Part shown: piece by piece, positions 1-64,000 of the stretch
Position numbering within the stretch: the first letter of the stretch is position 1
Layout of the letters: the number at the start of each line of letters is the position of its first letter
DNA from: an uncultured Roseburia sp.
GTDB taxonomy: Bacteria > Bacillota > Clostridia > Lachnospirales > Lachnospiraceae
Assembly: GCA_945787015.1 (NCBI GenBank)
Contig: CALZGM010000010.1
Coordinates: 1-64,000 of the forward strand
Direction of reading: 5' to 3'
DNA length: 64,000 nucleotides
The notes under the pieces: model-generated
Database searches by the model: none
What the model was told of the DNA's origin: nothing
Seen by the model: only the letters and a program-made list of their open reading frames with translations
Translations under genes and position numbers: made by a program

Positions 1-56
1 CCTCACGAAAAACCCTCAACAAGTTTGGCAAACCCTCAAGAACTTTGATTATCCCA

Positions 57-85
57 AAAGCCACTGCAAAAATACAGTGGCTTTT
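57..85 (-). terminator. Rho-independent terminator of the pilus operon
   Basis: A 10-bp perfect stem (57-66 with 75-84, core GCCACTG/CAGTGGC) around an 8-base loop, with A/T runs on both sides, so it could work in either direction. It lies just after the stop codon of the 1597-residue gene and is the first clear terminator downstream of the pil promoter. Confidence 0.85.
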
Positions 86-91
86 CTCATA

Positions 92-3000
92 TTAATCTAA
101 ATTGAATAAACTGATGCGTTGTACATAGAAGGAATCGTAACCGATAAGGGTTGAGGTTGGTTTATCTTGATGATTCTTATAAATATTGGTTGTAACTGCA
201 ACTACGATTTTTGTTCGATCCTTATCACCAATCACATAATATGGCAAACGAATCGAATAAGTACCACCATTTTGTACTATATGATTTGTATCTGCTGTGG
301 CATTTAGTTTTCCTGATGCTGTATACGTTGGCAAATCTAATGGTAAAGCCCATACTTCGCCCTCTGTCATCTGTAATTTCACATAACCATTAGCATTAAT
401 CTGCTCTTGCGATGGTATAAAATCAAGACATTGATAATAAGCAACCGAAATCTCTTTTGTACCACCTCTAATGATATTTGTATCACTTACCGTGTAGTAA
501 ATAGTTTCATAATCAAAATCATCTTTCTTTGATACATCATCAATATAATTCCCATCACTTATTAAACCATTGTCAATAACAGCGTCCATGCCTACATATA
601 CGGTATTCAATTCGATATCACTATCTGCTTCTTGCATAATAGATACCGAAGGTGCATGTGCTCCTGCACTATAGGCTGCAATCATCGTATTAATATAGAG
701 CATTATTTCTTGCTCATTACCATTTATATTTATATAATGATCACCCACCCCAGAGTAGGTAACATTACCTTTCGTATAAATATAATAATTATTCCTAGCA
801 TCTCTTTTCGTAATATCATAAATGCTTGTATTTTCATCATCTGCCAATGTCAGCCAAACAGTAATATCGCTTTCTCCATCCTTATCTGCATCTTCATTCA
901 TATCAATTTGGAAATACTGTCCATGTGTTTTAGCAACGTTTAAATACCCTTTATTTTTTCTAACATTGTCTAAAACATTAAATGGGTATAACAAAATCTG
1001 CCCCTCATTTAAAAGTTCTACCTTCGTTGTTCTTATATTTTCTTTACTATACTGTGTCTTTGTACTCTTTAGTGATTTTTCACCATCTTTATCAATAATG
1101 TAATTTGATCTCCCCTGAACCGAATTGGTTAAAACCGTTTTGTTGCTATTTGGTTTATAAGCGATATCTTTATTATTTTCATTTGCTTCTTCTACAATTT
1201 TCTCAAATAGTTGTTTAGAAGTAATGTCATCTTGGCTTATAGCTTCCTTCAAAGACGGATAATCAGAAACTTTATACTTTGTTTCTTCATCATTCTTATC
1301 AATTTCATCAATACCCGCTGCCAACAATTTACTCGTATAGATACCATAACGATCTAATCCAACATCCGGACATAATAATGGATTAAAAAACAGACCCCAT
1401 CTATCTGCATATGCAGGCCTTAAGGGTAAATATAACCATGAAGTGTCAATATTAGATCCATAATCTGTAGTATCATGGGTAAATAAAACACTTTTACCAG
1501 ACTTAATAAAATCTTGAATTCCCTTATATGCATCTTGATAACGTCCAATCAATTCTGCAGGCTCATAATATCTAGTAATTCCCCATATATCTTTATAAGT
1601 ATAATCTAACATTTGATATGAATCCGCATACCCAAGAACAAGCATGTCATAATCATCCATATTTATTGATTTAGAATTATAAGCTTCTAAATATTCTTCT
1701 CCTTTCAGCGAAGTAAATATTAGCTCAATTCCAAACTCCCTCTTTAAGATCTGCAACTTTTGATAGAAAATATTTGAGCTGTTTTGTTTATTCGCATCCG
1801 CCTGCATATCAAACACTTCTCTTCCAGATGATGTGTTGTATCCTTCAGGCAAAATTTGCAAAACTCTTATTTTCAAATTCTCACTTGATGTATTTGGATG
1901 ATAAAAATATGCAATATCTGTGTCATAACGATATTGGTTTCGATTCTGTGATACTTTAAGTTTAAATGGAATGATTCCAATATAGTCATCTGCTACTGTA
2001 TACTCTAAATGGTATAGTGCTCCAGCTGATAGCTCATAATAATAGACTAACTTGCCATTTTGATCCTTTTTGCTTTTAACCTCCTGTATCATATTACCAT
2101 TTGTAATCTTATACTCTGTTGCAACCAACTTCTCTGTCGTTTCTGAGTATCTACCATCAGCATTATAATCTGCATATACAACGCAATCAAATGTGGCATT
2201 TACATCTGCAGCACCGTAGTTCGCTATTGAAAAATCAACCCTTATCGTATTATCAGACATTGTAACGTAATTTTGATCGTTTGTTATCTCTGAAGTTTTC
2301 ATATCAAGAATTGGTTTCCCAAGTGTTGCATATCTTAAAAATAAATCTTTCTGTATATCTGACACATTGATTGATTTAGCAGTCATTACATTATTTTTGT
2401 CTTTTATTGTTTCAATCAATTCATACATCTTAGAGCAATTGTCAATGTATCCATTAATTGGTTTTCCTTGTGTATCCTTCTTTATAGAGCCATCTTCATT
2501 ATATTCGAAATCGTAAACTCTTCCTTTAGCATCAAGAAATCCTTCATCAAGAATTACAGGAGATCCCGATTTAGCGAACTCGATAATATCTTCGACCTTC
2601 TCATTTGTTAAATCATTACCGGAATATCTTACACAATTTCCTGTTTTGGTGTTATCATATGAATTTTTATTATTATCTGTATCCAATACACCCGTAAATT
2701 GTTTATTATACTGAATATCTCCAATATTCGTATAAACAAGCCCATTCATATCACTATCATTATAAATCGTACGGCCACTATTTACATCTACATTCATTGT
2801 ATCAGTAGACAGTCCAAGATAAATCATTTCATAATTACTTAAATCTTCTACTTTACTAATAAATTCAGCAGAAGTCATCGTTACCAATTCAAATTCATAC
2901 CCGGATTTCTTTATTTTTTCTAATAAGATATCTCTCGCATTTGGATTTTCTGCATTTGGATTATAAGGTGTCGTTGCGCATGGTTCAATATCCAAAATAT

Positions 3001-4885
3001 GTATGGTTGATACTTCACTCTGCTCACGTCTATGCGCATAAGTAATGATATATTCTACAGCAATACCTCTTGAGATTGTCTGATCAAATAACACATACTG
3101 AGAACCTGTTGCAACATTTTCTGTTTCACGATAAAGGTTTTCTGTAATAATCATATCTGCAATTTCACTAAAACCTTTATCTTTTGCTTCTTCTAAGAAC
3201 TCAATTTTTGATTTGTTTTCTCCATTTATGAAAACAGCTCCAAACTCCTTTAAAAAACTAAATGATGGCAAATCTGAATCAGATGGTATTACATACACAT
3301 TTTTATTAATATAGTGGCTATCCTCATCATCATAGGCCTCTATATTTGATATAACCTCATCTGTAATCGGCAAATAATCAGTACTAAATTGGGATGCAGT
3401 TAATAGTTTCCCAATTTTATAGATGTTGGTACTAGTGCTAACATTTAACAGTCCTGAATCTACAATAACCGGCAAATTCAAATCCGAATTAACAACTCGC
3501 CAATAGATTTCGTATATAGTATCCTCAGTAATATCATTTATTTCCGAACCAGGACCAATCAAATCCCCATACTGTGTATATCCTGATTGCATTAAAATGG
3601 ATGAATTTGATAAGTATAATAAGTCAACTCCGTCCAAACTCATTGCACTAAGTTCCTTAGGAGTAACTACTTTTACATTAATTGCAATATCACAATCATC
3701 ATTAATTAATCCGCTTTGATTAAATACATACTGTTTCAAATGATTATTATTGGTAAAATTCGTCTTATAAAAGATTGTTTTTATATATAACGGTTGATCT
3801 AATCTTTCCGTATCAGATAACGCCAAGTTAAATCTTCCACCTGTACCAACATAATGATAACCTTCGTTCTCTCCTATGAAATTACCACCTGTAGCAGGTA
3901 CATATTCATGAGCCCAATCAGTAATTACCGCAGAATACTCCCCTTTTGGATTTCCTTCATCAGATAAAGCAAAAGAAACACTTTCTATTTCATAATATGC
4001 CTTTGTAACATCTGTCACATCCTCAATATAAGCAAATGTTACTGCTCCATACTGATTTTGCGACAATTCATCTATACTAAGTGTTGTTGTATCCACAGCC
4101 TCTAAAAATGATGTTGCTGCTACTTCGCTTGAGATATCGGTTGATTTATATACATATGCTAGTTCTTTAAAATCTTCAAAATTCTCTGCTGTCAATGCTG
4201 TATAAGATTTAATCGTATAATATACACCATCTGATGATAAATCACTATATTCTACCTTTTTAAATTTTATCGTATAATATTTATTTCGTTCTCCAGCCAC
4301 ATCATAGTATGCTATATTTTCATTATATTCTCCGCTAGCATCAGATACCGCCGTAAAATCAGCTGTAAATTCATATGATCCATCATTTTCTGCATCCGGT
4401 ACCATGACATATCCAGTCGTTCCTGCCGGTATCACTTCCTCTTGCTTTAGAAAAAGTTGATTCCATCCGTCTTGTTCAATATAAGACTCCTTATAAAATG
4501 GATTTGAATCGTCCGTTGCATCTATATACTGTAATGGACTTTCGTTACTGTTTCCAATAAATCCATTTGCTTCTAATCTCGTTTTTAAACTGTCCATGTA
4601 TGTGCGACGATCATCTGCCCCTGTATTTAAAGAAGCTAATTCATTTAAATATGATTCTCTTCCATCTACCAAGTATCCAAGTTTCGCAACACAATAATCA
4701 GGTACCACCTCTACTATTGTAAATGGTGTTGTATTGTCATGCGATGCAATAATCTTATCAAGCCCATTAAATGATTGCTGTGCATAAGCAGTATCTGGTT
4801 CCTTATGTATGATTGTAGTTAAACATACTGAAGTAGCCAAAAGAACAGCTCCCACACTTATCCATTTCCTCTTATTAAAGCTCAT
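92..4885 (-). CDS. Very large secreted protein, DUF5057-like, last gene of the pilus operon
   Basis: The product has 1597 residues. An N-terminal signal peptide (basic start, hydrophobic residues about 9-26, then a TAYAQ-like cleavage region) marks it as exported. The rest is a mosaic of predicted beta-rich stretches and at least two alpha/beta segments that open with a hydrophobic strand of the type IHILDIEP or IRVLQILPEG and continue with YEMIYLGL / YDMLVLGY strands. These recall the glutamine-amidotransferase-like segments of DUF5057 proteins; this assignment is from memory and moderate. There is no LPxTG signal and no C-terminal membrane helix. The start has a strong GGAGGAG site. It lies 13 bases after the preceding pilin-like gene, so an accessory pilus or surface role (tip adhesin or surface filament partner) is inferred from context only. 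Confidence 0.8.
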   Translation of the reverse strand: MSFNKRKWISVGAVLLATSVCLTTIIHKEPDTAYAQQSFNGLDKIIASHDNTTPFTIVEVVPDYCVAKLGYLVDGRESYLNELASLNTGADDRRTYMDSLKTRLEANGFIGNSNESPLQYIDATDDSNPFYKESYIEQDGWNQLFLKQEEVIPAGTTGYVMVPDAENDGSYEFTADFTAVSDASGEYNENIAYYDVAGERNKYYTIKFKKVEYSDLSSDGVYYTIKSYTALTAENFEDFKELAYVYKSTDISSEVAATSFLEAVDTTTLSIDELSQNQYGAVTFAYIEDVTDVTKAYYEIESVSFALSDEGNPKGEYSAVITDWAHEYVPATGGNFIGENEGYHYVGTGGRFNLALSDTERLDQPLYIKTIFYKTNFTNNNHLKQYVFNQSGLINDDCDIAINVKVVTPKELSAMSLDGVDLLYLSNSSILMQSGYTQYGDLIGPGSEINDITEDTIYEIYWRVVNSDLNLPVIVDSGLLNVSTSTNIYKIGKLLTASQFSTDYLPITDEVISNIEAYDDEDSHYINKNVYVIPSDSDLPSFSFLKEFGAVFINGENKSKIEFLEEAKDKGFSEIADMIITENLYRETENVATGSQYVLFDQTISRGIAVEYIITYAHRREQSEVSTIHILDIEPCATTPYNPNAENPNARDILLEKIKKSGYEFELVTMTSAEFISKVEDLSNYEMIYLGLSTDTMNVDVNSGRTIYNDSDMNGLVYTNIGDIQYNKQFTGVLDTDNNKNSYDNTKTGNCVRYSGNDLTNEKVEDIIEFAKSGSPVILDEGFLDAKGRVYDFEYNEDGSIKKDTQGKPINGYIDNCSKMYELIETIKDKNNVMTAKSINVSDIQKDLFLRYATLGKPILDMKTSEITNDQNYVTMSDNTIRVDFSIANYGAADVNATFDCVVYADYNADGRYSETTEKLVATEYKITNGNMIQEVKSKKDQNGKLVYYYELSAGALYHLEYTVADDYIGIIPFKLKVSQNRNQYRYDTDIAYFYHPNTSSENLKIRVLQILPEGYNTSSGREVFDMQADANKQNSSNIFYQKLQILKREFGIELIFTSLKGEEYLEAYNSKSINMDDYDMLVLGYADSYQMLDYTYKDIWGITRYYEPAELIGRYQDAYKGIQDFIKSGKSVLFTHDTTDYGSNIDTSWLYLPLRPAYADRWGLFFNPLLCPDVGLDRYGIYTSKLLAAGIDEIDKNDEETKYKVSDYPSLKEAISQDDITSKQLFEKIVEEANENNKDIAYKPNSNKTVLTNSVQGRSNYIIDKDGEKSLKSTKTQYSKENIRTTKVELLNEGQILLYPFNVLDNVRKNKGYLNVAKTHGQYFQIDMNEDADKDGESDITVWLTLADDENTSIYDITKRDARNNYYIYTKGNVTYSGVGDHYININGNEQEIMLYINTMIAAYSAGAHAPSVSIMQEADSDIELNTVYVGMDAVIDNGLISDGNYIDDVSKKDDFDYETIYYTVSDTNIIRGGTKEISVAYYQCLDFIPSQEQINANGYVKLQMTEGEVWALPLDLPTYTASGKLNATADTNHIVQNGGTYSIRLPYYVIGDKDRTKIVVAVTTNIYKNHQDKPTSTLIGYDSFYVQRISLFNLD

Positions 4886-4898
4886 TTACACTCCTCCA

Positions 4899-7046
4899 TT
4901 AATTGGTTATTATCTGTTGAAAAGTCCATTCGGAGTCATCTAAGAGTATTCCTTCTGCCCATCTAACAATATAACGGTATTTAATATTATTTTGTACTAT
5001 AGTCAAATAAAAGTGATCAAAATAATTATGTTCAACTTTATATGTAGCTTCTGTACCACTACTGTCTAATTGAATCGTACCTTTACCACGACTAACAGGA
5101 ATATAATATCTTTTTCCATTTTTTTCTGGATATGTAATGTTAGTATAGTATTCTAAACTTAAATTACTAGCATTAATTTCTTTATCATTTATGATTAATT
5201 TTACATATTTAACGCCTTTAGTAGTACTATCACTCAGCACAAATGACTCTTTCGTTGTATCTTTAACCGTAACTTTATTTGTTAGTGAAACCTTGCTAAC
5301 TGCCTCGTGTTCAAGTCCTTCTAGTTCAAAATAAATTCTTTTATCTTTAATTTCAGATACAGTTATATATGAATTCGTTAACCTTGCATTGGAATCGTTA
5401 TCATAACTGTATTTTACAGCAACTGGTTCAACAGCAACGTTCCAAATAGCCGGTTCTATGGAGCTCTCCTTTAATTCTGCTTTGATCGTAATCGTATATG
5501 GCTTGTTATAATCAAGATACTCAGTCCCTGATTTTACAGATAACTCTCCATCACTTATTATTACAGCTCCTTCTTTTGCATCTTTTCCACTTGAATCTTT
5601 TACTGAAACTGTCCACTTTATGTCTTCAGGCTTATGGTTTGTACTAAACTTTATTCCTTCACTACCACGATTAACTTTTGTTGGTCCACTTATTATTTTA
5701 ATACTTTCGTCATATGCTCCAATAGTTCCTTCATAAATAAATCGAATAGTATCATCCTTTTTACTAACCGCTTCAATCATGAATGGTTGATTTACAAGAT
5801 CTTTGCTATCACTAATAGACAAAATATTCCCAGTTATTGTACAATTTCCGCCCTCTACTTCCTTCCATTCATATGCAAGTTCCTCTTTTGTATATGAAGA
5901 CGTATCACCAATTACTTTAAAAGATACTTTAAATCCTGCAGTTGGACCTGTAAGATCAATTTTTGCATCACGATGTGTATCCGCTATACATTCAATCTCC
6001 ATATCAAGTATCTTTTTAACATTAATTGTTATATCAAGATTACAATTATCCGGTTCCACTTTTGAGCTTACATATAAATGTAAGGTACTTGATCTTTCTA
6101 AATTAGAAATAACTAAATTACCGCTATCATTTACCTTTGAAACGTAGTTTCCATTCTCATCAGTCGTTCCTCCGGTAACAGCTGCTGTATATTCCTGGCT
6201 TGGAAAATGTTCGCCCAATATCGTAACAGAAATCGGAGCCACATAATCCGTGTCACCAGTCAAAAACACATCTACAGCTTCATTTGTCTCATTTGTATGA
6301 CTCACATTTCCCACCTTTACTATAATTCCTTTATAAGTTGGTGGTTCTGGTGGAATCAATGGTCCATCATAAATTTCATTCACATCAGCAATATTTGTTA
6401 CGACAGCAGAATTTCGAAGAGAAAAGTTCTGATTTGTCTTATAGTTTCTCTGTCCTTTCTTTAATTCAAGCGAAAATCTTACAACTACTTCTTTTCCGGA
6501 AGTATCTAACTCCACACTAAATCCTTCTACATTTTCTGCTAGCAGCGCTGCTTTATCATCAGCAATTTCAATAAATTCATTCACATATTTGTCATCAACT
6601 TTTTTACGCTCTTCTTTTTTGTAAACAAGCTGCTTATCTTCTTCTACCCAGGATAATACATAACGGCATGTTTCGTTGTAAATATAAAGATCCTTTTTAA
6701 AGACATGAACCGCTTCATCGGTAAGTTCACCATCACTATTAATTATGCCTTCTACATCTTGTGGAATTTCCTCTGCCTCAGTAACCTTCTTACCAAAGTA
6801 TTTGTAGTTCACACCTTTTTCTGCATTAATTAACAAAGTACCAATCTGATTCATGGCAATTTGCGCTTCCTGCTGTAAATCCACATCATTACTTACTGTT
6901 TTATAGGAGCTTGCACTCACAGAAAAGAACCCAATAACAGCCGTACCTAAAATAGAAAGTATCGCCATTGTAACGATTAATTCTACCAATGTAAATCCAC
7001 TATTTTTTTTCTTCATATATTCATACTCCGATTTTTTACGAACCAT
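4899..7046 (-). CDS. Large prepilin-like protein with type IV pilin N-terminus
   Basis: The protein has about 715 residues. The N-terminus carries a class III signal: KKKNSG then FTLVELIVTMAIL, with the conserved Gly before Phe and Glu at +5, followed by the hydrophobic pilin helix. Prepilin peptidase should cut after Gly. Beyond about residue 220 it leaves the pilin size range and becomes a long, beta-rich, Ig-like or adhesin-like region. ATG 7046 has GGAG seven bases upstream, overlapping the stop of the previous gene; ATG 7016 gives a shorter leader and also has a GGAG, so it cannot be excluded. A minor pilin carrying an adhesive C-terminal extension fits the sequence and the operon. Confidence 0.82.
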   Translation of the reverse strand: MVRKKSEYEYMKKKNSGFTLVELIVTMAILSILGTAVIGFFSVSASSYKTVSNDVDLQQEAQIAMNQIGTLLINAEKGVNYKYFGKKVTEAEEIPQDVEGIINSDGELTDEAVHVFKKDLYIYNETCRYVLSWVEEDKQLVYKKEERKKVDDKYVNEFIEIADDKAALLAENVEGFSVELDTSGKEVVVRFSLELKKGQRNYKTNQNFSLRNSAVVTNIADVNEIYDGPLIPPEPPTYKGIIVKVGNVSHTNETNEAVDVFLTGDTDYVAPISVTILGEHFPSQEYTAAVTGGTTDENGNYVSKVNDSGNLVISNLERSSTLHLYVSSKVEPDNCNLDITINVKKILDMEIECIADTHRDAKIDLTGPTAGFKVSFKVIGDTSSYTKEELAYEWKEVEGGNCTITGNILSISDSKDLVNQPFMIEAVSKKDDTIRFIYEGTIGAYDESIKIISGPTKVNRGSEGIKFSTNHKPEDIKWTVSVKDSSGKDAKEGAVIISDGELSVKSGTEYLDYNKPYTITIKAELKESSIEPAIWNVAVEPVAVKYSYDNDSNARLTNSYITVSEIKDKRIYFELEGLEHEAVSKVSLTNKVTVKDTTKESFVLSDSTTKGVKYVKLIINDKEINASNLSLEYYTNITYPEKNGKRYYIPVSRGKGTIQLDSSGTEATYKVEHNYFDHFYLTIVQNNIKYRYIVRWAEGILLDDSEWTFQQIITN

Positions 7047-7050
7047 TCTA

Positions 7051-7635
7051 CTACTCCAATACGATTTTTCCGGTCTCCTGGTAGATACGCAATCCATATG
7101 CCTTATTGCCTTGTTTTACATAAATATGATAGACACAAGTCTCTAAGCTTCCTACCACCTGTTTTTTTAATGCGCCGGAGGCACGATCAAATTCTAAATC
7201 AATTCCTGTCGTTCCTGCACCATCTAGCAAAACAAATGAATTATCTTCACTTCCAAATACATCATCTTCTACCAGCGAGTAATACATTTCACATTTTGAG
7301 CTTGGAAAATGAATAACAGTATCGGTACTGGAACCATTTACGGTACTGGTTACCGTCATTACATAAGAATCTGTGGTACTATCCTTTTTCAAATTCGCTA
7401 CCACATTTTCTGTTCCCATCGTTAAAGCTCGTACACTTTCTAATTTAGACACAAGCTCATCTCGACATTGCTTTGCCTGTTTGCCGGTTAATGCCTGATA
7501 GGATAGTGATGTAATTCCTACAAATGCAGCCATAATCGCAATGACAACGATAAGTTCCACCAGTGAAAATCCTTTATTACCTATTATTCTGTTTTTTCTC
7601 TGAATATAGTTCTTATTCTTCATAAATCCTATCAT
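7051..7635 (-). CDS. Type IV prepilin-like minor pilin
   Basis: The protein has 194 residues. It has a long basic leader ending in GNKG, then FSLVELIVVIAIMAAFVGI, with Glu at +5: a textbook prepilin peptidase site and pilin assembly helix, in the GspH/PilE style. The C-terminal part is a short beta-rich globular domain. Its ATG overlaps the stop of the preceding gene in an ATGA, indicating translational coupling. Likely a minor pilin that helps start or cap the filament; the exact class (FimU, PilV or other) cannot be set from sequence alone. Confidence 0.85.
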   Translation of the reverse strand: MIGFMKNKNYIQRKNRIIGNKGFSLVELIVVIAIMAAFVGITSLSYQALTGKQAKQCRDELVSKLESVRALTMGTENVVANLKKDSTTDSYVMTVTSTVNGSSTDTVIHFPSSKCEMYYSLVEDDVFGSEDNSFVLLDGAGTTGIDLEFDRASGALKKQVVGSLETCVYHIYVKQGNKAYGLRIYQETGKIVLE

Positions 7636-9968
7636 CTCTTCTTCCAGTTTTCATAAGTAATCGTATCAGAAAGTGAAACGATTGAATCTGCATTGATATC
7701 TTCGTCATCACCTGTACCAAAACCAAATGTCACGAAAATACTGCCATCTTTAAAAAAATCATATACATGGAGTTCATCAGAACCCCCATTCGCAACATTT
7801 GAACAAGATGATGATAACAATTTTTTAATATTTGCAGTTGTCGTATTCGTAATTGTTATATTTGCTTCACCTTCAACAATGATTTTTCCTTTTGTAACAA
7901 TTGTTCCCGTAAAGGATTTTGTAATTGTCACATCTCCTGTGGCAAGGATAAGATAAATTTTTGAATCATCAGAAGCAGTATAATTACCATCAATTAACAC
8001 AACATGCCCTAATTTACCATTTGCTAAATTAATATCTGCTGAATCCCATCTCTTATTTGGAAGAGGTGCCAAAAAATTAGTTAATCCAACTCGATTTCCA
8101 TCTGGCGAAGTCACCTCTTGAATAATATTTTTATATACTGACTTATTCTTCTGTTCATTCGTAATCGCTGTATAATCTGAAATCAATCTGGTAGTAAGTG
8201 CTTCGTTTATCACTGGTAAATTACCAATATGACCATTAATGGCATCAGCTCCTGAAGCATAATTATACTTTAATCCCATATCATCGTATTCTGCATAAAG
8301 CCCTGCAGTATAGACAAGTGTATCCTCCCCATGAGCACGAATCGCATTCGTATAAAATGCTGTATATTTTTCTAACTTTTTGCTATCAGCCTTATAGTAA
8401 TCTATAAAATAATCGCTTGCTCTATCCGGATTTAAATCAAGATAGAAATACACAAGTCCGTCTTTTTCATCACCTGTTTTCGATGGAACAACAACCTTTT
8501 TATAATGTTTCTCAATGGATTCCCCATCTAAATAATCTGACAAAGATTTTCCAAGTCTTGAAATTCTAACATCCGGATCCACTATTTTAAATGCTGCAGG
8601 TGTTTTCATAATTTCATCATAGTCTGCAATTGTAATTGGATTCTGTTTTAATGTTGAAATACCATTCACTGTTGCAATACATTCTGCAGGAACCAAATAT
8701 GCAATCTGGTCTCCCTTAACCGCAATTGATTCTCCTAATACTACATCGTTATTATCATAAACCAATCCATTTTTTGCAGAACTAACTTTGCTCGTTCCTA
8801 TATATGCATGTCCGGCAATTACCATAGATTCAATACCGCTTAAATCTAGTGTACTTCCTGTTCCATTAATTAAAATTGCACTACTTTTTGAAGCATCCTC
8901 TGTAGAATCACCATAACCAATATAATTTCCTTTCGTTCTTGCATTACCGGTACCTTGAGCAAAAACAACACTTGGGTTTGTGCCAAGAAGCGTCATATCA
9001 TCACTCACATAAGTAGCACCAAATAATCCAATGTCAGAACTTGTCAAATTAATGTTTCTTGCCCATAGCTGTCCACTTGGATCTGATGCAAATTGGAGAC
9101 TATTTGCACTGCTATTGCCACTAATATTTAAATCTCCATCAACCACCAAGTAATCTGTGTTATCAAAGGAAACCGTAGCTTTATCAACTACCATACTCTC
9201 ATAATAAACATTATCAGCTGTTGTACCTTTATTCTCCTTCAATGCTGATTTGCTACCAGCATAAACATTACCATTTACATTTATTCCAATGGTATTCTTA
9301 AATGTAATCCCTGCATTACCAATCATGGAGTAGGTAAAAACTTTAGGAGCAGATTGCGCTGAAGTTAAGTTTAAATCCGGAACAACCATAACAATGTCTG
9401 TTTGAATAACAGAAAAATATCCTTTGTCATCCGTATATTCCACAACGATATTTTTAATGATAACTGCATAGGTGGTTGCATCCATTAAAAAATAACCCTC
9501 TTCCGGCTTATCTGCAGAATAAATCTTTGTATACGGTTGCATATCAGCCGCAATATATCTTTCAAGCTTTAATTTACTACAAAGGAACTCTAACCCTTCT
9601 GCATTTGGATCTGCTAAATCACCGGGAGTTGCTCCAAAGCGAAGTCTATTACGTAAATTTTGGATGTAAGTGCTCGCAAAAACACTATTACGTGTTATAT
9701 TATCCGACGCTCCGTAATTCTGCATTACTTTTGCATAAGCAACCTCTAAAGAATCAGATACATCTGACTGTAAACCTGCACGAATCTGTTCTAATACACT
9801 TTCTGCAGAATAAAAGTTATCTGCAATATTTTGATTTGTTACCTTCATTTGGAAATTGTTAAGCGAAATCCATAATGCTACTGTAGCAAGAATCCCTACA
9901 ACTGCGAGAATAATCATTGTTGTAACAAGTGTTGCGCCCTTATTGTTAGCCCTTTTTATATGTTGCAT
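7632..9968 (-). CDS. PilX-like pilus assembly protein with long beta-helix-like C-terminal region
   Basis: The protein has about 778 residues. The N-terminus (RANNKG then ATLVTTMIILAVVGILATVAL) resembles the PilX/GspK group of pilin-like proteins, in which the usual Phe/Glu positions are relaxed. After about residue 200 come repeated short motifs such as LNISGNSSAN, LDLSGI and ITIT, suggesting a right-handed beta-helix or polymer-forming scaffold. The ATG at 9968 shares bases with the upstream stop (TGATG); a TTG one codon earlier is the alternative. An adhesive or tip-complex role is inferred from its place among the minor pilins. Confidence 0.78.
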   Translation of the reverse strand: MQHIKRANNKGATLVTTMIILAVVGILATVALWISLNNFQMKVTNQNIADNFYSAESVLEQIRAGLQSDVSDSLEVAYAKVMQNYGASDNITRNSVFASTYIQNLRNRLRFGATPGDLADPNAEGLEFLCSKLKLERYIAADMQPYTKIYSADKPEEGYFLMDATTYAVIIKNIVVEYTDDKGYFSVIQTDIVMVVPDLNLTSAQSAPKVFTYSMIGNAGITFKNTIGINVNGNVYAGSKSALKENKGTTADNVYYESMVVDKATVSFDNTDYLVVDGDLNISGNSSANSLQFASDPSGQLWARNINLTSSDIGLFGATYVSDDMTLLGTNPSVVFAQGTGNARTKGNYIGYGDSTEDASKSSAILINGTGSTLDLSGIESMVIAGHAYIGTSKVSSAKNGLVYDNNDVVLGESIAVKGDQIAYLVPAECIATVNGISTLKQNPITIADYDEIMKTPAAFKIVDPDVRISRLGKSLSDYLDGESIEKHYKKVVVPSKTGDEKDGLVYFYLDLNPDRASDYFIDYYKADSKKLEKYTAFYTNAIRAHGEDTLVYTAGLYAEYDDMGLKYNYASGADAINGHIGNLPVINEALTTRLISDYTAITNEQKNKSVYKNIIQEVTSPDGNRVGLTNFLAPLPNKRWDSADINLANGKLGHVVLIDGNYTASDDSKIYLILATGDVTITKSFTGTIVTKGKIIVEGEANITITNTTTANIKKLLSSSCSNVANGGSDELHVYDFFKDGSIFVTFGFGTGDDEDINADSIVSLSDTITYENWKKR

Positions 9969-11350
9969 CAATTCGTCATCCCTCCAGTTATTGTAGTAAT
10001 CGGTTCTACATCTGCAAATTTATTCGCAAAAGCCCCAGCAGGATAAATATCTACTTTGACGTCAAAAAGACGTTCTCCACTTACTTTATCTACTAATGTC
10101 GTTGCACCAGAAGTGCCTACTCCTGTCAAGATTTCTGTTGTAACCACTCCATTTACAGACCAATTTGCTTGTCCACCAGTAACTTCTGTTTGATCTTTTA
10201 TATTCTTATTTAAGTTCGTATAGATTGCTGTATTGGTACCATGATCACTTAATAATACCGTTTCTATAACATCCACATTTACTTTGTAACCATTTTCTTT
10301 TGCCAATAAATCAGTATCATCTGTTTCTTGTTTAGCAATAATAACATTCACGTCTATATCATTGTGATTTACAATCTGAATCTTATCTGTTACATGACCT
10401 GCTTTTGAGCTATACCATGGTTCATAGAATAAATAAATACTCTCTAGTACAGCTTCTGGTTTTAAACTATTTTCAAAAATAACGTCTGTTAACTCTGATT
10501 CTTCCGTTGCATTGGAAGGATAGACTCCTCCATTCCAGGAATACTCATAGGAAACTGTTACCATTTGATAATCTTTTGATCCATCATTGTACTGTCTAAT
10601 ATCAATGCTTATGCAACGGCTAATATCCGACTCATTAAGAGTCGGTTGCTTGTTTTTAATGGCAGTCATTACTTCCTGATTATTCTTTGTTACTACTGAA
10701 ATAGCATCTCTACCATTATTTATTTTGTTTGCAGAGATTAGTGAGAACTCATTAATTGACTTTTTATCAGAACCTATTTCTATCGCTGTTCCGGAATCTA
10801 CTGTTGATGGTGTAATAGAGATTAGTGCATCATAGTAGTAATTACCTGCATCCGAAGCAATATTACTTACACCAAAATAATAATGATGACTACTCTGTCC
10901 CACAAATTTTGCTGGAGTTCTAGATGTTGCACAAACATAACTGCTTGTATATCCAAAGTTGATTAAGTCATCCGGATTTGTAACATAATCCGGTATTCCA
11001 CCTTCACTCGGAAATTTTGCTTTCTCATAATTTGGCTTTTTTGTAGAATCTGTTTCTTTATTTAGAAATTCACTCGTTTCTGATGTTGAAACTACATTCG
11101 TAAATACTTTAAAATCCTTATTAGCAGTACCCGGATAGTTAAACTGTCTAGAAATATCCTCCAAGGAATTTGACTTTAAACCTTCCATAATATTCTGCGC
11201 AATTTCAGTTGTCCGAAGCTTCTCTTTTGCCTTCGCATTTGTATGTGCAGAAATTACAAAACCTCGTAGAAGTGGTAGAACAATGATTGCAAGAATTGTA
11301 ACAGTTACAAGCAATTCTACCAATGTTAACCCTTTGTTATTCTTTTTCAT
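9968..11350 (-). CDS. Type IV prepilin-like minor pilin, large
   Basis: The protein has about 460 residues. The leader MKKNNKG is followed by LTLVELLVTVTILAIIVLPLL: a prepilin peptidase site with Leu at +1 and Glu at +5, in the style of GspI/PilV. It is much longer than a normal minor pilin and has a beta-rich C-terminal domain. ATG 11350 is preferred because GTGAGG stands six bases upstream, whereas ATG 11365 has its purines directly against the start codon. Together with the next three genes it forms the minor pilin block of the operon. Confidence 0.83.
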   Translation of the reverse strand: MKKNNKGLTLVELLVTVTILAIIVLPLLRGFVISAHTNAKAKEKLRTTEIAQNIMEGLKSNSLEDISRQFNYPGTANKDFKVFTNVVSTSETSEFLNKETDSTKKPNYEKAKFPSEGGIPDYVTNPDDLINFGYTSSYVCATSRTPAKFVGQSSHHYYFGVSNIASDAGNYYYDALISITPSTVDSGTAIEIGSDKKSINEFSLISANKINNGRDAISVVTKNNQEVMTAIKNKQPTLNESDISRCISIDIRQYNDGSKDYQMVTVSYEYSWNGGVYPSNATEESELTDVIFENSLKPEAVLESIYLFYEPWYSSKAGHVTDKIQIVNHNDIDVNVIIAKQETDDTDLLAKENGYKVNVDVIETVLLSDHGTNTAIYTNLNKNIKDQTEVTGGQANWSVNGVVTTEILTGVGTSGATTLVDKVSGERLFDVKVDIYPAGAFANKFADVEPITTITGGMTN

Positions 11351-11400
11351 CCTTGTCCTCACCATCCTTTCATTTTTCTTACAAAAATTCTTTCCAACTA

Positions 11401-12078
11401 TTAGTTGCTAACTGTAGTTCCAAAAATATTATTTGTTCCATGCTTAATTGCCGGAATATCCGCCTTTTCGTAGTCCTTATCCTGTCCAAAAACAAAGTAA
11501 GACTCAAAGCTTAAGCTCCCTGTTATTTTTCCTGTAGAATGATCATAAGTAGCTACGATTGTAGAAATACTTCTCTTATTCTTATCTGTTACGATTTCTT
11601 TAATAAGAGATTTTAATCCTTTATAAGAAGTATCATAGCTTAAACTTGTATTTACATCATATAAAGTATACTGGCTAGCTGCATCTGCTACGGTGTCCTG
11701 CACTACTGCATCTGCACTTGTAGCTTGTCCATTAAGAACCGCCAATGTAGGTTCACTAATTGTTAGAACCGGAATTGTTGTCTCAGTTACTTTTTCTAAG
11801 TAAACCACATCCATAATTCCATTCTCAATTCTTAATGAAGAAGGGAACTCTGCTAAAACTAATTCCACTTCGCTCTTCATACGCTTTGTTTCATTTCTAT
11901 ATTCTTCTTCCTTCTCAATCATTTGCTGTAATTCAGCAACTTTTACATTCAAATTGGCATTTTCGTTTTCAATTCGTGTATTTTTTTCAAGAGTTGGCTT
12001 TAATACAAAAAAGTAGCTTACGGCAACCACGATTATAGCAGCTAATATAATTAAAAGTTTTTTATCTTTACTAGACAT
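11401..12078 (-). CDS. pilO: PilO-like inner alignment-complex protein
   Basis: The protein has 225 residues. One N-terminal membrane segment (about 8-27) is followed by a coiled coil rich in Glu, Asn and Lys (about 30-75) and a small alpha/beta domain. That layout and the position directly after the PilM-PilN gene match PilO, which pairs with PilN and links the cytoplasmic motor to the pilus. Sequence identity in this family is low, so the call rests on architecture and neighbourhood. Confidence 0.75.
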   Translation of the reverse strand: MSSKDKKLLIILAAIIVVAVSYFFVLKPTLEKNTRIENENANLNVKVAELQQMIEKEEEYRNETKRMKSEVELVLAEFPSSLRIENGIMDVVYLEKVTETTIPVLTISEPTLAVLNGQATSADAVVQDTVADAASQYTLYDVNTSLSYDTSYKGLKSLIKEIVTDKNKRSISTIVATYDHSTGKITGSLSFESYFVFGQDKDYEKADIPAIKHGTNNIFGTTVSN

Positions 12079-12112
12079 AATAATTCTCTACTGCCTCCTT
12101 ACTGTTCATTTT

Positions 12113-13780
12113 CTACTGTTCTACTGGTTCGACGTATAAACATTCTACAGAAAAGCTTACTGTTGATACGCCTGCTTCATCTTTTGAATCAGCAATTGTG
12201 GATACATTTCCAACTATAATCGATTCAAAGCTACGAAGCTGATTAATCACATCTGCTACAGCAGATTTACTTGTCACTTCAATGTTTAAATGAACAGAAA
12301 CATCGCTTGCGCTTAATGTTAACACATTGATTTCTGAAGGCATCTTCTGTTCTAACTCTTCAATAAATGCTACTAAATTATCATTGTGACTGCTTGCCGC
12401 TTTTTCAATCGACTTTGCCCAATCATAATTTGCCTTCGCTGCATCATATTCGGCTACGATTTCTTCTATGTATTCTAATTCTTTTACCTGTGTAGTAAGT
12501 TTTAGATTTTCCGCCATTACCATTGCATTTGAGATCATTGCATACGCTGCCAGCGATGCTGCCACAATCAAACCAAGACCGCAGATAAGAATAGATGACA
12601 GATAAGAATCACCGCTGCCTTCCTTTTCCGCACCCTTGCCACGCTTTGCCTTATCGCCTTTTTTCTCTGAGAACGGAATGCTGACCTGCTCTACTCCTGC
12701 ACCGATGCAGGCAAAAAATTCTGCAACATGAATTTTCTCTTCTTCTGCTTTTTTTGCCATTGCCAAATCATCAAACTGCTGAACCGCAACCACCTTGTAA
12801 TTCAGTTCATTTGACATGAGCTTGCTTAAACCGCTGCAGACAGAACCAAGTCCGATTAAATAGACTTTTTCAATCTTCTTTTCTGCATTTCTGGACTGAT
12901 AATAGTCAAAGATTCTCGAAATGCTTCCAATCAAAGTACGTAAATCGTCTGTAATCTTTAAGCGAAGCTGTTTCAGTTTTTCAGCATCCACTTCACTCTC
13001 GCGGTCTTCGCCTTCTTCCACAGTCCCGCCGGTCTGGTCGAAACGGCGATAGATGCAGGTCTTACGGCTTAATACCTTAAGTGCCTCACTTGCATCGATG
13101 TTCGTTCCAAAAAGTTTACTTTCCTGGACTGCATTCACTGCATCAGAAACACCGTAATTGACACTTCGTTGTAACTGAATGGTTCCATTTTCCACAATTG
13201 TAATAATGGATGAGTCTTCATCGACCTTTATTGTTACCTTAATATCCTCAGGGAGTTCCCGAACCATCAGTTTTTTGATGGAATTTCCCATGTTATCAAG
13301 TCCTACCAACATAAGCCCGCAAGACTCTGCCAGTTTCTCGTAAGAACCGATAATATCCTTCGGAACAGCAAGAACTGCTAACTGCAGCTTCTTTTCGCTG
13401 CCGTCTTCCACCTTACCGAGTGATTCATAGGTCAGTTCATATTGATTTAAATCCACCGGGAAATAATCCGATGCATTGGTATTTAAAAAATCTGCAATAC
13501 GATTTTCCTTAATATCCGGTATCGTAATGGTACGATTCGCAACACGGCTGGAATTTAATACAAAAATCGCACGTTTTGTTGAAATACTGCGTTCCGCTAA
13601 ATTATTCCGTAACGTGGAAACAAAAATATCATTTGCAGTCACACTTCCATCTGTCAAAACATTTGGCGGTGTTGCAAATGTAAATACATTATAAATCTTC
13701 GGATTTTTCACCTTATAATCCAGTTCCGCTACACGGGTAATTCCGGAACCGATTTCAATACTCAAAATTTTATTTGCCAT
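12113..13780 (-). CDS. pilM: PilM-PilN fusion, pilus alignment complex
   Basis: The protein has 555 residues. The first part (about 1-360) is an actin-like PilM ATPase: it opens with ILSIEIGSGITRVAEL (phosphate-1 loop) and has the pilus-type segment DYFPVDLNQYELTYE. A charged linker leads to one membrane helix (about 385-410), a coiled coil and a PilN-like ferredoxin-fold domain near the C-terminus. In most systems PilM (cytoplasm) and PilN (membrane) are separate and bind through the short PilN N-terminus; here they are one chain, which fixes a 1:1 ratio. The start has a GGAGGAG site. Confidence 0.88.
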   Translation of the reverse strand: MANKILSIEIGSGITRVAELDYKVKNPKIYNVFTFATPPNVLTDGSVTANDIFVSTLRNNLAERSISTKRAIFVLNSSRVANRTITIPDIKENRIADFLNTNASDYFPVDLNQYELTYESLGKVEDGSEKKLQLAVLAVPKDIIGSYEKLAESCGLMLVGLDNMGNSIKKLMVRELPEDIKVTIKVDEDSSIITIVENGTIQLQRSVNYGVSDAVNAVQESKLFGTNIDASEALKVLSRKTCIYRRFDQTGGTVEEGEDRESEVDAEKLKQLRLKITDDLRTLIGSISRIFDYYQSRNAEKKIEKVYLIGLGSVCSGLSKLMSNELNYKVVAVQQFDDLAMAKKAEEEKIHVAEFFACIGAGVEQVSIPFSEKKGDKAKRGKGAEKEGSGDSYLSSILICGLGLIVAASLAAYAMISNAMVMAENLKLTTQVKELEYIEEIVAEYDAAKANYDWAKSIEKAASSHNDNLVAFIEELEQKMPSEINVLTLSASDVSVHLNIEVTSKSAVADVINQLRSFESIIVGNVSTIADSKDEAGVSTVSFSVECLYVEPVEQ

Positions 13781-13842
13781 CTCATTTTCTCCTCCACGGA
13801 TTTTGTTTCTATCTTATCGTCTGTCAGACGTTATGTTCGATT

Positions 13843-14601
13843 TCAAAAAAGCATTCCGAAGTACCAGCTTATCATGGCATCTCCGAAAAGCGCTGCGATT
13901 CCTATTCCGACGGATAAATACGGGCCCATCGCAAGAACCCGGTCGGCATTGCTTATCTTCATACGAAGAATATGTATGATGGATCCAATGATGCATCCCA
14001 AGAAAAAGGCAAGAAGGATTCTCTTCCACCCTAGCAGTAGCCCTGCTACCGCCATAAGCTTTACATCTCCTCCACCGATTGCTGTGCCCTTACTAATGTA
14101 AAAAATTAATAGCAAAGGAATACTGACGCATAGGAACCCTGACAAATGTGACAACCAATTGTGATAATCGATTGCTGTGCCAAGGATTCCTAAGCACAGT
14201 ATAAAAATATTAAGTCCAATGGGAATTTCATAGGTTCTCCAATCTATCACACTTAAAACCAAAAGTGCAGATGCGAGTAAACTATACAAGATGCTTTCCC
14301 ATGTAAAGCCTTGTACTACAAAAATAATCACGTATAAAAGACCGTTTACCGCCTCAACTATAGGGTATTGAGGTGAAATCGGCTCTTTACATTTGCGGCA
14401 TCTTCCACGAAGAAAGAGCCAGCTAAATACCGGAATCATATCATACCAGGAAAGCTGATACCCACACTTCATACAGTGGGACCTTTCGGTCACCACTGTC
14501 TCGTGCTTTGGTATCCGGAATATGCAGACATTTAAAAAGCTGCCTATTACAATTCCAAATATGAAAATCACAAGATAAATCGGTATCAGTTCCTGGTACA
14601 T
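13843..14601 (-). CDS. pilD: Type IV prepilin leader peptidase / N-methyltransferase PilD
   Basis: The protein has 252 residues, the usual length. It is a polytopic membrane aspartyl protease that removes prepilin leaders after the conserved Gly and methylates the new N-terminus. The N-terminal cytoplasmic domain carries the zinc tetrad as CMKC and CRKC. The two catalytic Asp lie in SVIDWRTYEIP and GGGDVKL. It sits between the major pilin and pilM and should process all five pilin-like proteins of the operon. Confidence 0.95.
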   Translation of the reverse strand: MYQELIPIYLVIFIFGIVIGSFLNVCIFRIPKHETVVTERSHCMKCGYQLSWYDMIPVFSWLFLRGRCRKCKEPISPQYPIVEAVNGLLYVIIFVVQGFTWESILYSLLASALLVLSVIDWRTYEIPIGLNIFILCLGILGTAIDYHNWLSHLSGFLCVSIPLLLIFYISKGTAIGGGDVKLMAVAGLLLGWKRILLAFFLGCIIGSIIHILRMKISNADRVLAMGPYLSVGIGIAALFGDAMISWYFGMLF

Positions 14602-14641
14602 AGGGTTATATGGTTCCTTTCAGTCTAATTAAAAAATATTC

Positions 14642-15085
14642 TTATTCTCCTGCTGGAGCAGCTGGAGTATTATTAGATGTTCCATCAAGATGATATGTTG
14701 TTCCTTTTACATCAGCTGAAGTACCTGAAACTACCCATTTACCATTAGTATATGTAATAGTTACACTTGACCAACTACCATATTTAAATGTAATATTTGG
14801 AATCCCTGCGGTAGCAGGTCCTTTAAAATCAACACCTGTAGTTTTTCCATCAGCTGTTTTAACTTCAACTAAACTAGCAATATCTGTAACCGTTTCCTCG
14901 TTTGCTGCCGCATAAACGTCAACTGCATTTAATAATGTTTCTACATTCTGAATATCTGTGCTAATCTTTGCACGTGTTGTGTAGCCCATAAACTGAGGAG
15001 CAGCAATACCAACGAAAACTGCCATAATGGCAATAACTACGATTAACTCTACAAGAGAAAATCCTTTGTTGTTCATTTTTTTCAT
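14642..15085 (-). CDS. pilA: Major type IV pilin
   Basis: The protein has 147 residues. The short leader MKKMNNKG is followed by FSLVELIVVIAIMAVFVGIAAPQF, an ideal prepilin site with Phe +1 and Glu +5. The remainder is a small pilin globular domain with an Asn/Thr/Ala/Pro-rich tail and no cysteine pair. Its short length, its strong AAGGAG site and its position between the platform protein and the peptidase make it the best candidate for the main filament subunit. Confidence 0.88.
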   Translation of the reverse strand: MKKMNNKGFSLVELIVVIAIMAVFVGIAAPQFMGYTTRAKISTDIQNVETLLNAVDVYAAANEETVTDIASLVEVKTADGKTTGVDFKGPATAGIPNITFKYGSWSSVTITYTNGKWVVSGTSADVKGTTYHLDGTSNNTPAAPAGE

Positions 15086-15168
15086 AATTTTTTTCTCCTT
15101 TTAAATAAAAAAGTAATTGATATATATCTTAAAAGTCCATGCCCTATACCATGAAACCTTTAATTCAA

Positions 15169-16383
15169 TTATAACTCTCCCATTTGTCCATACATCGACA
15201 GCATTGGGCTCATAATGGCTGTCACTAAAATACCAACCACACCTGCAAGCACAAGGATTACCATTGGTTCCAAAGCAGCCATAACGGTTTGTGTAGTCAT
15301 CTCAACTTCTTCATCATAGTAATCAGCCAGTCGATTTAACATACCTTCCAAATCACCTGTTTCTTCCCCGATTTTTGTCATATGCCCAACCATTGGCGGG
15401 AATAATCCACAATCTATAATCGGTTCTGAAAGAGGTACACCTTTTGCCACTTCTTCTTTCGCCTTGATGATAACACGTTTATAAATATAATTTGTCATGG
15501 TATTTGCTGTAATTGCAAGCGCTTCAATCATTGGAAGTCCGGAATAAATCAAAGTACTTAGCGTTCTCGCATAGTTAGATGCAGCCGACTTAATTGTAAG
15601 CTTTCCGAAAATAGGTATTTTTCTTGCTAATGTACCAAAGAACACTTGTCCACTTGTTGTTCTTTTAAATAACCAAATACCAATGATAGCTGCAATTATA
15701 ACAACGATTAACATCAACCAGTTGTTGATAATAAAATTACTCGTAGCAACAACAGCTTTTGTGATACCAGGAAGTTCTCCCCCCATCTCAGCAAACATAT
15801 CTTCATATGCCGGAATTACTTTTACTAACATAATAACCATAACTACTAAAGCAACAAGCGCCAAAATAATTGGATACATGGCTGTTTTTAAAACAATCCC
15901 TTTCATCTTTGCTGACTTTTCAAAGTGTGTCGCCATTCGTGTGAAGGCCACATCCAATTTACCGGCTGCCTCACCGGCTGCCACCATGGAAACCATGATA
16001 TCCGGAAAAACTTTCGGATATTTTGCGAGTGCCTCCGAAAGGGTCTCACCCTTTTGGATTTCCGCGTGAACACCGCGAATCGCTTTTGCCATGACCTTGT
16101 TCTCTGTCTGTTCGGAAAGCATATCTAAGGTATCCAGAATCGTCACACCCGCATTGACCATGCTGACGAACTGCCGGCAGAAGACACTTAAGTCTCTTGG
16201 CTTTACCCCGGAGCCAATCTGGATGTTAATCTCCTTCGTTAAAGCATTTGCCTTTTCCACACTAAGGACCATAAAGCCGTCTGACTTTAATTTGGAAATT
16301 GCTTCCTCCCTGGTCTGAGCGCTTACATTCCCCTTTTTTTCTTTTCCGCTTTTATCAACTGCTAAGTATGTAAAATCTGCCAA
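15169..16383 (-). CDS. pilC: Type IV pilus inner-membrane platform protein PilC (GspF family)
   Basis: The protein has 404 residues, normal for the family. It begins with the family motif YLAVDKSGKEKKGNVSA and contains two T2SSF domains (about 67-190 and 270-393), each followed by membrane helices. The signatures FCRQFVSMVNAGVTILD and GEETGDLEGML are present. It forms the membrane platform turned by PilB and PilT. It lies 14 bases after pilT, within the same transcript. Confidence 0.95.
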   Translation of the reverse strand: MADFTYLAVDKSGKEKKGNVSAQTREEAISKLKSDGFMVLSVEKANALTKEINIQIGSGVKPRDLSVFCRQFVSMVNAGVTILDTLDMLSEQTENKVMAKAIRGVHAEIQKGETLSEALAKYPKVFPDIMVSMVAAGEAAGKLDVAFTRMATHFEKSAKMKGIVLKTAMYPIILALVALVVMVIMLVKVIPAYEDMFAEMGGELPGITKAVVATSNFIINNWLMLIVVIIAAIIGIWLFKRTTSGQVFFGTLARKIPIFGKLTIKSAASNYARTLSTLIYSGLPMIEALAITANTMTNYIYKRVIIKAKEEVAKGVPLSEPIIDCGLFPPMVGHMTKIGEETGDLEGMLNRLADYYDEEVEMTTQTVMAALEPMVILVLAGVVGILVTAIMSPMLSMYGQMGEL

Positions 16384-16397
16384 AATCTAAATCCTCC

Positions 16398-17456
16398 TTA
16401 TAGGATTTCTACCTTATTGCGCATACCTTCTGTATCATGTGCATAGGTAATCGCCGTCTGTGATGAAATTTGATTTCTATAGAAAATATTTAAGATACAG
16501 TCATCCATCGTCTGCATTCCTTCTTTTTTACAAGTCTGAATCACAGATGGAATCTGGAAAGATTTTCCTTCTCGTATCAGGTTACGGACTGCAGAGTTTG
16601 CAAGTAAGACTTCAAAGGCTGCGATTCGTCCATTCGTATCGCTTCTTGGCATCAACTGCTGTGCAATGACCCCTTCGATAACACCTGCCAACTGAATCCG
16701 AATCTGTTGCTGCTGATGCGGCGGGAAGACGTCAATCATTCGGTCAATGGCATCCGCTGCACTATTGGTATGCAACGTGGAGAATACCAAATGACCGGTC
16801 TCTGCTGCGGTAATCGCAGTAGAAATCGTTTCCAAGTCTCGCATCTCACCTACCAGAATCACATCCGGATCCTGTCGTAAGGCTGCACGAAGTGCATTTG
16901 CATAGGACTGGGTATCGCAGCCAATTTCTCGCTGGTTTACAATCGCTTTTTTGTTCGAATGCAGATACTCGATCGGGTCTTCTAAGGTAATAATGTTCTT
17001 TTTATCACGATTTGCGATGACCTCAATCAGACTCGCAAGTGTCGTCGATTTACCACTACCGGTTGCACCTGTCACAAGTACCAGTCCACGTTTTTTTAAA
17101 GTGAGGTCTACTACGGATTTTGGAATTCCCAGAGTTTCCGTTGACGGAACCTCATAGGAAAGGATTCGAAGTGCTGCCGCATAGGTACCACGCTGTTTAT
17201 AGACATTTGCACGAATTCTCGAAAAGCCCGGAACGGAAAATGCAAAATCCAGTTCTCCCACACTTTCGAGATGCTTTAGCTGCTCTTCTGACATCAGGGG
17301 CCTTAGCATCTCTGTGATTTCATTCGGTCTTAATTTAATTTCATCCTGTGTAATCAATTCTCCGTCAATTCGAAGTGTCAACGGATTTCCCGGTGAAATA
17401 TGTATATCGGATGCACCGTTTTCTTTTGAGAGTCGAAGTACTTCTTCTATCTGCAT
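16398..17456 (-). CDS. pilT: Pilus retraction ATPase PilT
   Basis: The protein has 352 residues, typical for PilT. Walker A is GATGSGKST at about 130-138; the Asp and His boxes and the Walker B (DPDVILVGEMRD) follow. The PilT-specific motif AVRNLIREGK, needed for retraction in known PilT proteins, is near the C-terminus. Its presence next to pilB predicts that these pili can be withdrawn, so twitching motility or DNA uptake are possible roles. Confidence 0.95.
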   Translation of the reverse strand: MQIEEVLRLSKENGASDIHISPGNPLTLRIDGELITQDEIKLRPNEITEMLRPLMSEEQLKHLESVGELDFAFSVPGFSRIRANVYKQRGTYAAALRILSYEVPSTETLGIPKSVVDLTLKKRGLVLVTGATGSGKSTTLASLIEVIANRDKKNIITLEDPIEYLHSNKKAIVNQREIGCDTQSYANALRAALRQDPDVILVGEMRDLETISTAITAAETGHLVFSTLHTNSAADAIDRMIDVFPPHQQQQIRIQLAGVIEGVIAQQLMPRSDTNGRIAAFEVLLANSAVRNLIREGKSFQIPSVIQTCKKEGMQTMDDCILNIFYRNQISSQTAITYAHDTEGMRNKVEIL

Positions 17457-17471
17457 ATGCTTCCCCCTGTC

Positions 17472-19175
17472 TTAGTTTTCATAGGTGATACGTAACATCT
17501 CTTTATAAGAAGTGGTACCGTCTAGTACCAGCTTTACACCGCTCTCTCTTAGGGTATGCATCCCCTCTTCCTGCGCCGCTTTTTTCAATTCATCCGCAGA
17601 AACGTTCTTTGCAATCAGCTGCTTGAGACGTGGTGTAATTGTCATAATCTCATAAATACCGATTCGTCCGTTGTATCCGGTGTTATCACACTGGTCGCAG
17701 CCAACCGGTTCATATAAGGTAAAGTCCTCTGTTAAATCCAATCCCATCAGAGTCTTTTCCTCTGTGGTAGCCTGATAGGCTTTCTTACAATGCGGGCAGA
17801 GTCTTCGAACCAGACGCTGTGCAATGACACCTATCATGGAATCTGCAAGCAAGTAGCTCTCGATTCCCATATCTACCAGACGACTAATGGTTGCTGCAGA
17901 ACTGTTCGTATGCAACGTACTTACCACAAGGTGTCCGGTAATGGATGCCTGTACTGCAATGCCGGCTGTCTCGCCATCTCGAATCTCACCAATCATAATG
18001 ATATCCGGGTCCTGACGTAAAATGGAACGTAAGGCAGTTGCGAAAGTAAGATCCGCTTTTGGATTCACCTGCACCTGATTGATTCCGTCAATATTTGCTT
18101 CTACCGGATCCTCAACGGTGATAATATTTACATCCTCTTTGTTCAATTCACTAAGTGCGGTATAAAGAGTCGTCGACTTACCGCTTCCGGTAGGTCCCGT
18201 TACAAGCAGAATACCGTTCGTGTTCTGTAATATATGGTCAAAAGCCTTAAGCTCTTCCGGGGAAAAACCCAGTTCTTTTTTATCTCTGGTCAAAGCCTTC
18301 TTCTGTGCAAGACGCATAACGCATTTTTCGCCAAATACGGTCGGCAGAATGGAAACACGGATATCGTACTCTCTTCTATCGATGGTCATGGTAATACGGC
18401 CATCCTGCGGTTTTCTTTTTTCTGAAATATCCATACCGCCGATAATCTTAAGTCGGGCGATGATGGCCGGAAGCAAGTGAATGTTGTAGGTGAACTTCTC
18501 ATACAACGCACCATCGATACGGAAACGCACACGAACCTGATGCTCTAATGCTTCAATATGGATATCGGATGCTCTCTGTCTGGCTGCCTGCTCAATCATG
18601 GAATTCACAAGCAGTACGACCGGAGAATTATTGACATCCTGATTATAAGCTTCCTCTTCTTCTGCATTCTTTGCTAATAAACCTTCTCGTTCCTTGGCAT
18701 ATTCCTGTGCCGCCTTTAAGGTCTCGGTATCTCCATAATATTTATCCAACGCAAGTAAAATATCATGCGCAGTTGCAACTGCCGGTTCCGGCTGAAGATT
18801 TGTAATAATCGAGAAGTCATCCAATGCAAGCATATCCATCGGGTCTGACATCGCCACATGAACCACATTCGGATTGTTCTTATCAAATGCATAAGGAATC
18901 ATGACATGTTTACGAAGAACACTCTCATTTATCAGATTTAAGACCTCATCCGGAATATTCATTCCTGAAAGGCTCACCGCTTCCATGCAAAGCTGTACAG
19001 AAAGTGCCCTGGCGATGTCATCTTCTGTGGTCGCCCCCATCTCAATCAGTGTTTCTCCGATTTTTTTACCACTTTCTTTTGCAATAGGGAGTGCTTTTTC
19101 TAATTGTTCCTCCGTGATTACATGCTCATTGATCAGCATATCTCCGATACGCTTTTTCTGTGTCCTGTGTGCCAT
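17472..19175 (-). CDS. pilB: Pilus extension ATPase PilB with MshEN-like N-terminal domain
   Basis: The protein has 567 residues. Residues about 8-60 show two related helical motifs (RIGDMLINEHVITEEQL and KIGETLIEMGATTEDDI), the pattern of the MshEN/T2SSE_N domain, which binds cyclic di-GMP in several PilB/GspE-type ATPases. Walker A is GPTGSGKST at about 327-335, Walker B DPDIIMIGEIRD. A zinc tetracysteine (CPHC and CDQC) is near the C-terminus. It is the first gene of the operon, 26 bases or so after the predicted transcript start, with a purine-rich ribosome site. It powers pilus growth. Confidence 0.95.
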   Translation of the reverse strand: MAHRTQKKRIGDMLINEHVITEEQLEKALPIAKESGKKIGETLIEMGATTEDDIARALSVQLCMEAVSLSGMNIPDEVLNLINESVLRKHVMIPYAFDKNNPNVVHVAMSDPMDMLALDDFSIITNLQPEPAVATAHDILLALDKYYGDTETLKAAQEYAKEREGLLAKNAEEEEAYNQDVNNSPVVLLVNSMIEQAARQRASDIHIEALEHQVRVRFRIDGALYEKFTYNIHLLPAIIARLKIIGGMDISEKRKPQDGRITMTIDRREYDIRVSILPTVFGEKCVMRLAQKKALTRDKKELGFSPEELKAFDHILQNTNGILLVTGPTGSGKSTTLYTALSELNKEDVNIITVEDPVEANIDGINQVQVNPKADLTFATALRSILRQDPDIIMIGEIRDGETAGIAVQASITGHLVVSTLHTNSSAATISRLVDMGIESYLLADSMIGVIAQRLVRRLCPHCKKAYQATTEEKTLMGLDLTEDFTLYEPVGCDQCDNTGYNGRIGIYEIMTITPRLKQLIAKNVSADELKKAAQEEGMHTLRESGVKLVLDGTTSYKEMLRITYEN

Positions 19176-19208
19176 GATGATCTCTCCCCCACCTACTTAT
19201 TCATAATA

Positions 19209-19237
19209 ATATTATCGCTTTAGACAAAATGTGGCAA
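19209..19237 (-). promoter_or_regulatory. Promoter of the type IV pilus operon
   Basis: On the minus strand: -35 TTGCCA (19232-19237), 17-bp spacer, -10 TAATAT (19209-19214). The start of transcription should fall near 19202, giving a leader of about 27 bases before pilB. An alternative TTGACA at about 19290-19300 has no good -10 partner. Confidence 0.75.
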
Positions 19238-19335
19238 GTTTTTTTCCAAATTAATCAATATTCTTTTCTGTTTTACTACTTTTTTTCTTATTTTGTCAAT
19301 AATTAAATATGGTCCTTTCTACCTAATTTGACACA

Positions 19336-19366
19336 AAACGACATTTAAACGGTGCGAAACGACATT
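19336..19366. repeat. Direct repeat upstream of the pilus promoter
   Basis: AAACGACATT occurs at 19336-19345 and again at 19357-19366, 21 bp apart (two helical turns), about 100 bp upstream of the pil -35 box and directly behind the sortase stop codon. It could be an activator or repressor site for the pilus operon; nothing else supports this. Confidence 0.4.
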
Positions 19367-19367
19367 C

Positions 19368-20153
19368 CTAGTTTTCATTTTCCACTCGTACCGCCTGTAT
19401 AATGAAGCGATAATTCTCAGTTGAACAGGTGGATAAGGTAATGATTTTATCCTCCTTTGTAACGGATATTCCGGTATCGATGTAGGATTTTTTTATCATT
19501 TCATTTAAAAAATTCTGATACATCGCATCCGGTGCAAATCCAATGGTGTACACGTTATCTGTCTCCGGCACATCACGATAGGCAAAAATACGGTAGCGGT
19601 ATGCCTTTTCCTCGGTATAGATTGTAAAACAAGAATGATCCTCGTAAAAGCCTTCTTCTTTGTATTTTTTCAAACTGCCAAACATACTAAGATTTTTCAT
19701 GTTATGTCCATAAATAATCGTATGATAATCCTCAAAGTCCGGGTTGTTTGCTCCCTCCAAAAAAATGCAGCCTGCGGTTGAAGGTTTTCCATAGATATCT
19801 GTTCTTAAATATTTTTCATCATCTCCTGAATAGAGAATCGGATAATCAATGATTTCGATTCCGTCAAACCGAATCCAACCGATGATGTCCTCATTCACTT
19901 CCTTTAGCCCCGCGAAATCAATTTCAACATCTTCATACCAAAAGTTATCGTCCTCTTTTTCTATTTCTTTTTCTGTCTCTAATACCGCTTCAGCAGATAT
20001 CGCTTTACAGTAGTCTTCTCTCAGTGTTTCAAATGTCTGGTTCGACTGCCAACGGTCCCATAGCATTGTGAATGTCATCGCCAACGCGACCATAATGCAT
20101 CCTGCTCCAACAATAAATAATAGTATCGTAGAAAGTTTCTCTTTTTTCTTCAT
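19368..20153 (-). CDS. srtB: Class B sortase
   Basis: The protein has 261 residues. One N-terminal membrane anchor (about 9-30) precedes the sortase domain. The catalytic triad is visible: His150 in IIYGHN, Cys243 in TLSTC, Arg249 in NYRF. Overall layout and length match SrtB. It joins a sorting motif in surface proteins to the cell envelope. Its start overlaps the stop of the signal peptidase gene (ATGA), so the two are coupled. Likely clients in the window are the two anchored proteins at 30811-32633, whose tails carry PLA..TG motifs rather than LPxTG. No terminator is seen after it, so some read-through towards the pil promoter region is possible. Confidence 0.93.
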   Translation of the reverse strand: MKKKEKLSTILLFIVGAGCIMVALAMTFTMLWDRWQSNQTFETLREDYCKAISAEAVLETEKEIEKEDDNFWYEDVEIDFAGLKEVNEDIIGWIRFDGIEIIDYPILYSGDDEKYLRTDIYGKPSTAGCIFLEGANNPDFEDYHTIIYGHNMKNLSMFGSLKKYKEEGFYEDHSCFTIYTEEKAYRYRIFAYRDVPETDNVYTIGFAPDAMYQNFLNEMIKKSYIDTGISVTKEDKIITLSTCSTENYRFIIQAVRVENEN

Positions 20154-20659
20154 TTCTTATCTGCTTTCTTTCTATAATCTGTCCCCATCCATAACAGGAA
20201 CACCAAAAGAAACAGTGCCCCTATAACGAAAATTCCTGTCCTTGAATGAATAAAATTCACTACAAACGCCATGTCCTTCAGGCAATACACCGGTTTTCCG
20301 ATTAACCTGTCAAAGCTTACCGGGTCCATGTCTACAACCTCGTTTGTATCTCCTTTCGTAATAAAATACGCTTCTTCACTACATATGTCAATGACCCGGT
20401 GCGTCATTAACTTATCGGTATCTGTTCCCATGGTATAGGTGATCACATCTCCTATCTCTACTTCCGTAGGAAGTGCATTTTTTACATACAGGATACTCCC
20501 CACCGGATACTCCGGCTCCATACTGCCTGTTGCCACTTCATACACGCTGTAGCCAAGTAGCTTAGGAACGACAACCGGCAAACAAAGAAGGATCAGGCCT
20601 ATCATAATTAAGGTTCCGATTCGGTTTAACCACTTTGCAAGTGTCTTATTTTTTTGCAT
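20150..20659 (-). CDS. sipW: SipW-type (ER-like) signal peptidase I
   Basis: The protein has 169 residues. Two membrane helices flank the S26B catalytic domain. The catalytic Ser lies in GSMEPEYPVG and the general base is His (THRV) rather than Lys, which is the SipW/archaeal/ER type; a KGDTNE motif follows. SipW enzymes process TasA-like fibre proteins. ATG 20659 is chosen over an upstream in-frame TTG at 20689, which lies inside the preceding hairpin. The gene stands between two TasA-like genes and the sortase. Confidence 0.9.
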   Translation of the reverse strand: MQKNKTLAKWLNRIGTLIMIGLILLCLPVVVPKLLGYSVYEVATGSMEPEYPVGSILYVKNALPTEVEIGDVITYTMGTDTDKLMTHRVIDICSEEAYFITKGDTNEVVDMDPVSFDRLIGKPVYCLKDMAFVVNFIHSRTGIFVIGALFLLVFLLWMGTDYRKKADKK

Positions 20660-20682
20660 ATGTTTTTCTCTTTTCAAACAGC

Positions 20683-20717
20683 AAAACAAGCAGACTTAAA
20701 AAAGTCTGCTTTGTTTT
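20683..20717 (-). terminator. Hairpin between the TasA-like gene and the signal peptidase gene
   Basis: A long stem (AAAACA.GCAGACTT paired with AAGTCTGC.TTGTTTT, one bulge) ends in a T run on the minus strand. It lies 20 bases after the stop at 20737 and directly before the signal peptidase gene. Because no separate promoter is obvious for the signal peptidase and sortase, it may act as a leaky terminator that sets a high ratio of fibre subunit to processing enzymes. Confidence 0.8.
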
Positions 20718-20736
20718 ATATATTTATTTACGGGTT

Positions 20737-21393
20737 TTATTCTGCTTCCGGAACTTCATAAGAAGCTACTGCATCATACATAAAGTCTTCGCCCCAGCTT
20801 GTAATAAATCCATCCTCAACAACTGGTTCGAAGTGATCAGCCTGAATTGCTTCTGCTTTGATTTCAATTGTGAAGCTCTGATTTGCTGTGTTATTTCCCC
20901 AGCTTGCCGGAATTGTAACAGTATCAAATAATACTGCAGGTGCACTGTTTGTTGTCATCTTTTCCTTATAGTAGAAGTACTCACCTTCCGGATTATAATA
21001 CCATAAGCCACTGGTTTCTACATCTTCTTTGATTGCCTTACGAAGTGCATATAAGTCATCATCTGTAATTGTAGAGTCATCTGCCTTCACAAGATTCATC
21101 TTCACACGAACATATGCATCTGCAGAACCTGCATTTACTTTTACAGAAGGATCCTTATCAAGGGTATCACCCGGCATCACATCTTCGAATTTTAAACCAT
21201 CCTTTGTAATCTCTAATACATCCGCAGTGGTTTCATCATCATCTGTTTCGTACAGAGTAATATCCACATGGCCCATTGTCACTAGGTTGCTGACATCTTC
21301 ACTGTCTGTAAAATAAGCTAAGGTAGAACCAACACCGATTGCTCCAACTAATGCAAGAGCTGCTACCATTGTAATAATACTTTTCTTTTTCAT
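20737..21393 (-). CDS. TasA-like, SipW-dependent fibre protein
   Basis: The protein has 218 residues. The signal peptide (KKKSIITMVAALALVGAIG) runs into GSTLAYFTDSE, the hallmark of SipW-dependent proteins (TasA, CalY/camelysin). The mature part shows DVMPGDTLDKDPSVKVNAGSADAYVRV-type strands, namely a PGD turn and an N.GS.DAY.RV strand as in TasA-fold proteins. In Bacillus such proteins form matrix fibres; a similar role here is inferred. It is 20 bases behind its paralogue at 21414-22094. Confidence 0.88.
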   Translation of the reverse strand: MKKKSIITMVAALALVGAIGVGSTLAYFTDSEDVSNLVTMGHVDITLYETDDDETTADVLEITKDGLKFEDVMPGDTLDKDPSVKVNAGSADAYVRVKMNLVKADDSTITDDDLYALRKAIKEDVETSGLWYYNPEGEYFYYKEKMTTNSAPAVLFDTVTIPASWGNNTANQSFTIEIKAEAIQADHFEPVVEDGFITSWGEDFMYDAVASYEVPEAE

Positions 21394-21413
21394 GGTTTAT
21401 ACCTCTTTAAGAA

Positions 21414-22094
21414 TTATTCATCAAGAACTACTGGGTTACCAGATATTACAAGTTCTTTTGCCTCTTCTAATGAAACATTTTTGTACTGTACTGCATACGC
21501 CTGTAATACAATTTCAGGAAGTTCGACAGCTACATCAGCAGTAACTTCTTTATTGTATGTTACAGTTGTAAATAAGTCCTCAGTTGATTCACCTTTCGTT
21601 ACTTTATATGCATCAACACCTTCGCCGGCTTTATATACATAAATACCATCAAGTCCATTACTGTCATCAGCTTTTTCCCATTTGGAATTGAAAGTATCAA
21701 TGGTGAAATCACCCGCACCATCTTCATCATTATCTATTGCAACAAGATCATCCGCACCATCTACTAAAATGAAAATATAGCTGTCAATAGAATTTTCGCC
21801 TAATACAACGTTAGGATCTTTTGTTACAGAATCGCCAGGAAGTAAATTGGTATATGCATTTCCTGCAAATCCGTCTTCCCCGTAAGAAGTCTTGTCACCA
21901 TATTCATCATTTCCAAGATATTTTGTCTCCTGAATCTGGACTGCCTGATCTTTTCCTGTGTAACCACTTGCTGTTGAGAAAGTGTTCACCAATGTACCTG
22001 TGGTGCTGCTTAAGTATGCTAATGTTGATCCAACCCCTACAGCTCCTACCAATGCTAAGGATGCTACCATAGTTACTAAACTTTTCTTTTTCAT
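21414..22094 (-). CDS. TasA-like, SipW-dependent fibre protein (paralogue)
   Basis: The protein has 226 residues. Its first 30 residues are nearly the same as those of the next gene (MKKKSLVTMVASLALVGAVG, then GSTLAYLSST), so the pair arose by duplication. A PGDSVTKDPNV turn and an NSIDSYIFILV strand match the TasA fold; the central Asp/Gly-rich loop (DNDEDGAGDF) could bind calcium. It is the first gene after the promoter at 22154-22187, with a GGAG site, and probably the most highly expressed subunit of this transcript. Confidence 0.88.
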   Translation of the reverse strand: MKKKSLVTMVASLALVGAVGVGSTLAYLSSTTGTLVNTFSTASGYTGKDQAVQIQETKYLGNDEYGDKTSYGEDGFAGNAYTNLLPGDSVTKDPNVVLGENSIDSYIFILVDGADDLVAIDNDEDGAGDFTIDTFNSKWEKADDSNGLDGIYVYKAGEGVDAYKVTKGESTEDLFTTVTYNKEVTADVAVELPEIVLQAYAVQYKNVSLEEAKELVISGNPVVLDE

Positions 22095-22153
22095 GATTTT
22101 CTGTTCTCCTTTTACCTTTTCATATCATTTCTTTTTGCCTTTATCGTACAACC

Positions 22154-22187
22154 ATTTTATCCCATTTTGGTCACACGATGGTCATAA
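22154..22187 (-). promoter_or_regulatory. SARP-type promoter P1: 11-bp-period direct repeat plus -10 box
   Basis: On the minus strand: TTATGAC (22181-22187), 4 bp, GTGTGAC (22170-22176), exactly 10 bp, then -10 TAAAAT (22154-22159). The repeat period is 11 bp. The upstream heptamer overlaps the stop codon of the signal peptidase gene at 22182. The same architecture recurs at 27887-27920 and 33363-33396. It should drive the two TasA-like genes and, through the leaky hairpin, sipW and srtB. Confidence 0.7.
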
Positions 22188-22682
22188 GCACTCAGTTTCT
22201 TTTTCTTCCTCCGAAAAAATTTCCGGAAGAAAATTCAATAATATAATGACTACCAGTACACCACAAATCACACCAATTCCAAGTGGTGTCTTTGCATAAA
22301 TACTAATATAACCAATAAGTGGAAGGTTAAAATGCGCCTTTCCTACAATCTGTTCTGATGACACAGGACTGTTATCCACTGCATCGTTTGCATCTCCCTG
22401 TGTAATCACCATTTTTTCCGCCTCATCCACTTCAACAACGCGGTGTGTTACATAAGTGCCACCGGAAAGCTGATAGGTAATCACATCACCTGCTGCAATC
22501 TTTTCAAACGGTTCTTCTTTTACATATACAATTGCACCAACGTGAATATTTGGTTCCATACTTCCTGATAAAACAGCCATTTCCTTATATCCCATTACTT
22601 TTGGCACTATCAGCACGGCTGCCAAAGCAAGTAGCAACACAAGCAATATAGTGGAAAGAAACCCACACACTTTTTTTAACAT
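22182..22682 (-). CDS. sipW: SipW-type (ER-like) signal peptidase I, second copy
   Basis: The protein has 166 residues. Same architecture as the enzyme at 20150-20659: an N-terminal helix, catalytic Ser in SGSMEPNIHVG, His base in VTHRVVEV, a QGDAND motif and a C-terminal helix. It begins three bases after the TasA-like gene at 22685 and is probably dedicated to that protein and the other SipW clients. Two such enzymes within 2.5 kb suggest each serves its own subunit set. Confidence 0.92.
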   Translation of the reverse strand: MLKKVCGFLSTILLVLLLALAAVLIVPKVMGYKEMAVLSGSMEPNIHVGAIVYVKEEPFEKIAAGDVITYQLSGGTYVTHRVVEVDEAEKMVITQGDANDAVDNSPVSSEQIVGKAHFNLPLIGYISIYAKTPLGIGVICGVLVVIILLNFLPEIFSEEEKETECL

Positions 22683-22684
22683 TA

Positions 22685-23362
22685 CTAATACTCCTTGTCT
22701 TCTGTTGAAGAAGTGCTTACTTTATCTGCACTATCAAATGCTTTCTGCATTTCTTCTATTGATAAATCGGTTTTTCCCTCAACACCTACGACAGATTCCT
22801 CATAAATGGTAATATCAAACGGCTCTTCAGAAGCGTCTCCGATTACCACTGCTGTAATTAATGCCTCCGTCTGATTACCCGGTGCCACAGATGAAGTATA
22901 GTAGAAGAAACCATCTTCTTTGCAGTATACCCAGGTACCATTCGTTTGTTTTTCAGTCTCATCAGTCACAAATATATCTGTATCTACTGTCATTTCATCC
23001 AAATTCAAAGTGTTAATTTCTTTATCACCTGCTTTGATTACAACACTGCCGTCATTATCTTTCAAAACAGAGTCCGGCGAAACGGTAAGTCTGGCACGAA
23101 TATATGCATAATTCGCACTGGTGGTTTCATTTTCCACCGCAGCAACCTTAACAATATCCTTATTTACTTCAATGGTTACTTCCGGAAATTCCTCCACGAT
23201 TTCTGTATGCAATGCCTGTGTTTTAAAGGTATTCGTTAAACTTCCGGTTGCACTTGTCAAGATTGCAATTGTAGATCCTACTCCTGCTATTCCCAAAACC
23301 AGTACAGCTGAGAGGATCAGCTTTTTGTACTTCATTTTTTTGAATAATTCTTTTATTTTCAT
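22685..23362 (-). CDS. TasA-like, SipW-dependent surface protein
   Basis: The protein has about 225 residues. The signal region (KLILSAVLVLGIAGVGSTIAILTSATGS) has the GST.A motif of SipW substrates. The mature part has an ANYAYIRARLTVS strand and a WVYCKEDGFFYYTSSVAPG block, as in the other TasA-like proteins. ATG 23362 is used because GGAG stands six bases before it; the upstream ATG at 23380 overlaps the previous stop and lacks a site. It follows the giant surface protein, which it may accompany on the surface. Confidence 0.85.
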   Translation of the reverse strand: MKIKELFKKMKYKKLILSAVLVLGIAGVGSTIAILTSATGSLTNTFKTQALHTEIVEEFPEVTIEVNKDIVKVAAVENETTSANYAYIRARLTVSPDSVLKDNDGSVVIKAGDKEINTLNLDEMTVDTDIFVTDETEKQTNGTWVYCKEDGFFYYTSSVAPGNQTEALITAVVIGDASEEPFDITIYEESVVGVEGKTDLSIEEMQKAFDSADKVSTSSTEDKEY

Positions 23363-23379
23363 ATGCCGCTCCTCTCTCA

Positions 23380-26300
23380 TTATTTATTATCCGCATCTTT
23401 TGTACTTGATGTTTTTTCACCGATTACAAAAGAGTTCTTTACAACATCCGTATCGGTCAATTCTCTGGATTCATCTTTCTTTTCATTTGTGAAAATAACA
23501 CTTCCCGTCTGACCGGTAATATTATCTGCTTTAGATAACACATAACCTGTTCCAGCCCAGGCAGCATCTTTATATCCAATTGCAAAAGTTATATTTGCAT
23601 CTGCCGCTTTATATGCGCAGTTTGTATCTTCTGCAACTACTGATAATCCGGTCAAATCATAACGGATCGTATCTAATTCCTCTACCAGATAATGCCCTTT
23701 CCTAAGACCTGCTACTGTTGCTGTAAGTTCCGTTGTATCAGCATTTTTAAAGCGTAACGTACGATAGTATACTTTTTGGGTATCCGTGTTGGTAATCTTA
23801 AAGGTAAAGACTGGATCTCCCTGAATCTTCTTATAGCTGCCTTCCGGAATCGTCTTTGTGATTACGATTGTTCCATCAATCAAATCTGTTGTATATATAC
23901 CATAGTTTAAATTACTGTCAGCAGAATTTATCGCTTCCACCATATAATCCGCTTCTCCGGCAATATAAGTTACTCCATCCAAAGTAGAGTTACTATTACT
24001 TTCTTCTGTTGCCTCTCCTGCATCATATGTTACGTGCAAATAGTATTCCTTACTGTCATCGACGCTTACCGGGACAACATTTCCCATTTCTTCTACAGTA
24101 ATGATATCTGTCAAATCTGTATCTTCATACCATGTCAAAGTAAATCTGGAAGCATCCGTATTTTCAAATACCGTTCCATCTACCCCTGTAACAGCATCAC
24201 TATCAAATACTGCCTTTAACAACTCTTCGTCTGTTGAAATGGATTCTCCCAGGAAAATTGTGTTTTTCACATTGTTGACAACAAAATCCGCCTTTACATT
24301 CACTTTTGGCTGTGGTAATACTACCTTCGCCTCTGATGTGCTGATGCAGGAATCCGGTGATACATTGGTCGGAATGTTATTTCCTCCAATAAAGGTATCT
24401 TTTGCTACTATATGAAGCTCCGCACTCCATCCGCCTTCCGTTTTATGCTTAATTACCTGATCCTGCCATGTTATTGTGATTGTTCCATCTTCATTCTCCA
24501 CAATGGATACATTTTCACCATACAAAGCTTTTAAACGTTCTTCCTCACCTTCTGCCAATGCAAATCTTGTATCCAGAACATCTGTAACCTGCGCACCGGT
24601 AATAGCGGCATTCTCTACTAAGGTTTGCTGAAGATTTTGGAAGATTTTTTTCAATTCATCAGCTGTCGAAGCTGTATATGCCCATTTTTCCGAAGTAGCC
24701 AATCCCCCCAGCCACTTTGCTGTCGTATCAGTTAATCCAAATCCAACCGTAATAATGGTGTAATTATTTCCCGATGCTTTTAATTTGGCAATTTCTGTTT
24801 CTGTATCTTTCTTGTCAGTGTCACTACTTGGATTTCCATCCGAAAACAGGATAATATATTTTTCATTGGTATCATTTGCTTTACCAAATTCAGCGTCTAA
24901 TAATGTCAAAGCCTTTTGTGGCGAAGTGCCGCCATCTGCCAAAAGCGCATTGATGGTTTCCAATAGACCGAATGGGTTTTCAGATACGGTTGTCAGGCTC
25001 TGATTGACTGTTCCTGTTGTATCGTTACCTTGGTCTGTCTTATATCCGTAAAAGCTTGCAATACCGATTTTACTTTCCGGGGCATCAGCAGACATATTTG
25101 TCACAAAAGAAGATGCTGCCTCTTTTAATGCAGACAATCTGGAATCCCAGGTATATACATTATCATTAGCATAATCTCCGATACTCTTCCAGCCATTATC
25201 ATAATACTTCCACTGACCATCGATGTATTTCATAGGATATGGAGCATAACTACAACTTGGACCGCTGACTGGTGGTGTGATTTTATTTTTTGATTTAAAG
25301 TAATAAATCTGTTTCGTATTCAAGCTGTCCTTAACAGAGCTATATTTTCCAACTTTTATCATATCCGGTGATGTCCCGCCATTGATATTTTTATTCATGG
25401 AACCTGACAGGTCAAATACCATCATGACATCAATATTATCCGTTGTTGTACTTACTGCAGTTGCTTTAGAAGCTGCAGTTATCGTAATTGCATAGGTTCT
25501 GTCTTCCCAGTTCGTCAATGCTGCGGTCTTTGCATACTCTAAATTCTGATTCAGATATTCCTGTGAAGTCAGATTTACAATTTTTTGCTCCTTTAATTCG
25601 GTTGTTCCGTCTGCAAGATACACTTTAGCAACAATTTCCTCTGCTTCTGCTGTCACCTTTACTTTCCAGGTTTCCGTTGTTGCCGTATAGCCATCCGGAG
25701 CAACAGTCTCACTTAAGGTATAGGTGCCGACCTTGAGGTTACGGAAGGTTACCGTTCCATCTTCCTCAGATACAGCAGAAACGGCATTACCCGTCGCATC
25801 ATTTACAAGTTTAAAGGCTGCTCCTGCCAAAGGCTCATCAGACGTATTTGCTTTATTTAAAGTAAGATTTGTAGTTGTACTTGTCACGCTTACGATTTCG
25901 GCACTCGGTATTGTAAAATACATCTGACAGTTTGAAGCATTTCCTCCACGCTCCATATAAAGGATTGTAAGACGGTGCTCTGCATTTTTTGCTTCCTCTG
26001 TGGTAGCACCAATACCTTCTTCAAGTCCAAGTGCTTTCCATAAATTCACTTCTGCACTTAACGCATCATGGATACCACCCAGATCAATAACAACCTGTTT
26101 TCCATCCAAAATCACCCACAAGTCATCATCACCGGTAAAGCTGTAGTTCAAAGGTCCCACATAGTCTCCCAGTGTAAACAGGACATCATAGCGCATACCA
26201 AAGAAGTAATTATGACTGTTGCCATAACCATTGTCTGTAACATTAGAAGCCGCATCATCCAACGGGAAAAAATCACTGCCTGCAGATGCTACAACGCTCC

Positions 26301-27798
26301 CATTCAAATCCTTCACAGTAGACAACCGATAAGTGTCTCCTGTTCGTTCAAATGAAAGTGTATAATCATTTAAAATGGTTTTTCCGGCCTTATCCTCTAA
26401 TGAGAAAAAGCCCGGTTCATCCAGTGTAAACAAAACATCTGTAAAGTCATCTGACATGCCGGAAACAAGTCCTGTGATAAGACCGTCCTCTCCACTTGTA
26501 TAGGTATTTGCATTTTTCTGTATTCCATTTACAGTAATGTTTGCATCGTACTGATTTGCTTCATAATTTTGACTCTTTGTACCGGAAGTTAATCTCTTGC
26601 CTTCCATTCCGGAATTGCTGTCTGCATAGTTAGCTGCGGTATTGATACTCCATTCCGGTTTGTCTACCGCTTTGTACTCATAGCCCCATTTCCAATATTC
26701 TGAGTAATCACCATTTTTATTAAACCAACCGCTTTGTACCGGCTTAACCACATAATCAAAAAAGGTAGTATCTCCTTCAATTGTATTAGAAGCTGCCTCA
26801 TAGTAGACTTTTATCGTTGCATCTTTATACAGTTCTATCTCGTCAGTGTTGGAAAGAATTTTTTCTTCTCCATCCTCAATGATTGCAACTTTGTGAACGT
26901 TCCAGTTATTCGCCTTTTTATAATCATTGATTCGCGCACCTGACGCCAGTTTTCTGACATCATCTGCATATATTTTTTTACCCGTGGAGCTATTAATATG
27001 CTCGATTGTAACTGTTACCGTTTCTTTTCCTTCATTTACAATTACATATGTGGAAAAGTGTGGCGTATCAAATGCGACAGTACCGTCCTCAGATACCTCT
27101 GCCTGCATATTTTCTGCTTCATCGGTTGTCTCATCATAATGGAATACTGATACACTGTCTCCACATGTCACTTCAGGAAGTGTAATTTGTACCTTTACGG
27201 TCGCTCCCGGCTCTACCTCAACACCATCTGCAACAAATGAGATATCAAAAGCCAAAATACTGTTCATCTGAGTACCTTGTGATTCGACTGCCTCGGCAAT
27301 TGTACTCTGCATTTCTTCTGTCACTTCTACAGGATTAACCACTAACTCTGCATTTTCCGGTAAATCTTTTTCGTCCCCTAAAGTCACCATAACATTTACC
27401 AGATCACTCTTATAGTCAAAGCGAACACACGTATTCTGTATCTTTTCATCCTTCTCGGCTAATTCGTTTTTTTCTGATTTCTCGGTAGCTTCTGTTGTCT
27501 CAGTCACTTCCGTTGATTCGGTTGTTTCTGTTACCTCTGTAGCCTCGGTTGTTTCTATTACTTCTGTTACTTCTGTAGTCTCTGTCGTCTCAGTTGTTTC
27601 CGTTGCTTCTGTTACTTCTGTAGTCACAGTTGTTTCTGTTACTTCTGTAGTCTCAGTTACTGTACTTTCCGTAGACACAGTCAGATTAGCATCCAGATTT
27701 CCCAGTTCCGATGCATTTACTGAAATGATACTGCCTAGCAGAATCGTCATGCACAATAACAAAGCTATACTTTTCTTACCAAGTCTGCCAGATTTCAT
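23380..27798 (-). CDS. Giant secreted surface protein with fibro-slime-like, SpaA/Cna-B-like and VWA domains
   Basis: The protein has 1472 residues from ATG 27798, which has a perfect AGGAGG six bases upstream. In order: signal peptide (1-30); Thr/Glu-rich tract (about 46-107); beta region; a fibro-slime-like domain (about 395-640) with SFTGDDDLWVILDGK and an ILYMERGG strand; a SpaA/Cna-B-type repeat (about 640-725, GTYTLSETVAPDGY); a von Willebrand A domain (about 780-1080) with the MIDAS DLSGSM and SDGNPSS; and C-terminal pilin-like isopeptide domains (GHYLVEELDT). Such domains mediate adhesion and self-locking. Unlike typical relatives it has no LPxTG tail or C-terminal helix, so anchoring must be indirect or it is released. 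Confidence 0.9.
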   Translation of the reverse strand: MKSGRLGKKSIALLLCMTILLGSIISVNASELGNLDANLTVSTESTVTETTEVTETTVTTEVTEATETTETTETTEVTEVIETTEATEVTETTESTEVTETTEATEKSEKNELAEKDEKIQNTCVRFDYKSDLVNVMVTLGDEKDLPENAELVVNPVEVTEEMQSTIAEAVESQGTQMNSILAFDISFVADGVEVEPGATVKVQITLPEVTCGDSVSVFHYDETTDEAENMQAEVSEDGTVAFDTPHFSTYVIVNEGKETVTVTIEHINSSTGKKIYADDVRKLASGARINDYKKANNWNVHKVAIIEDGEEKILSNTDEIELYKDATIKVYYEAASNTIEGDTTFFDYVVKPVQSGWFNKNGDYSEYWKWGYEYKAVDKPEWSINTAANYADSNSGMEGKRLTSGTKSQNYEANQYDANITVNGIQKNANTYTSGEDGLITGLVSGMSDDFTDVLFTLDEPGFFSLEDKAGKTILNDYTLSFERTGDTYRLSTVKDLNGSVVASAGSDFFPLDDAASNVTDNGYGNSHNYFFGMRYDVLFTLGDYVGPLNYSFTGDDDLWVILDGKQVVIDLGGIHDALSAEVNLWKALGLEEGIGATTEEAKNAEHRLTILYMERGGNASNCQMYFTIPSAEIVSVTSTTTNLTLNKANTSDEPLAGAAFKLVNDATGNAVSAVSEEDGTVTFRNLKVGTYTLSETVAPDGYTATTETWKVKVTAEAEEIVAKVYLADGTTELKEQKIVNLTSQEYLNQNLEYAKTAALTNWEDRTYAITITAASKATAVSTTTDNIDVMMVFDLSGSMNKNINGGTSPDMIKVGKYSSVKDSLNTKQIYYFKSKNKITPPVSGPSCSYAPYPMKYIDGQWKYYDNGWKSIGDYANDNVYTWDSRLSALKEAASSFVTNMSADAPESKIGIASFYGYKTDQGNDTTGTVNQSLTTVSENPFGLLETINALLADGGTSPQKALTLLDAEFGKANDTNEKYIILFSDGNPSSDTDKKDTETEIAKLKASGNNYTIITVGFGLTDTTAKWLGGLATSEKWAYTASTADELKKIFQNLQQTLVENAAITGAQVTDVLDTRFALAEGEEERLKALYGENVSIVENEDGTITITWQDQVIKHKTEGGWSAELHIVAKDTFIGGNNIPTNVSPDSCISTSEAKVVLPQPKVNVKADFVVNNVKNTIFLGESISTDEELLKAVFDSDAVTGVDGTVFENTDASRFTLTWYEDTDLTDIITVEEMGNVVPVSVDDSKEYYLHVTYDAGEATEESNSNSTLDGVTYIAGEADYMVEAINSADSNLNYGIYTTDLIDGTIVITKTIPEGSYKKIQGDPVFTFKITNTDTQKVYYRTLRFKNADTTELTATVAGLRKGHYLVEELDTIRYDLTGLSVVAEDTNCAYKAADANITFAIGYKDAAWAGTGYVLSKADNITGQTGSVIFTNEKKDESRELTDTDVVKNSFVIGEKTSSTKDADNK
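27481..27663 (-). repeat. Thr/Glu-rich codon repeat in the giant surface protein
   Basis: About 61 codons encode degenerate tandem ETTEVTE / TEATETTE units with a three- to nine-codon period. The DNA repeats (ACTTCTGTAGTCTC-like on the plus strand) could expand or contract in steps of three without a frameshift. The encoded stretch is probably an extended stalk, perhaps glycosylated on Thr. Confidence 0.75.
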
Positions 27799-27886
27799 AT
27801 AAATCCTCCTTACACGTACCTGCCCTCTTACCTCTATCTTCAATTACAAGGCATACATTTCCCCTTATATCTTAATTTTCCTTATT

Positions 27887-27920
27887 ACTATAACAATGAC
27901 TAGTCACACGTTGGTCACAT
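27887..27920 (-). promoter_or_regulatory. SARP-type promoter P2: 11-bp-period direct repeat plus -10 box
   Basis: On the minus strand: ATGTGAC (27914-27920), 4 bp, GTGTGAC (27903-27909), exactly 10 bp, then -10 TATAGT (27887-27892). It should drive the giant surface protein, the TasA-like gene at 22685 and the second signal peptidase. The leader before ATG 27798 is about 85 bases. Confidence 0.75.
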
Positions 27921-27970
27921 AGTATGATTTTAAAGCACAAAAAGTTCTTTTTTATGTATATGATTCGGAA

Positions 27971-28141
27971 TTGGGTATAGAGAGCTGATATAAAGAGCTA
28001 ATACCCAAAAACAAGTCAATTTTTCCGAAAAAAGTAGATTTTTTCAAAAATGTTGGGTATTAGAAAGGCTAATTGAAATCTGCTACCCAAAACCAGGTGC
28101 TAATTGGGCATTGGTACAAATTTCGCTTTGTGTATACCCAA
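27971..28141. repeat. Left array of three 38-bp palindromic units
   Basis: Units at 27971-28008, 28053-28090 and 28104-28141, each exactly 38 bp, starting TTGGG(T/C)A and ending (A/C)TACCCAA. The third is almost a full hairpin (arms TTGGGCAT.GGTACAAA and TTTGTG.ATACCCAA around TTCG). Gaps are 44 and 13 bp. This fills most of the gene-free stretch 27799-28208, the rest being promoter P2 and the 5' leader of the giant protein. Confidence 0.8.
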
Positions 28142-28208
28142 CGTTTCCTGTTATGTATACCAAAGCACCATAGATATAAAAATCCTGTTACGTATACTAA
28201 TGCATTTC

Positions 28209-28997
28209 TTAGATCACTACGTCAAAGTAATGCTCCAAAATTTCTTCGACAGTTTCAATTGATAATGGATTTTCTTTTGTTTCATAGGTAGTAATCAATT
28301 GAACAGATGGAATGATTCCATGCGTACTATAATCGTACAATTTTTTGCAAGTTTTTTTCACATAGGCCTTGTCATCCATCTTTCCAAAATGTTCCCAATA
28401 ATACACTTTCCCTGTTTTCGGATGTCGAATCGTAAAATCCGGATAAACAATTTGGTTTCCCAAATACAATTCACACTCATAGCGGAATGGGATTTTATTT
28501 TTGAAAAGAAACATATCTATCAGTGCCTCTGATTTTGAACGTACAATATTACCGGAGCAGGCTTTTATTGTTAATTGTTCAGGATATTCTTTACTTTGAG
28601 TAAAAGGGGAATTTTGCCAATCGAGTAGTTCCCTAGAAATGGGTTTAAAAAATGAAGAAAGTAATTTTTGATATTCAGAAGGTTCTGTAAGTAACTGTTC
28701 TGCTTGTCCAAAATCACTTTTTTGAAATTTTAGAATAGAATTAATTGCTTTTCTTTCCTGCTTTAAATCATCTTCTAAAAGTGTCAGATATTTTTTTACC
28801 GCTAATTGTTCTGCAAGTTGGCGATTCTTTTTAGGAATATAGCTGTTTGTTTTTCCATCACTTCGATACCACTTGTAGTATCCACCGTTTTTTGCACAAA
28901 TCAGTTTTCCCTCAGGGAATGTCTTAAGCCGTTTTTCTAATAGGTCTATCTTTCTTTCCAACTCTTGCTTTTCACGTTGTAGTTTATCATGCCGCAT
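28209..28997 (-). CDS. PD-(D/E)xK nuclease-like protein of a palindrome-flanked element
   Basis: The protein has 262 residues. An N-terminal coiled coil (about 5-25) is followed by a small beta unit (GKLICAKNGGYYKWYRSDGK) and a helical middle. The C-terminal half looks like a PD-(D/E)xK fold: RSKSEALI with Glu157, VYPDF with Asp187, and YYWEHFG with Glu202, where His203 takes the place of the usual Lys. Such spacing is seen in TnsA-, Vsr- and restriction-type nucleases. From memory, close relatives recur in Lachnospiraceae, often several per genome, which would fit a mobile gene; this was not checked. The start has a perfect AGGAGGTG site. Its flanks are the mirrored palindromic arrays. The function is unknown. 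Confidence 0.8.
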   Translation of the reverse strand: MRHDKLQREKQELERKIDLLEKRLKTFPEGKLICAKNGGYYKWYRSDGKTNSYIPKKNRQLAEQLAVKKYLTLLEDDLKQERKAINSILKFQKSDFGQAEQLLTEPSEYQKLLSSFFKPISRELLDWQNSPFTQSKEYPEQLTIKACSGNIVRSKSEALIDMFLFKNKIPFRYECELYLGNQIVYPDFTIRHPKTGKVYYWEHFGKMDDKAYVKKTCKKLYDYSTHGIIPSVQLITTYETKENPLSIETVEEILEHYFDVVI

Positions 28998-29152
28998 TCT
29001 TTTTTCACCTCCTTTTTATTCTCTTATTAAAGCATAAAATAGTTCTCCGGTAAAGCTAGAAGTTAATACTTTTTAGTAAACTACATGTTTTATTTGAGTA
29101 TAAACCAATTGCTGATGTGTCCACACTATAGGATACATTATAACTGATGCGA

Positions 29153-29321
29153 TTGGGTATACAGAGTTCAAAAAATGTCTATTACCAAAAAGAGGCATCG
29201 TTTTGGGTAATAGAATAGATTTTGCTATCCTATACCCAGCAAATTCAAAAAATCACCATATTTTCATACAAAATGAAGTTTTTTTGGGTATTGAAGGAAA
29301 AATCTTGCTCTCTATACCCAT
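29153..29321. repeat. Right array of three 36-38 bp palindromic units
   Basis: Units at 29153-29190, 29203-29239 and 29284-29321, with gaps of 12 and 44 bp. Each begins TTGGGTA and ends TACC(C)A. Reverse-complemented, they match the left array in order. They occupy the gene-free stretch 28998-29437 together with the ribosome site of the nuclease gene, a terminator hairpin and a REP-like palindrome. Confidence 0.75.
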
Positions 29322-29360
29322 CCTACGTTTGTATACATTCAAAAACTTTCTATTATCATA

Positions 29361-29396
29361 AATAAAAAAATGCCGGGCGTTAAGCCGGCATTTTTA
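29361..29396. terminator. Bidirectional terminator, within a 16-bp inverted repeat
   Basis: Stem ATGCCGG (29370-29376) with CCGGCAT (29385-29391), flanked by A and T runs, so it can end transcription in both directions: of the SARP gene on the minus strand and anything read outwards from the element. It is enclosed by a perfect 16-bp inverted repeat, AACTTTCTATTATCAT at 29344-29359 and its complement at 29400-29415. Confidence 0.85.
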
Positions 29397-29402
29397 TTCA
29401 TG

Positions 29403-29437
29403 ATAATAGAAAGTTCGCAGAGCGTACTTTCTATTAT
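29403..29437. repeat. REP-like palindrome, copy 1
   Basis: Palindrome with arms ATAATAGAAAGT (29403-29414) and ACTTTCTATTAT (29426-29437) around CGC-AGA-GCG. It abuts the stop codon of the SARP gene. A nearly identical copy in opposite orientation is at 33946-33979, just after the stop of the phosphopantetheinyl transferase gene. Confidence 0.8.
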
Positions 29438-30646
29438 TTACTCTATCCATTTGTTCTCCATACTAACCGGTTCCAAATTCCCTTCTACAGGGAAAAATTT
29501 GCTTTTCGGATTATCTTTTTGATAAGAAGCAACAATCCGCTCCAGAACCATCTTACTGCATTCTGTATCGCAGGAAGGCAATAATACAATGAACTGGGAA
29601 TCGCTGTACTTGGCAACTACATCTCCTATTCGAAGCTGTTCGCTTAAGAGCTTTGCCAGACGATTCATCATCTTTTCCATGTAAAATGTTTCCAGCTCCT
29701 GTGTCAGTTCTTTTTCTTTTTGATTCTTAACCGTCAAAAGGAGCACATATTCTGTCTGATTAGCTCTTTCACTCTTTCTGGCCTCTAATCTGTAGATTTC
29801 TTTAAAGACCGGATAACCGCAGAAAAAAGCGCCCTGCGGATTCTCCTCCGTCATATCACGGCAAACATCCGACATTTCTTCCGCTTCAATTCCCTTTTTT
29901 ACCTTCAAAAGTTCGCCATAAATAGAAGACAATTGTTCGGAATTGCGGATACCCAATTCATCATGCAGAATTTGTTTTGCTTTCTCATAGGATTCCATTG
30001 CAAGTTGAATCTTATTTTGCTTCATCCTTGCCAAAACCAGATAATAATACAATTCTTCATCTGCCCGGTCAATAGAAAGTGCTTCAATGCAGCGTTCTTC
30101 CAAGTTTTCAAACCGACCGGTCAGCACATACAATTCTGCCAATCCTTTTACACATGACAAAAACATAGAATGATAATAGGCGCTTATCGTAATCATCCAC
30201 GGAAGTTCAGCTTCCTTCATCATAAAATCGCCTTTGTACAAGTCTACTGCCTGCTCATAATAAAGAATTGCTTTTTCCGTCGTATTTTCTTCCTTCTTTG
30301 CTGCAAGATAGCATTTTTCAAACTTTTCTGCGTCAATTTCAACAGGAATGTTCGTATTCCAGCTGTATGCGCCCCTGTTTGTCAGAATAAACTCCTCATC
30401 CCCCAGATTTTTTTTTAATGTTGTACGTAAGCGGTACATTAGGTTTTTCAATGCTCCCGTTGGATTATCCACCTCATCTTCCTGCCAGATTGCAGTAGCA
30501 ATTGCATCCGAAGTCAGTGGTTTTGTGCGGTTAAGCAGTAAGAACACCAGCAGCTTTGTCAGCATTGCAGAGCGAATACTGTCATCGTCCAGTCTGCCAT
30601 ATTCATTTGTAATCTGAAATTTACCAAGCACGTTTACCTTTATCAT
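29438..30646 (-). CDS. SARP/BTAD-type transcription regulator with degenerate GGDEF-like C-terminal domain
   Basis: The protein has 402 residues from ATG 30646, which has AGGGGA five bases upstream. Residues about 1-100 form an OmpR-type winged helix, 101-250 a bacterial transcriptional activation (BTAD) TPR-like domain (YYLVLARMKQNKIQLAMESYE), the two-domain core of SARP activators. Residues about 278-402 resemble a GGDEF domain: RIGDVVAKYSDSQFIVLLP aligns with the R.GD..aRyGGDEF.vlLP consensus, but the signature is SDSQF, so cyclase activity is not expected; nucleotide or protein sensing is possible. It is the only SARP-type gene in the window, and the three promoters with SARP-like direct repeats lie around it. 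Confidence 0.88.
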   Translation of the reverse strand: MIKVNVLGKFQITNEYGRLDDDSIRSAMLTKLLVFLLLNRTKPLTSDAIATAIWQEDEVDNPTGALKNLMYRLRTTLKKNLGDEEFILTNRGAYSWNTNIPVEIDAEKFEKCYLAAKKEENTTEKAILYYEQAVDLYKGDFMMKEAELPWMITISAYYHSMFLSCVKGLAELYVLTGRFENLEERCIEALSIDRADEELYYYLVLARMKQNKIQLAMESYEKAKQILHDELGIRNSEQLSSIYGELLKVKKGIEAEEMSDVCRDMTEENPQGAFFCGYPVFKEIYRLEARKSERANQTEYVLLLTVKNQKEKELTQELETFYMEKMMNRLAKLLSEQLRIGDVVAKYSDSQFIVLLPSCDTECSKMVLERIVASYQKDNPKSKFFPVEGNLEPVSMENKWIE

Positions 30647-30694
30647 TCTATTCCCCTTAATTATTGAAATCAGTTTACAATGTGCCACTTACAG

Positions 30695-30724
30695 ATTATA
30701 CCATTATGCATTTTTCCGGCACAA
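30695..30724 (-). promoter_or_regulatory. Promoter of the SARP-type regulator
   Basis: On the minus strand: -35 TTGTGC (30719-30724), 18-bp spacer, -10 TATAAT (30695-30700), leader about 40 bases. No GTGTGAC direct repeat is present, so the regulator seems not to control itself in the same way. Confidence 0.65.
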
Positions 30725-30759
30725 GATTTTTATCTCTTCCTTTTTTCCTATTTTTCGAC

Positions 30760-30802
30760 AAAAAACAGGAACTGCGAAGGCGCCTTTGCCCTGCAATTCC
30801 TG
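30760..30802 (-). terminator. Terminator after the anchored surface protein operon
   Basis: Stem CAGGAA.TGC/GCA.TTCCTG (30766-30775 with 30793-30802) with an internal GGCGCC palindrome, followed on the minus strand by TTTTTT. It separates the surface operon from the regulator gene. Confidence 0.85.
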
Positions 30803-30810
30803 TATCATTT

Positions 30811-31848
30811 TTAAGCCTTCATTGTCTTCTTTTTCCGGTAAACTGCTACCGCAGCTCCTGTAATCACAAGAATAGCTACAATGATTGCCACAATAAGCAA
30901 CCATTGAACGCCACCTTCGCCACCGGTTGCTAACGGCACCTCCTCTTCACCAATTTCTGTTGTTTCTCCCGGAACAAGCGGAGTATCATCATCAACGATT
31001 TCTACATTTTCTCCGTTTTTATTTTCTCCGTTTTCATTTTCTTCGTTTTCATTTTCTCTCGGAGCAAGTGGTGTATTATCATCAACGATTTCTGCTCCCC
31101 CGACCCCCGGTGTAATTACTGTTACACCCGGTGTAGCTGCACCTGGGATCTCGTTAATCACGGTATTCACAATTGTTTCACCCGGCACATAAACCACACC
31201 GGTGTCTCCTGTAAAAACGCACTCAAAAACATATATATTTTTATCCGGAGCTGTTTCATCTAACACAATACTTCCATTACCTGTGACAGGTGCATAATTT
31301 GCAATGGAACCAAATTTACATTCAATGGTCTCTCCTGCTTCACCATATGCAATGATTGGAGCTGCAACCTGTTCCTTAGAAGCAGTATCAACAAATGAAA
31401 TGGTATACATAACCGGATTTACAAGTCGTACATAATCCAAAACATATTCTGTATTTCGACGGATTTCTCCGGTTGCTGCTCCGCCCGCCCAGTCTGTAAT
31501 CGGGCGCAGACGATAATTTGATTTAATAAAATCAATTGTATTTCCATCTTCGTCCACAATAGAAGATGTCAATGTCTGAAGATATGCATATAACGCATCA
31601 TCGTTTACAAACGGAAGATTCTCACCCTTTTTTACAGAAAATTTCACATAGTTTTCTGTTACTTCGATAGATTCAGATGTATTAGCTAATTCTGTATTGA
31701 AAGTTCCGACATTTCCTGCACGGAAGGTCACCGTATAAGTTTTCTCTGTGTCTGCCTCTTCTGCCAGTACCGTACTCGCAGGTAAAATAGAAACCAAAAA
31801 GGTAAGAGCCACTAGTAACCCGGCCAGAATTTTTTTATTCTTTCTCAT
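30811..31848 (-). CDS. Sortase-anchored surface protein
   Basis: The protein has 345 residues: a signal peptide (about 1-29, ending TVLAEE), a beta-rich ectodomain (about 35-235), a low-complexity spacer (about 255-300) with two copies of EIVDD.TPLAP and an Asn/Gly/Glu stretch, then VPLATGGEGG, a hydrophobic helix (about 315-335) and the basic tail YRKKK. This is the order of a sortase substrate, with PLATGG in place of LPxTG. Its start overlaps the stop of the gene before it (ATGA). The class B sortase at 19368 is the plausible enzyme; this is an inference. Confidence 0.82.
   Translation of the reverse strand: MRKNKKILAGLLVALTFLVSILPASTVLAEEADTEKTYTVTFRAGNVGTFNTELANTSESIEVTENYVKFSVKKGENLPFVNDDALYAYLQTLTSSIVDEDGNTIDFIKSNYRLRPITDWAGGAATGEIRRNTEYVLDYVRLVNPVMYTISFVDTASKEQVAAPIIAYGEAGETIECKFGSIANYAPVTGNGSIVLDETAPDKNIYVFECVFTGDTGVVYVPGETIVNTVINEIPGAATPGVTVITPGVGGAEIVDDNTPLAPRENENEENENGENKNGENVEIVDDDTPLVPGETTEIGEEEVPLATGGEGGVQWLLIVAIIVAILVITGAAVAVYRKKKTMKA
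30971..31093. repeat. Internal 33-bp repeat in the spacer of the anchored protein
   Basis: Two 33-bp copies, 30971-31003 and 31061-31093, start to start 90 bp apart, encode the EIVDD.TPL.P unit. Between them (about 31004-31060) is a degenerate 18-bp repeat coding for Glu-Asn-Gly-Lys units. All periods are multiples of three, so copy number can vary in frame. Confidence 0.75.
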
Positions 31849-32633
31849 GATTCTCTCTCCACCTTTCTCTTCTTTAAAGCAAATACGATTAACAATGCGC
31901 CAATAGCAAGCAGTCCGATTACCGACACCATGTTCCAGTTATCACCTGTTTTTACAGCTAAAGGTACCACCTGATCTACAATCTCAGTTACGATTTTATC
32001 TTCACCATACTCTACTTTTGGAGCACGGTCTTCGTAATATGCTCTGAAATTAAAAGCCAGCTCTCCGGCAGCATTGGAATAATCAATCAAATCCGTGCTG
32101 TCAAAGCCTTCTCCATCAATTGCAAGCGTCAGATAGACATTTACGTAATCTCCCTTGCCAAGTTCCGCAAGGAACACATAATTCTCAAGTTCTGTAATTC
32201 CGGCAAGACCTTCCGCATCACCAACCAGACCGGCAGCTCTGGATTTTTGATTTTCCTTATATCCACCGGCAATTGTGTCTAACAATGACTCTGCATCTTC
32301 CTGGTTTGTTCCGACTGAAAGCTGATAGGTATATGCTCCTCCGGTAGCTTTTGCGGCATCTTCCAATGCACTTGTCGTTTCCTGTGAAAGAAAGAAACTT
32401 GCACTATGATTGCTGTTATTCTCTATTCTTAGTACAACTGTTTTTTCATCGCCCGGAGCCATGTCACGGAAGGCATCTGCGATTTCGTTTTCTCCGTCTG
32501 TATATGTGATTTTATTCTTCTCATTTAGGACAACTGTTTTATTGGCTTCTTCTGTTTCCTCGGCATATACCTGTGTTGAAACACATAATGCTACCGCCAG
32601 AATCAGACTCGCCATCCATATTTTCTTCTTCAT
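31845..32633 (-). CDS. Sortase-anchored surface protein with TasA-like ectodomain
   Basis: The protein has 262 residues. Signal peptide about 1-24 (cut near VYAEE). The ectodomain contains DMAPGDEKTVVLRIEN, the PGD turn and strand seen in TasA-fold proteins, and an ENYVFLAELG strand. The tail reads VPLAVKTGD, then a hydrophobic helix and KKRK: a sorting signal of the x-V-K-T-G-D kind, close to SrtB-type motifs rather than LPxTG. It could anchor or nucleate the fibre made by the SipW-dependent proteins. It lies 21 bases after the GTG-started gene at 32655. Confidence 0.82.
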   Translation of the reverse strand: MKKKIWMASLILAVALCVSTQVYAEETEEANKTVVLNEKNKITYTDGENEIADAFRDMAPGDEKTVVLRIENNSNHSASFFLSQETTSALEDAAKATGGAYTYQLSVGTNQEDAESLLDTIAGGYKENQKSRAAGLVGDAEGLAGITELENYVFLAELGKGDYVNVYLTLAIDGEGFDSTDLIDYSNAAGELAFNFRAYYEDRAPKVEYGEDKIVTEIVDQVVPLAVKTGDNWNMVSVIGLLAIGALLIVFALKKRKVERES

Positions 32634-32654
32634 ATCTACAGCCTTTTCCTTCCA

Positions 32655-33311
32655 TTAATTGTTCAAGGCAGCCCTTGCCGCTTCTGCTTGGGCTCTGGTT
32701 TCGTGAACACTTACCAAAGTACCATCTGCTGCGAATACCGGGAACATACCCCATTCTGCCGCCATTGCATCTTCACTGTTATTAGCCTGAACTGCAGTAA
32801 CCGTATATTCAATTGACAGTTTGGCATCCGCATAAGCATTATTCATTTCTGTGCTAAAGCGAATTCCATCCATAAAATTTGCGGATTTGTTCGCATCACC
32901 TTCTGTCGTTGCTTTCAGAGGATATTTATAATAAAGAACCATCTGTTCTTCATCCTCATATTGTACCAACCATCCGTTCTCTGCTGCATCCCCATAGATA
33001 ATACCGTTTGATGCATCCAGTTCATCTGATGACCAGTTCTTATATAACTCCACCTTTACATAGATATCGTATCCATTGCCACTGTTTTCTACCCAAAGCG
33101 GATATTCCAGTTCGCCACCCGGAGTGACATCTTCTGCAATTTCGATTTCGCCCCTTTGTGCACCTGCGGCAGTAACCTGAACATTTTTTACGGAAATACC
33201 GGCTACCGCACTTTCACTCGTCTCTGTATCTAAAGCCGCCATTGTGCCGCCTATTGCAGTTGAACAAAGCAATATTGCAGTCACAATCATGAGTAAATAT
33301 TTCTTTTTCAC
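32655..33311 (-). CDS. TasA-like surface protein, first gene of the anchored operon
   Basis: The protein has 218 residues and starts at a GTG with a strong GGAGGAG site. The signal region (KKKYLLMIVTAILLCSTAIG) leads to GTMAALDTETSES, similar to SipW-processed proteins. The mature part has VTPGGELEYPLWVENSG and an NGYDIYVKVELYKNW strand, the TasA-fold pattern. It has no anchor. With the two genes that follow it forms a three-gene operon behind promoter P3, probably a soluble subunit plus two anchored partners. Confidence 0.82.
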   Translation of the reverse strand: MKKKYLLMIVTAILLCSTAIGGTMAALDTETSESAVAGISVKNVQVTAAGAQRGEIEIAEDVTPGGELEYPLWVENSGNGYDIYVKVELYKNWSSDELDASNGIIYGDAAENGWLVQYEDEEQMVLYYKYPLKATTEGDANKSANFMDGIRFSTEMNNAYADAKLSIEYTVTAVQANNSEDAMAAEWGMFPVFAADGTLVSVHETRAQAEAARAALNN

Positions 33312-33362
33312 GATTTGTCTCCTCCACCTAATTTAGCACATACTAACTTATTATTATCCAAA

Positions 33363-33396
33363 ATTATAAAAAGCAATAGTCACACGGAAGTCACAC
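33363..33396 (-). promoter_or_regulatory. SARP-type promoter P3: 11-bp-period direct repeat plus -10 box
   Basis: On the minus strand: GTGTGAC (33390-33396), 4 bp, GTGTGAC (33379-33385), exactly 10 bp, then a perfect -10 TATAAT (33363-33368). This is the best conserved of the three copies. It should drive the three surface genes at 30811-33311; the leader is about 45 bases. Confidence 0.78.
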
Positions 33397-33397
33397 C

Positions 33398-33426
33398 ACA
33401 AAAAAAGAAGCTGTTAAAAGCTTCTT
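33398..33426 (-). terminator. Terminator of greA
   Basis: Perfect 8-bp stem AAGAAGCT (33405-33412) with AGCTTCTT (33419-33426), six-base loop, then TTTTTTT on the minus strand. It overlaps the end of greA and insulates promoter P3. Confidence 0.85.
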
Positions 33427-33917
33427 ATTTTGTCATTTCCTTCATCTGTGGTTTTTTCAATCTTTCGGATTTCAAGCTCATAAGAATAATTATCACTTAC
33501 CCGCACTTCTACTTTATCTCCCACTTTATGTCCAAGCAACGCCTTTCCAATCGGCGATTCGTTGCTTACCAGATTCTTCTGGGAATTACTGCGTACGGTC
33601 GTTACAATACGGTAAGTTTCTTCTTCATCGTCATCGATAAAATAAACTGTTACGGTATTATTGATACCTACTTCATCATCAGCAGACTCAGTAGAAATGA
33701 TTTTTGCGGTTTTAATCATCTTTTCCAGATACCGGATACGACTCTCATTCTGATTCTTATCCTTTTTGGCTGCATGATATTCAAAATTTTCACTCAAATC
33801 TCCATGCGCCCTTGCCTCTTTTACTGCTTCTAATGCCTGCTTTCTTACAACCAGCTTTCGGTACTCTATTTCTTCTTCCATCTTTTTGATGTCTTCTGCT
33901 GTCAATTCGTCATACAT
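33414..33917 (-). CDS. greA: Transcription elongation factor GreA
   Basis: The protein has 167 residues. An N-terminal coiled coil ends in the hairpin ARAHGDLSENFEYHAAK, with the acidic tip (Asp, Glu) that enters the RNA polymerase secondary channel and triggers cleavage of backtracked RNA. The C-terminal FKBP-like domain contains SPIGKALLGHKVGD. It is followed by its own terminator and preceded by a REP-like palindrome. Confidence 0.95.
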   Translation of the reverse strand: MYDELTAEDIKKMEEEIEYRKLVVRKQALEAVKEARAHGDLSENFEYHAAKKDKNQNESRIRYLEKMIKTAKIISTESADDEVGINNTVTVYFIDDDEEETYRIVTTVRSNSQKNLVSNESPIGKALLGHKVGDKVEVRVSDNYSYELEIRKIEKTTDEGNDKIRSF

Positions 33918-33945
33918 ACTTCTTTCTACTCACTTTCCACTACAT

Positions 33946-33979
33946 ATAATAGAAGTACGCTCTGCGAACTTTCTATTAT
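33946..33979. repeat. REP-like palindrome, copy 2 (inverted relative to copy 1)
   Basis: Same palindrome as at 29403-29437, in opposite orientation and with one A lost from one arm (ATAATAGAAGT). It abuts the stop of the phosphopantetheinyl transferase gene. The homology extends over the adjoining ATCAT bases. Confidence 0.8.
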
Positions 33980-34617
33980 CATAACTTAAAAATTTCTTCC
34001 AAATAAACCTCCTTGGGCTCTGCCTTTGGCGGCTCTTTCTTTTGGCAGACACTCAGCCAGTACCGTCCTTCCAAAAAAAAACTTTCAAGGAAATAATCAT
34101 TTACCTTATCTTCTACTGTAGAAAACTCATTCAATGGCATCCGCATCCCCATACCGACAGCCTTTATATAGCTTTCTTTTCTTGTCCAGGTTCTGGTAAA
34201 AGCACTATCACTCCATGCAACGTCCAATGCTGCATATTCCTCCTCAGAAAAAAAACGATGTGCCAGTTTTCTTTTTCCAATTTGTAGTTTTTCAATATCA
34301 ATTCCAATTTCTTTATCACTTACAGCCAATGCAGCATACTCACCTGAATGACTAAGGTTAAAAAAAATCTCCGGATGATTCTTTAAATAAGGTTTTCCAT
34401 CTGCATTTTTTTCAAATATAAGTTCTTCTTTGGAAACACCGGCAGCTTCCAATCCATATTGCATCAGGAGCCCCGCAACCATGCTGCTGCAACGCACCTC
34501 TTCTGACTTAATCCTTTCAAGCTTTTTCACACGTTCTACGGGAAGCAGAAGTAACCCTTTTTCATATGCCTTTACATTTTGAAAAGGTTCTGTTTTTGCA
34601 TAATAGATGTTTAACAT
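33979..34617 (-). CDS. 4'-phosphopantetheinyl transferase, Sfp type
   Basis: The protein has 212 residues, the size of Sfp/Gsp enzymes rather than the shorter AcpS. The magnesium-binding motif IGIDIEKL and the WTRKESYIKAVG motif (the W.xKE.xxK signature) are present. It moves the phosphopantetheine arm of coenzyme A onto carrier proteins. No carrier protein or NRPS/PKS gene is in the window, so its target is unknown. The start overlaps the stop of the Hpt gene by seven bases. Confidence 0.9.
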   Translation of the reverse strand: MLNIYYAKTEPFQNVKAYEKGLLLLPVERVKKLERIKSEEVRCSSMVAGLLMQYGLEAAGVSKEELIFEKNADGKPYLKNHPEIFFNLSHSGEYAALAVSDKEIGIDIEKLQIGKRKLAHRFFSEEEYAALDVAWSDSAFTRTWTRKESYIKAVGMGMRMPLNEFSTVEDKVNDYFLESFFLEGRYWLSVCQKKEPPKAEPKEVYLEEIFKL

Positions 34618-34967
34618 GCCGTTTTTCCCAAAATCTGCTTTAAATATTCGTTTGCTTCCAGTAATTTTTCATATGCCGTTTCAAGATTTTCTCCATTACC
34701 GGCCCTCAAAGGTTCTACCAGTTCTTCTACTAACAAAAACATTGGTGTCAAACCAAGATTGGCAAAAACTCCCTTTAAAGTATGTGCGTAGTCAAATGCT
34801 GCCTGTATCTGTTTTTGTTCCAATGCTACTCCAAGCTTTTCAAATGCATCATCTGTAATTACAGTTTCCAGACAAGTCACATATAATTCTTCATCATCCA
34901 AAAAACGTTCCATGGCACCTTTCACATCACAGCCCCAGTTATCTAATGCTTCAAATAGTTTGCTCAT
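34611..34967 (-). CDS. Hpt-domain phosphotransfer protein
   Basis: The protein has 118 residues from ATG 34967, which has GGAG eight bases upstream; a longer reading is contradicted by overlap with the preceding gene. It is a four-helix Hpt domain with the phosphorylatable His in AHTLKGVFANLG. It lies 16 bases after the REC-GGDEF-EAL-PAS-REC gene, so it probably passes phosphate to or from one of that protein's receiver domains. Confidence 0.88.
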   Translation of the reverse strand: MSKLFEALDNWGCDVKGAMERFLDDEELYVTCLETVITDDAFEKLGVALEQKQIQAAFDYAHTLKGVFANLGLTPMFLLVEELVEPLRAGNGENLETAYEKLLEANEYLKQILGKTAC

Positions 34968-34983
34968 CCCGTTCTCTCCATTC

Positions 34984-37539
34984 TTATTCCAGATTGCTTT
35001 CCTGTAACACTCTGCGCAGACTCCGTGAAGAATCCAATACATTTTCGATACGCCGGATTACAATTTCCGGGATGAAAGGTTTTACAATATATTCATCTGC
35101 TCCCATACGCATCGTATCAATCTGCTGTTCTGTTGTGTCATCTGCTGTAATAATGACAACCGGAACATTTTCCAGTTCAGGAATTTGATGCTTTCTGGTC
35201 AAAAACTGCGGACCATCCATTTCAGGCATTACTAAATCGAGAAGGATAATATCAACATGATATTTCTCCTGCTCCAGCAGTTCCAGTGCTTCCCTTCCGT
35301 TTTCCGCCTCTAATATGCGATAACGCTCCTCAAAAATACTGCGAAGAGATGCTCGGTTAATTTCCACATCATCCACAATCAGCATGGTTTTCTCTGAAGA
35401 TTGGCTACTTTCAATTGCATGTTTGTATTTCTGCAATTCATCATCAATTTCTTTTTGTTCCGTAATATCATTCAGACATCCGTAAATAACATGTTTATCG
35501 CCAACCTGGTTCATATATTTCAGCTTAATCAATACCCAGATTTCCCTGTCACCTGCATATCGTTTTACTTCACATTCACTCACATCTTTTGTGCGGACTG
35601 CTTCCTCAAAAGCTTCCAAAAATCTCTTCTGGCTTTCCTCATCGATTGCCGACAGGCTCTTTTGTATATCATTTATATCATTAAATCCAAAAATATCATA
35701 ATAGGCATTATTAACTCGAAGAACTTCAATCCGCTCCCCATACTCATAAACTGCAACTGCCTGCAGCATATTCGAGAATAATAGTTCTAATTGGGAAGTC
35801 GAACTCCAGATTTCATTGATTTCCTTCTTTGTTTCATCTGTAGTTTCTTCAAAATGGTTGTTATTTGAAAAAGCAATTTTTTCATACTCTTCCGCAGGCA
35901 TCGGTTTTGCAAAATAATAACCCTGTACAAATTCACAGCCAATGCTGCGCAGGAAAAGGACCTGTTCTTTCCGTTCAACGCCTTCAGCAATAATCGGTAG
36001 ATTCAGCCATTTTGCCATACGTACAACCGCCGCAAGAATATTTTCACTTCTGGCTTCATTTTCTGTATTTGACAAAAATTTCATGTCAATTTTTAAAACA
36101 TCCACTTCAATGTCCTTTAAGACATTTAAAGAAGAATAGCCGCTTCCGAAATCATCCATCAGAATACAAAAGCCCATCTTCTGAAGTTTGGACATAATAG
36201 CCTTTGTAGACTGCTGATTTGTCGTATAGGCACTTTCCGTCAATTCCAATTGCAAAAGTCGTGGTGGGATATCGTATTTTTTAACCAATTCCCCAAGCAC
36301 CTCTGCAAGACGCGGATTATATAGACTTACTCTGGATACATTTACAGAAATCGGGAATGGATTATGTCCCTCATCCAGCCATTTGCGAAGTAGCTGACAT
36401 GACTTTTCCCATACATAATAGTCCAGCTTCATGATAAATCCATTCTGCTCAAATACCGGTATAAATTCTCCCGGTGAAATCATTCCCCGTTCCGGATCAA
36501 TCCAACGGACTAACACTTCAGCCCCTGCCATTGTGTTTGTCTGAAGTTCATACTTTGGTTGCAGATAAAGAACAAATTCGTTTCCGTTAAGAGCCCCTCG
36601 CATATTATTTACAATCGTTTGTTCCTTCGCAACTTCCTCTCGGATTTTCGCCTCAAAAAAGGCATAATTCTGAAGAGAGTACATGTCCTTACACTTTTTG
36701 GATGCAAGGTTTGCATACTCATACATCTCACCAACACTAAGTTCCATATCATCCACCAGATAGATTCCATAGGTAATGACCAGTTCAAAATCTAATGGAT
36801 ATTCTGCTATCATTCGATTCATTTTTTGCATGAAACCATGGATTTCCTCTATATCACCATAGGCCATGCATACACTGAATACATCTGCATTCATATGACC
36901 AAAGGATATATGACGATACTGCTTTTCCTGTGCTCTTAAATACTCTGCCACATATTTTAAGAGCGCGTTTCCTTCTTCTCTTCCAAAAAATGAATTCACC
37001 AGACGGAATTTTTCAATATCCATACGGATAAATGCAAACTTTTCTCCCGGATAACGGTTTAGCATCTGACGTGTGCAATAATAAAAAGTTGTCATATTGT
37101 AAATGGCTGTCAGCTCACTAAACTGCGAGCGATACCTAAGTTCCCTGCTCATCTGATGCTGGCTTCTGTCAATTACATTTTTTATACGGAACTGGATAAT
37201 ACTGGAATCATATGGTTTTCCCACGAAGTCCCATGCACCAAGCTCTAAACAGGCTTTTTCTGTTTCCACATCACCTGCAATGGTTGCAATAACCACCGGA
37301 ATCGTACCAAAGGTCTTAGATTTTGCATACACCTTCATAAAATCATAGCCGTTAGCTACAGGCATAATCAAATCAAGTACAATTGCCGAAATTCTTCCCG
37401 GTTCTTTTTCCAAAATTTCAATTGCCTGCTGTCCATTCTCAGCTTCTACAATTTCATAACTGTCTTCCAGTATTTTTCTTAAATTCAGCCTGTTTACTTT
37501 TTCATCGTCTACGATCAATACTGTATTTTCTTTTTCCAT
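34984..37539 (-). CDS. REC-GGDEF-EAL-PAS-REC signalling hybrid (likely c-di-GMP phosphodiesterase)
   Basis: The protein has about 851 residues. REC1 (about 5-125) has the acidic pair and Asp in IVLDLIMP. A GGDEF-like domain (about 140-290) has a degenerate signature (HMNADVF), so it is probably not a cyclase. An EAL domain (about 305-555) reads EVL at its signature but keeps the other catalytic residues seen in active enzymes: NVSR, ELTES, DDFGSGYSSL, LKID, AEGVE and VQGYYFAKP. A PAS domain (about 585-705) and REC2 (about 730-845, LLDLVMPEMDG) follow. ATG 37539 is favoured over 37551, whose purines touch the start. It should break down c-di-GMP under phosphorelay control and may affect pili and surface proteins nearby. 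Confidence 0.88.
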   Translation of the reverse strand: MEKENTVLIVDDEKVNRLNLRKILEDSYEIVEAENGQQAIEILEKEPGRISAIVLDLIMPVANGYDFMKVYAKSKTFGTIPVVIATIAGDVETEKACLELGAWDFVGKPYDSSIIQFRIKNVIDRSQHQMSRELRYRSQFSELTAIYNMTTFYYCTRQMLNRYPGEKFAFIRMDIEKFRLVNSFFGREEGNALLKYVAEYLRAQEKQYRHISFGHMNADVFSVCMAYGDIEEIHGFMQKMNRMIAEYPLDFELVITYGIYLVDDMELSVGEMYEYANLASKKCKDMYSLQNYAFFEAKIREEVAKEQTIVNNMRGALNGNEFVLYLQPKYELQTNTMAGAEVLVRWIDPERGMISPGEFIPVFEQNGFIMKLDYYVWEKSCQLLRKWLDEGHNPFPISVNVSRVSLYNPRLAEVLGELVKKYDIPPRLLQLELTESAYTTNQQSTKAIMSKLQKMGFCILMDDFGSGYSSLNVLKDIEVDVLKIDMKFLSNTENEARSENILAAVVRMAKWLNLPIIAEGVERKEQVLFLRSIGCEFVQGYYFAKPMPAEEYEKIAFSNNNHFEETTDETKKEINEIWSSTSQLELLFSNMLQAVAVYEYGERIEVLRVNNAYYDIFGFNDINDIQKSLSAIDEESQKRFLEAFEEAVRTKDVSECEVKRYAGDREIWVLIKLKYMNQVGDKHVIYGCLNDITEQKEIDDELQKYKHAIESSQSSEKTMLIVDDVEINRASLRSIFEERYRILEAENGREALELLEQEKYHVDIILLDLVMPEMDGPQFLTRKHQIPELENVPVVIITADDTTEQQIDTMRMGADEYIVKPFIPEIVIRRIENVLDSSRSLRRVLQESNLE

Positions 37540-37611
37540 AGAATTTATCATCCCCTGTTGGAAACTGTCCTTTAGTCCTAATTTTAATCATAGCAAAACT
37601 AACGTTTTTTT

Positions 37612-39099
37612 TCAATATTCAAACTGCATATATTCGATATATGTTTCTTCAAACTCTGCTTCTTTTGCAAGAAGCATTTCCGTTGTTTTTGGGGGAATCT
37701 TCAATACTCTGCTTTCGCCATCTGCGTCCATAAGAAATTTATGAAGCCCTTTCAGTACGGTATTTCCCATTGGAATCACTTTTGCAGCTGCCAATTTTGA
37801 GAACAAGCCGATTTCTTCCGCTGAATGCAGGTCTATGGCTGCCCCAAACCCGCCTGACAGATATATGTTCTCCGGCATTTTATTTTTATATAACAGTTCC
37901 ATTCCGGCACGAATTGCCGCCTTACCCATTTGCAGTTCCCGAAGGTCCGATTGTGTGAGAATCAGCTTCTTTCTCTCCTTTGCATCTAATCCTTCAAATT
38001 GAAATCCATATTCAAAATAAGCATCACAAAGTGTCCCGTTTTCATCAATGATTCCTGCTTTCAGCAACAATGCTGCCAAATCAATGAGTCCGCTTCCGCA
38101 AAAACCTTCCGGCTGGGTTTCTCCAATTACATGGAGACTGGGTTTTAACGAATCTACGTGAGAAACTGCCCCTCTTACTGCCGGCATTCCGCAGGAAATC
38201 GCTCCACCCTCAAATACCGGTCCCGCTGCTGTGGAAGCTACAAGGAAACCATTGGCATCTCCCAACACCATTTCTCCATTTGTACCGATATCAATCAACA
38301 TATGCGGGGTATCTTTCTTATCCATATCACAGGCATAAATTCCGGCTACAATATCAGCGCCTACAAACGCAGAAATTCCCGGCAAAATAAGGACCTCCGC
38401 CTGCAGCCCGGATAGTGTTTCCGACAGTTCTAAAAACTTACCGAGTAATTCTTGGCTTTTACACTTATGCATCGCAAGACTCACCGGTGAAAAAGGTGCC
38501 CTTCCAAGTCCAATGCAGGAATAGCCCAACAGCAGATGGCACATTGTTGTGTTTCCTGCAATTGCAATCCTTTGAATTTTCGCTGCACCAATGCCTGTCT
38601 TATCAACAATTTGTTCCAAAAGATTGATCATGTCCTTTTGAATCATAATCTGCAAGTCATGTAATTTCCCATCATTTGCCGCCTGAATTCTTGATATCAC
38701 ATCTGCCCCATAAGCTCGCTGATGATTGATTGACGTTACTGTTATTTGCACTGCTCCGGAGTCAAGACCAATCAGCTGCATTGCAAGTGTCGTGCTTCCA
38801 AGGTCAAATGCAATTCCGTAAGAAGCTTCTTCCTTTGTATCCCGATGACCGGAAACCGTCTTATCAAATACTTCTCCAATCACTTTAAACTCTGCATTTT
38901 CAGTCATTTTTGTCCTGCATGCCAGTCGAATTCCCTGTTCAATTTCTGCTTCCGTAAGCAGTTTCCTTTCAATCGCATCTGCCTTTGGCGCCTCTTTTTG
39001 AAACTGAACTTTGCATCGACCACAGCTCCCATTTCCATTACATGGAGCGTCTATAAATTCATGATTCTTCTGATACCACTCTAAAATTGTCTGTTCCAT
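37612..39099 (-). CDS. RACo-like corrinoid activator, [2Fe-2S] ATPase
   Basis: The protein has 495 residues. The N-terminal plant-type ferredoxin domain has the cluster cysteines as C-x5-C-x2-C (Cys20, 26, 29) and Cys61. The rest is a DUF4445-type ASKHA ATPase domain with FDLGSTTLAMQL, AIAGNTTMCHLLL, LIDIGTNGEM and LSGGFG. RACo-type proteins reactivate oxidised corrinoid methyltransferase proteins using ATP. No corrinoid protein or methyltransferase gene is in the window, so its partner lies elsewhere. A TTGACC/TATTAT promoter precedes it. Confidence 0.88.
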   Translation of the reverse strand: MEQTILEWYQKNHEFIDAPCNGNGSCGRCKVQFQKEAPKADAIERKLLTEAEIEQGIRLACRTKMTENAEFKVIGEVFDKTVSGHRDTKEEASYGIAFDLGSTTLAMQLIGLDSGAVQITVTSINHQRAYGADVISRIQAANDGKLHDLQIMIQKDMINLLEQIVDKTGIGAAKIQRIAIAGNTTMCHLLLGYSCIGLGRAPFSPVSLAMHKCKSQELLGKFLELSETLSGLQAEVLILPGISAFVGADIVAGIYACDMDKKDTPHMLIDIGTNGEMVLGDANGFLVASTAAGPVFEGGAISCGMPAVRGAVSHVDSLKPSLHVIGETQPEGFCGSGLIDLAALLLKAGIIDENGTLCDAYFEYGFQFEGLDAKERKKLILTQSDLRELQMGKAAIRAGMELLYKNKMPENIYLSGGFGAAIDLHSAEEIGLFSKLAAAKVIPMGNTVLKGLHKFLMDADGESRVLKIPPKTTEMLLAKEAEFEETYIEYMQFEY

Positions 39100-39120
39100 A
39101 ATTTTTCCTATATCTTCGAC

Positions 39121-39149
39121 TTGTTTCTTTTCTCGATTATCGCTATAAT
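39121..39149 (+). promoter_or_regulatory. Promoter of the exonuclease III gene
   Basis: -35 TTGTTT (39121-39126), 17-bp spacer, perfect -10 TATAAT (39144-39149), leader about 40 bases to ATG 39197, ribosome site AGAAAGG. Confidence 0.6.
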
Positions 39150-39153
39150 TTAA

Positions 39154-39181
39154 ATAATATCAATTTATTTTTTTAGGTCAA
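39154..39181 (-). promoter_or_regulatory. Promoter of the RACo-like gene
   Basis: On the minus strand: -35 TTGACC (39176-39181), 16-bp spacer, -10 TATTAT (39154-39159). It is back to back with the divergent promoter of the exonuclease III gene. Confidence 0.6.
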
Positions 39182-39196
39182 GTAGAAAGGATTATT

Positions 39197-39952
39197 ATGA
39201 AATTTATTTCTTGGAATGTAAACGGATTACGCGCCTGCGTACAAAAAGGATTTTTAGATTTCTTTCGGGAGGCTGATGCAGATTTTTTCTGTATTCAGGA
39301 ATCGAAGCTGCAGGAAGGACAGATTACTTTAGATTTGCCGGGATATTATCAGTACTGGAACTATGCCGAAAAGAAAGGATACTCCGGTACCGCTATTTTT
39401 ACAAAGCATGAACCGCTTTCTGTAAACTACGGTATTGGAGTAGAGGAGCATGACCATGAAGGCCGTGTCATTACGTTGGAATATCCGGACTTTTATATGA
39501 TTACCTGTTACACACCTAATTCTCAGAATGAGCTGGCGAGACTTCCCTACCGTATGAAATGGGAAGATGATTTTCTGGCTTATATCAAAAGTTTGGATGC
39601 AAAAAAACCGGTGATTTTCTGTGGTGACTTAAATGTTGCTCATGAAGAAATCGATTTGAAAAATCCAAAAACCAATCATCAAAATGCTGGCTTTACCGAT
39701 GAAGAACGAGGAAAGATGACCGCTCTTCTGGCTTCCGGTTTTATTGACACCTTCCGCTATTTCTATCCGGATATGGAAAATATCTATTCCTGGTGGTCCT
39801 ACCGTTTCAAAGCCCGGGAAAAGAATACCGGTTGGCGTATTGACTACTTTATTACCTCTGCATCTTACAAGGACAAACTGGTTGATGCCAAAATCCATAC
39901 GGATATTTTCGGTTCCGATCACTGCCCGGTAGAATTGGTAACACGCGATTAA
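39197..39952 (+). CDS. xth: Exodeoxyribonuclease III (AP endonuclease)
   Basis: The protein has 251 residues, typical of ExoA/XthA. Motifs: SWNVNGLRA at the start, IQESKL with the metal-binding Glu, [19 protein letters not shown] and the C-terminal GSDHCPV with the catalytic Asp-His pair. It cuts DNA at abasic sites and removes 3' blocks during base excision repair. It is alone on the plus strand, closed by a bidirectional terminator. Confidence 0.96.
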
Positions 39953-39986
39953 AGGTTTGGAAACGTTCGCTGTTGGGCACACTTAC

Positions 39987-40024
39987 AAAAAATCCTGTCC
40001 ACTTACTTGTGAACAGGATTTTTT
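39987..40024. terminator. Bidirectional terminator between the exonuclease III gene and mscL
   Basis: Stem AAAAATCCTGT with ACAGGATTTTT around a loop, in the 80-bp gap between converging genes. A and T runs on both sides. Confidence 0.85.
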
Positions 40025-40033
40025 AACGAATGC

Positions 40034-40471
40034 TTATTCTTCAATCATTGATGTACAATGCGGACAACGCGTTGCATCAATCGCTATGGTGCTCTTACAA
40101 TATGGGCAAGTCTTTGTCGTAGGAGCAGCTGCCGGTTCCTCCGGTTTTTTCGACAAGCGGTCATTTAATGCATTGATTCCCTTAACCAGCATAAAAATGA
40201 CAAATGCTGTAATTAAAAAGTTCAAAACTGCTGTAATAAAATTACCATATGCCAAAACCGGTGCATTCTCACCGCTTCCCAGTTTTACAGCAAGATTTGA
40301 AAAATCAATTCCGCCAAAAATTCCTAAAATCGGTGTAAGAATGTCCTGATTTAAAGATGTCACAATCGCAGTAAACGCGCCGCCGACAATCACACCGACA
40401 GCCATGTCCATAACGTTTCCGCGCATGATAAACTTTTTAAATTCTTCTACTAAGCCACTCTTTTTTTCCAT
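40034..40471 (-). CDS. mscL: Large-conductance mechanosensitive channel MscL with zinc-ribbon tail
   Basis: The protein has 145 residues. The MscL core has two helices (about 17-45 and 75-100) with the conserved FIMRGNVMDMAVGVIVGGAF pore stretch. After the usual C-terminal helix a Pro/Ala linker leads to a zinc ribbon, CPYC and CPHC (about residues 122-139), which classical MscL lacks. The channel releases solutes under hypo-osmotic shock; the role of the ribbon is unknown. Confidence 0.95.
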   Translation of the reverse strand: MEKKSGLVEEFKKFIMRGNVMDMAVGVIVGGAFTAIVTSLNQDILTPILGIFGGIDFSNLAVKLGSGENAPVLAYGNFITAVLNFLITAFVIFMLVKGINALNDRLSKKPEEPAAAPTTKTCPYCKSTIAIDATRCPHCTSMIEE

Positions 40472-40525
40472 ACTACTCTCCTTTGTACAAAGTCTTTATG
40501 TAATTCCCGGCACCATTACTATTTT

Positions 40526-41329
40526 TTACCATGTACGAGAATTCATTTCTCTAAACTGTGCAACGGTAGGAACATGAGAATTCATTCCTCCATCTACGTT
40601 GATAATCTGTCCGCTTACATATGCACTTTCGTCTGATGCAAAGTAAACGCACATATGTCCGATGTCTTCCGGACATCCATAACGGTTCACCATGATATTG
40701 CTTAAGAAGATGTCTTTTAAAACCTGTGGTACATGTGCTTCATTCTCCGGTGTTACAATTAAGCCCGGACGAACACAGTTACAACGAATGTTCTTTTTTC
40801 CATACTGAAGTGCTGTTGACTTTGTCAGCATATCAACGCCGGCTTTCGCGCAGGCATAAGCGGTCGAGCTAAGGTCTCCTCCGCAGGAAGCCATAGAACC
40901 GATATTGATGATAGAACCACCATTTTCATTTTTCTCCAAATATGGAAGTACGGTCTTTGTAGTAAAGAATGTACCACGCATGTCGCTTTGGAAAATAGCA
41001 TCCCACATTTCAACTGTTAATTCATCGACACGTCCGTCCTTTAATGCCACGTTTGCTGCATTATTTACCAGAACATCAATCTTACCATATTTTTCAGCTG
41101 TATCAGCAAAAAGCTTTTCGATGCTTTCTGTACTTGTAATATCCATAAAATGGAAGGAAGCTTCTCCGCCCTCTGCTTTAATGCGGTCTACAACAGCCTG
41201 GCCTTTCTCTTCTCTTCTTCCGCAAACAACTACTTTTGCACCTTCAGCTGCAAAAAGTCTTGCAATCCCAATACCAATTCCACTGGTTGAGCCGGTAACA
41301 ATTGCTACCTTGTCTTTTAATCTGTTCAT
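40526..41329 (-). CDS. Short-chain dehydrogenase/reductase (SDR)
   Basis: The protein has 267 residues. Classical SDR: the Rossmann motif TGSTSGIGIG, the NNAAN motif, the catalytic Ser with Y-A-C-A-K (Tyr and Lys), and PG after the active site. Arg in CGRREEKG after strand two suggests NADP(H). The substrate cannot be read from the sequence; 3-oxoacyl-ACP reductase-like or hydroxysteroid dehydrogenase-like activities are possible. It has a good GGAGG site and no clear operon partner. Confidence 0.88.
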   Translation of the reverse strand: MNRLKDKVAIVTGSTSGIGIGIARLFAAEGAKVVVCGRREEKGQAVVDRIKAEGGEASFHFMDITSTESIEKLFADTAEKYGKIDVLVNNAANVALKDGRVDELTVEMWDAIFQSDMRGTFFTTKTVLPYLEKNENGGSIINIGSMASCGGDLSSTAYACAKAGVDMLTKSTALQYGKKNIRCNCVRPGLIVTPENEAHVPQVLKDIFLSNIMVNRYGCPEDIGHMCVYFASDESAYVSGQIINVDGGMNSHVPTVAQFREMNSRTW

Positions 41330-41419
41330 TATAAAAATCCTCCTTGAATATACATTGTGAGCCCTCGCTTGCCCTGTTTTCTATTTTATCTTAAATCGCA
41401 TTATATTACAACCAAAAAT

Positions 41420-41466
41420 ATAAAAAAGCCGTACACATTTTCCGGTATTGGAATCTGTGTACGGTC
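41420..41466 (-). terminator. Terminator of the Na/Pi symporter gene
   Basis: Perfect 9-bp stem CCGTACACA (41430-41438) with TGTGTACGG (41457-41465), followed on the minus strand by a T run. It lies just after the stop at 41471. Confidence 0.85.
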
Positions 41467-41470
41467 TGTT

Positions 41471-43267
41471 TTACTGATTATTTTCGAGTGGTACTAAGTA
41501 CTGTACTCTTCTGTTTTCTTTTTCTGCAAGGTATGATTTATCGCCGGACGCATGTAGTTCTGCAAGATAAAGATGATGATTCTTCAGAATTTCTTCGTTT
41601 TTCTTGCCGAGAATCAGCATTGCAATACTCGAACACTGGTCTGCTGTACGCTCAAAATACGTAAGTGCATCCATGAACACCAATCCTGCATTAATGTTGC
41701 AGATTCCCTTGCAAAGTCGTTCCGTATGACGGTTCTTTAATAAGAGCACCATGTCATCGATGACTTCCTCTAAAGGTTCAATCCGGCAGGTAATGTAATC
41801 ATTATCCTTTTCCAATGCTTCAACGGTAAGTCTTAGGATTTCCTGTACCGCATCTACTAACACATCTAGCTCCTGCTGCGCACTTTCCGAAAAGCTAAGG
41901 GAGGATTCACTCATCTTCTTTGCCATCTCGTCAAAGTTAATCGCGTAATCCCCGATTCGCTCAATGTCATGGATACACTGCATCAGCAAATTACGCTGAC
42001 GGTTTTCATTCTCGGATTCCATATTATTGGATAACTCAATCAGATAATTGTCTGCATTATCCGCAAACTGGTCTAAGCGTTCTTCTGCCGCATATATTTT
42101 TCCGGCACGCCCTTCATCATAACCTTTAAGCTGACGAATACTGTATTCCATATTCTTCTTTGCAGTCAATGCCATAGAAACAGCTGCCTTTGTTGTCTCA
42201 CCAAGTGCAACTGCCGGTACTGTCATTAACTTTTTATCCAAAGCTGCAATTTCAGGATAAACAAATTCTTCCTCTTCATCATCTTTTACAATGGCACATG
42301 CGATTTTTACCAAAGCTCCGGTAAACGGAAGAAGTACTAAAGCGGTTACCAGATTAAAAATTGTCTGGAAGTTTGCGATACCGCCACTGTCCACAATACT
42401 TTCCCATAAATCATGGAAACCACCGAAATGACGGATTAAGGACATACCTATCATAAATAAAATCGTACCGATGGTATTAAATACAATGTGTACAATACCG
42501 GTTCGTTTTGCATCCTTGGAAGAACCGATAGAACAAACCATAGCCGTAGTCACACAGGTACCCAGATTAATACCCATAACAATTGGATATACCAATTCGA
42601 AGGTCATGACGCCTGTAGAAGACATTGCCTGTAAAATTCCTACCATGGCAGAAGAGCTCTGAACAATGACAGTAAGCACCAGACCTGTTACAATTCCAAG
42701 CAGCGGCATATCACTAAAATATCCTAAAATGTCTATAAAAGCCTGTGAACCGGATAACGGTTCTACTGCATCTGTCATGGATAACAGACCCGTAAAAAGC
42801 ACACCAAATCCAAGTGCTATCATACCTACATTTTTGCTCTTTTCCTTCTTAACAAACATAACCAGGATAATACCGATAATCAATGCAAGCGGTGCAAGGG
42901 TATCCGGCTTAAAGAAGGTCAAAATAGAGCCGCCGGAAGAATCAATATCCATAAGGCGGATAATCTGAGCCGTCACGGTTGTACCGATATTCGCTCCCAA
43001 AACAATACTGACTGCCTGCCTCAGATTTAAAATACCTGCTCCAATCAAACCTACAGTTAAGACAATCGTCGCAGTTGAGCTCTGGATGACTGCTGTTACA
43101 ATTGCACCGGTAAGCATACCCAAAAGTACATTATGGGTCAATTTGCCAAGTGCATTTTTAAGCGCAGCACCGGAGCCCTGCTTTAATCCATCGCCCATGA
43201 TTTCCATTCCGTATAGGAACATCGCCAAACCACCAAGCAATTTTATAATCATTAAAATAGCTTCCAT
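41471..43267 (-). CDS. Na+/phosphate symporter with PhoU-like domain
   Basis: The protein has 598 residues. Eight or so membrane helices hold two inverted NaPi cotransporter repeats (GAIVTAVIQSSTATIVLTVGL and GLVLTVIVQSSSAMVGIL, each with the QSS motif). Residues about 350-560 are a PhoU-like helical domain (CIHDIERIGDYAINFDEMA). It imports phosphate with sodium; the PhoU-like part may regulate it. It stands alone with its own promoter and terminator. Confidence 0.93.
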   Translation of the reverse strand: MEAILMIIKLLGGLAMFLYGMEIMGDGLKQGSGAALKNALGKLTHNVLLGMLTGAIVTAVIQSSTATIVLTVGLIGAGILNLRQAVSIVLGANIGTTVTAQIIRLMDIDSSGGSILTFFKPDTLAPLALIIGIILVMFVKKEKSKNVGMIALGFGVLFTGLLSMTDAVEPLSGSQAFIDILGYFSDMPLLGIVTGLVLTVIVQSSSAMVGILQAMSSTGVMTFELVYPIVMGINLGTCVTTAMVCSIGSSKDAKRTGIVHIVFNTIGTILFMIGMSLIRHFGGFHDLWESIVDSGGIANFQTIFNLVTALVLLPFTGALVKIACAIVKDDEEEEFVYPEIAALDKKLMTVPAVALGETTKAAVSMALTAKKNMEYSIRQLKGYDEGRAGKIYAAEERLDQFADNADNYLIELSNNMESENENRQRNLLMQCIHDIERIGDYAINFDEMAKKMSESSLSFSESAQQELDVLVDAVQEILRLTVEALEKDNDYITCRIEPLEEVIDDMVLLLKNRHTERLCKGICNINAGLVFMDALTYFERTADQCSSIAMLILGKKNEEILKNHHLYLAELHASGDKSYLAEKENRRVQYLVPLENNQ

Positions 43268-43308
43268 TCAATTTCTCCTTTGTATATGCAATTATGCCCA
43301 CTATTTCA

Positions 43309-43337
43309 ATGATACATTAGAAAATAGTCTCTTGCAA
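43309..43337 (-). promoter_or_regulatory. Promoter of the Na/Pi symporter gene
   Basis: On the minus strand: -35 TTGCAA (43332-43337), 17-bp spacer, -10 TATCAT (43309-43314). Confidence 0.5.
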
Positions 43338-43404
43338 GAATTTTGTAAAATTTCGGTAAAAAGTATGTAAAATTATTAATATGACGCTATTTTCGGTCAA
43401 AATG

Positions 43405-43435
43405 CTAAAAGGAGGTACCATCCTGATACCTCCCA
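43405..43435 (-). terminator. Terminator of deoD
   Basis: Perfect 7-bp stem GGAGGTA (43411-43417) with TACCTCC (43427-43433), then TTTT on the minus strand. It is just behind the deoD stop. Confidence 0.7.
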
Positions 43436-43442
43436 CTTACAA

Positions 43443-44153
43443 TTACGCTAATTCCAATGCAATTTCCATCATCTTACCGAAACCAACCTGACGCTCGTCT
43501 GAGCTTAATTCTTCTCCGGTATAGAGATGGTCTGAAATAGATAATAAACAAAGTGCTTTCTTACCTGCCTTTGCAGCATTCATATATAATGCTGCCGCTT
43601 CCATTTCTACGCAAAGCACACCCATTTCTTTCCATTTATCATTTGCAGTAGCGTCTGCATTATAAAATGGGTCAGAAGACAGAATATTACCGACAACGAC
43701 TCTGGTTCCCTGCTCTTTTGCAATGTCAATTGCTCTCTGCATCAATTCATAATCGGCAATTGGTGCAAAAGTTCCCGGCAGTCCATACTGTGCTGCATAA
43801 TTAGAATTCGTGCATGCACCCATTCCGATAACGACATCCTTTAACTGTAATTTGTCGCTGAAACCACCTGCCGAACCAATACGGATAATACTCTCTACTC
43901 CATAGAAGTTAAATAACTCATAGGAATAGATACCGATAGATGGCATTCCCATGCCACCACCCATAACTGAAATTTCTTTTCCTTTATAAGTACCTGTAAA
44001 CCCGAGCATGTTACGAACAGATGTTACAAGTCTTGGATTCTCTAAATAGGTCTCTGCAATATATTTTGCACGGAGTGGATCACCCGGCATTAAAACGGTC
44101 TTAGCAAAATCTCCTTCTTTTGCCCCAATATGTGGTGTTGGTACATTACTCAT
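43443..44153 (-). CDS. deoD: Purine nucleoside phosphorylase DeoD
   Basis: The protein has 236 residues, the size of the hexameric DeoD type. Motifs: HIGAKEGDFA, VLMPGDPLRAKYIAE, the phosphate-binding RIGSAGG, VEMEAAALY and the catalytic Asp in SISDHL. It splits purine nucleosides with phosphate in the salvage pathway. Monocistronic, with a GGAG site. Confidence 0.95.
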   Translation of the reverse strand: MSNVPTPHIGAKEGDFAKTVLMPGDPLRAKYIAETYLENPRLVTSVRNMLGFTGTYKGKEISVMGGGMGMPSIGIYSYELFNFYGVESIIRIGSAGGFSDKLQLKDVVIGMGACTNSNYAAQYGLPGTFAPIADYELMQRAIDIAKEQGTRVVVGNILSSDPFYNADATANDKWKEMGVLCVEMEAAALYMNAAKAGKKALCLLSISDHLYTGEELSSDERQVGFGKMMEIALELA

Positions 44154-44247
44154 AATACAATCTCCTTTCGCCGCAGCTACTTTTTCTTGTACTCTATTTT
44201 ACCCTATCTTTTAACTTTTGAAAAGGAATATAGTCTTAATTTTCTCA

Positions 44248-44285
44248 TTAAAAATCAGCCCCATGCACGCATGGGGCTGACCAAA
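44248..44285 (-). terminator. Terminator of ppdK
   Basis: Perfect 11-bp stem (TCAGCCCCATG/CATGGGGCTGA, loop CACG) flanked by A and T runs, just after the ppdK stop codon; it can also act on the plus strand. Confidence 0.9.
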
Positions 44286-44304
44286 AATTTAAATCTTACG
44301 ATTT

Positions 44305-46941
44305 TTATTTGTTTGCAATAGCTGCCTGAGCTGCTGCTAATCTTGCGATTGGTACACGGAATGGTGAACATGATACATAGTCCAAACCAATCTTGTGGCA
44401 GAATTCTACGGAAGAAGGATCTCCGCCGTGCTCTCCACAGATACCAACATGAAGTTTTGGATTAACCGGTTTACCAAGCTTGATTGCTGTTTCCATTAAC
44501 TTACCAACACCTGTCTGGTCAAGTTTTGCAAATGGATCATTCTCGAAAATCTTAGCATCATAGTAAGCATTTAAGAACTTACCTGCATCGTCACGAGAGA
44601 AACCGAATGTCATCTGTGTTAAGTCATTTGTACCGAAGCAGAAGAAGTCAGCTTCTGTAGCGATTTCATCAGCTGTAAGAGCAGCTCTTGGAATCTCAAT
44701 CATAGTACCAACTTCGTACTCTAATTCAACGCCTGCTGCTGCGATTTCAGCATCTGCTGTCTCAACAACGACTTTCTTAACGTATTTTAATTCTTTCACT
44801 TCACATACAAGTGGAATCATAATTTCCGGTTTTACTGTCCAGTCAGCATGTTCTTTCTGAACTTCGATAGCTGCACGGATAACAGCCTTAGTCTGCATCT
44901 TAGCAATTTCAGGATAAGTAACTGCAAGACGGCATCCTCTGTGACCCATCATTGGGTTAAATTCATGTAAGGAAGTAATAATTGCCTTGATATCTTCTAC
45001 GGATTTACCCTGAGCATCTGCAAGTTTCTTGATATCTTCTTCTTCTGTAGGAACAAACTCATGAAGAGGTGGATCCAGGAAACGAATAGTAACCGGGTTA
45101 CCTTCCAGAGCTTCATATAATGCCTTGAAGTCTCCCTGCTGATATGGAAGAATCTTTTCAAGAGCAGCTTCTCTTTCTTCTACTGTATCTGCACAGATCA
45201 TCTCACGGAATGCAGCAATTCTGTCTTCCTCGAAGAACATATGCTCTGTACGGCAAAGACCGATACCTTCTGCACCAAGCTCACGAGCTTTCTTAGCATC
45301 TGCAGGAGTATCTGCATTTGTACGAACCTTTAATGTACGATATTTGTCAGCCCAAGCCATTACACGTCCAAATTCACCAGCGATGGAAGCATCAACTGTT
45401 GGAATTAAACCAGCGTAGATGTTACCTGTTGTTCCATCGATAGAGATTTCAGAACCTTCTACGAATGTCTGTCCTGCTAATGTAAATTTCTTATTTTCTT
45501 CATCCATGTTGATTTCGCCACAACCGGATACACAGCAGGTACCCATACCACGAGCAACTACGGCTGCGTGTGATGTCATACCACCACGAACAGTTAAGAT
45601 ACCCTGAGATACTTTCATACCTGTGATATCTTCCGGAGATGTTTCAAGACGTACTAATACGACTTTTTCTCCTCTTGCAGCCCAGCTTTCAGCGTCTTCA
45701 GCTGTAAATACAACTTTACCGCAAGCAGCACCCGGAGATGCACCAAGACCTTTTCCGATTGGTGTAGCAGCTTTTAATGCAGCAGCATCGAACTGTGGAT
45801 GTAATAATGTATCTAAGTTACGAGGATCGATCATAGCAACTGCTTCTGCTTCTGTCTTATGTCCTTCATCAACAAGGTCACAAGCAATCTTTAATGCAGC
45901 CTGAGCGGTTCTCTTACCGTTACGGCACTGTAACATGTATAATTTCTTGTTTTCTACAGTGAATTCCATATCCTGCATGTCATGGTAGTGGTTCTCAAGG
46001 ATATCACATACCTTAACAAATTCATCATATGCTTCTGGGAATTCTTTTTCCATCTGAGCGATTGGCATTGGAGTACGAACACCGGCTACAACGTCTTCAC
46101 CCTGAGCGTTAATTAAGAATTCACCCATAAGTTTCTTCTCACCTGTAGCAGGGTCACGGGTAAATGCAACACCTGTACCGGATTCATCGTTTAAGTTACC
46201 GAATACCATAGGCATTACGTTAACTGCTGTTCCCCAAGAATATGGGATATCGTTATCTCTTCTGTATACGTTTGCACGTGGGTTGTCCCATGAACGGAAT
46301 ACAGCTTCGATTGCTAATTTCAACTGTGTAACAGGGTCAGATGGGAAATCTTCTCCTAACTGGTTCTTGTATTCAGCCTTGAACTGTTCTGCTAATGTCT
46401 TAAGGTCAGCAGCAGTAAGTTCGATATCAAACTGAACACCTTTCTCTGCTTTCATCTTGTCGATAAGCTGTTCAAAATACTTCTTACCAACTTCCATAAC
46501 TACGTCAGAGAACATCTGAATGAAACGTCTATATGAGTCATATACGAAACGCTCAAATTTTGGATCTGGGTTGCCGGCGATCATTGCTTCTACTACTTCG
46601 TCATTTAAACCAAGGTTTAAGATGGTATCCATCATACCAGGCATAGAAGCTCTTGCACCTGAACGAACAGATACTAATAAAGGATTCTTAAGATCCCCAA
46701 ATTTCTTTCCGTTGATCTCTTCCATTTTCTTAACGCCTTCCATAGCCTGAGCCATGATTTCGTCGTTAATCTTACGGCCATCTTCATAGTACTGTGTACA
46801 AGCCTCTGTTGTGATTGTGAATCCCTGTGGTACAGGAAGTCCGATACTTGTCATTTCTGCAAGGTTAGCACCTTTACCACCGAGCAGGTTACGCATGGTC
46901 ATGTCGCCTTCGCTAAACATATACACCCATTTGTTTGCCAT
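44305..46941 (-). CDS. ppdK: Pyruvate, phosphate dikinase
   Basis: The protein has 878 residues. An N-terminal ATP-grasp domain (LLGGKGANLAEM), a phosphohistidine domain with the catalytic His in GGMTSHAAVVARGMG, and a C-terminal PEP/pyruvate barrel with the catalytic Cys in GICGEHGGDPSS. It converts pyruvate, ATP and phosphate to PEP, AMP and pyrophosphate and back; many clostridia use it in a pyrophosphate-linked glycolysis. It stands alone behind a long leader. Confidence 0.97.
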   Translation of the reverse strand: MANKWVYMFSEGDMTMRNLLGGKGANLAEMTSIGLPVPQGFTITTEACTQYYEDGRKINDEIMAQAMEGVKKMEEINGKKFGDLKNPLLVSVRSGARASMPGMMDTILNLGLNDEVVEAMIAGNPDPKFERFVYDSYRRFIQMFSDVVMEVGKKYFEQLIDKMKAEKGVQFDIELTAADLKTLAEQFKAEYKNQLGEDFPSDPVTQLKLAIEAVFRSWDNPRANVYRRDNDIPYSWGTAVNVMPMVFGNLNDESGTGVAFTRDPATGEKKLMGEFLINAQGEDVVAGVRTPMPIAQMEKEFPEAYDEFVKVCDILENHYHDMQDMEFTVENKKLYMLQCRNGKRTAQAALKIACDLVDEGHKTEAEAVAMIDPRNLDTLLHPQFDAAALKAATPIGKGLGASPGAACGKVVFTAEDAESWAARGEKVVLVRLETSPEDITGMKVSQGILTVRGGMTSHAAVVARGMGTCCVSGCGEINMDEENKKFTLAGQTFVEGSEISIDGTTGNIYAGLIPTVDASIAGEFGRVMAWADKYRTLKVRTNADTPADAKKARELGAEGIGLCRTEHMFFEEDRIAAFREMICADTVEEREAALEKILPYQQGDFKALYEALEGNPVTIRFLDPPLHEFVPTEEEDIKKLADAQGKSVEDIKAIITSLHEFNPMMGHRGCRLAVTYPEIAKMQTKAVIRAAIEVQKEHADWTVKPEIMIPLVCEVKELKYVKKVVVETADAEIAAAGVELEYEVGTMIEIPRAALTADEIATEADFFCFGTNDLTQMTFGFSRDDAGKFLNAYYDAKIFENDPFAKLDQTGVGKLMETAIKLGKPVNPKLHVGICGEHGGDPSSVEFCHKIGLDYVSCSPFRVPIARLAAAQAAIANK

Positions 46942-47036
46942 TTTTAATTCCTCCTAATATTTATATCTTCTAAGTATGAGAGAATCAGATTCTCCATAAT
47001 CAGCAATTTTATGTCCGCCTCAAAGCGCACACATCC

Positions 47037-47064
47037 ATAATATCACAATTTTACCAATTGGCAA
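47037..47064 (-). promoter_or_regulatory. Promoter of ppdK
   Basis: On the minus strand: -35 TTGCCA (47059-47064), 16-bp spacer, -10 TATTAT (47037-47042). The leader is about 90 bases and holds one short palindrome (GAGAATC.GATTCTC around 46979-46993); no known riboswitch fold was recognised. This promoter and the glyRS terminator are all that was seen in the gene-free stretch 46942-47242. Confidence 0.6.
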
Positions 47065-47197
47065 CCATTATTTTCTCTTATTTGACACTTTTTTTGTTCA
47101 TATTTCACAATTTAAAACAACGTTTCATATTATGAAACTCTCGCTACTAAGTTGTCGCAATTCACAACTATTTTTTACTATTTATCAATAAATTCTG

Positions 47198-47240
47198 AAA
47201 AAAAAGCCAACCGGCTAAATGCCGATTGACCTTTCTTTTT
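47198..47240 (-). terminator. Terminator of the era-recO-glyRS operon
   Basis: Stem CAA.CGGC with GCCG.TTG around TAAAT (47206-47230) and a run of eight Ts on the minus strand, directly after the glyRS stop codon. Confidence 0.8.
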
Positions 47241-47242
47241 TC

Positions 47243-48640
47243 TTACCATTCAAACTTCTTTGCAAAGTAAGCATCTAATTCTTCGATTTTAATTCTTTCC
47301 TGTTCCATCGTATCACGGTCACGTACGGTTACGCATCCGTCTGTCTCTGAATCAAAGTCATAGGTAACACAGAATGGTGTACCGATTTCATCCTGTCTTC
47401 TGTAACGTTTACCAATGTTTCCTCTGTCATCAAATTCACAATTATATTTCTTAGAAAGTCCCGCAAATACTTTTTCTGCGCCTTCGTTTAATTTCTTTGA
47501 TAGAGGAAGCACACCAATCTTAACCGGTGCTAATGCCGGATGGAAATGAAGAACTGTTCTCATATCCGGTTTTTCTTCAGTTCCGATGTTCTCCTCATCA
47601 TAAGCTGCACATAAAAATGCCAGTACGACACGGTCTGCACCAAGGGATGGCTCTACAACATATGGTACATAACGCTCATTCTTCTCATCATCAAAATAGC
47701 TCATATCCTGTCCGGATACATTCTGATGCTGGGTTAAATCATAGTCTGTTCTGTCAGCGATACCCCATAATTCGCCCCATCCAAATGGGAATAAGAATTC
47801 AATATCGGTTGTTCCTTTACTGTAGAAACACAATTCTTCCGGCGAATGGTCACGAAGACGCATTTCATCTTCTTTGATACCGAGAGATAATAACCAGTCA
47901 CGGCAGAAGCCTCTCCAATACTGGAACCACTCTAAATCTGTACCCGGCTCACAGAAGAATTCCAGTTCCATCTGCTCAAACTCACGGGTACGGAACGTAA
48001 AGTTACCCGGTGTAATCTCGTTACGGAAGGATTTACCAATCTGTCCGATACCGAATGGAATTTTCTTTCTGGATGTTCTCTGAACATTCTTAAAGTTTAC
48101 GAAAATACCCTGAGCAGTTTCCGGTCTTAAGTATACAGTATTTTTGGCATCTTCTGTAACACCCTGGAAGGTTTTAAACATCAGGTTAAACTGACGGATA
48201 TCAGTAAAATTGTGTTTTCCACAGGTTGGACATGGTACGTTGTGTTCCTCAATGAAATTCTTCATTTCTTCCTGTGACCATGCATCTACAGAACCTTCTA
48301 ATGTAATGTTATTTTCTTCGCAATAGTCTTCAATTAATTTGTCTGCACGGAAACGTTCATGACATTCCTTACAATCCATCAGCGGGTCAGCGAAACCGCC
48401 AAGGTGACCGGAGGCAACCCATGTCTGCGGATTCATTAAAATCGCACAGTCTACACCAACGTTGTATGGATTTTCCTGAATAAATTTCTGCCACCATGCT
48501 CTTTTTACATTATTTTTCAACTCCACACCAAGATTACCGTAATCCCAGGTATTTGCAAGTCCTCCATAGATTTCTGAACCCGGATATACAAATCCTCTTG
48601 ATTTTGCCAGTGCTACAATTTTTTCCATTGACTTTTCCAT
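47243..48640 (-). CDS. glyS: Glycyl-tRNA synthetase, alpha2 type
   Basis: The protein has 465 residues. It is the single-chain class II enzyme, not the alpha/beta tetramer. Class II motifs: motif 2 [25 protein letters not shown], here with the family's FR.E and FEQ.E, and motif 3 [11 protein letters not shown]-terminal [12 protein letters not shown] and the zinc-type CPTC are present. It charges tRNA-Gly. No T-box leader was found: the lipoprotein gene ends only 21 bases upstream, so it is expressed from the era-side promoter. Confidence 0.96.
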
Positions 48641-48661
48641 AATTAATTTCCTCGCATTTCT

Positions 48662-49279
48662 CTATTTATATATGATATAAGTATATTTATCAGATTCCAG
48701 CGATGGGTTTTCCTCATCGCGAATAGATACGGTATCTTTTGCTGTTACGGTTACATTCTCCGTAGAAACATACAGGATTTTTCCGCCAACCTTCACATCA
48801 GTATTTGCTCCGATAATCACTACATGTAATTTTTCAGATTCTAAAATCTCTGATTTGGCTGCGGTTCCTACAATCTCGCCCTTCTCCACCTTTGAAAAAG
48901 AGGTATCAAATTTATACCCGGCCGCATAAGCCTCCGCTACAGTTCCCTGATATAACGGAATGTCCGTAAAGTTACTGTAATCTGCTATCGATTTGAACTC
49001 CATTTTTAATTTTGCTACATCCTCTTCGATAGCAAATGAAGTTAAAGTTACGGAATCCACTTCATGTTTTTTATTATAAGTATCAATTGCATCCTCAGCA
49101 AACGATTTAAAATCCTCTTCAGTATAGTAGGATTTATCAAAGGCTTCCACGTCGATGCTTTGCACCTTTCCCTTTTTCCCTACGATAAGAATCGTTTCAT
49201 CACTGTCAGTAGCACCACACCCGGCAAACATGCAGGTAAACATGCATAAAGCCAACAACATGCATCCGAATTTCTTCAT
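48662..49279 (-). CDS. Putative lipoprotein of unknown function
   Basis: The protein has 205 residues from ATG 49279 (GGAG eight bases upstream; a GTG at 49288 is less likely). A lipobox, MFAGCG, follows a hydrophobic segment, so it should be lipid-modified on Cys and held on the outer face of the membrane. The rest is Asp/Glu/Lys-rich alpha/beta sequence (VGKKGKVQSIDVEAFDKSYY) with no family I recognise with certainty. It lies between recO and glyRS. Confidence 0.8.
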   Translation of the reverse strand: MKKFGCMLLALCMFTCMFAGCGATDSDETILIVGKKGKVQSIDVEAFDKSYYTEEDFKSFAEDAIDTYNKKHEVDSVTLTSFAIEEDVAKLKMEFKSIADYSNFTDIPLYQGTVAEAYAAGYKFDTSFSKVEKGEIVGTAAKSEILESEKLHVVIIGANTDVKVGGKILYVSTENVTVTAKDTVSIRDEENPSLESDKYTYIIYK

Positions 49280-49378
49280 ACGAAACACTCCAATCTATTT
49301 CGGTTAATCTAGCCCATTATACCCTTTTCGTCACATGATTTCAACTGAAAAAACGTGAAATACGATGATTTCGTAAAA

Positions 49379-50122
49379 TCAAGTGATTTCTTCCAATATC
49401 TTCAATGATTTGAACGAATGATTAAGATACAGATGCAGATATTCATCCAGCATCCTGCGCAATTCCGATAATACCGTATCAGAAACAGCAAAGGTAAAGA
49501 GCTTCGTGATATCCGAAGAAATGATATACTGCATCGTATACACCGTTGATTCCGTCATCTTCCATGCATCCTCCGCTTTCTTTTTACAGTCCGCACAAAG
49601 CATACCGCCTTTTCTTACCGAAAAATAAAACAGCTGCTCCTTCTTTCCGCAGGAAAGACAACCAAACACATTTGGTGCTTCCCCGTTTACCGCTAATGCC
49701 TTTAATTCAAAAATCGCTCTCACCAGACGGTTATCGTAACTGTTGCTCTCCAATGCCCTAAGACTTTGGTACAGAAGCTTTAGCATTTCTTTTTCATCAT
49801 TATTTTCTTGACAGTAATAATCAGAAAACTCCAAAAAATAAAATCCGTAGTAAGCTGCCTCCGGATCAAGCGCCAGTTCCCTGAAATAATTGGAAACAGA
49901 TGCTTTTGCAAGCGTATATGTAGAACGTCCCTCAAAGAGTTCAAACTCGCCAAAAGAAAAAGGATTGGTTGCAGCTAAAAGCTGGCTGTTTGGCCGGCGC
50001 GCCCCACGGGCAAAAGCTGTAATCTTCCCTCTTTCCTTGGTTAGCAGCGTTATTCTTTTATCATACTCACCTATTGGCATGGCACTTAACACCAGCCCCG
50101 TCACGATTAGGTTTGCTCCCAT
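49379..50122 (-). CDS. recO: DNA repair protein RecO
   Basis: The protein has 247 residues. An N-terminal OB fold (VTGLVLSAMPIGEYDKRITLLTKERGKITAFARG) and a helical domain with a zinc tetrad CLSC and CADC. RecO loads RecA on SSB-coated DNA with RecR. Its start overlaps the yqzL reading frame by 56 bases. The era-yqzL-recO order is shared with Bacillus and many clostridia. Confidence 0.95.
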   Translation of the reverse strand: MGANLIVTGLVLSAMPIGEYDKRITLLTKERGKITAFARGARRPNSQLLAATNPFSFGEFELFEGRSTYTLAKASVSNYFRELALDPEAAYYGFYFLEFSDYYCQENNDEKEMLKLLYQSLRALESNSYDNRLVRAIFELKALAVNGEAPNVFGCLSCGKKEQLFYFSVRKGGMLCADCKKKAEDAWKMTESTVYTMQYIISSDITKLFTFAVSDTVLSELRRMLDEYLHLYLNHSFKSLKILEEIT

Positions 50123-50216
50123 CCGGTTCTACTTCCTGCTTTTCTCTTTCTTTACAAAATTTCAAATAATCTTCCACCCTTCCGGTGGTGACAAAGTGCT
50201 TCCAGGTTTCCTCCAA
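50067..50216 (-). CDS. yqzL: Small YqzL-family protein
   Basis: A 49-codon frame between era and recO: it reads LEETWKHFVTTGRVEDYLKF and continues with CKEREKQ, matching the YqzL pattern (W-K-x-F-x-x-T-G-x-x-x-x-Y-L-x-F) known between era and recO in Firmicutes. No ATG is available; the likely start is TTG at 50216, with GGAGG nine bases upstream. The last 56 bases overlap recO in another frame. The cellular role of the family is unknown to me. Confidence 0.65.
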   Translation of the reverse strand: MEETWKHFVTTGRVEDYLKFCKEREKQEVEPDGSKPNRDGAGVKCHANR

Positions 50217-50275
50217 AAGTTCCTTCCTCCATTTCCTTCTTTTGATAGAAATAGAATCTCCAACAGAGAAAAACC

Positions 50276-51184
50276 TTATACCTCGTCCTTGTTGTAACCA
50301 AAATTTTTCATCAGATAATCGCTGTCACGCCAGTCCTTTTTCACCTTCACCCAAAGCTTTAAATTCACCTTTGCATCCAGCATATGCTCGATTTCATAGC
50401 GGGCATTGGTGCCGATTTTCTTTAGCATGGCACCGCCTTTTCCGATAATAATTCCCTTATGGGAATCCCGTTCGCAGACAATGGTCGCATCTATATCAAA
50501 AAAATTCTGGCCTTTTCTCTGCTTCATCTGGTCAATATATACCGCAATACCATGCGGAATTTCATCATCTAATGCATGCAGCGCCTTTTCACGGATAATT
50601 TCAGCCACAATTGCACGCTCCGGTTGGTCGGTAATCGTATCTTCGTCATAGAATTGTGGTCCGTAAGGAAGATATTTAAAAATCATATCAATGACTGCGG
50701 GGAGATTTTGTGCTCGTAATGCAGACACCGGAATGATTTCTGCAAAGTCGTAAACCTTACGATAGGTATCGATGTATTCAAGAACCTTTTCCTTTTCTAC
50801 GGTGTCTACCTTATTAATAATCAGTATAACCGGTGTATCTACTTTCTTCAGCTGCTCAATAATGTGCTGCTCACCGGCACCGATAAAATTTGACGGCTCG
50901 ACCAGCCACAAAATAACATCTACCTCGCTTAAGGTGCGCTCTGCCACATTTACCATGTATTCGCCCAGCTTATTTTTCGCCTGGTGAATTCCCGGCGTAT
51001 CCAAAAAAACAATCTGGCCCCGTTCCATGTCTGTATAAACCGTCTGGATACGATTACGGGTGGTCTGCGGCTTTTTGGAAGTAATGGCTATTTTCTGACC
51101 AATCAAATGATTCATTAAAGTGGACTTTCCCACGTTCGGACGTCCGATTAAGGTTACAAATCCGGATTTAAAATTGTTTTCCAT
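50276..51184 (-). CDS. era: GTPase Era
   Basis: The protein has 302 residues. G1 GRPNVGKST, G2 TTRNRI, G3 DTPG, G4 NKVD, G5 SAL, then the C-terminal KH domain (ERDSHKGIIIGKGGAMLKKIG). It helps mature the 16S rRNA 3' end in the 30S subunit. It lies 21 bases after the M16C protease gene and before yqzL and recO. Confidence 0.97.
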   Translation of the reverse strand: MENNFKSGFVTLIGRPNVGKSTLMNHLIGQKIAITSKKPQTTRNRIQTVYTDMERGQIVFLDTPGIHQAKNKLGEYMVNVAERTLSEVDVILWLVEPSNFIGAGEQHIIEQLKKVDTPVILIINKVDTVEKEKVLEYIDTYRKVYDFAEIIPVSALRAQNLPAVIDMIFKYLPYGPQFYDEDTITDQPERAIVAEIIREKALHALDDEIPHGIAVYIDQMKQRKGQNFFDIDATIVCERDSHKGIIIGKGGAMLKKIGTNARYEIEHMLDAKVNLKLWVKVKKDWRDSDYLMKNFGYNKDEV

Positions 51185-51205
51185 GTATTTCCTCTCGTTG
51201 TATGA

Positions 51206-54115
51206 CTAATATAAATTTTTTAATTCTTTAAATAATGTCTTTTCCTGCTTCAGCTTCTCTTCATTTCCAACAACGCAGATATTCTGCTCGTCAAGTACCG
51301 AAGCCACCAAATCCTTTAAGTTACGGATATCGGCATCCGTCGCTCCGATGACCTGGTCACGTTCCTTTTGTAGTTCCTCAAAGGTCAGCCCCTGCAAATA
51401 AGCTGTCATGGAACGTTCCCCTTTTGCAAACGGATTCATCGGCGTATCCATCTCACTAATGGTTCCGATAATATATTTGGTCATTTCATGCTCATCCGCC
51501 GTAAACTGTTCCAAGAAAGCCGGAATGCCATCATAAACCTCGTTGGTTTTGCTTAAGTTCGGATCACGGTAGGATACAAAATACATATCACCGTTTCGCA
51601 TACAACCATTCATACAGCCATATGCTCCTCCTTTTACACGCACCTGATTCCAAAGATAATCATAGCCTAAAACCACCTTTAAAATACGAAGTGCTCCCTG
51701 ATAGTTAAAACCATGCGCCCGGTAATTACCGGCTCTTGCTACATACTGCACCTGGGAAGCATCCATAAATCCCTCGTTCTTCTGTGTAAAGGTAAATTCT
51801 GCTGCCGGTCCGATGCCTTCGCCTTCCTTCAGTTTTTCCTTCACATCCAAAATCTGTGCCTCGGCTGTTTGATAGTCCTCTTTACTACAGGTTACACTGA
51901 CAAGCAGTCTTTCCTTTGTAAAAATCTGATTTGTAAGAGAGGTAAGTTTTTCTATCAGCATGTGTTTTTTTGTTTCAAAATCTGCTTCTATCTCATCCAC
52001 AACGCGATAGAGTTTGATGCTGTTTCTATATGCAGCTGTCTTTGAGAAATAGCTCATTGCACGGGTGGATGCCACAGAGTGTCCGGCACCGCTTAATGCC
52101 ATCTGTAATCTCGCCTTCAACTCAGCTAAGATTTCACGCAGACGTTTTTCATCCTCCAAGCGTGAAGTAAGCACCATCTCTTCCACCAGTTTTATCGCAT
52201 CCGGTAATTTATCCGTCAACGCCTTCGTGCGGACCTCAAACATCGCTTTTACGTCATCTTTATCCGTAACACTCGGATAAAGTCCCATGGTAGTGCTCAC
52301 TCCACCGGTATGGAAATTCACCTCATCGGCAAAGTCTGCATAAGAATAAGATTCTGTATCCACATAGCCTAACACGGACTTTAAGATACCGATATATGGA
52401 AGATCCTCTTCCGGAATATCCTTCATATCAAACAAAAGTGCCAGATAAACGATTCCGTTTGTAAACATTTCATGATGCATCACCATCGTATCGCCAATGA
52501 AATGTTCTTCATTCGAAAACGGCATAGCTGCTTTTTTCATATCGGCTCTTTCGAGCATTGGTATCTTGTCCAAATCCTCTTTTGGTGACGGCTCCTCCTG
52601 ATAGGCTGCAAGCTGCTTTGTCTCTTCTACCAACCGTTTGATTTCTTCTTCGCTTAGGTTTTCCTTATATGCTTTCAGTTTCTGCTCCAATGCGGCCTCG
52701 TTCTCTGCATTTAAGCCTTTTTTCGGCTCTACGATGACAACAGAAGCATGGGTATTCCAAAGGAAGTATTTTTGAATCAGTTCTTCAAAATAATTTGTTT
52801 CTACCTGCTTTCTTAAATAAGCATAAACCTCGTTTGCCTCCAGATGTAAAAATGCAGCCGAATCGTCATATAACCAGCTTTCCAGACACTGAATACCGTA
52901 GAGAAGTCCTCTCGGTGAAGAACCATAATCTGCTTCGCGATAGCGGAACTCCGCACTGTTGATTCCTGCCAGAAGCGATTTTTTATTCAAGCCTTCTTTT
53001 ACAAGCTGCTCTAAGGTCTCTCTGATAATGCTTAAGAACCGCTCTTTATCCGATGCATTTGCATTTTTTGCAATGATACTAAAGGTCGGCTGTTTGATAC
53101 TGCTGTCATAGCCGCCACTAATCTCACTGCCGATTCCCGCATCCGTAAGTGCTTTTTTAATCGACGCACCCGGTGCTCCAACTAATACATAATCTAAAAT
53201 ATCAAATGCCTGATACAGTTTGGCATCCAAGGTCGTTCCCAGCACCAGGTTGTAAGACAGATAGGTGTTATCCTCTTCGGATTCCCCGGAGGAAATGGAG
53301 TAGTTTTTAGTAAGCTCTACCGGTGTCGCAAACGCTTCCTGAGTTTTAATATCTGAATCCGGCTCTGTTTTTTCATAATGACATAAATATGCTTCATCCA
53401 GCCACTGCAGGCGCTCTTCCACATCCATGTCTCCGTACAGGTAGATGTAGGAATTACTCGGATGGTAGTATCTGCGGTGGAAGTTTAAGTATTCTTCATA
53501 CGTAAGGTCCGGAATGCATTCCGGATCACCGCCGGACTCATTTACATAGCAGGTATCCGGAAACAGGGAGTTTAAAATCTGTCTGCTTAAGACATCATCT
53601 GCGGAAGAAAATGCCCCTTTCATTTCGTTATATACGACACCATTAATAGTGATTGGACTATCTTCGTCTTCCAGCTCGTAATGCCAGCCTTCCTGCTTGA
53701 AGATTTCCTGATATTTATAAATATTCGGATGGAATACTGCATCCATATAAACGCTCATCAGATTAGAAAAATCCTTGTCGTTGCAGCTGGCTACCGGATA
53801 GATGGTCTTGTCCGGATAAGTCATCGCATTTAAAAAAGTATTTAAAGAACCCTTTGCCAGTTCAATAAATGGATCCTTTACCGGGTATTTTTCGGAACCG
53901 CACAATACCGTGTGCTCAATGATATGCGCTACACCGGTGGAATTCTCGGTCGGTGTACGGAACCCAATCATAAATACCTTATTCTCATCATCGTTACTGA
54001 TGACTGCGATTCTGGCACCGCTTTTCTTATGCCGAAGCACCAGCCCTTTTGCATTTAAATCACCTAAATTTTTCTGTTCTTCTACTTCATAAGCAGATAA
54101 CTCTTTTACGTTCAT
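51206..54115 (-). CDS. M16C insulinase-family metallopeptidase (presequence-protease-like)
   Basis: The protein has about 969 residues from ATG 54115 (AAGGAAA site; the earlier ATG at 54142 has none). The inverted zinc motif HIIEH (His-x-x-Glu-His) and the distal Glu in YNEMKGAFSS make it an active member; the second half is the inactive M16C partner domain. It lacks an export signal, so it acts in the cytoplasm, probably degrading short peptides. It opens the operon with era, yqzL, recO, a lipoprotein and glyRS. Confidence 0.92.
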   Translation of the reverse strand: MNVKELSAYEVEEQKNLGDLNAKGLVLRHKKSGARIAVISNDDENKVFMIGFRTPTENSTGVAHIIEHTVLCGSEKYPVKDPFIELAKGSLNTFLNAMTYPDKTIYPVASCNDKDFSNLMSVYMDAVFHPNIYKYQEIFKQEGWHYELEDEDSPITINGVVYNEMKGAFSSADDVLSRQILNSLFPDTCYVNESGGDPECIPDLTYEEYLNFHRRYYHPSNSYIYLYGDMDVEERLQWLDEAYLCHYEKTEPDSDIKTQEAFATPVELTKNYSISSGESEEDNTYLSYNLVLGTTLDAKLYQAFDILDYVLVGAPGASIKKALTDAGIGSEISGGYDSSIKQPTFSIIAKNANASDKERFLSIIRETLEQLVKEGLNKKSLLAGINSAEFRYREADYGSSPRGLLYGIQCLESWLYDDSAAFLHLEANEVYAYLRKQVETNYFEELIQKYFLWNTHASVVIVEPKKGLNAENEAALEQKLKAYKENLSEEEIKRLVEETKQLAAYQEEPSPKEDLDKIPMLERADMKKAAMPFSNEEHFIGDTMVMHHEMFTNGIVYLALLFDMKDIPEEDLPYIGILKSVLGYVDTESYSYADFADEVNFHTGGVSTTMGLYPSVTDKDDVKAMFEVRTKALTDKLPDAIKLVEEMVLTSRLEDEKRLREILAELKARLQMALSGAGHSVASTRAMSYFSKTAAYRNSIKLYRVVDEIEADFETKKHMLIEKLTSLTNQIFTKERLLVSVTCSKEDYQTAEAQILDVKEKLKEGEGIGPAAEFTFTQKNEGFMDASQVQYVARAGNYRAHGFNYQGALRILKVVLGYDYLWNQVRVKGGAYGCMNGCMRNGDMYFVSYRDPNLSKTNEVYDGIPAFLEQFTADEHEMTKYIIGTISEMDTPMNPFAKGERSMTAYLQGLTFEELQKERDQVIGATDADIRNLKDLVASVLDEQNICVVGNEEKLKQEKTLFKELKNLY

Positions 54116-54230
54116 GTTTCTATTTCCTTTTCTTATCAGCATGTTGCCGGTTATTCTATCTATTCTGTAGTTTTTACAGGATACCTATACTCCATTCTAT
54201 CATTATTAAATTTGAAATGCTATCCTAAGT

Positions 54231-55526
54231 TTAGCCTATCAATTCATCTGTTTTACCTGCTAAGTAAAGCGGTATATTTGTAATCATACCATTTTTTAGA
54301 TATCCCCTCTGTGAAAACCGAATCGCACAGTCAGGCTGTTTTTCCTCGATGTACTTCTTAAAAGTGGGTGCACTTCTGTCTTCTCCACTTTTAACTTCTA
54401 TTGGTATAATTTCCATTCCTTTCTGAATCACAAAGTCAATTTCCCCATTTCGCACAGAATAATAACGGGGAGCAATTTCACAACAACCTTTCAGTTGCTG
54501 TAAAACAAAATTTTCTGTCAGAGGTCCCTTAAATTGAAAATCAGATTTCAACAAAATTGCACTGTTATCTACTCCCGCCATGCACTTAAGAAGCCCCGTA
54601 TCAAACATGTATAATTTAAAGCAATCCAGCCGGTCAAACGCTGCTAATGGATGTTCCGGTTTTGAAACATTATATACACGATTTAGCATTCCTGCAGATA
54701 CTAACCACTCAATTGCCTCTTCAAAATCTCTCGCTCTTCCGCCTTCTCGGACTGCACCATACATAAATTTTTCGTTTTCTTTTGCCAACTGGGACGGAAT
54801 ACTCCGAAATACCATCAGAATACGTCCGCTATTAACTTTTCCGTTATGCTTTGAAAAATCATTTTCATATACGGTAATCAGGTCTTTTTGTATTTGAAGT
54901 ATCTTCCCCGGATCTTTATCTTTTATCCATGAATTCACGCACTCCGGCATTCCGCCTATAATCAGATAGTAACGATATGCATCTAATAGGCGGTTATGAA
55001 AGATTTCTTCTATCTGCTGCCCTTGCCTTACAGAACGAAAATATGCATAGAGCGCCTCATCCGTGGCTGCAAGATATTCATCAAACGTAAGGGGCGAAAC
55101 CTCAAGTAAGTTTACCATTCCAACAGGATATGATTTTGGCTGTGCTAACAATGTTCCAAGCAGGCTCCCGGCAGCTACTACATGATATTCATTTGCTTTT
55201 TCCTTAAAGTATTTTAGTGTATTTAATGCTTCCGGGCATTCCTGAATTTCGTCAAAAATGATTAATGTTTCAGCCGGCTCAATCTTTATTCCTGCTATCA
55301 TCGATAACAGTTCCACAATTCGATATGGATTTTTATTTATTTCAAAGATAGACTTTAAGTCTTCCGACTCATCGAAGTTAAAATAAACAGAATTCTTATA
55401 ATACCTACGTCCGAATTCCTGCATAAGCCACGTCTTTCCGACCTGTCTGGCTCCTTTTAAAATAAGCGGCTTTCTATCCGGATTATCCTTCCATTCCAAC
55501 ATTTTAAAAATGGCATTCCTCTCCAT
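54231..55526 (-). CDS. AAA-type ATPase with DUF4143
   Basis: The protein has 431 residues. Walker A is GARQVGKTWL, Walker B IIFDEIQE, followed by a DUF4143 domain with a PD-(D/E)xK-like core near the C-terminus (GEIDFVIQ and IPIEVKSG). ATG 55526 is preferred because GGAGGTGAT, a near-perfect ribosome site, stands seven bases before it; the ATG at 55544 overlaps that site. The family is common, often in mobile or toxin-like contexts, and its role is unclear. It is a single gene. Confidence 0.85.
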   Translation of the reverse strand: MERNAIFKMLEWKDNPDRKPLILKGARQVGKTWLMQEFGRRYYKNSVYFNFDESEDLKSIFEINKNPYRIVELLSMIAGIKIEPAETLIIFDEIQECPEALNTLKYFKEKANEYHVVAAGSLLGTLLAQPKSYPVGMVNLLEVSPLTFDEYLAATDEALYAYFRSVRQGQQIEEIFHNRLLDAYRYYLIIGGMPECVNSWIKDKDPGKILQIQKDLITVYENDFSKHNGKVNSGRILMVFRSIPSQLAKENEKFMYGAVREGGRARDFEEAIEWLVSAGMLNRVYNVSKPEHPLAAFDRLDCFKLYMFDTGLLKCMAGVDNSAILLKSDFQFKGPLTENFVLQQLKGCCEIAPRYYSVRNGEIDFVIQKGMEIIPIEVKSGEDRSAPTFKKYIEEKQPDCAIRFSQRGYLKNGMITNIPLYLAGKTDELIG

Positions 55527-55630
55527 AGAAGATATCACCTCCATATAGAAAGTATGCCACTTTTTTCACATCTTATCAACTATTTTTGCACATTTTTTCA
55601 TGTTTTGCAATTTATGTTTTACACATTTTT

Positions 55631-56485
55631 TCAAGATTTCAAATAAGAATTCATAAATTCTGCACTCAACTGCAGAGACTTTATTGGGGATTTTTCTACC
55701 CAGTTTTTATGACTTTCTAAGATAATGGCATCTACATTCACACTTAATGCCTGCTTTACCAGCTCCTCAAGATTCATATTTCCGTATCCAAGTTCCATAC
55801 TGTCTGATTTTATGATAGGTGTCATGGAAGGACCTTCGATTCTCGTTCCGCGGTCATTAATGTGATAAAGCTTCAATCTGTCTCCCAATTGCTTCATCAA
55901 TGCAATCGCAGATACCCCCGCTTCCGTTGCCCAGTAAGAATCCAGTTCAAAATTTACATATTCCGGATTAGTTTCTTCAATTAATAAGTCAAATGCTGTT
56001 TTTCCAGCCTCTACTTTTCTAAATTCACAGTTATGATTGTGATACAAAAGACGAATGCCACCCTCTTTTAGTCTTGCACCTGCTTCGTTTAAGTCTTTTG
56101 CCAGTTTTAAAACCGCTTCTTTGTCGGAATAATCAAAACGGTACATTCCGGTGATAACTACCTTATCAGTTCCAAATTTTTTTGCTTCTTCTATGACATG
56201 TTCCGGTTCCCTTTGAATGGTTCCCAAATCCTCATGTACACTGACAACGGACAATCCTGCCTCATCAAGCATCCTCTTCCAGTCATAATCACCGCCTTTT
56301 CCCACCGGCATTCCGGCCATTTTTGTCATCATACGGACCATGAAAGAGGTTGGACGAATCATAAAACCATTTAACTCTATTCCGTCATAGCCAGCCTCCT
56401 TGATTGCTCTTAATGTCGCTCTTGTCTGTTTTTCGTTCTTTGTTACACTTCCTAACATAATCTGTTGTACTGCTTTTATTGCCAT
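55631..56485 (-). CDS. Sugar phosphate isomerase/epimerase (xylose isomerase-like TIM barrel)
   Basis: The protein has 284 residues from ATG 56485, with GGAGG ten bases upstream; the longer in-frame reading is Lys-rich and lacks any start signal. TIM-barrel motifs are GYDGIELNGF, SVHEDLGT, YHNHNCEFRK, FELDSYW, YHINDRG and ILESHKNW, with metal-binding Glu/Asp/His typical of the AP endonuclease 2/IolE-type family. The substrate is unknown. It is divergent from the GH1 gene and probably shares its regulation. Confidence 0.85.
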   Translation of the reverse strand: MAIKAVQQIMLGSVTKNEKQTRATLRAIKEAGYDGIELNGFMIRPTSFMVRMMTKMAGMPVGKGGDYDWKRMLDEAGLSVVSVHEDLGTIQREPEHVIEEAKKFGTDKVVITGMYRFDYSDKEAVLKLAKDLNEAGARLKEGGIRLLYHNHNCEFRKVEAGKTAFDLLIEETNPEYVNFELDSYWATEAGVSAIALMKQLGDRLKLYHINDRGTRIEGPSMTPIIKSDSMELGYGNMNLEELVKQALSVNVDAIILESHKNWVEKSPIKSLQLSAEFMNSYLKS

Positions 56486-56690
56486 ATTTTCACAATCCTC
56501 CATTTTACTTTTTTTAAATTCTACTTCTTTTTTCTTTTTTTTGTGTTTTATTATTCGTGAAAATGTGTTAAAATTAGCTATATGATTTTGATAACGAATT
56601 TTAGAACACGTTCCTTGATTTTTAAACCCCATATTTTTTGTTATTGACTATAATAACCATAACTAAAAATACATATGGAGGAATGATACT

Positions 56691-57995
56691 ATGACAAAGT
56701 TTTCAAAAGATTTTTTACTGGGTGCTTCAACTGCGGCTCATCAGGTAGAAGGAAACAATACCAATAGTGACTGTTGGGCGATGGAACACATGGAGCATAC
56801 CAGCTATGCAGAGCCGTCTTTGGATGCGGTAGACCACTATCACCGTTATGAAGAAGATATTAAGTTAATGGCAAACGCAGGATTAAACACCTACCGTTTT
56901 TCTCTGGAGTGGGCAAGAATTGAACCGGAAGAAGGCCATTTTAATGAGGAAGCCATTGAGCATTATCGCGATGTCATCCGCTGCTGCAAAGAAAATGGTA
57001 TTGAGCCGATGGTGACCCTTCACCATTTTTCAAGCCCGATTTGGCTCATCGGAAAAGGTGGTTGGGAAGCGATTAGTACTGTAGAGGACTTCGCTCGCTA
57101 CACCCGTTACGTGATTGAAAAATTGGGCAGCGAGCTTCACTATGTCTGTACGATTAACGAGGCAAACATGGGATTACAGATTGCTGCCATTGCAGAAAGA
57201 ATAAAACGCCAGATGATGGCACAAATGGCAAAGGCACAGGCCGCAGATGGAAAAGATGATGCCGACGGAACCGTTCAGGTCGGTATCAATTTGCAGAAAA
57301 TGATGGCGGATCAACAGGCTGCTGCTGAAGAAAATAAAAAGGTATTTGGTGTAGAAAAGGTTGAAAACTTTACCTCTATGAGAACGAAGGAAGGTGACAT
57401 CCTTGTTATGAAAGCACACCAGGCAGCCAAAGCTGTTATTAAGGAATTAGCTCCTCATATTCAGGTTGGTCTCACCTTAAGCTTACATGATATGCAGGTA
57501 GCAGAAGAAGGCGGAGAACCTTTTGCCGAGAAAGAATGGGAAGACGAATTTACCCATTATCTTCCTTATATTGAAGGGGATGATTTCTTAGGTGTACAAA
57601 ACTATACCCGCTCCCTGTTCGGGCCAAACGGTGGTCTTCCTTATCCGGAAGGGGCCGAAATGACACAGATGAACTATGAATTTTATCCGGAAGCCTTAGA
57701 GCATGTCATTCGTAAGGTTGCAAAAGATTTTAAGGGGGATTTGATTGTAACGGAAAACGGTATCGCTACTTCTGACGACAGCAGACGTGTGGCCTTCATT
57801 GAAAAAGCGTTAGCCGGTGTCAGAAACTGTATCGATGACGGTATTCCGGTAAAAGGCTACTGCCACTGGAGTCTTATGGATAATTTTGAATGGCAGAAGG
57901 GTTATTCCATGACCTTTGGTCTGATTGCCGTAGACCGTACGACACAAACCCGTATACCAAAAGAAAGCTTATCCTATTTAGGAAGCTTCCGATAG
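56691..57995 (+). CDS. GH1 family beta-glycosidase
   Basis: The protein has 434 residues. GH1: the acid/base Glu157 in TINEAN and the nucleophile Glu355 in VTENG; QVEG and YRFSLEWARI mark the usual start. An insertion at about 173-232 (Met/Ala/Lys-rich) is unusual for the family. It lacks a signal peptide and acts in the cytoplasm on imported beta-glucosides or similar. A perfect TATAAT (56649-56654) precedes it without a good -35 box, which suggests activation by a regulator, perhaps the AraC-type protein downstream. GGAGG site. Confidence 0.9.
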   Translation: MTKFSKDFLLGASTAAHQVEGNNTNSDCWAMEHMEHTSYAEPSLDAVDHYHRYEEDIKLMANAGLNTYRFSLEWARIEPEEGHFNEEAIEHYRDVIRCCKENGIEPMVTLHHFSSPIWLIGKGGWEAISTVEDFARYTRYVIEKLGSELHYVCTINEANMGLQIAAIAERIKRQMMAQMAKAQAADGKDDADGTVQVGINLQKMMADQQAAAEENKKVFGVEKVENFTSMRTKEGDILVMKAHQAAKAVIKELAPHIQVGLTLSLHDMQVAEEGGEPFAEKEWEDEFTHYLPYIEGDDFLGVQNYTRSLFGPNGGLPYPEGAEMTQMNYEFYPEALEHVIRKVAKDFKGDLIVTENGIATSDDSRRVAFIEKALAGVRNCIDDGIPVKGYCHWSLMDNFEWQKGYSMTFGLIAVDRTTQTRIPKESLSYLGSFR

Positions 57996-58014
57996 GACTT
58001 ACGGAGGTTTTTTC

Positions 58015-58254
58015 ATGGAATATACCTTTCCTTTTAACAATACAATTGATTTGAAAGAGTTTCTTGAAGATGTAAAGAAATGTGAAAACGAAGTTTTTTT
58101 CGAATCGACAGAGGGAGATAAACTTGCACTGCACTCTGCTTTAAGCCAGTTCATTTTATACTCCATCTGTAATCAACCGCAGCTATCGGCAAATGCCCTC
58201 ATCCGTTGTTTTGGTGAGCATGACAGAGAAATTCTACTTTCTTATTTTGAATAA
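58015..58254 (+). CDS. Small conserved protein of unknown function
   Basis: The protein has 79 residues, 19 bases after the GH1 gene, with a GGAGG site. It begins EYTFPFNN and contains EVFFESTEGDKLALHSALSQF. I recall similar small proteins in Lachnospiraceae under misleading names such as polyA polymerase; no function is assigned. It is acidic, with no signal peptide or membrane segment, and is probably cytoplasmic. Confidence 0.7.
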   Translation: MEYTFPFNNTIDLKEFLEDVKKCENEVFFESTEGDKLALHSALSQFILYSICNQPQLSANALIRCFGEHDREILLSYFE

Positions 58255-58325
58255 GCTGTTTTTGCGAATATAGAGGTTGGGGTCTTAAGAGATAAAGTGA
58301 CTAACGTACAGAAAGGGAAAGCACG

Positions 58326-59534
58326 ATGAAAACAAATGAGAAACTGTCTTTTTTCATGGAACTGATTAACTGCAATTATGACCTGCATTATTGGAATTAT
58401 GACGCAGACTTTCATTTATTGGAAACAGACTGGACAAACGATTTGTTTGCAGGTGCTTTCTTTGACTTTATCGGATTCAAGGATCTGATTCTGAAACATT
58501 TATCCAACGGAAATCACCATCCGCTTATTTTGGAAGCAGAATCCAATCTGCTTTGGATTGCGGGATTTGACTTTGAAAGAAATATCCCTTGTAGCATTTA
58601 CCTGATAGGGCCTATCTTTAGTGGACGCGATACCCATCTTCTGCTTCGCAAAAAACTGGATACTTATGAGTTGTCCGTAAGCCTTCGGGCTAATATTCAT
58701 AGAATCTTTGAGAATATTCCTACCATACCATCGAATATTCTCATGCAGTATGCTGTTATGTTGCATTACTGCCTAAACAGTGAAAGAATCAGTATAAATG
58801 ATGTCACATTCATCAATTCAGCCCCTTTTGAACAGCCGGAGCCTGTTTCTTTAAGTACTAATTCCCATGCCGGTATCTGGATGAACGAGCAGCTGCTTTG
58901 CAAGATGTTCGCAGATGGCGATCCGCGGTACAAGGAAGCCCTTCAGAAATCCTTCTCTATGAGTAGTGGTGTAAAGGCAGACATTGGGGATGCACTTCGT
59001 TATCATAAAAACAACTGTCTTGTGTTATTGACATTGTGTTCGAGAGCCTGCATCAGCGGTGGCTTATCTCCTGAGATTGGCTATGACTTAAACGACTATT
59101 ACGCACAAAAAATTGAATACTGTAAATCCATGACAGATGCCAGCAAGTTATGTGCCGAGATGTTAGACGATTATGTGAGTCGCGTGCAGGAACTTAAAAA
59201 GAATCCTTCTGTCTCAAATCTGATTCGCAATGCTTGCGAATACATAAAGAGTCATTTAACAGAAGACATTTCGATTCAGGAATTGGCAAAACGAACCGGA
59301 TATACCGAATATTACTTTTCACATAAGTTTAAAAAAGAACTTGGTTGTAGTGTGAATGAATACATATTGAACGAAAAAATTGAACAAGCCAAGCTTCTGC
59401 TTGCGGGAACGACCGATAGTATTCAGTCCATCAGTGACAATCTGGCTTTTAGCAACCGGAGTTATTTTTATACCTGTTTTCAGAAAAAAACAGGTGTATC
59501 ACCAACCGAATATCGAAAATTACACAAAAAATGA
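58326..59534 (+). CDS. AraC-family transcriptional regulator
   Basis: The protein has 402 residues. The C-terminal 100 residues hold two helix-turn-helix motifs (ISIQELAKRTGYTEYYFSHKFKKELG and the conserved SIQSISDNLAFSNRSYFYTCFQKKTGVSPTEYR, given here only to mark the region). The N-terminal 280 residues form a large sensor domain, not an AraC cupin of the usual size. It is between the GH1 and SGNH genes and likely controls the glycoside cluster on both strands. Confidence 0.88.
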   Translation: MKTNEKLSFFMELINCNYDLHYWNYDADFHLLETDWTNDLFAGAFFDFIGFKDLILKHLSNGNHHPLILEAESNLLWIAGFDFERNIPCSIYLIGPIFSGRDTHLLLRKKLDTYELSVSLRANIHRIFENIPTIPSNILMQYAVMLHYCLNSERISINDVTFINSAPFEQPEPVSLSTNSHAGIWMNEQLLCKMFADGDPRYKEALQKSFSMSSGVKADIGDALRYHKNNCLVLLTLCSRACISGGLSPEIGYDLNDYYAQKIEYCKSMTDASKLCAEMLDDYVSRVQELKKNPSVSNLIRNACEYIKSHLTEDISIQELAKRTGYTEYYFSHKFKKELGCSVNEYILNEKIEQAKLLLAGTTDSIQSISDNLAFSNRSYFYTCFQKKTGVSPTEYRKLHKK

Positions 59535-59567
59535 TAGAAAGGATTTACAAAATGAGGAAAAAGAAAA

Positions 59568-60350
59568 ATGTTAAAAATTATTCTTGCTATTCTTGCGATT
59601 TGGTTACTTATCCAACTAATTGTTTTGGGATATTTTGGCATATGGGGGCCATTTAAATTCATCCATACAAACCGCCTTTCCAAAATTCCCGGCAATGCAA
59701 AAGAATATCATTTAGAAAACATAGAAACTCTTGCAGACTCCCCACTTAAAGGAAAGCATCTTCTTTTTTTAGGTTCCTCTGTCACTTATGGTTCTGCTTC
59801 TATGGGAGTTTCCATGTGTGACTATCTAAATGTACTTGATGGTTGTGAAACCACCAAAGAAGCGGTAAGTGGAACAACTCTGACGGATAACAGCTCTAGC
59901 TCTTATCTGTCACGCCTTAAAACCGTAGACACTTCCCTAAAGTTTGACGCTGTAATTGTTCAGCTTTCAACCAATGATGCCTCTAAGAAGCTTCCTCTTG
60001 GTGAAATTAGTACTTCCACAAATTTGGAAGATTTTGATACTTCTACTATAATCGGTTCCATGGAAGCAATCATCTGCTATTGCTATGACACATGGAATTG
60101 TCCGGTCATTTTCTATACCGGTACGAAATATGATAGCCCCGAATATCAGCTAATGGTAGATTCACTCTTAAAATTGCAGCAGAAATGGGAGCTTGGCGTC
60201 ATTAATCTTTGGAACGATGCTGAAATGAATGCTATATCAAAAGAAGATTATGACTTTTATATGAATGATCCGATTCATCCCACTCAGGCAGGATACCTAC
60301 TCTGGTGGGTACCAAAATTTGAAACATACCTATATGAATTTCTAAAATAG
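59568..60350 (+). CDS. SGNH/GDSL hydrolase with N-terminal membrane anchor
   Basis: The protein has 260 residues. One N-terminal membrane helix (about 3-24) is followed by an SGNH esterase domain: block I GSSVTYG with the Ser nucleophile, block III STND with Asn, block V DPIHPT with Asp and His. It may remove acyl groups from sugars or cell-wall polymers outside the cell, which would suit a glycoside cluster. A GAGG site precedes the start, and a plus-strand terminator follows. Confidence 0.85.
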   Translation: MLKIILAILAIWLLIQLIVLGYFGIWGPFKFIHTNRLSKIPGNAKEYHLENIETLADSPLKGKHLLFLGSSVTYGSASMGVSMCDYLNVLDGCETTKEAVSGTTLTDNSSSSYLSRLKTVDTSLKFDAVIVQLSTNDASKKLPLGEISTSTNLEDFDTSTIIGSMEAIICYCYDTWNCPVIFYTGTKYDSPEYQLMVDSLLKLQQKWELGVINLWNDAEMNAISKEDYDFYMNDPIHPTQAGYLLWWVPKFETYLYEFLK

Positions 60351-60362
60351 TTGCAAGGTTCC

Positions 60363-60399
60363 AAAAGATGCAGCCATCATCAAAGGTTGCATCTTTTTG
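60363..60399 (+). terminator. Terminator after the SGNH hydrolase gene
   Basis: Stem AAAAGATGCA.CC with GG.TGCATCTTTT (60363-60375 with 60385-60397), then TTTT.GTTT. It separates the GH1-AraC-SGNH block from the symporter gene. Confidence 0.85.
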
Positions 60400-60573
60400 T
60401 TTCTATTTTCGATTTTATGTTCTTATATTCATCATTTCCGCTCTGTTCCATGATTTTTCAAACATTTTCGCGAAAAATCGAATGCCGTATTTTTTTGTTT
60501 TTACTATAGTGTAACTAACAAAGAAACGTAACGCATCAGCTATCTGATGAAAAAAAATGGAGGAGATTCTATT

Positions 60574-62052
60574 ATGGCAAAAGAAAAAAAGCTTACACAA
60601 AGCGAAATTGACGGTGTGCAGTACCGTCGTGCAAAATTATGGCAAATCATTTTATATGCCTGCAATGCATTTGTAGGTATGAGTATCTATTCTTTAATCG
60701 GTATGGCAAGTTATACAGCAAGTATCGGTTTTGGAATCACCACCGCGGCAGTCGGTGCTATTTTAACCTGCACCCGTATTCTGGATGCAGTAACAGATCC
60801 AATGCTGGCATTCATTTATGACAAAGTCAATACCCGGTTCGGAAAAATCCGAATTTTGTTAGTTACCGGTTTTGTCATTGAGGCGCTTGCCCTTCTTGCA
60901 ATGTATAGCTGGGCTGCTGGAAAAGGTCTTGGAATGTTTACCTTTATTATACTTTACGTAGTATACGTCATTGGTTACACCCTTGCAAACATGACTGCGC
61001 AGACCATTCCACCCCTTCTTACCAATGATCCGAAACAGCGTCCGACCCTTGGTGTATGGTCAACCGCATTAAACTATCTGATTCCTATGACACTTAGTAT
61101 TGTATTAAATGTTGTATTACTTCCAAGATTTGGTGGTACATACAATCTTGAATTCTTAAGTGCAGCCTGCAAGGTATGTTTACTGGTTGCTACAGTCGGA
61201 ATCGTACTCGTTTGTATCTCAGTATCTGAATATGACAAACCGGAAAACTTTGCCGGTTTAACAGCAAAGAAAGAACCATTAAAGGTAAAAGATATGGTGG
61301 AAGTGTTAAAAAACAACCGTCCACTACAGTGCTATATTGCATCTGCTGCATCTGATAAAATCGCGCAGCAGACAGCAAGCCAGGCTGTTATTACCACGAT
61401 GGTTTCCGGCATTATCATTGGAAACATGGGACTTGCAACCATCCTTAGTGTAATCGGAATGTTTCCTTCTATCATCTTTGCAATCGTAGGTGCAAGATAC
61501 GCTGGTAAACACGGTAGTCAGAGAACCATTGTTACATGGACGAAAATCAGTATTTTGGTTTCCGTTGTTACGTTCCTCTTCTTCATCGTGATTGACCCGA
61601 GCCAGATTGCAAACATGGGCATCATGACCGTCATTTATGTTGTACTAACCTTATTCAAAAACGGTGCCATGATGTGTGTTACAACTGCAAATACTTCCTT
61701 TATGTCAGATATTATCGACTATGAGCTTGACCGAAGCGGCCGCTATATTCCTGCCGTTGTCACAGGTACCTATAGCTTATTAGACAAGATTATCTCATCT
61801 GTAAGTGCTTTGATTGCAACCGGCGCAGTTGCTTTAATCGGCTATACCACAACCATGCCACAGCCGGGTGAAGCCTGCACACCACAGATTTTCTGGTTAG
61901 CTATGATTATTACCTTTGGTTTACCAATCCTTGGCTGGATTTGCACTTTAGTTGCCATGAAATTCTGTAAGCTTGATAAAGCTGATATGGTAGAGGTTCA
62001 GAAACGAATTGCAGACAAAAAAGCTGCTGCAAAAGCCGAAGCTGCAAACTAA
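60574..62052 (+). CDS. GPH-family sugar:cation symporter (MFS type)
   Basis: The protein has 492 residues from ATG 60574 (GGAGGAG eight bases upstream; a longer in-frame reading is not needed). Twelve membrane helices; the family motif DPMLAFIYDKVNTRFGKIR (the D-P-x(3-4)-D-x-x-x-x-R-x-G-x-x-R pattern) and a later SDIIDYELDRSGR. It takes up a glycoside, pentoside or hexuronide with Na+ or H+. The neighbours suggest a beta-glycoside or a galactoside. Confidence 0.92.
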   Translation: MAKEKKLTQSEIDGVQYRRAKLWQIILYACNAFVGMSIYSLIGMASYTASIGFGITTAAVGAILTCTRILDAVTDPMLAFIYDKVNTRFGKIRILLVTGFVIEALALLAMYSWAAGKGLGMFTFIILYVVYVIGYTLANMTAQTIPPLLTNDPKQRPTLGVWSTALNYLIPMTLSIVLNVVLLPRFGGTYNLEFLSAACKVCLLVATVGIVLVCISVSEYDKPENFAGLTAKKEPLKVKDMVEVLKNNRPLQCYIASAASDKIAQQTASQAVITTMVSGIIIGNMGLATILSVIGMFPSIIFAIVGARYAGKHGSQRTIVTWTKISILVSVVTFLFFIVIDPSQIANMGIMTVIYVVLTLFKNGAMMCVTTANTSFMSDIIDYELDRSGRYIPAVVTGTYSLLDKIISSVSALIATGAVALIGYTTTMPQPGEACTPQIFWLAMIITFGLPILGWICTLVAMKFCKLDKADMVEVQKRIADKKAAAKAEAAN

Positions 62053-62071
62053 CAAAACTTCTTCTAAAAGG

Positions 62072-62114
62072 ATAAGAGGCACGCGCTACGGTTGTAGCCG
62101 TGCTTCTTATTTTT
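62072..62114 (+). terminator. Terminator or attenuator between the symporter and the GH2 gene
   Basis: Stem ATAAGA.GCACG with CGTGC.TCTTAT (62072-62083 with 62099-62110) and a T run. Since GH2 follows in the same direction after about 35 bases, some read-through is possible. Confidence 0.85.
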
Positions 62115-62146
62115 ACTCTATAAAACCAACGAAAGGAATATGAATT

Positions 62147-64000
62147 ATGAGAAACATCGTATCTTTTAATGACAACTGGAAATTCTTAAAAACCGCCGGT
62201 AATGCCAACGAAGCTGCTACTGCTCTCGGAGAAAGCATTACACTGCCTCATACCTGGAATGCCATTGATGGTCAGGACGGCGGAAATGATTATTATCGTG
62301 GCACCTGCTGGTATGTGAAGGAATTTGATAAACCGGCTGTAAATAATTCTGACCGTGTCTATCTGGAATTTCTCGGAGCAGCCATGACGGCTAACATCTA
62401 TATCAATGAAGAACTGGTCTCCCATCACGAAGGCGGCTATTCCACCTTCCGTGTCGACATCACAGAAAAGCTCCAGGATAAGAATGTACTTGTTGTCTCC
62501 GTAAATAACGAAAACAACACCATTGTTTATCCACAAACAGCAGACTTTACCTTCTATGGCGGGCTATACCGCGATGTCAATCTGATGATTGTACCGGAAG
62601 TTCATTTTGAACTCGATTATTGCGGAACACCGGGTATAAAGGTAACCCCTTTGGTAGATTTGGGGGCAAAAAAAGCTAGCGTAACCATAGAAGCATGGGT
62701 GTCAGGTTCTGCTTCCTCCGTAAGCTTTACAGTAAACGGCGAAACCATTGTTTCCTCCGTTGCAGACAACCACGCGCAGGCTGAATTTGTAATCGAAAAT
62801 GTTCATCTTTGGGATGGCATCAACGACCCTTATCTTTATACAGCAACAGCATCCTTAGAAAGTGGCGACTGTATCAGCACCCGCTTCGGCTGCCGCAAAT
62901 TCCACATAGATCCACAGGAAGGCTTTTTCTTAAACGGACGTCCGTACCTGCTGCGCGGTGTATCCCGTCATCAGGATTTTAAAGGGGTTGGAAATGCACT
63001 TACTTTAGAGCATCATATAAAAGATATGGAAATCATTAAAGAGCTTGGCGCTACTACCCTTCGCCTTGCCCATTATCAGCACGCACAGGAATTCTATGAT
63101 TTATGTGACGAAAACGGGCTTATTGTGTGGGCGGAAATTCCATATATCACCATGCATATGAAAGACGGTCGTGCTAATACGCTTTCCCAGATGGAAGAGC
63201 TGATTGTGCAAAACTACAATCATCCGTCTATTATCTGCTGGGGACTTTCCAATGAAATCACGGCTGCCAGCGCGGTAAATGAAGACTTATTGGAAAACCA
63301 TAAACTTTTAAATGACCTGTGTCATAAATTAGACAGCACACGCCCTACTACCATGGCAAATGTATTTATGTTGGAAATGGATTCTCCGATTTTAGAAATT
63401 CCCGATATCAACAGTTACAATCTTTACTTCGGATGGTATTTAGGAGAGTTGGAACAGAATGATGAATTTTTTGATGAATACCATGCGAAATATCCGGACA
63501 GAGTCATTGGCTTCTCTGAATATGGTGCTGATGCCAATCCGCAGTATCAGTCTGCTGCTCCTGAAAAAGGTGACTATACGGAGACCTATCAGGCTGTATA
63601 TCATGAGCACATGCTAAAGATGATTGAAGAGCGTCCATGGCTTTGGGCAACGCATGTCTGGAATTTGTTTGACTTTGCTGCTGACGGAAGAGATGAAGGT
63701 GGAAAACATGGTGAAAACCAGAAAGGTCTTGTAACCTTTGACCGTAAGACAAAGAAGGATGCCTTCTACCTGTACAAAGCTGCTTGGAATAAAACAGAAC
63801 ACTTTGTACACTTATGTGGCAGCCGTTATGTAGATCGTACCGAAGACGTAACAGAAATTAAGGTGTATTCTAATCAACCGGAAGTTACCTTATATGTTGA
63901 CGGTAAAGAATTTGCTACCCAGTCCGGTAAAACAATTTTCAAATTCAACGTCCCGATTACCGGAGAACACGCGATTACCGCAAAGGCAGATTCCTGCGAG
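62147..64000 (+). CDS. GH2 family beta-galactosidase-like enzyme (cut by the window end)
   Basis: 618 codons are visible and the frame is open at the edge. Domain order is a jelly-roll sugar-binding domain (about 1-150), an Ig-like domain (about 165-250), and the TIM barrel (about 255-560) with the acid/base Glu370 in HPSIICWGLSNE and the nucleophile Glu458 in GFSEYG. The SNEI context is closer to beta-galactosidases than to the NEP of beta-glucuronidases. There is no signal peptide. Its substrate presumably enters by the upstream GPH symporter. AAGGAATATGAATT precedes the ATG. Confidence 0.9.
   Translation, partial: MRNIVSFNDNWKFLKTAGNANEAATALGESITLPHTWNAIDGQDGGNDYYRGTCWYVKEFDKPAVNNSDRVYLEFLGAAMTANIYINEELVSHHEGGYSTFRVDITEKLQDKNVLVVSVNNENNTIVYPQTADFTFYGGLYRDVNLMIVPEVHFELDYCGTPGIKVTPLVDLGAKKASVTIEAWVSGSASSVSFTVNGETIVSSVADNHAQAEFVIENVHLWDGINDPYLYTATASLESGDCISTRFGCRKFHIDPQEGFFLNGRPYLLRGVSRHQDFKGVGNALTLEHHIKDMEIIKELGATTLRLAHYQHAQEFYDLCDENGLIVWAEIPYITMHMKDGRANTLSQMEELIVQNYNHPSIICWGLSNEITAASAVNEDLLENHKLLNDLCHKLDSTRPTTMANVFMLEMDSPILEIPDINSYNLYFGWYLGELEQNDEFFDEYHAKYPDRVIGFSEYGADANPQYQSAAPEKGDYTETYQAVYHEHMLKMIEERPWLWATHVWNLFDFAADGRDEGGKHGENQKGLVTFDRKTKKDAFYLYKAAWNKTEHFVHLCGSRYVDRTEDVTEIKVYSNQPEVTLYVDGKEFATQSGKTIFKFNVPITGEHAITAKADSCE

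Follow-up and report, generated by a model that had tools for sequence, protein, structure and literature searches.

A predicted nuclease family of Lachnospiraceae and its helically phased palindromic arrays

Our analysis of a 64,000-nucleotide stretch of DNA from an uncultured Roseburia sp. (the window) reveals a gene for a predicted nuclease flanked by arrays of palindromic units. Comparison with homologues reveals that such arrays accompany the gene family, that their units are spaced in whole helical turns, that their arm letters follow particular residues of the protein, and that matching solo arrays occur elsewhere in the chromosome. Arms and gene are both constrained, and loci are present in some genomes and absent from others. 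The explanation that we prefer, and to which we give an even chance of being right, is a two-part system in which a nuclease has its own dispersed cognate arrays, similar to REPIN/RAYT but working on phased duplex DNA. A fuller version, which we put at slightly below an even chance, is that a sequence-specific double-strand nuclease with a readable code seeds and maintains phased cognate arrays genome-wide in Lachnospiraceae, that its specificity drifts between species together with the whole array population, and that the enzyme and its repeats form an undescribed system.

Bacterial genes known to keep matching palindromes in the chromosome are few, and this explanation, if correct, would extend them to a second class of enzyme. 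A nearly legible code from hairpin residues to bases can already be read from naturally occurring homologues, and DNA recognition by a small hairpin nuclease is therefore directly testable. Among the papers listed in searches of the open-access literature, none concerns this nuclease family; the results suggest that an enzyme and scattered repeats act as partners in a way not yet described, a claim of novelty that extends to the open-access papers listed.

The window locus and its protein family

The features of the window locus are as follows (palindromic units are given without strand):

28209..28997, minus strand: nuclease-like gene (P0001), 262 aa (open reading frame; C-terminal match to PADLOC PDC-S68; alignment of 78 sequences)
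28866..28907, minus strand: codons 31–44 (KLICAKNGGYYKWY), proposed DNA-reading β-hairpin (residue/arm association and hold-out; fold suggested by the sequence pattern)
28527..28541, minus strand: codons 153–157, RSKSE, first nuclease motif (invariant in 78 homologues; predicted catalytic role)
28389..28442, minus strand: codons 186–203, PDF...WEH nuclease motif (P186, D187, W201, E202, and H203 invariant in 78 homologues; predicted catalytic role)
27971..28008: left array unit 1, 38 bp
28053..28090: left array unit 2, 38 bp
28104..28141: left array unit 3, 38 bp
29153..29189: right array unit 1, 37 bp, second arm imperfect
29203..29239: right array unit 2, 37 bp
29284..29321: right array unit 3, 38 bp

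The units are inverted repeats of 37–38 bp with arms TTGGGTAT/ATACCCAA, three on each side of the gene, separated by gaps of 44 and 13 bp on the left and 13 and 44 bp on the right. An earlier note on this DNA had described three 38-bp units per side and a right-hand gap of 12 bp; the six units stand, and the right-hand gap is 13 bp because two of the right-hand units are 37 bp long. The six-unit array scores 20 in a de novo array finder, a value equalled in 0/400 first-order Markov resamples of the flanks (maximum 6), and a consensus with a 22-bp gap, allowing at most 3 mismatches, finds 4 sites in the window versus 0.38 expected, a number reached in 0/100 shuffles. The left and right flanks have 70% inverted homology over 124 bp (27972–28093 versus 29320–29200), which takes in, on either side, the outer two units and the 44 bp that separate them. 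The same note had the flanks as inverted homologues past the unit ends; the homology stops at the outermost unit.

Two other features lie near the locus. Adjoining the left array is a long protein of surface type whose N-terminal repeat is rich in TTE/VTE (23380–27843), and at 29400–29440 there is a different palindromic repeat (ATAATAGAAAGTTCGCAGAGCGTACTTTCTATTAT type), with at least 9 further copies in the genome (10 of 89 candidates scored) and copies also in related genomes of the genus.

Searches of the window protein against Pfam, NCBIfam, and PHROGs gave nothing above cut-off (PHROGs matches at E 0.07 or worse), and a PDB profile search gave decarboxylase matches only, at E 0.2 or worse; no curated family exists for the protein. 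Its C-terminal part matches PADLOC PDC-S68 (E 2.7e-27), and residues R153, S154, K155, S156, E157, P186, D187, W201, E202, and H203 are invariant in 78 aligned homologues. Compared with the PD-(D/E)XK core pattern (E...PD...(D/E)xK), SE, PD, and WEH are invariant, with the canonical lysine away from its usual place. Based on the PDC-S68 match and the invariant residues, we predict that the C-terminal domain is PD-(D/E)XK-like and catalytic. Pfam searches with 26 members gave 24 weak matches, in which no family recurs in more than one member except DegS (3/26) and no Y1/HuH transposase family appears; searches with six N-terminal fragments gave weak Ribosomal_L33 matches in two.

The gene is present in 30/62 genomes examined, about half, of one gut genus, with up to 7 matches per genome. 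A scan of 398 genomes of the phylum found matches in 13, of which 5, all in the window's bacterial family and including its own genome, have near full-length copies, and 8 lack the N-terminal part, 6 of them in open frames of more than 400 aa. A scan of genome contigs confirmed at least 564 relatives, and the best 80, from records titled Lachnospiraceae or other Clostridia, were analysed further. Two of these, L093 and L094, lie in 10,768 bases that are 100% identical and in opposite orientation on one metagenome contig, probably an assembly duplication.

Several nuclease loci are orthologous, occupying the same place in related species, and the gene has a dN/dS of 0.05–0.24 in 7 orthologous pairs, indicating purifying selection. 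A set of 2.9 million viral contigs contains 9 distant relatives. Among 50,697 phage records there are 2, one being a faecal record of 4.2 kb with 91% of the protein covered at 27% identity, and among 72,556 plasmid records there are 7, matching the C-terminal part only. We accordingly rejected a phage origin, given the few and distant relatives in viral contigs and phage records, and a plasmid origin, given the partial matches in 7/72,556 records.

Array spacing and the residue-to-base association

An array (score of at least 9 within 700 bp of the gene) was called beside 46/80 homologues (one counted twice; best 80 of at least 564), versus 1/137 control stretches taken from a distance of 2.5 kb or more and 0/80 shuffles; for the other 34/80 no array was called. 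Of 14 further loci, 9 scored at least 9, and in other genera of the window's bacterial family a clear array is present at 6/9 loci. The largest array has up to 16 units, both sides of its gene together (L211). The earlier suggestions that the units accompany the gene and act like binding sites hold, the second as a prediction. At L101, a second array lies more than 1 kb upstream of the gene (3425–3907) and matches arrays located downstream of the gene in the related loci L107 and L102.

The distances between unit centres fall into discrete classes: 41–42, 51–53, 61–62, 69–73, 80–83, 92–94, 113, and 122 bp, with outliers at 48, 50, and 66 bp. Using 74 per-locus distances from 45/79 loci (L094 dropped), the best-fitting period is 10.1 bp over 4–12 turns (R 0.82), a value reached in 0/5000 uniform nulls (null maximum 0.38). 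With seven orthologous or doubtful loci dropped, the remaining 38 loci give R 0.79 (0/5000 nulls; maximum 0.43). Such quantised spacing is what one would expect if binding took place along a single face of the helix, and it argues for duplex DNA. Within orthologous arrays, the arms change less than the remainder: in four aligned pairs of gene-side arrays (L102 occurs in two pairs; L069/L089 and L124/L105, whose arrays lacked an alignment, were left out), arms differ at 10/227 positions and the rest at 131/927 (Fisher p 2e-5). A CRISPR array was considered and rejected, since only the 7–8 bp arms in inverted pairs are kept, with variable sequence in the remainder of each unit and in the gaps.

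The arms differ between homologues, and their differences are associated with residues of the proposed hairpin. Consensus arms of 42 arrays were aligned by their GG core, with protein data unused, and 2056 residue–position pairs were ranked (z values from 60 permutations, relatedness ignored). Residue 40/arm position 2 ranks first (z 11.4) and residue 35/position 6 second (z 9.2); residue 32/position 7 ranks fourth, 44/6 sixth, 40/1 seventh, and 37/4 eighth, and the third and fifth ranks belong to C-terminal residues 171 and 228. Specifically, R40 is associated with G at arm position 2 (12/13), Y40 with T (13/14), H40 with T (7/8), and C or T at residue 40 with C (3/3), while A35 is associated with T at position 6 (14/14), V35 with A at position 5 (3/3), and N37 with G at position 4 (39/39). 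The order of residues and bases is colinear, as if a strand ran along the groove. The window protein, itself part of the training set, has A35, N37, and Y40, in agreement with its own TTGGGTAT. The orthologues L069 and L089, with genes 82% alike, syntenic flanks, and the same four-unit layout, carry R versus H at residue 40 and have array consensus GGGGCAT versus TGGGCAT, respectively, the L069 arms being imperfect (4 mismatches).

The hold-out set comprised 59 loci that had played no part in training; a relaxed GG-type array allowed 16 of them to be scored, and 43 were unscorable. With duplicates removed, position 2 was predicted correctly in 12/13 and position 6 in 9/11, as compared with 14/15 and 10/13 before L269 (equal to training locus L052) and L096 (equal to hold-out locus L025) were dropped; without L012, L030, and L278 as well, which are 83–84% alike to a training protein, the values are 9/10 and 6/8. 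The misses at position 6 arise because residue 35 is S, and L277, scored as a miss, reads G in a wider search. On a tree from which the hairpin was excluded, arm position 2 undergoes at least 14 changes. Independent pairs on supported branches go in the expected direction in 3/3 and about 3.6/5 cases, none in the opposite direction, with sign tests (p 0.25 and 0.125) short of significance because there are only 3 and 5 independent pairs. Arm distance correlates with N-terminal distance once C-terminal distance is accounted for (partial r 0.23; 8/2000), and to a smaller extent in the reverse comparison (0.118; 168/2000). A code by which the N-terminal hairpin would recognise the arms, so that arms follow the hairpin from homologue to homologue, is well supported, and the predicted phased recognition of arms by the hairpin is, from co-variation and spacing, the best supported step of the mechanism set out below.

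These results leave a very small probability that the units act as hairpins in transcribed RNA. That the arms are inverted repeats is as such an RNA element would have it, but the spacing tracks the DNA helix, arrays lie on either side of the gene, and the arm letters track residues of the protein.

Solo arrays and the gain and loss of loci

Exact TTGGGTAT N18–26 ATACCCAA pairs are present at 7 places in the window genome, one in the window and six on five other contigs, bearing out the earlier expectation of further unit copies elsewhere; 39 other genomes of the genus have 0. Around four of these places (contigs C5, C43, C53, and C57) arrays of 3, 3, 2, and 3 units were called, with no nuclease seen adjoining and with spacing mostly as in the window. 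Other nuclease copies in the window genome have their own arrays with different arms (for example TTAGGCAT at C16 and GGGGCAT at C43), and TAGGCAT units occur in their own genome beside their gene only, with no solo copy. Other repeats were seen near the solo arrays. Upstream of one TTGGGTAT solo array lies another array, diverged and with arms resembling TTGGGCAT/ACGCCCA, seen by eye (L018, 2170–2415). On C57 (330–600; L021) and at the end of C53 (L020), the solo arrays adjoin a different repeat, about 270 bp in length and bounded by inverted ends; it is found in short form at C43 also and looks like a separate miniature element.

A second arm type, GGGACAT, was counted in nine genomes: 19 pairs in G027 (the Roseburia faecis M72 genome; locus L029 equals L117), 10 in G018, 2 in G061, 1 in G005, and 0 in the window genome, G021, G017, G012, and G034. 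A reversed-pattern control gave 1 in G018 and 0 in the other eight. Both G027 and G018 carry a GGGACAT-type nuclease; the nucleases found in G061 are three, with arms TGGGCGC, TAGTCCG, and TGGGCGA, despite its 2 GGGACAT units, and the one found in G005 has arms CTTGACC, despite its one unit. In both genomes, the solo arrays are spaced like the array beside the gene: G027 has six places with 3–7 units in steps of 51 bp, and G018 has two places with four units each in 71-52-71 steps. The two G018 arrays (L245 and L248) are 86% alike over the 236-bp array only, with unrelated flanks, and L248 also has TGGGCG-arm units like those of the other G018 nuclease (L043 arms), seen by eye. Across 33 units at eight G027 places, arms agree at 91%, a value inflated because arms served for detection, and other positions agree at 33% versus 27% by composition; most of the dispersed G027 arrays are therefore not recent copies.

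The strongest rival explanation, which we nevertheless consider unlikely, is an anti-parasite nuclease that cuts iteron-like arrays on invaders, with the host arrays as decoy or brake. The C-terminal domain is common to the PADLOC defence candidate PDC-S68, is present in long reading frames of other lineages and in plasmid proteins (5/7 records annotated AAA family ATPase), and specificity changes fast; moreover, PMC8263062 describes a phage nuclease, Odn, that cuts only with three semi-palindromic iterons. The location of the arrays argues the other way. The cognate arrays sit in the host chromosome, and viral contigs contain no convincing arrays of the GGGACAT pattern, which was found in 18 stretches with irregular or overlapping spacing, 16 of them at 50–72% G+C. 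Pairs of TTGGGTAT are present in at least 80 viral stretches, with a second, looser unit 42 to 180 bp off in 10 of 80.

Gain and loss were examined at the gap that separates an ABC-F gene from hpf, where empty sites, which the earlier note had asked for, were found. In G018 (L099) and G027 (L117) this gap is occupied by a nuclease with arrays, oppositely oriented in the two genomes and differing in their arms; the gap is empty (about 110 bp) in G061, which is 93% identical to G018 over the query, and in G005. Of 30 hpf loci, 11 have ABC-F upstream and no nuclease match between; most of the others could not be judged. At other loci, the flanks of L068 and L077 are 93–95% alike with the gene inverted and 74% alike, L038 carries an array of about 670 bp where L037 is without, the solo array L247 is absent from G032, and the window-locus match in G021 stops at a contig end. 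No target-site duplication is evident at the G018 or G027 junctions or at L037/L038; flanks have diverged.

The filled and empty gap, the mirror-image, two-sided arrays of the window, and the up to 7 matches in one genome would all suit an autonomous transposon with the arrays as its terminal ends and the nuclease as a TnsA-like transposase, alone or with a helper. We judge this improbable. Just 13 of 45 called arrays are two-sided (10 are upstream only and 22 downstream only), the two arrays of L099 are direct, not inverted, copies (96% alike), neither a clear target duplication nor fixed ends were seen, and orthologous loci keep their place in related species. The proposal of long terminal inverted repeats bounding a transposon, from which the earlier note set out, is not borne out on these grounds. 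The same note named two outcomes that would speak against it, one locus everywhere without empty sites or flanks unlinked to the gene; we found neither, because empty sites exist and arrays follow the gene as a kind even though their letters change.

By crude gene calls, neighbours of nuclease loci are convergent in 14 cases, divergent in 6, and tandem in 48 (68 placed of 79), those of solo arrays 5, 3, and 6 (14 placed of 17), and those of background gaps 28, 24, and 224 of 276. This lean towards convergent gaps (14/68 and 5/14 versus 28/276), the patchy presence in 30/62 genomes, and the broken state of two of the six loci encoding relatives in the window genome (one with an internal stop; one split in two with the middle missing) all count against a domesticated DNA-binding protein, with arrays as silencer, operator, or chromosome-organising sites and nuclease activity secondary. 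Helical phasing and the constraint on arms and on gene speak for such a protein, which we, too, rate as improbable.

Proposed mechanism and comparison with known systems

In the mechanism that we propose for a nuclease with dispersed cognate arrays, the N-terminal β-hairpin would read a half-site of 7–8 bp, mostly of the NNGGGYAT type, the middle helical part would probably pair two protein copies, and the C-terminal PD-(D/E)XK-like domain would cut DNA. The arrays consist of inverted half-site pairs about 35–40 bp in length, set whole helical turns from one another, an arrangement in which many dimers could line up along a single face of the duplex. An array adjoins the gene, and same-arm and mostly same-spacing arrays lie at other places in the genomes examined for them. 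The bound nuclease may nick or cut at array edges, and repair of the break may copy, expand, and spread the arrays, much as TnpA-REP (RAYT) is thought to act on REPs; the gene itself would be mostly inherited vertically. Binding and dimerisation are predicted, and we infer cutting and array spread from motif conservation, purifying selection, and the matching solo arrays.

The hairpin pattern suggests a β-sheet reader of the kind present in the arm-binding domain of Tn916/lambda integrase and in AP2-type proteins, in which a β-sheet reads a short site in the major groove, but six N-terminal fragments gave no Pfam match to a domain of that kind. In Tn7, TnsA is a PD-(D/E)XK nuclease, and the transposon ends are multi-site, each holding several binding sites; unlike Tn7-type ends, the present loci show no fixed ends, and the likeness to TnsA is by description. 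With PADLOC PDC-S68 the family shares its C-terminal domain (residues 107–258); the PDC-S68 models have 1202–1273 positions, and the present protein is a compact form without the long N-terminal part and with the hairpin instead. Odn, the origin-directed nuclease of phage ICP1, is described in PMC8263062 as phage-borne, with a T5orf172 domain of the GIY-YIG superfamily, attacking the origin of another element, and needing three semi-palindromic repeats for cutting. The present system is like Odn in combining a predicted nuclease with a set of palindromic repeats and unlike it in being neither GIY-YIG nor phage-borne.

A close comparison is with REPIN/RAYT, in which palindromes also flank the RAYT gene. 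Like REPIN/RAYT, the present system has a chromosomal enzyme gene with matching palindromes both beside the gene and dispersed, the TAGGCAT units being the exception. According to PMC8266576 and PMC3116915, enzyme and palindrome co-evolve in REPIN/RAYT and the palindromes are dispersed in the chromosome; according to PMC8266576, TnpA-REP proteins are HuH enzymes that process single-stranded REP. The present family, by contrast, is PD-(D/E)XK-like with sites phased on the helix, and this phasing argues for duplex DNA. The present system thus resembles REPIN/RAYT in its working, with a PD-(D/E)XK-like protein in place of the Y1 HuH enzyme by which REPIN/RAYT is defined.
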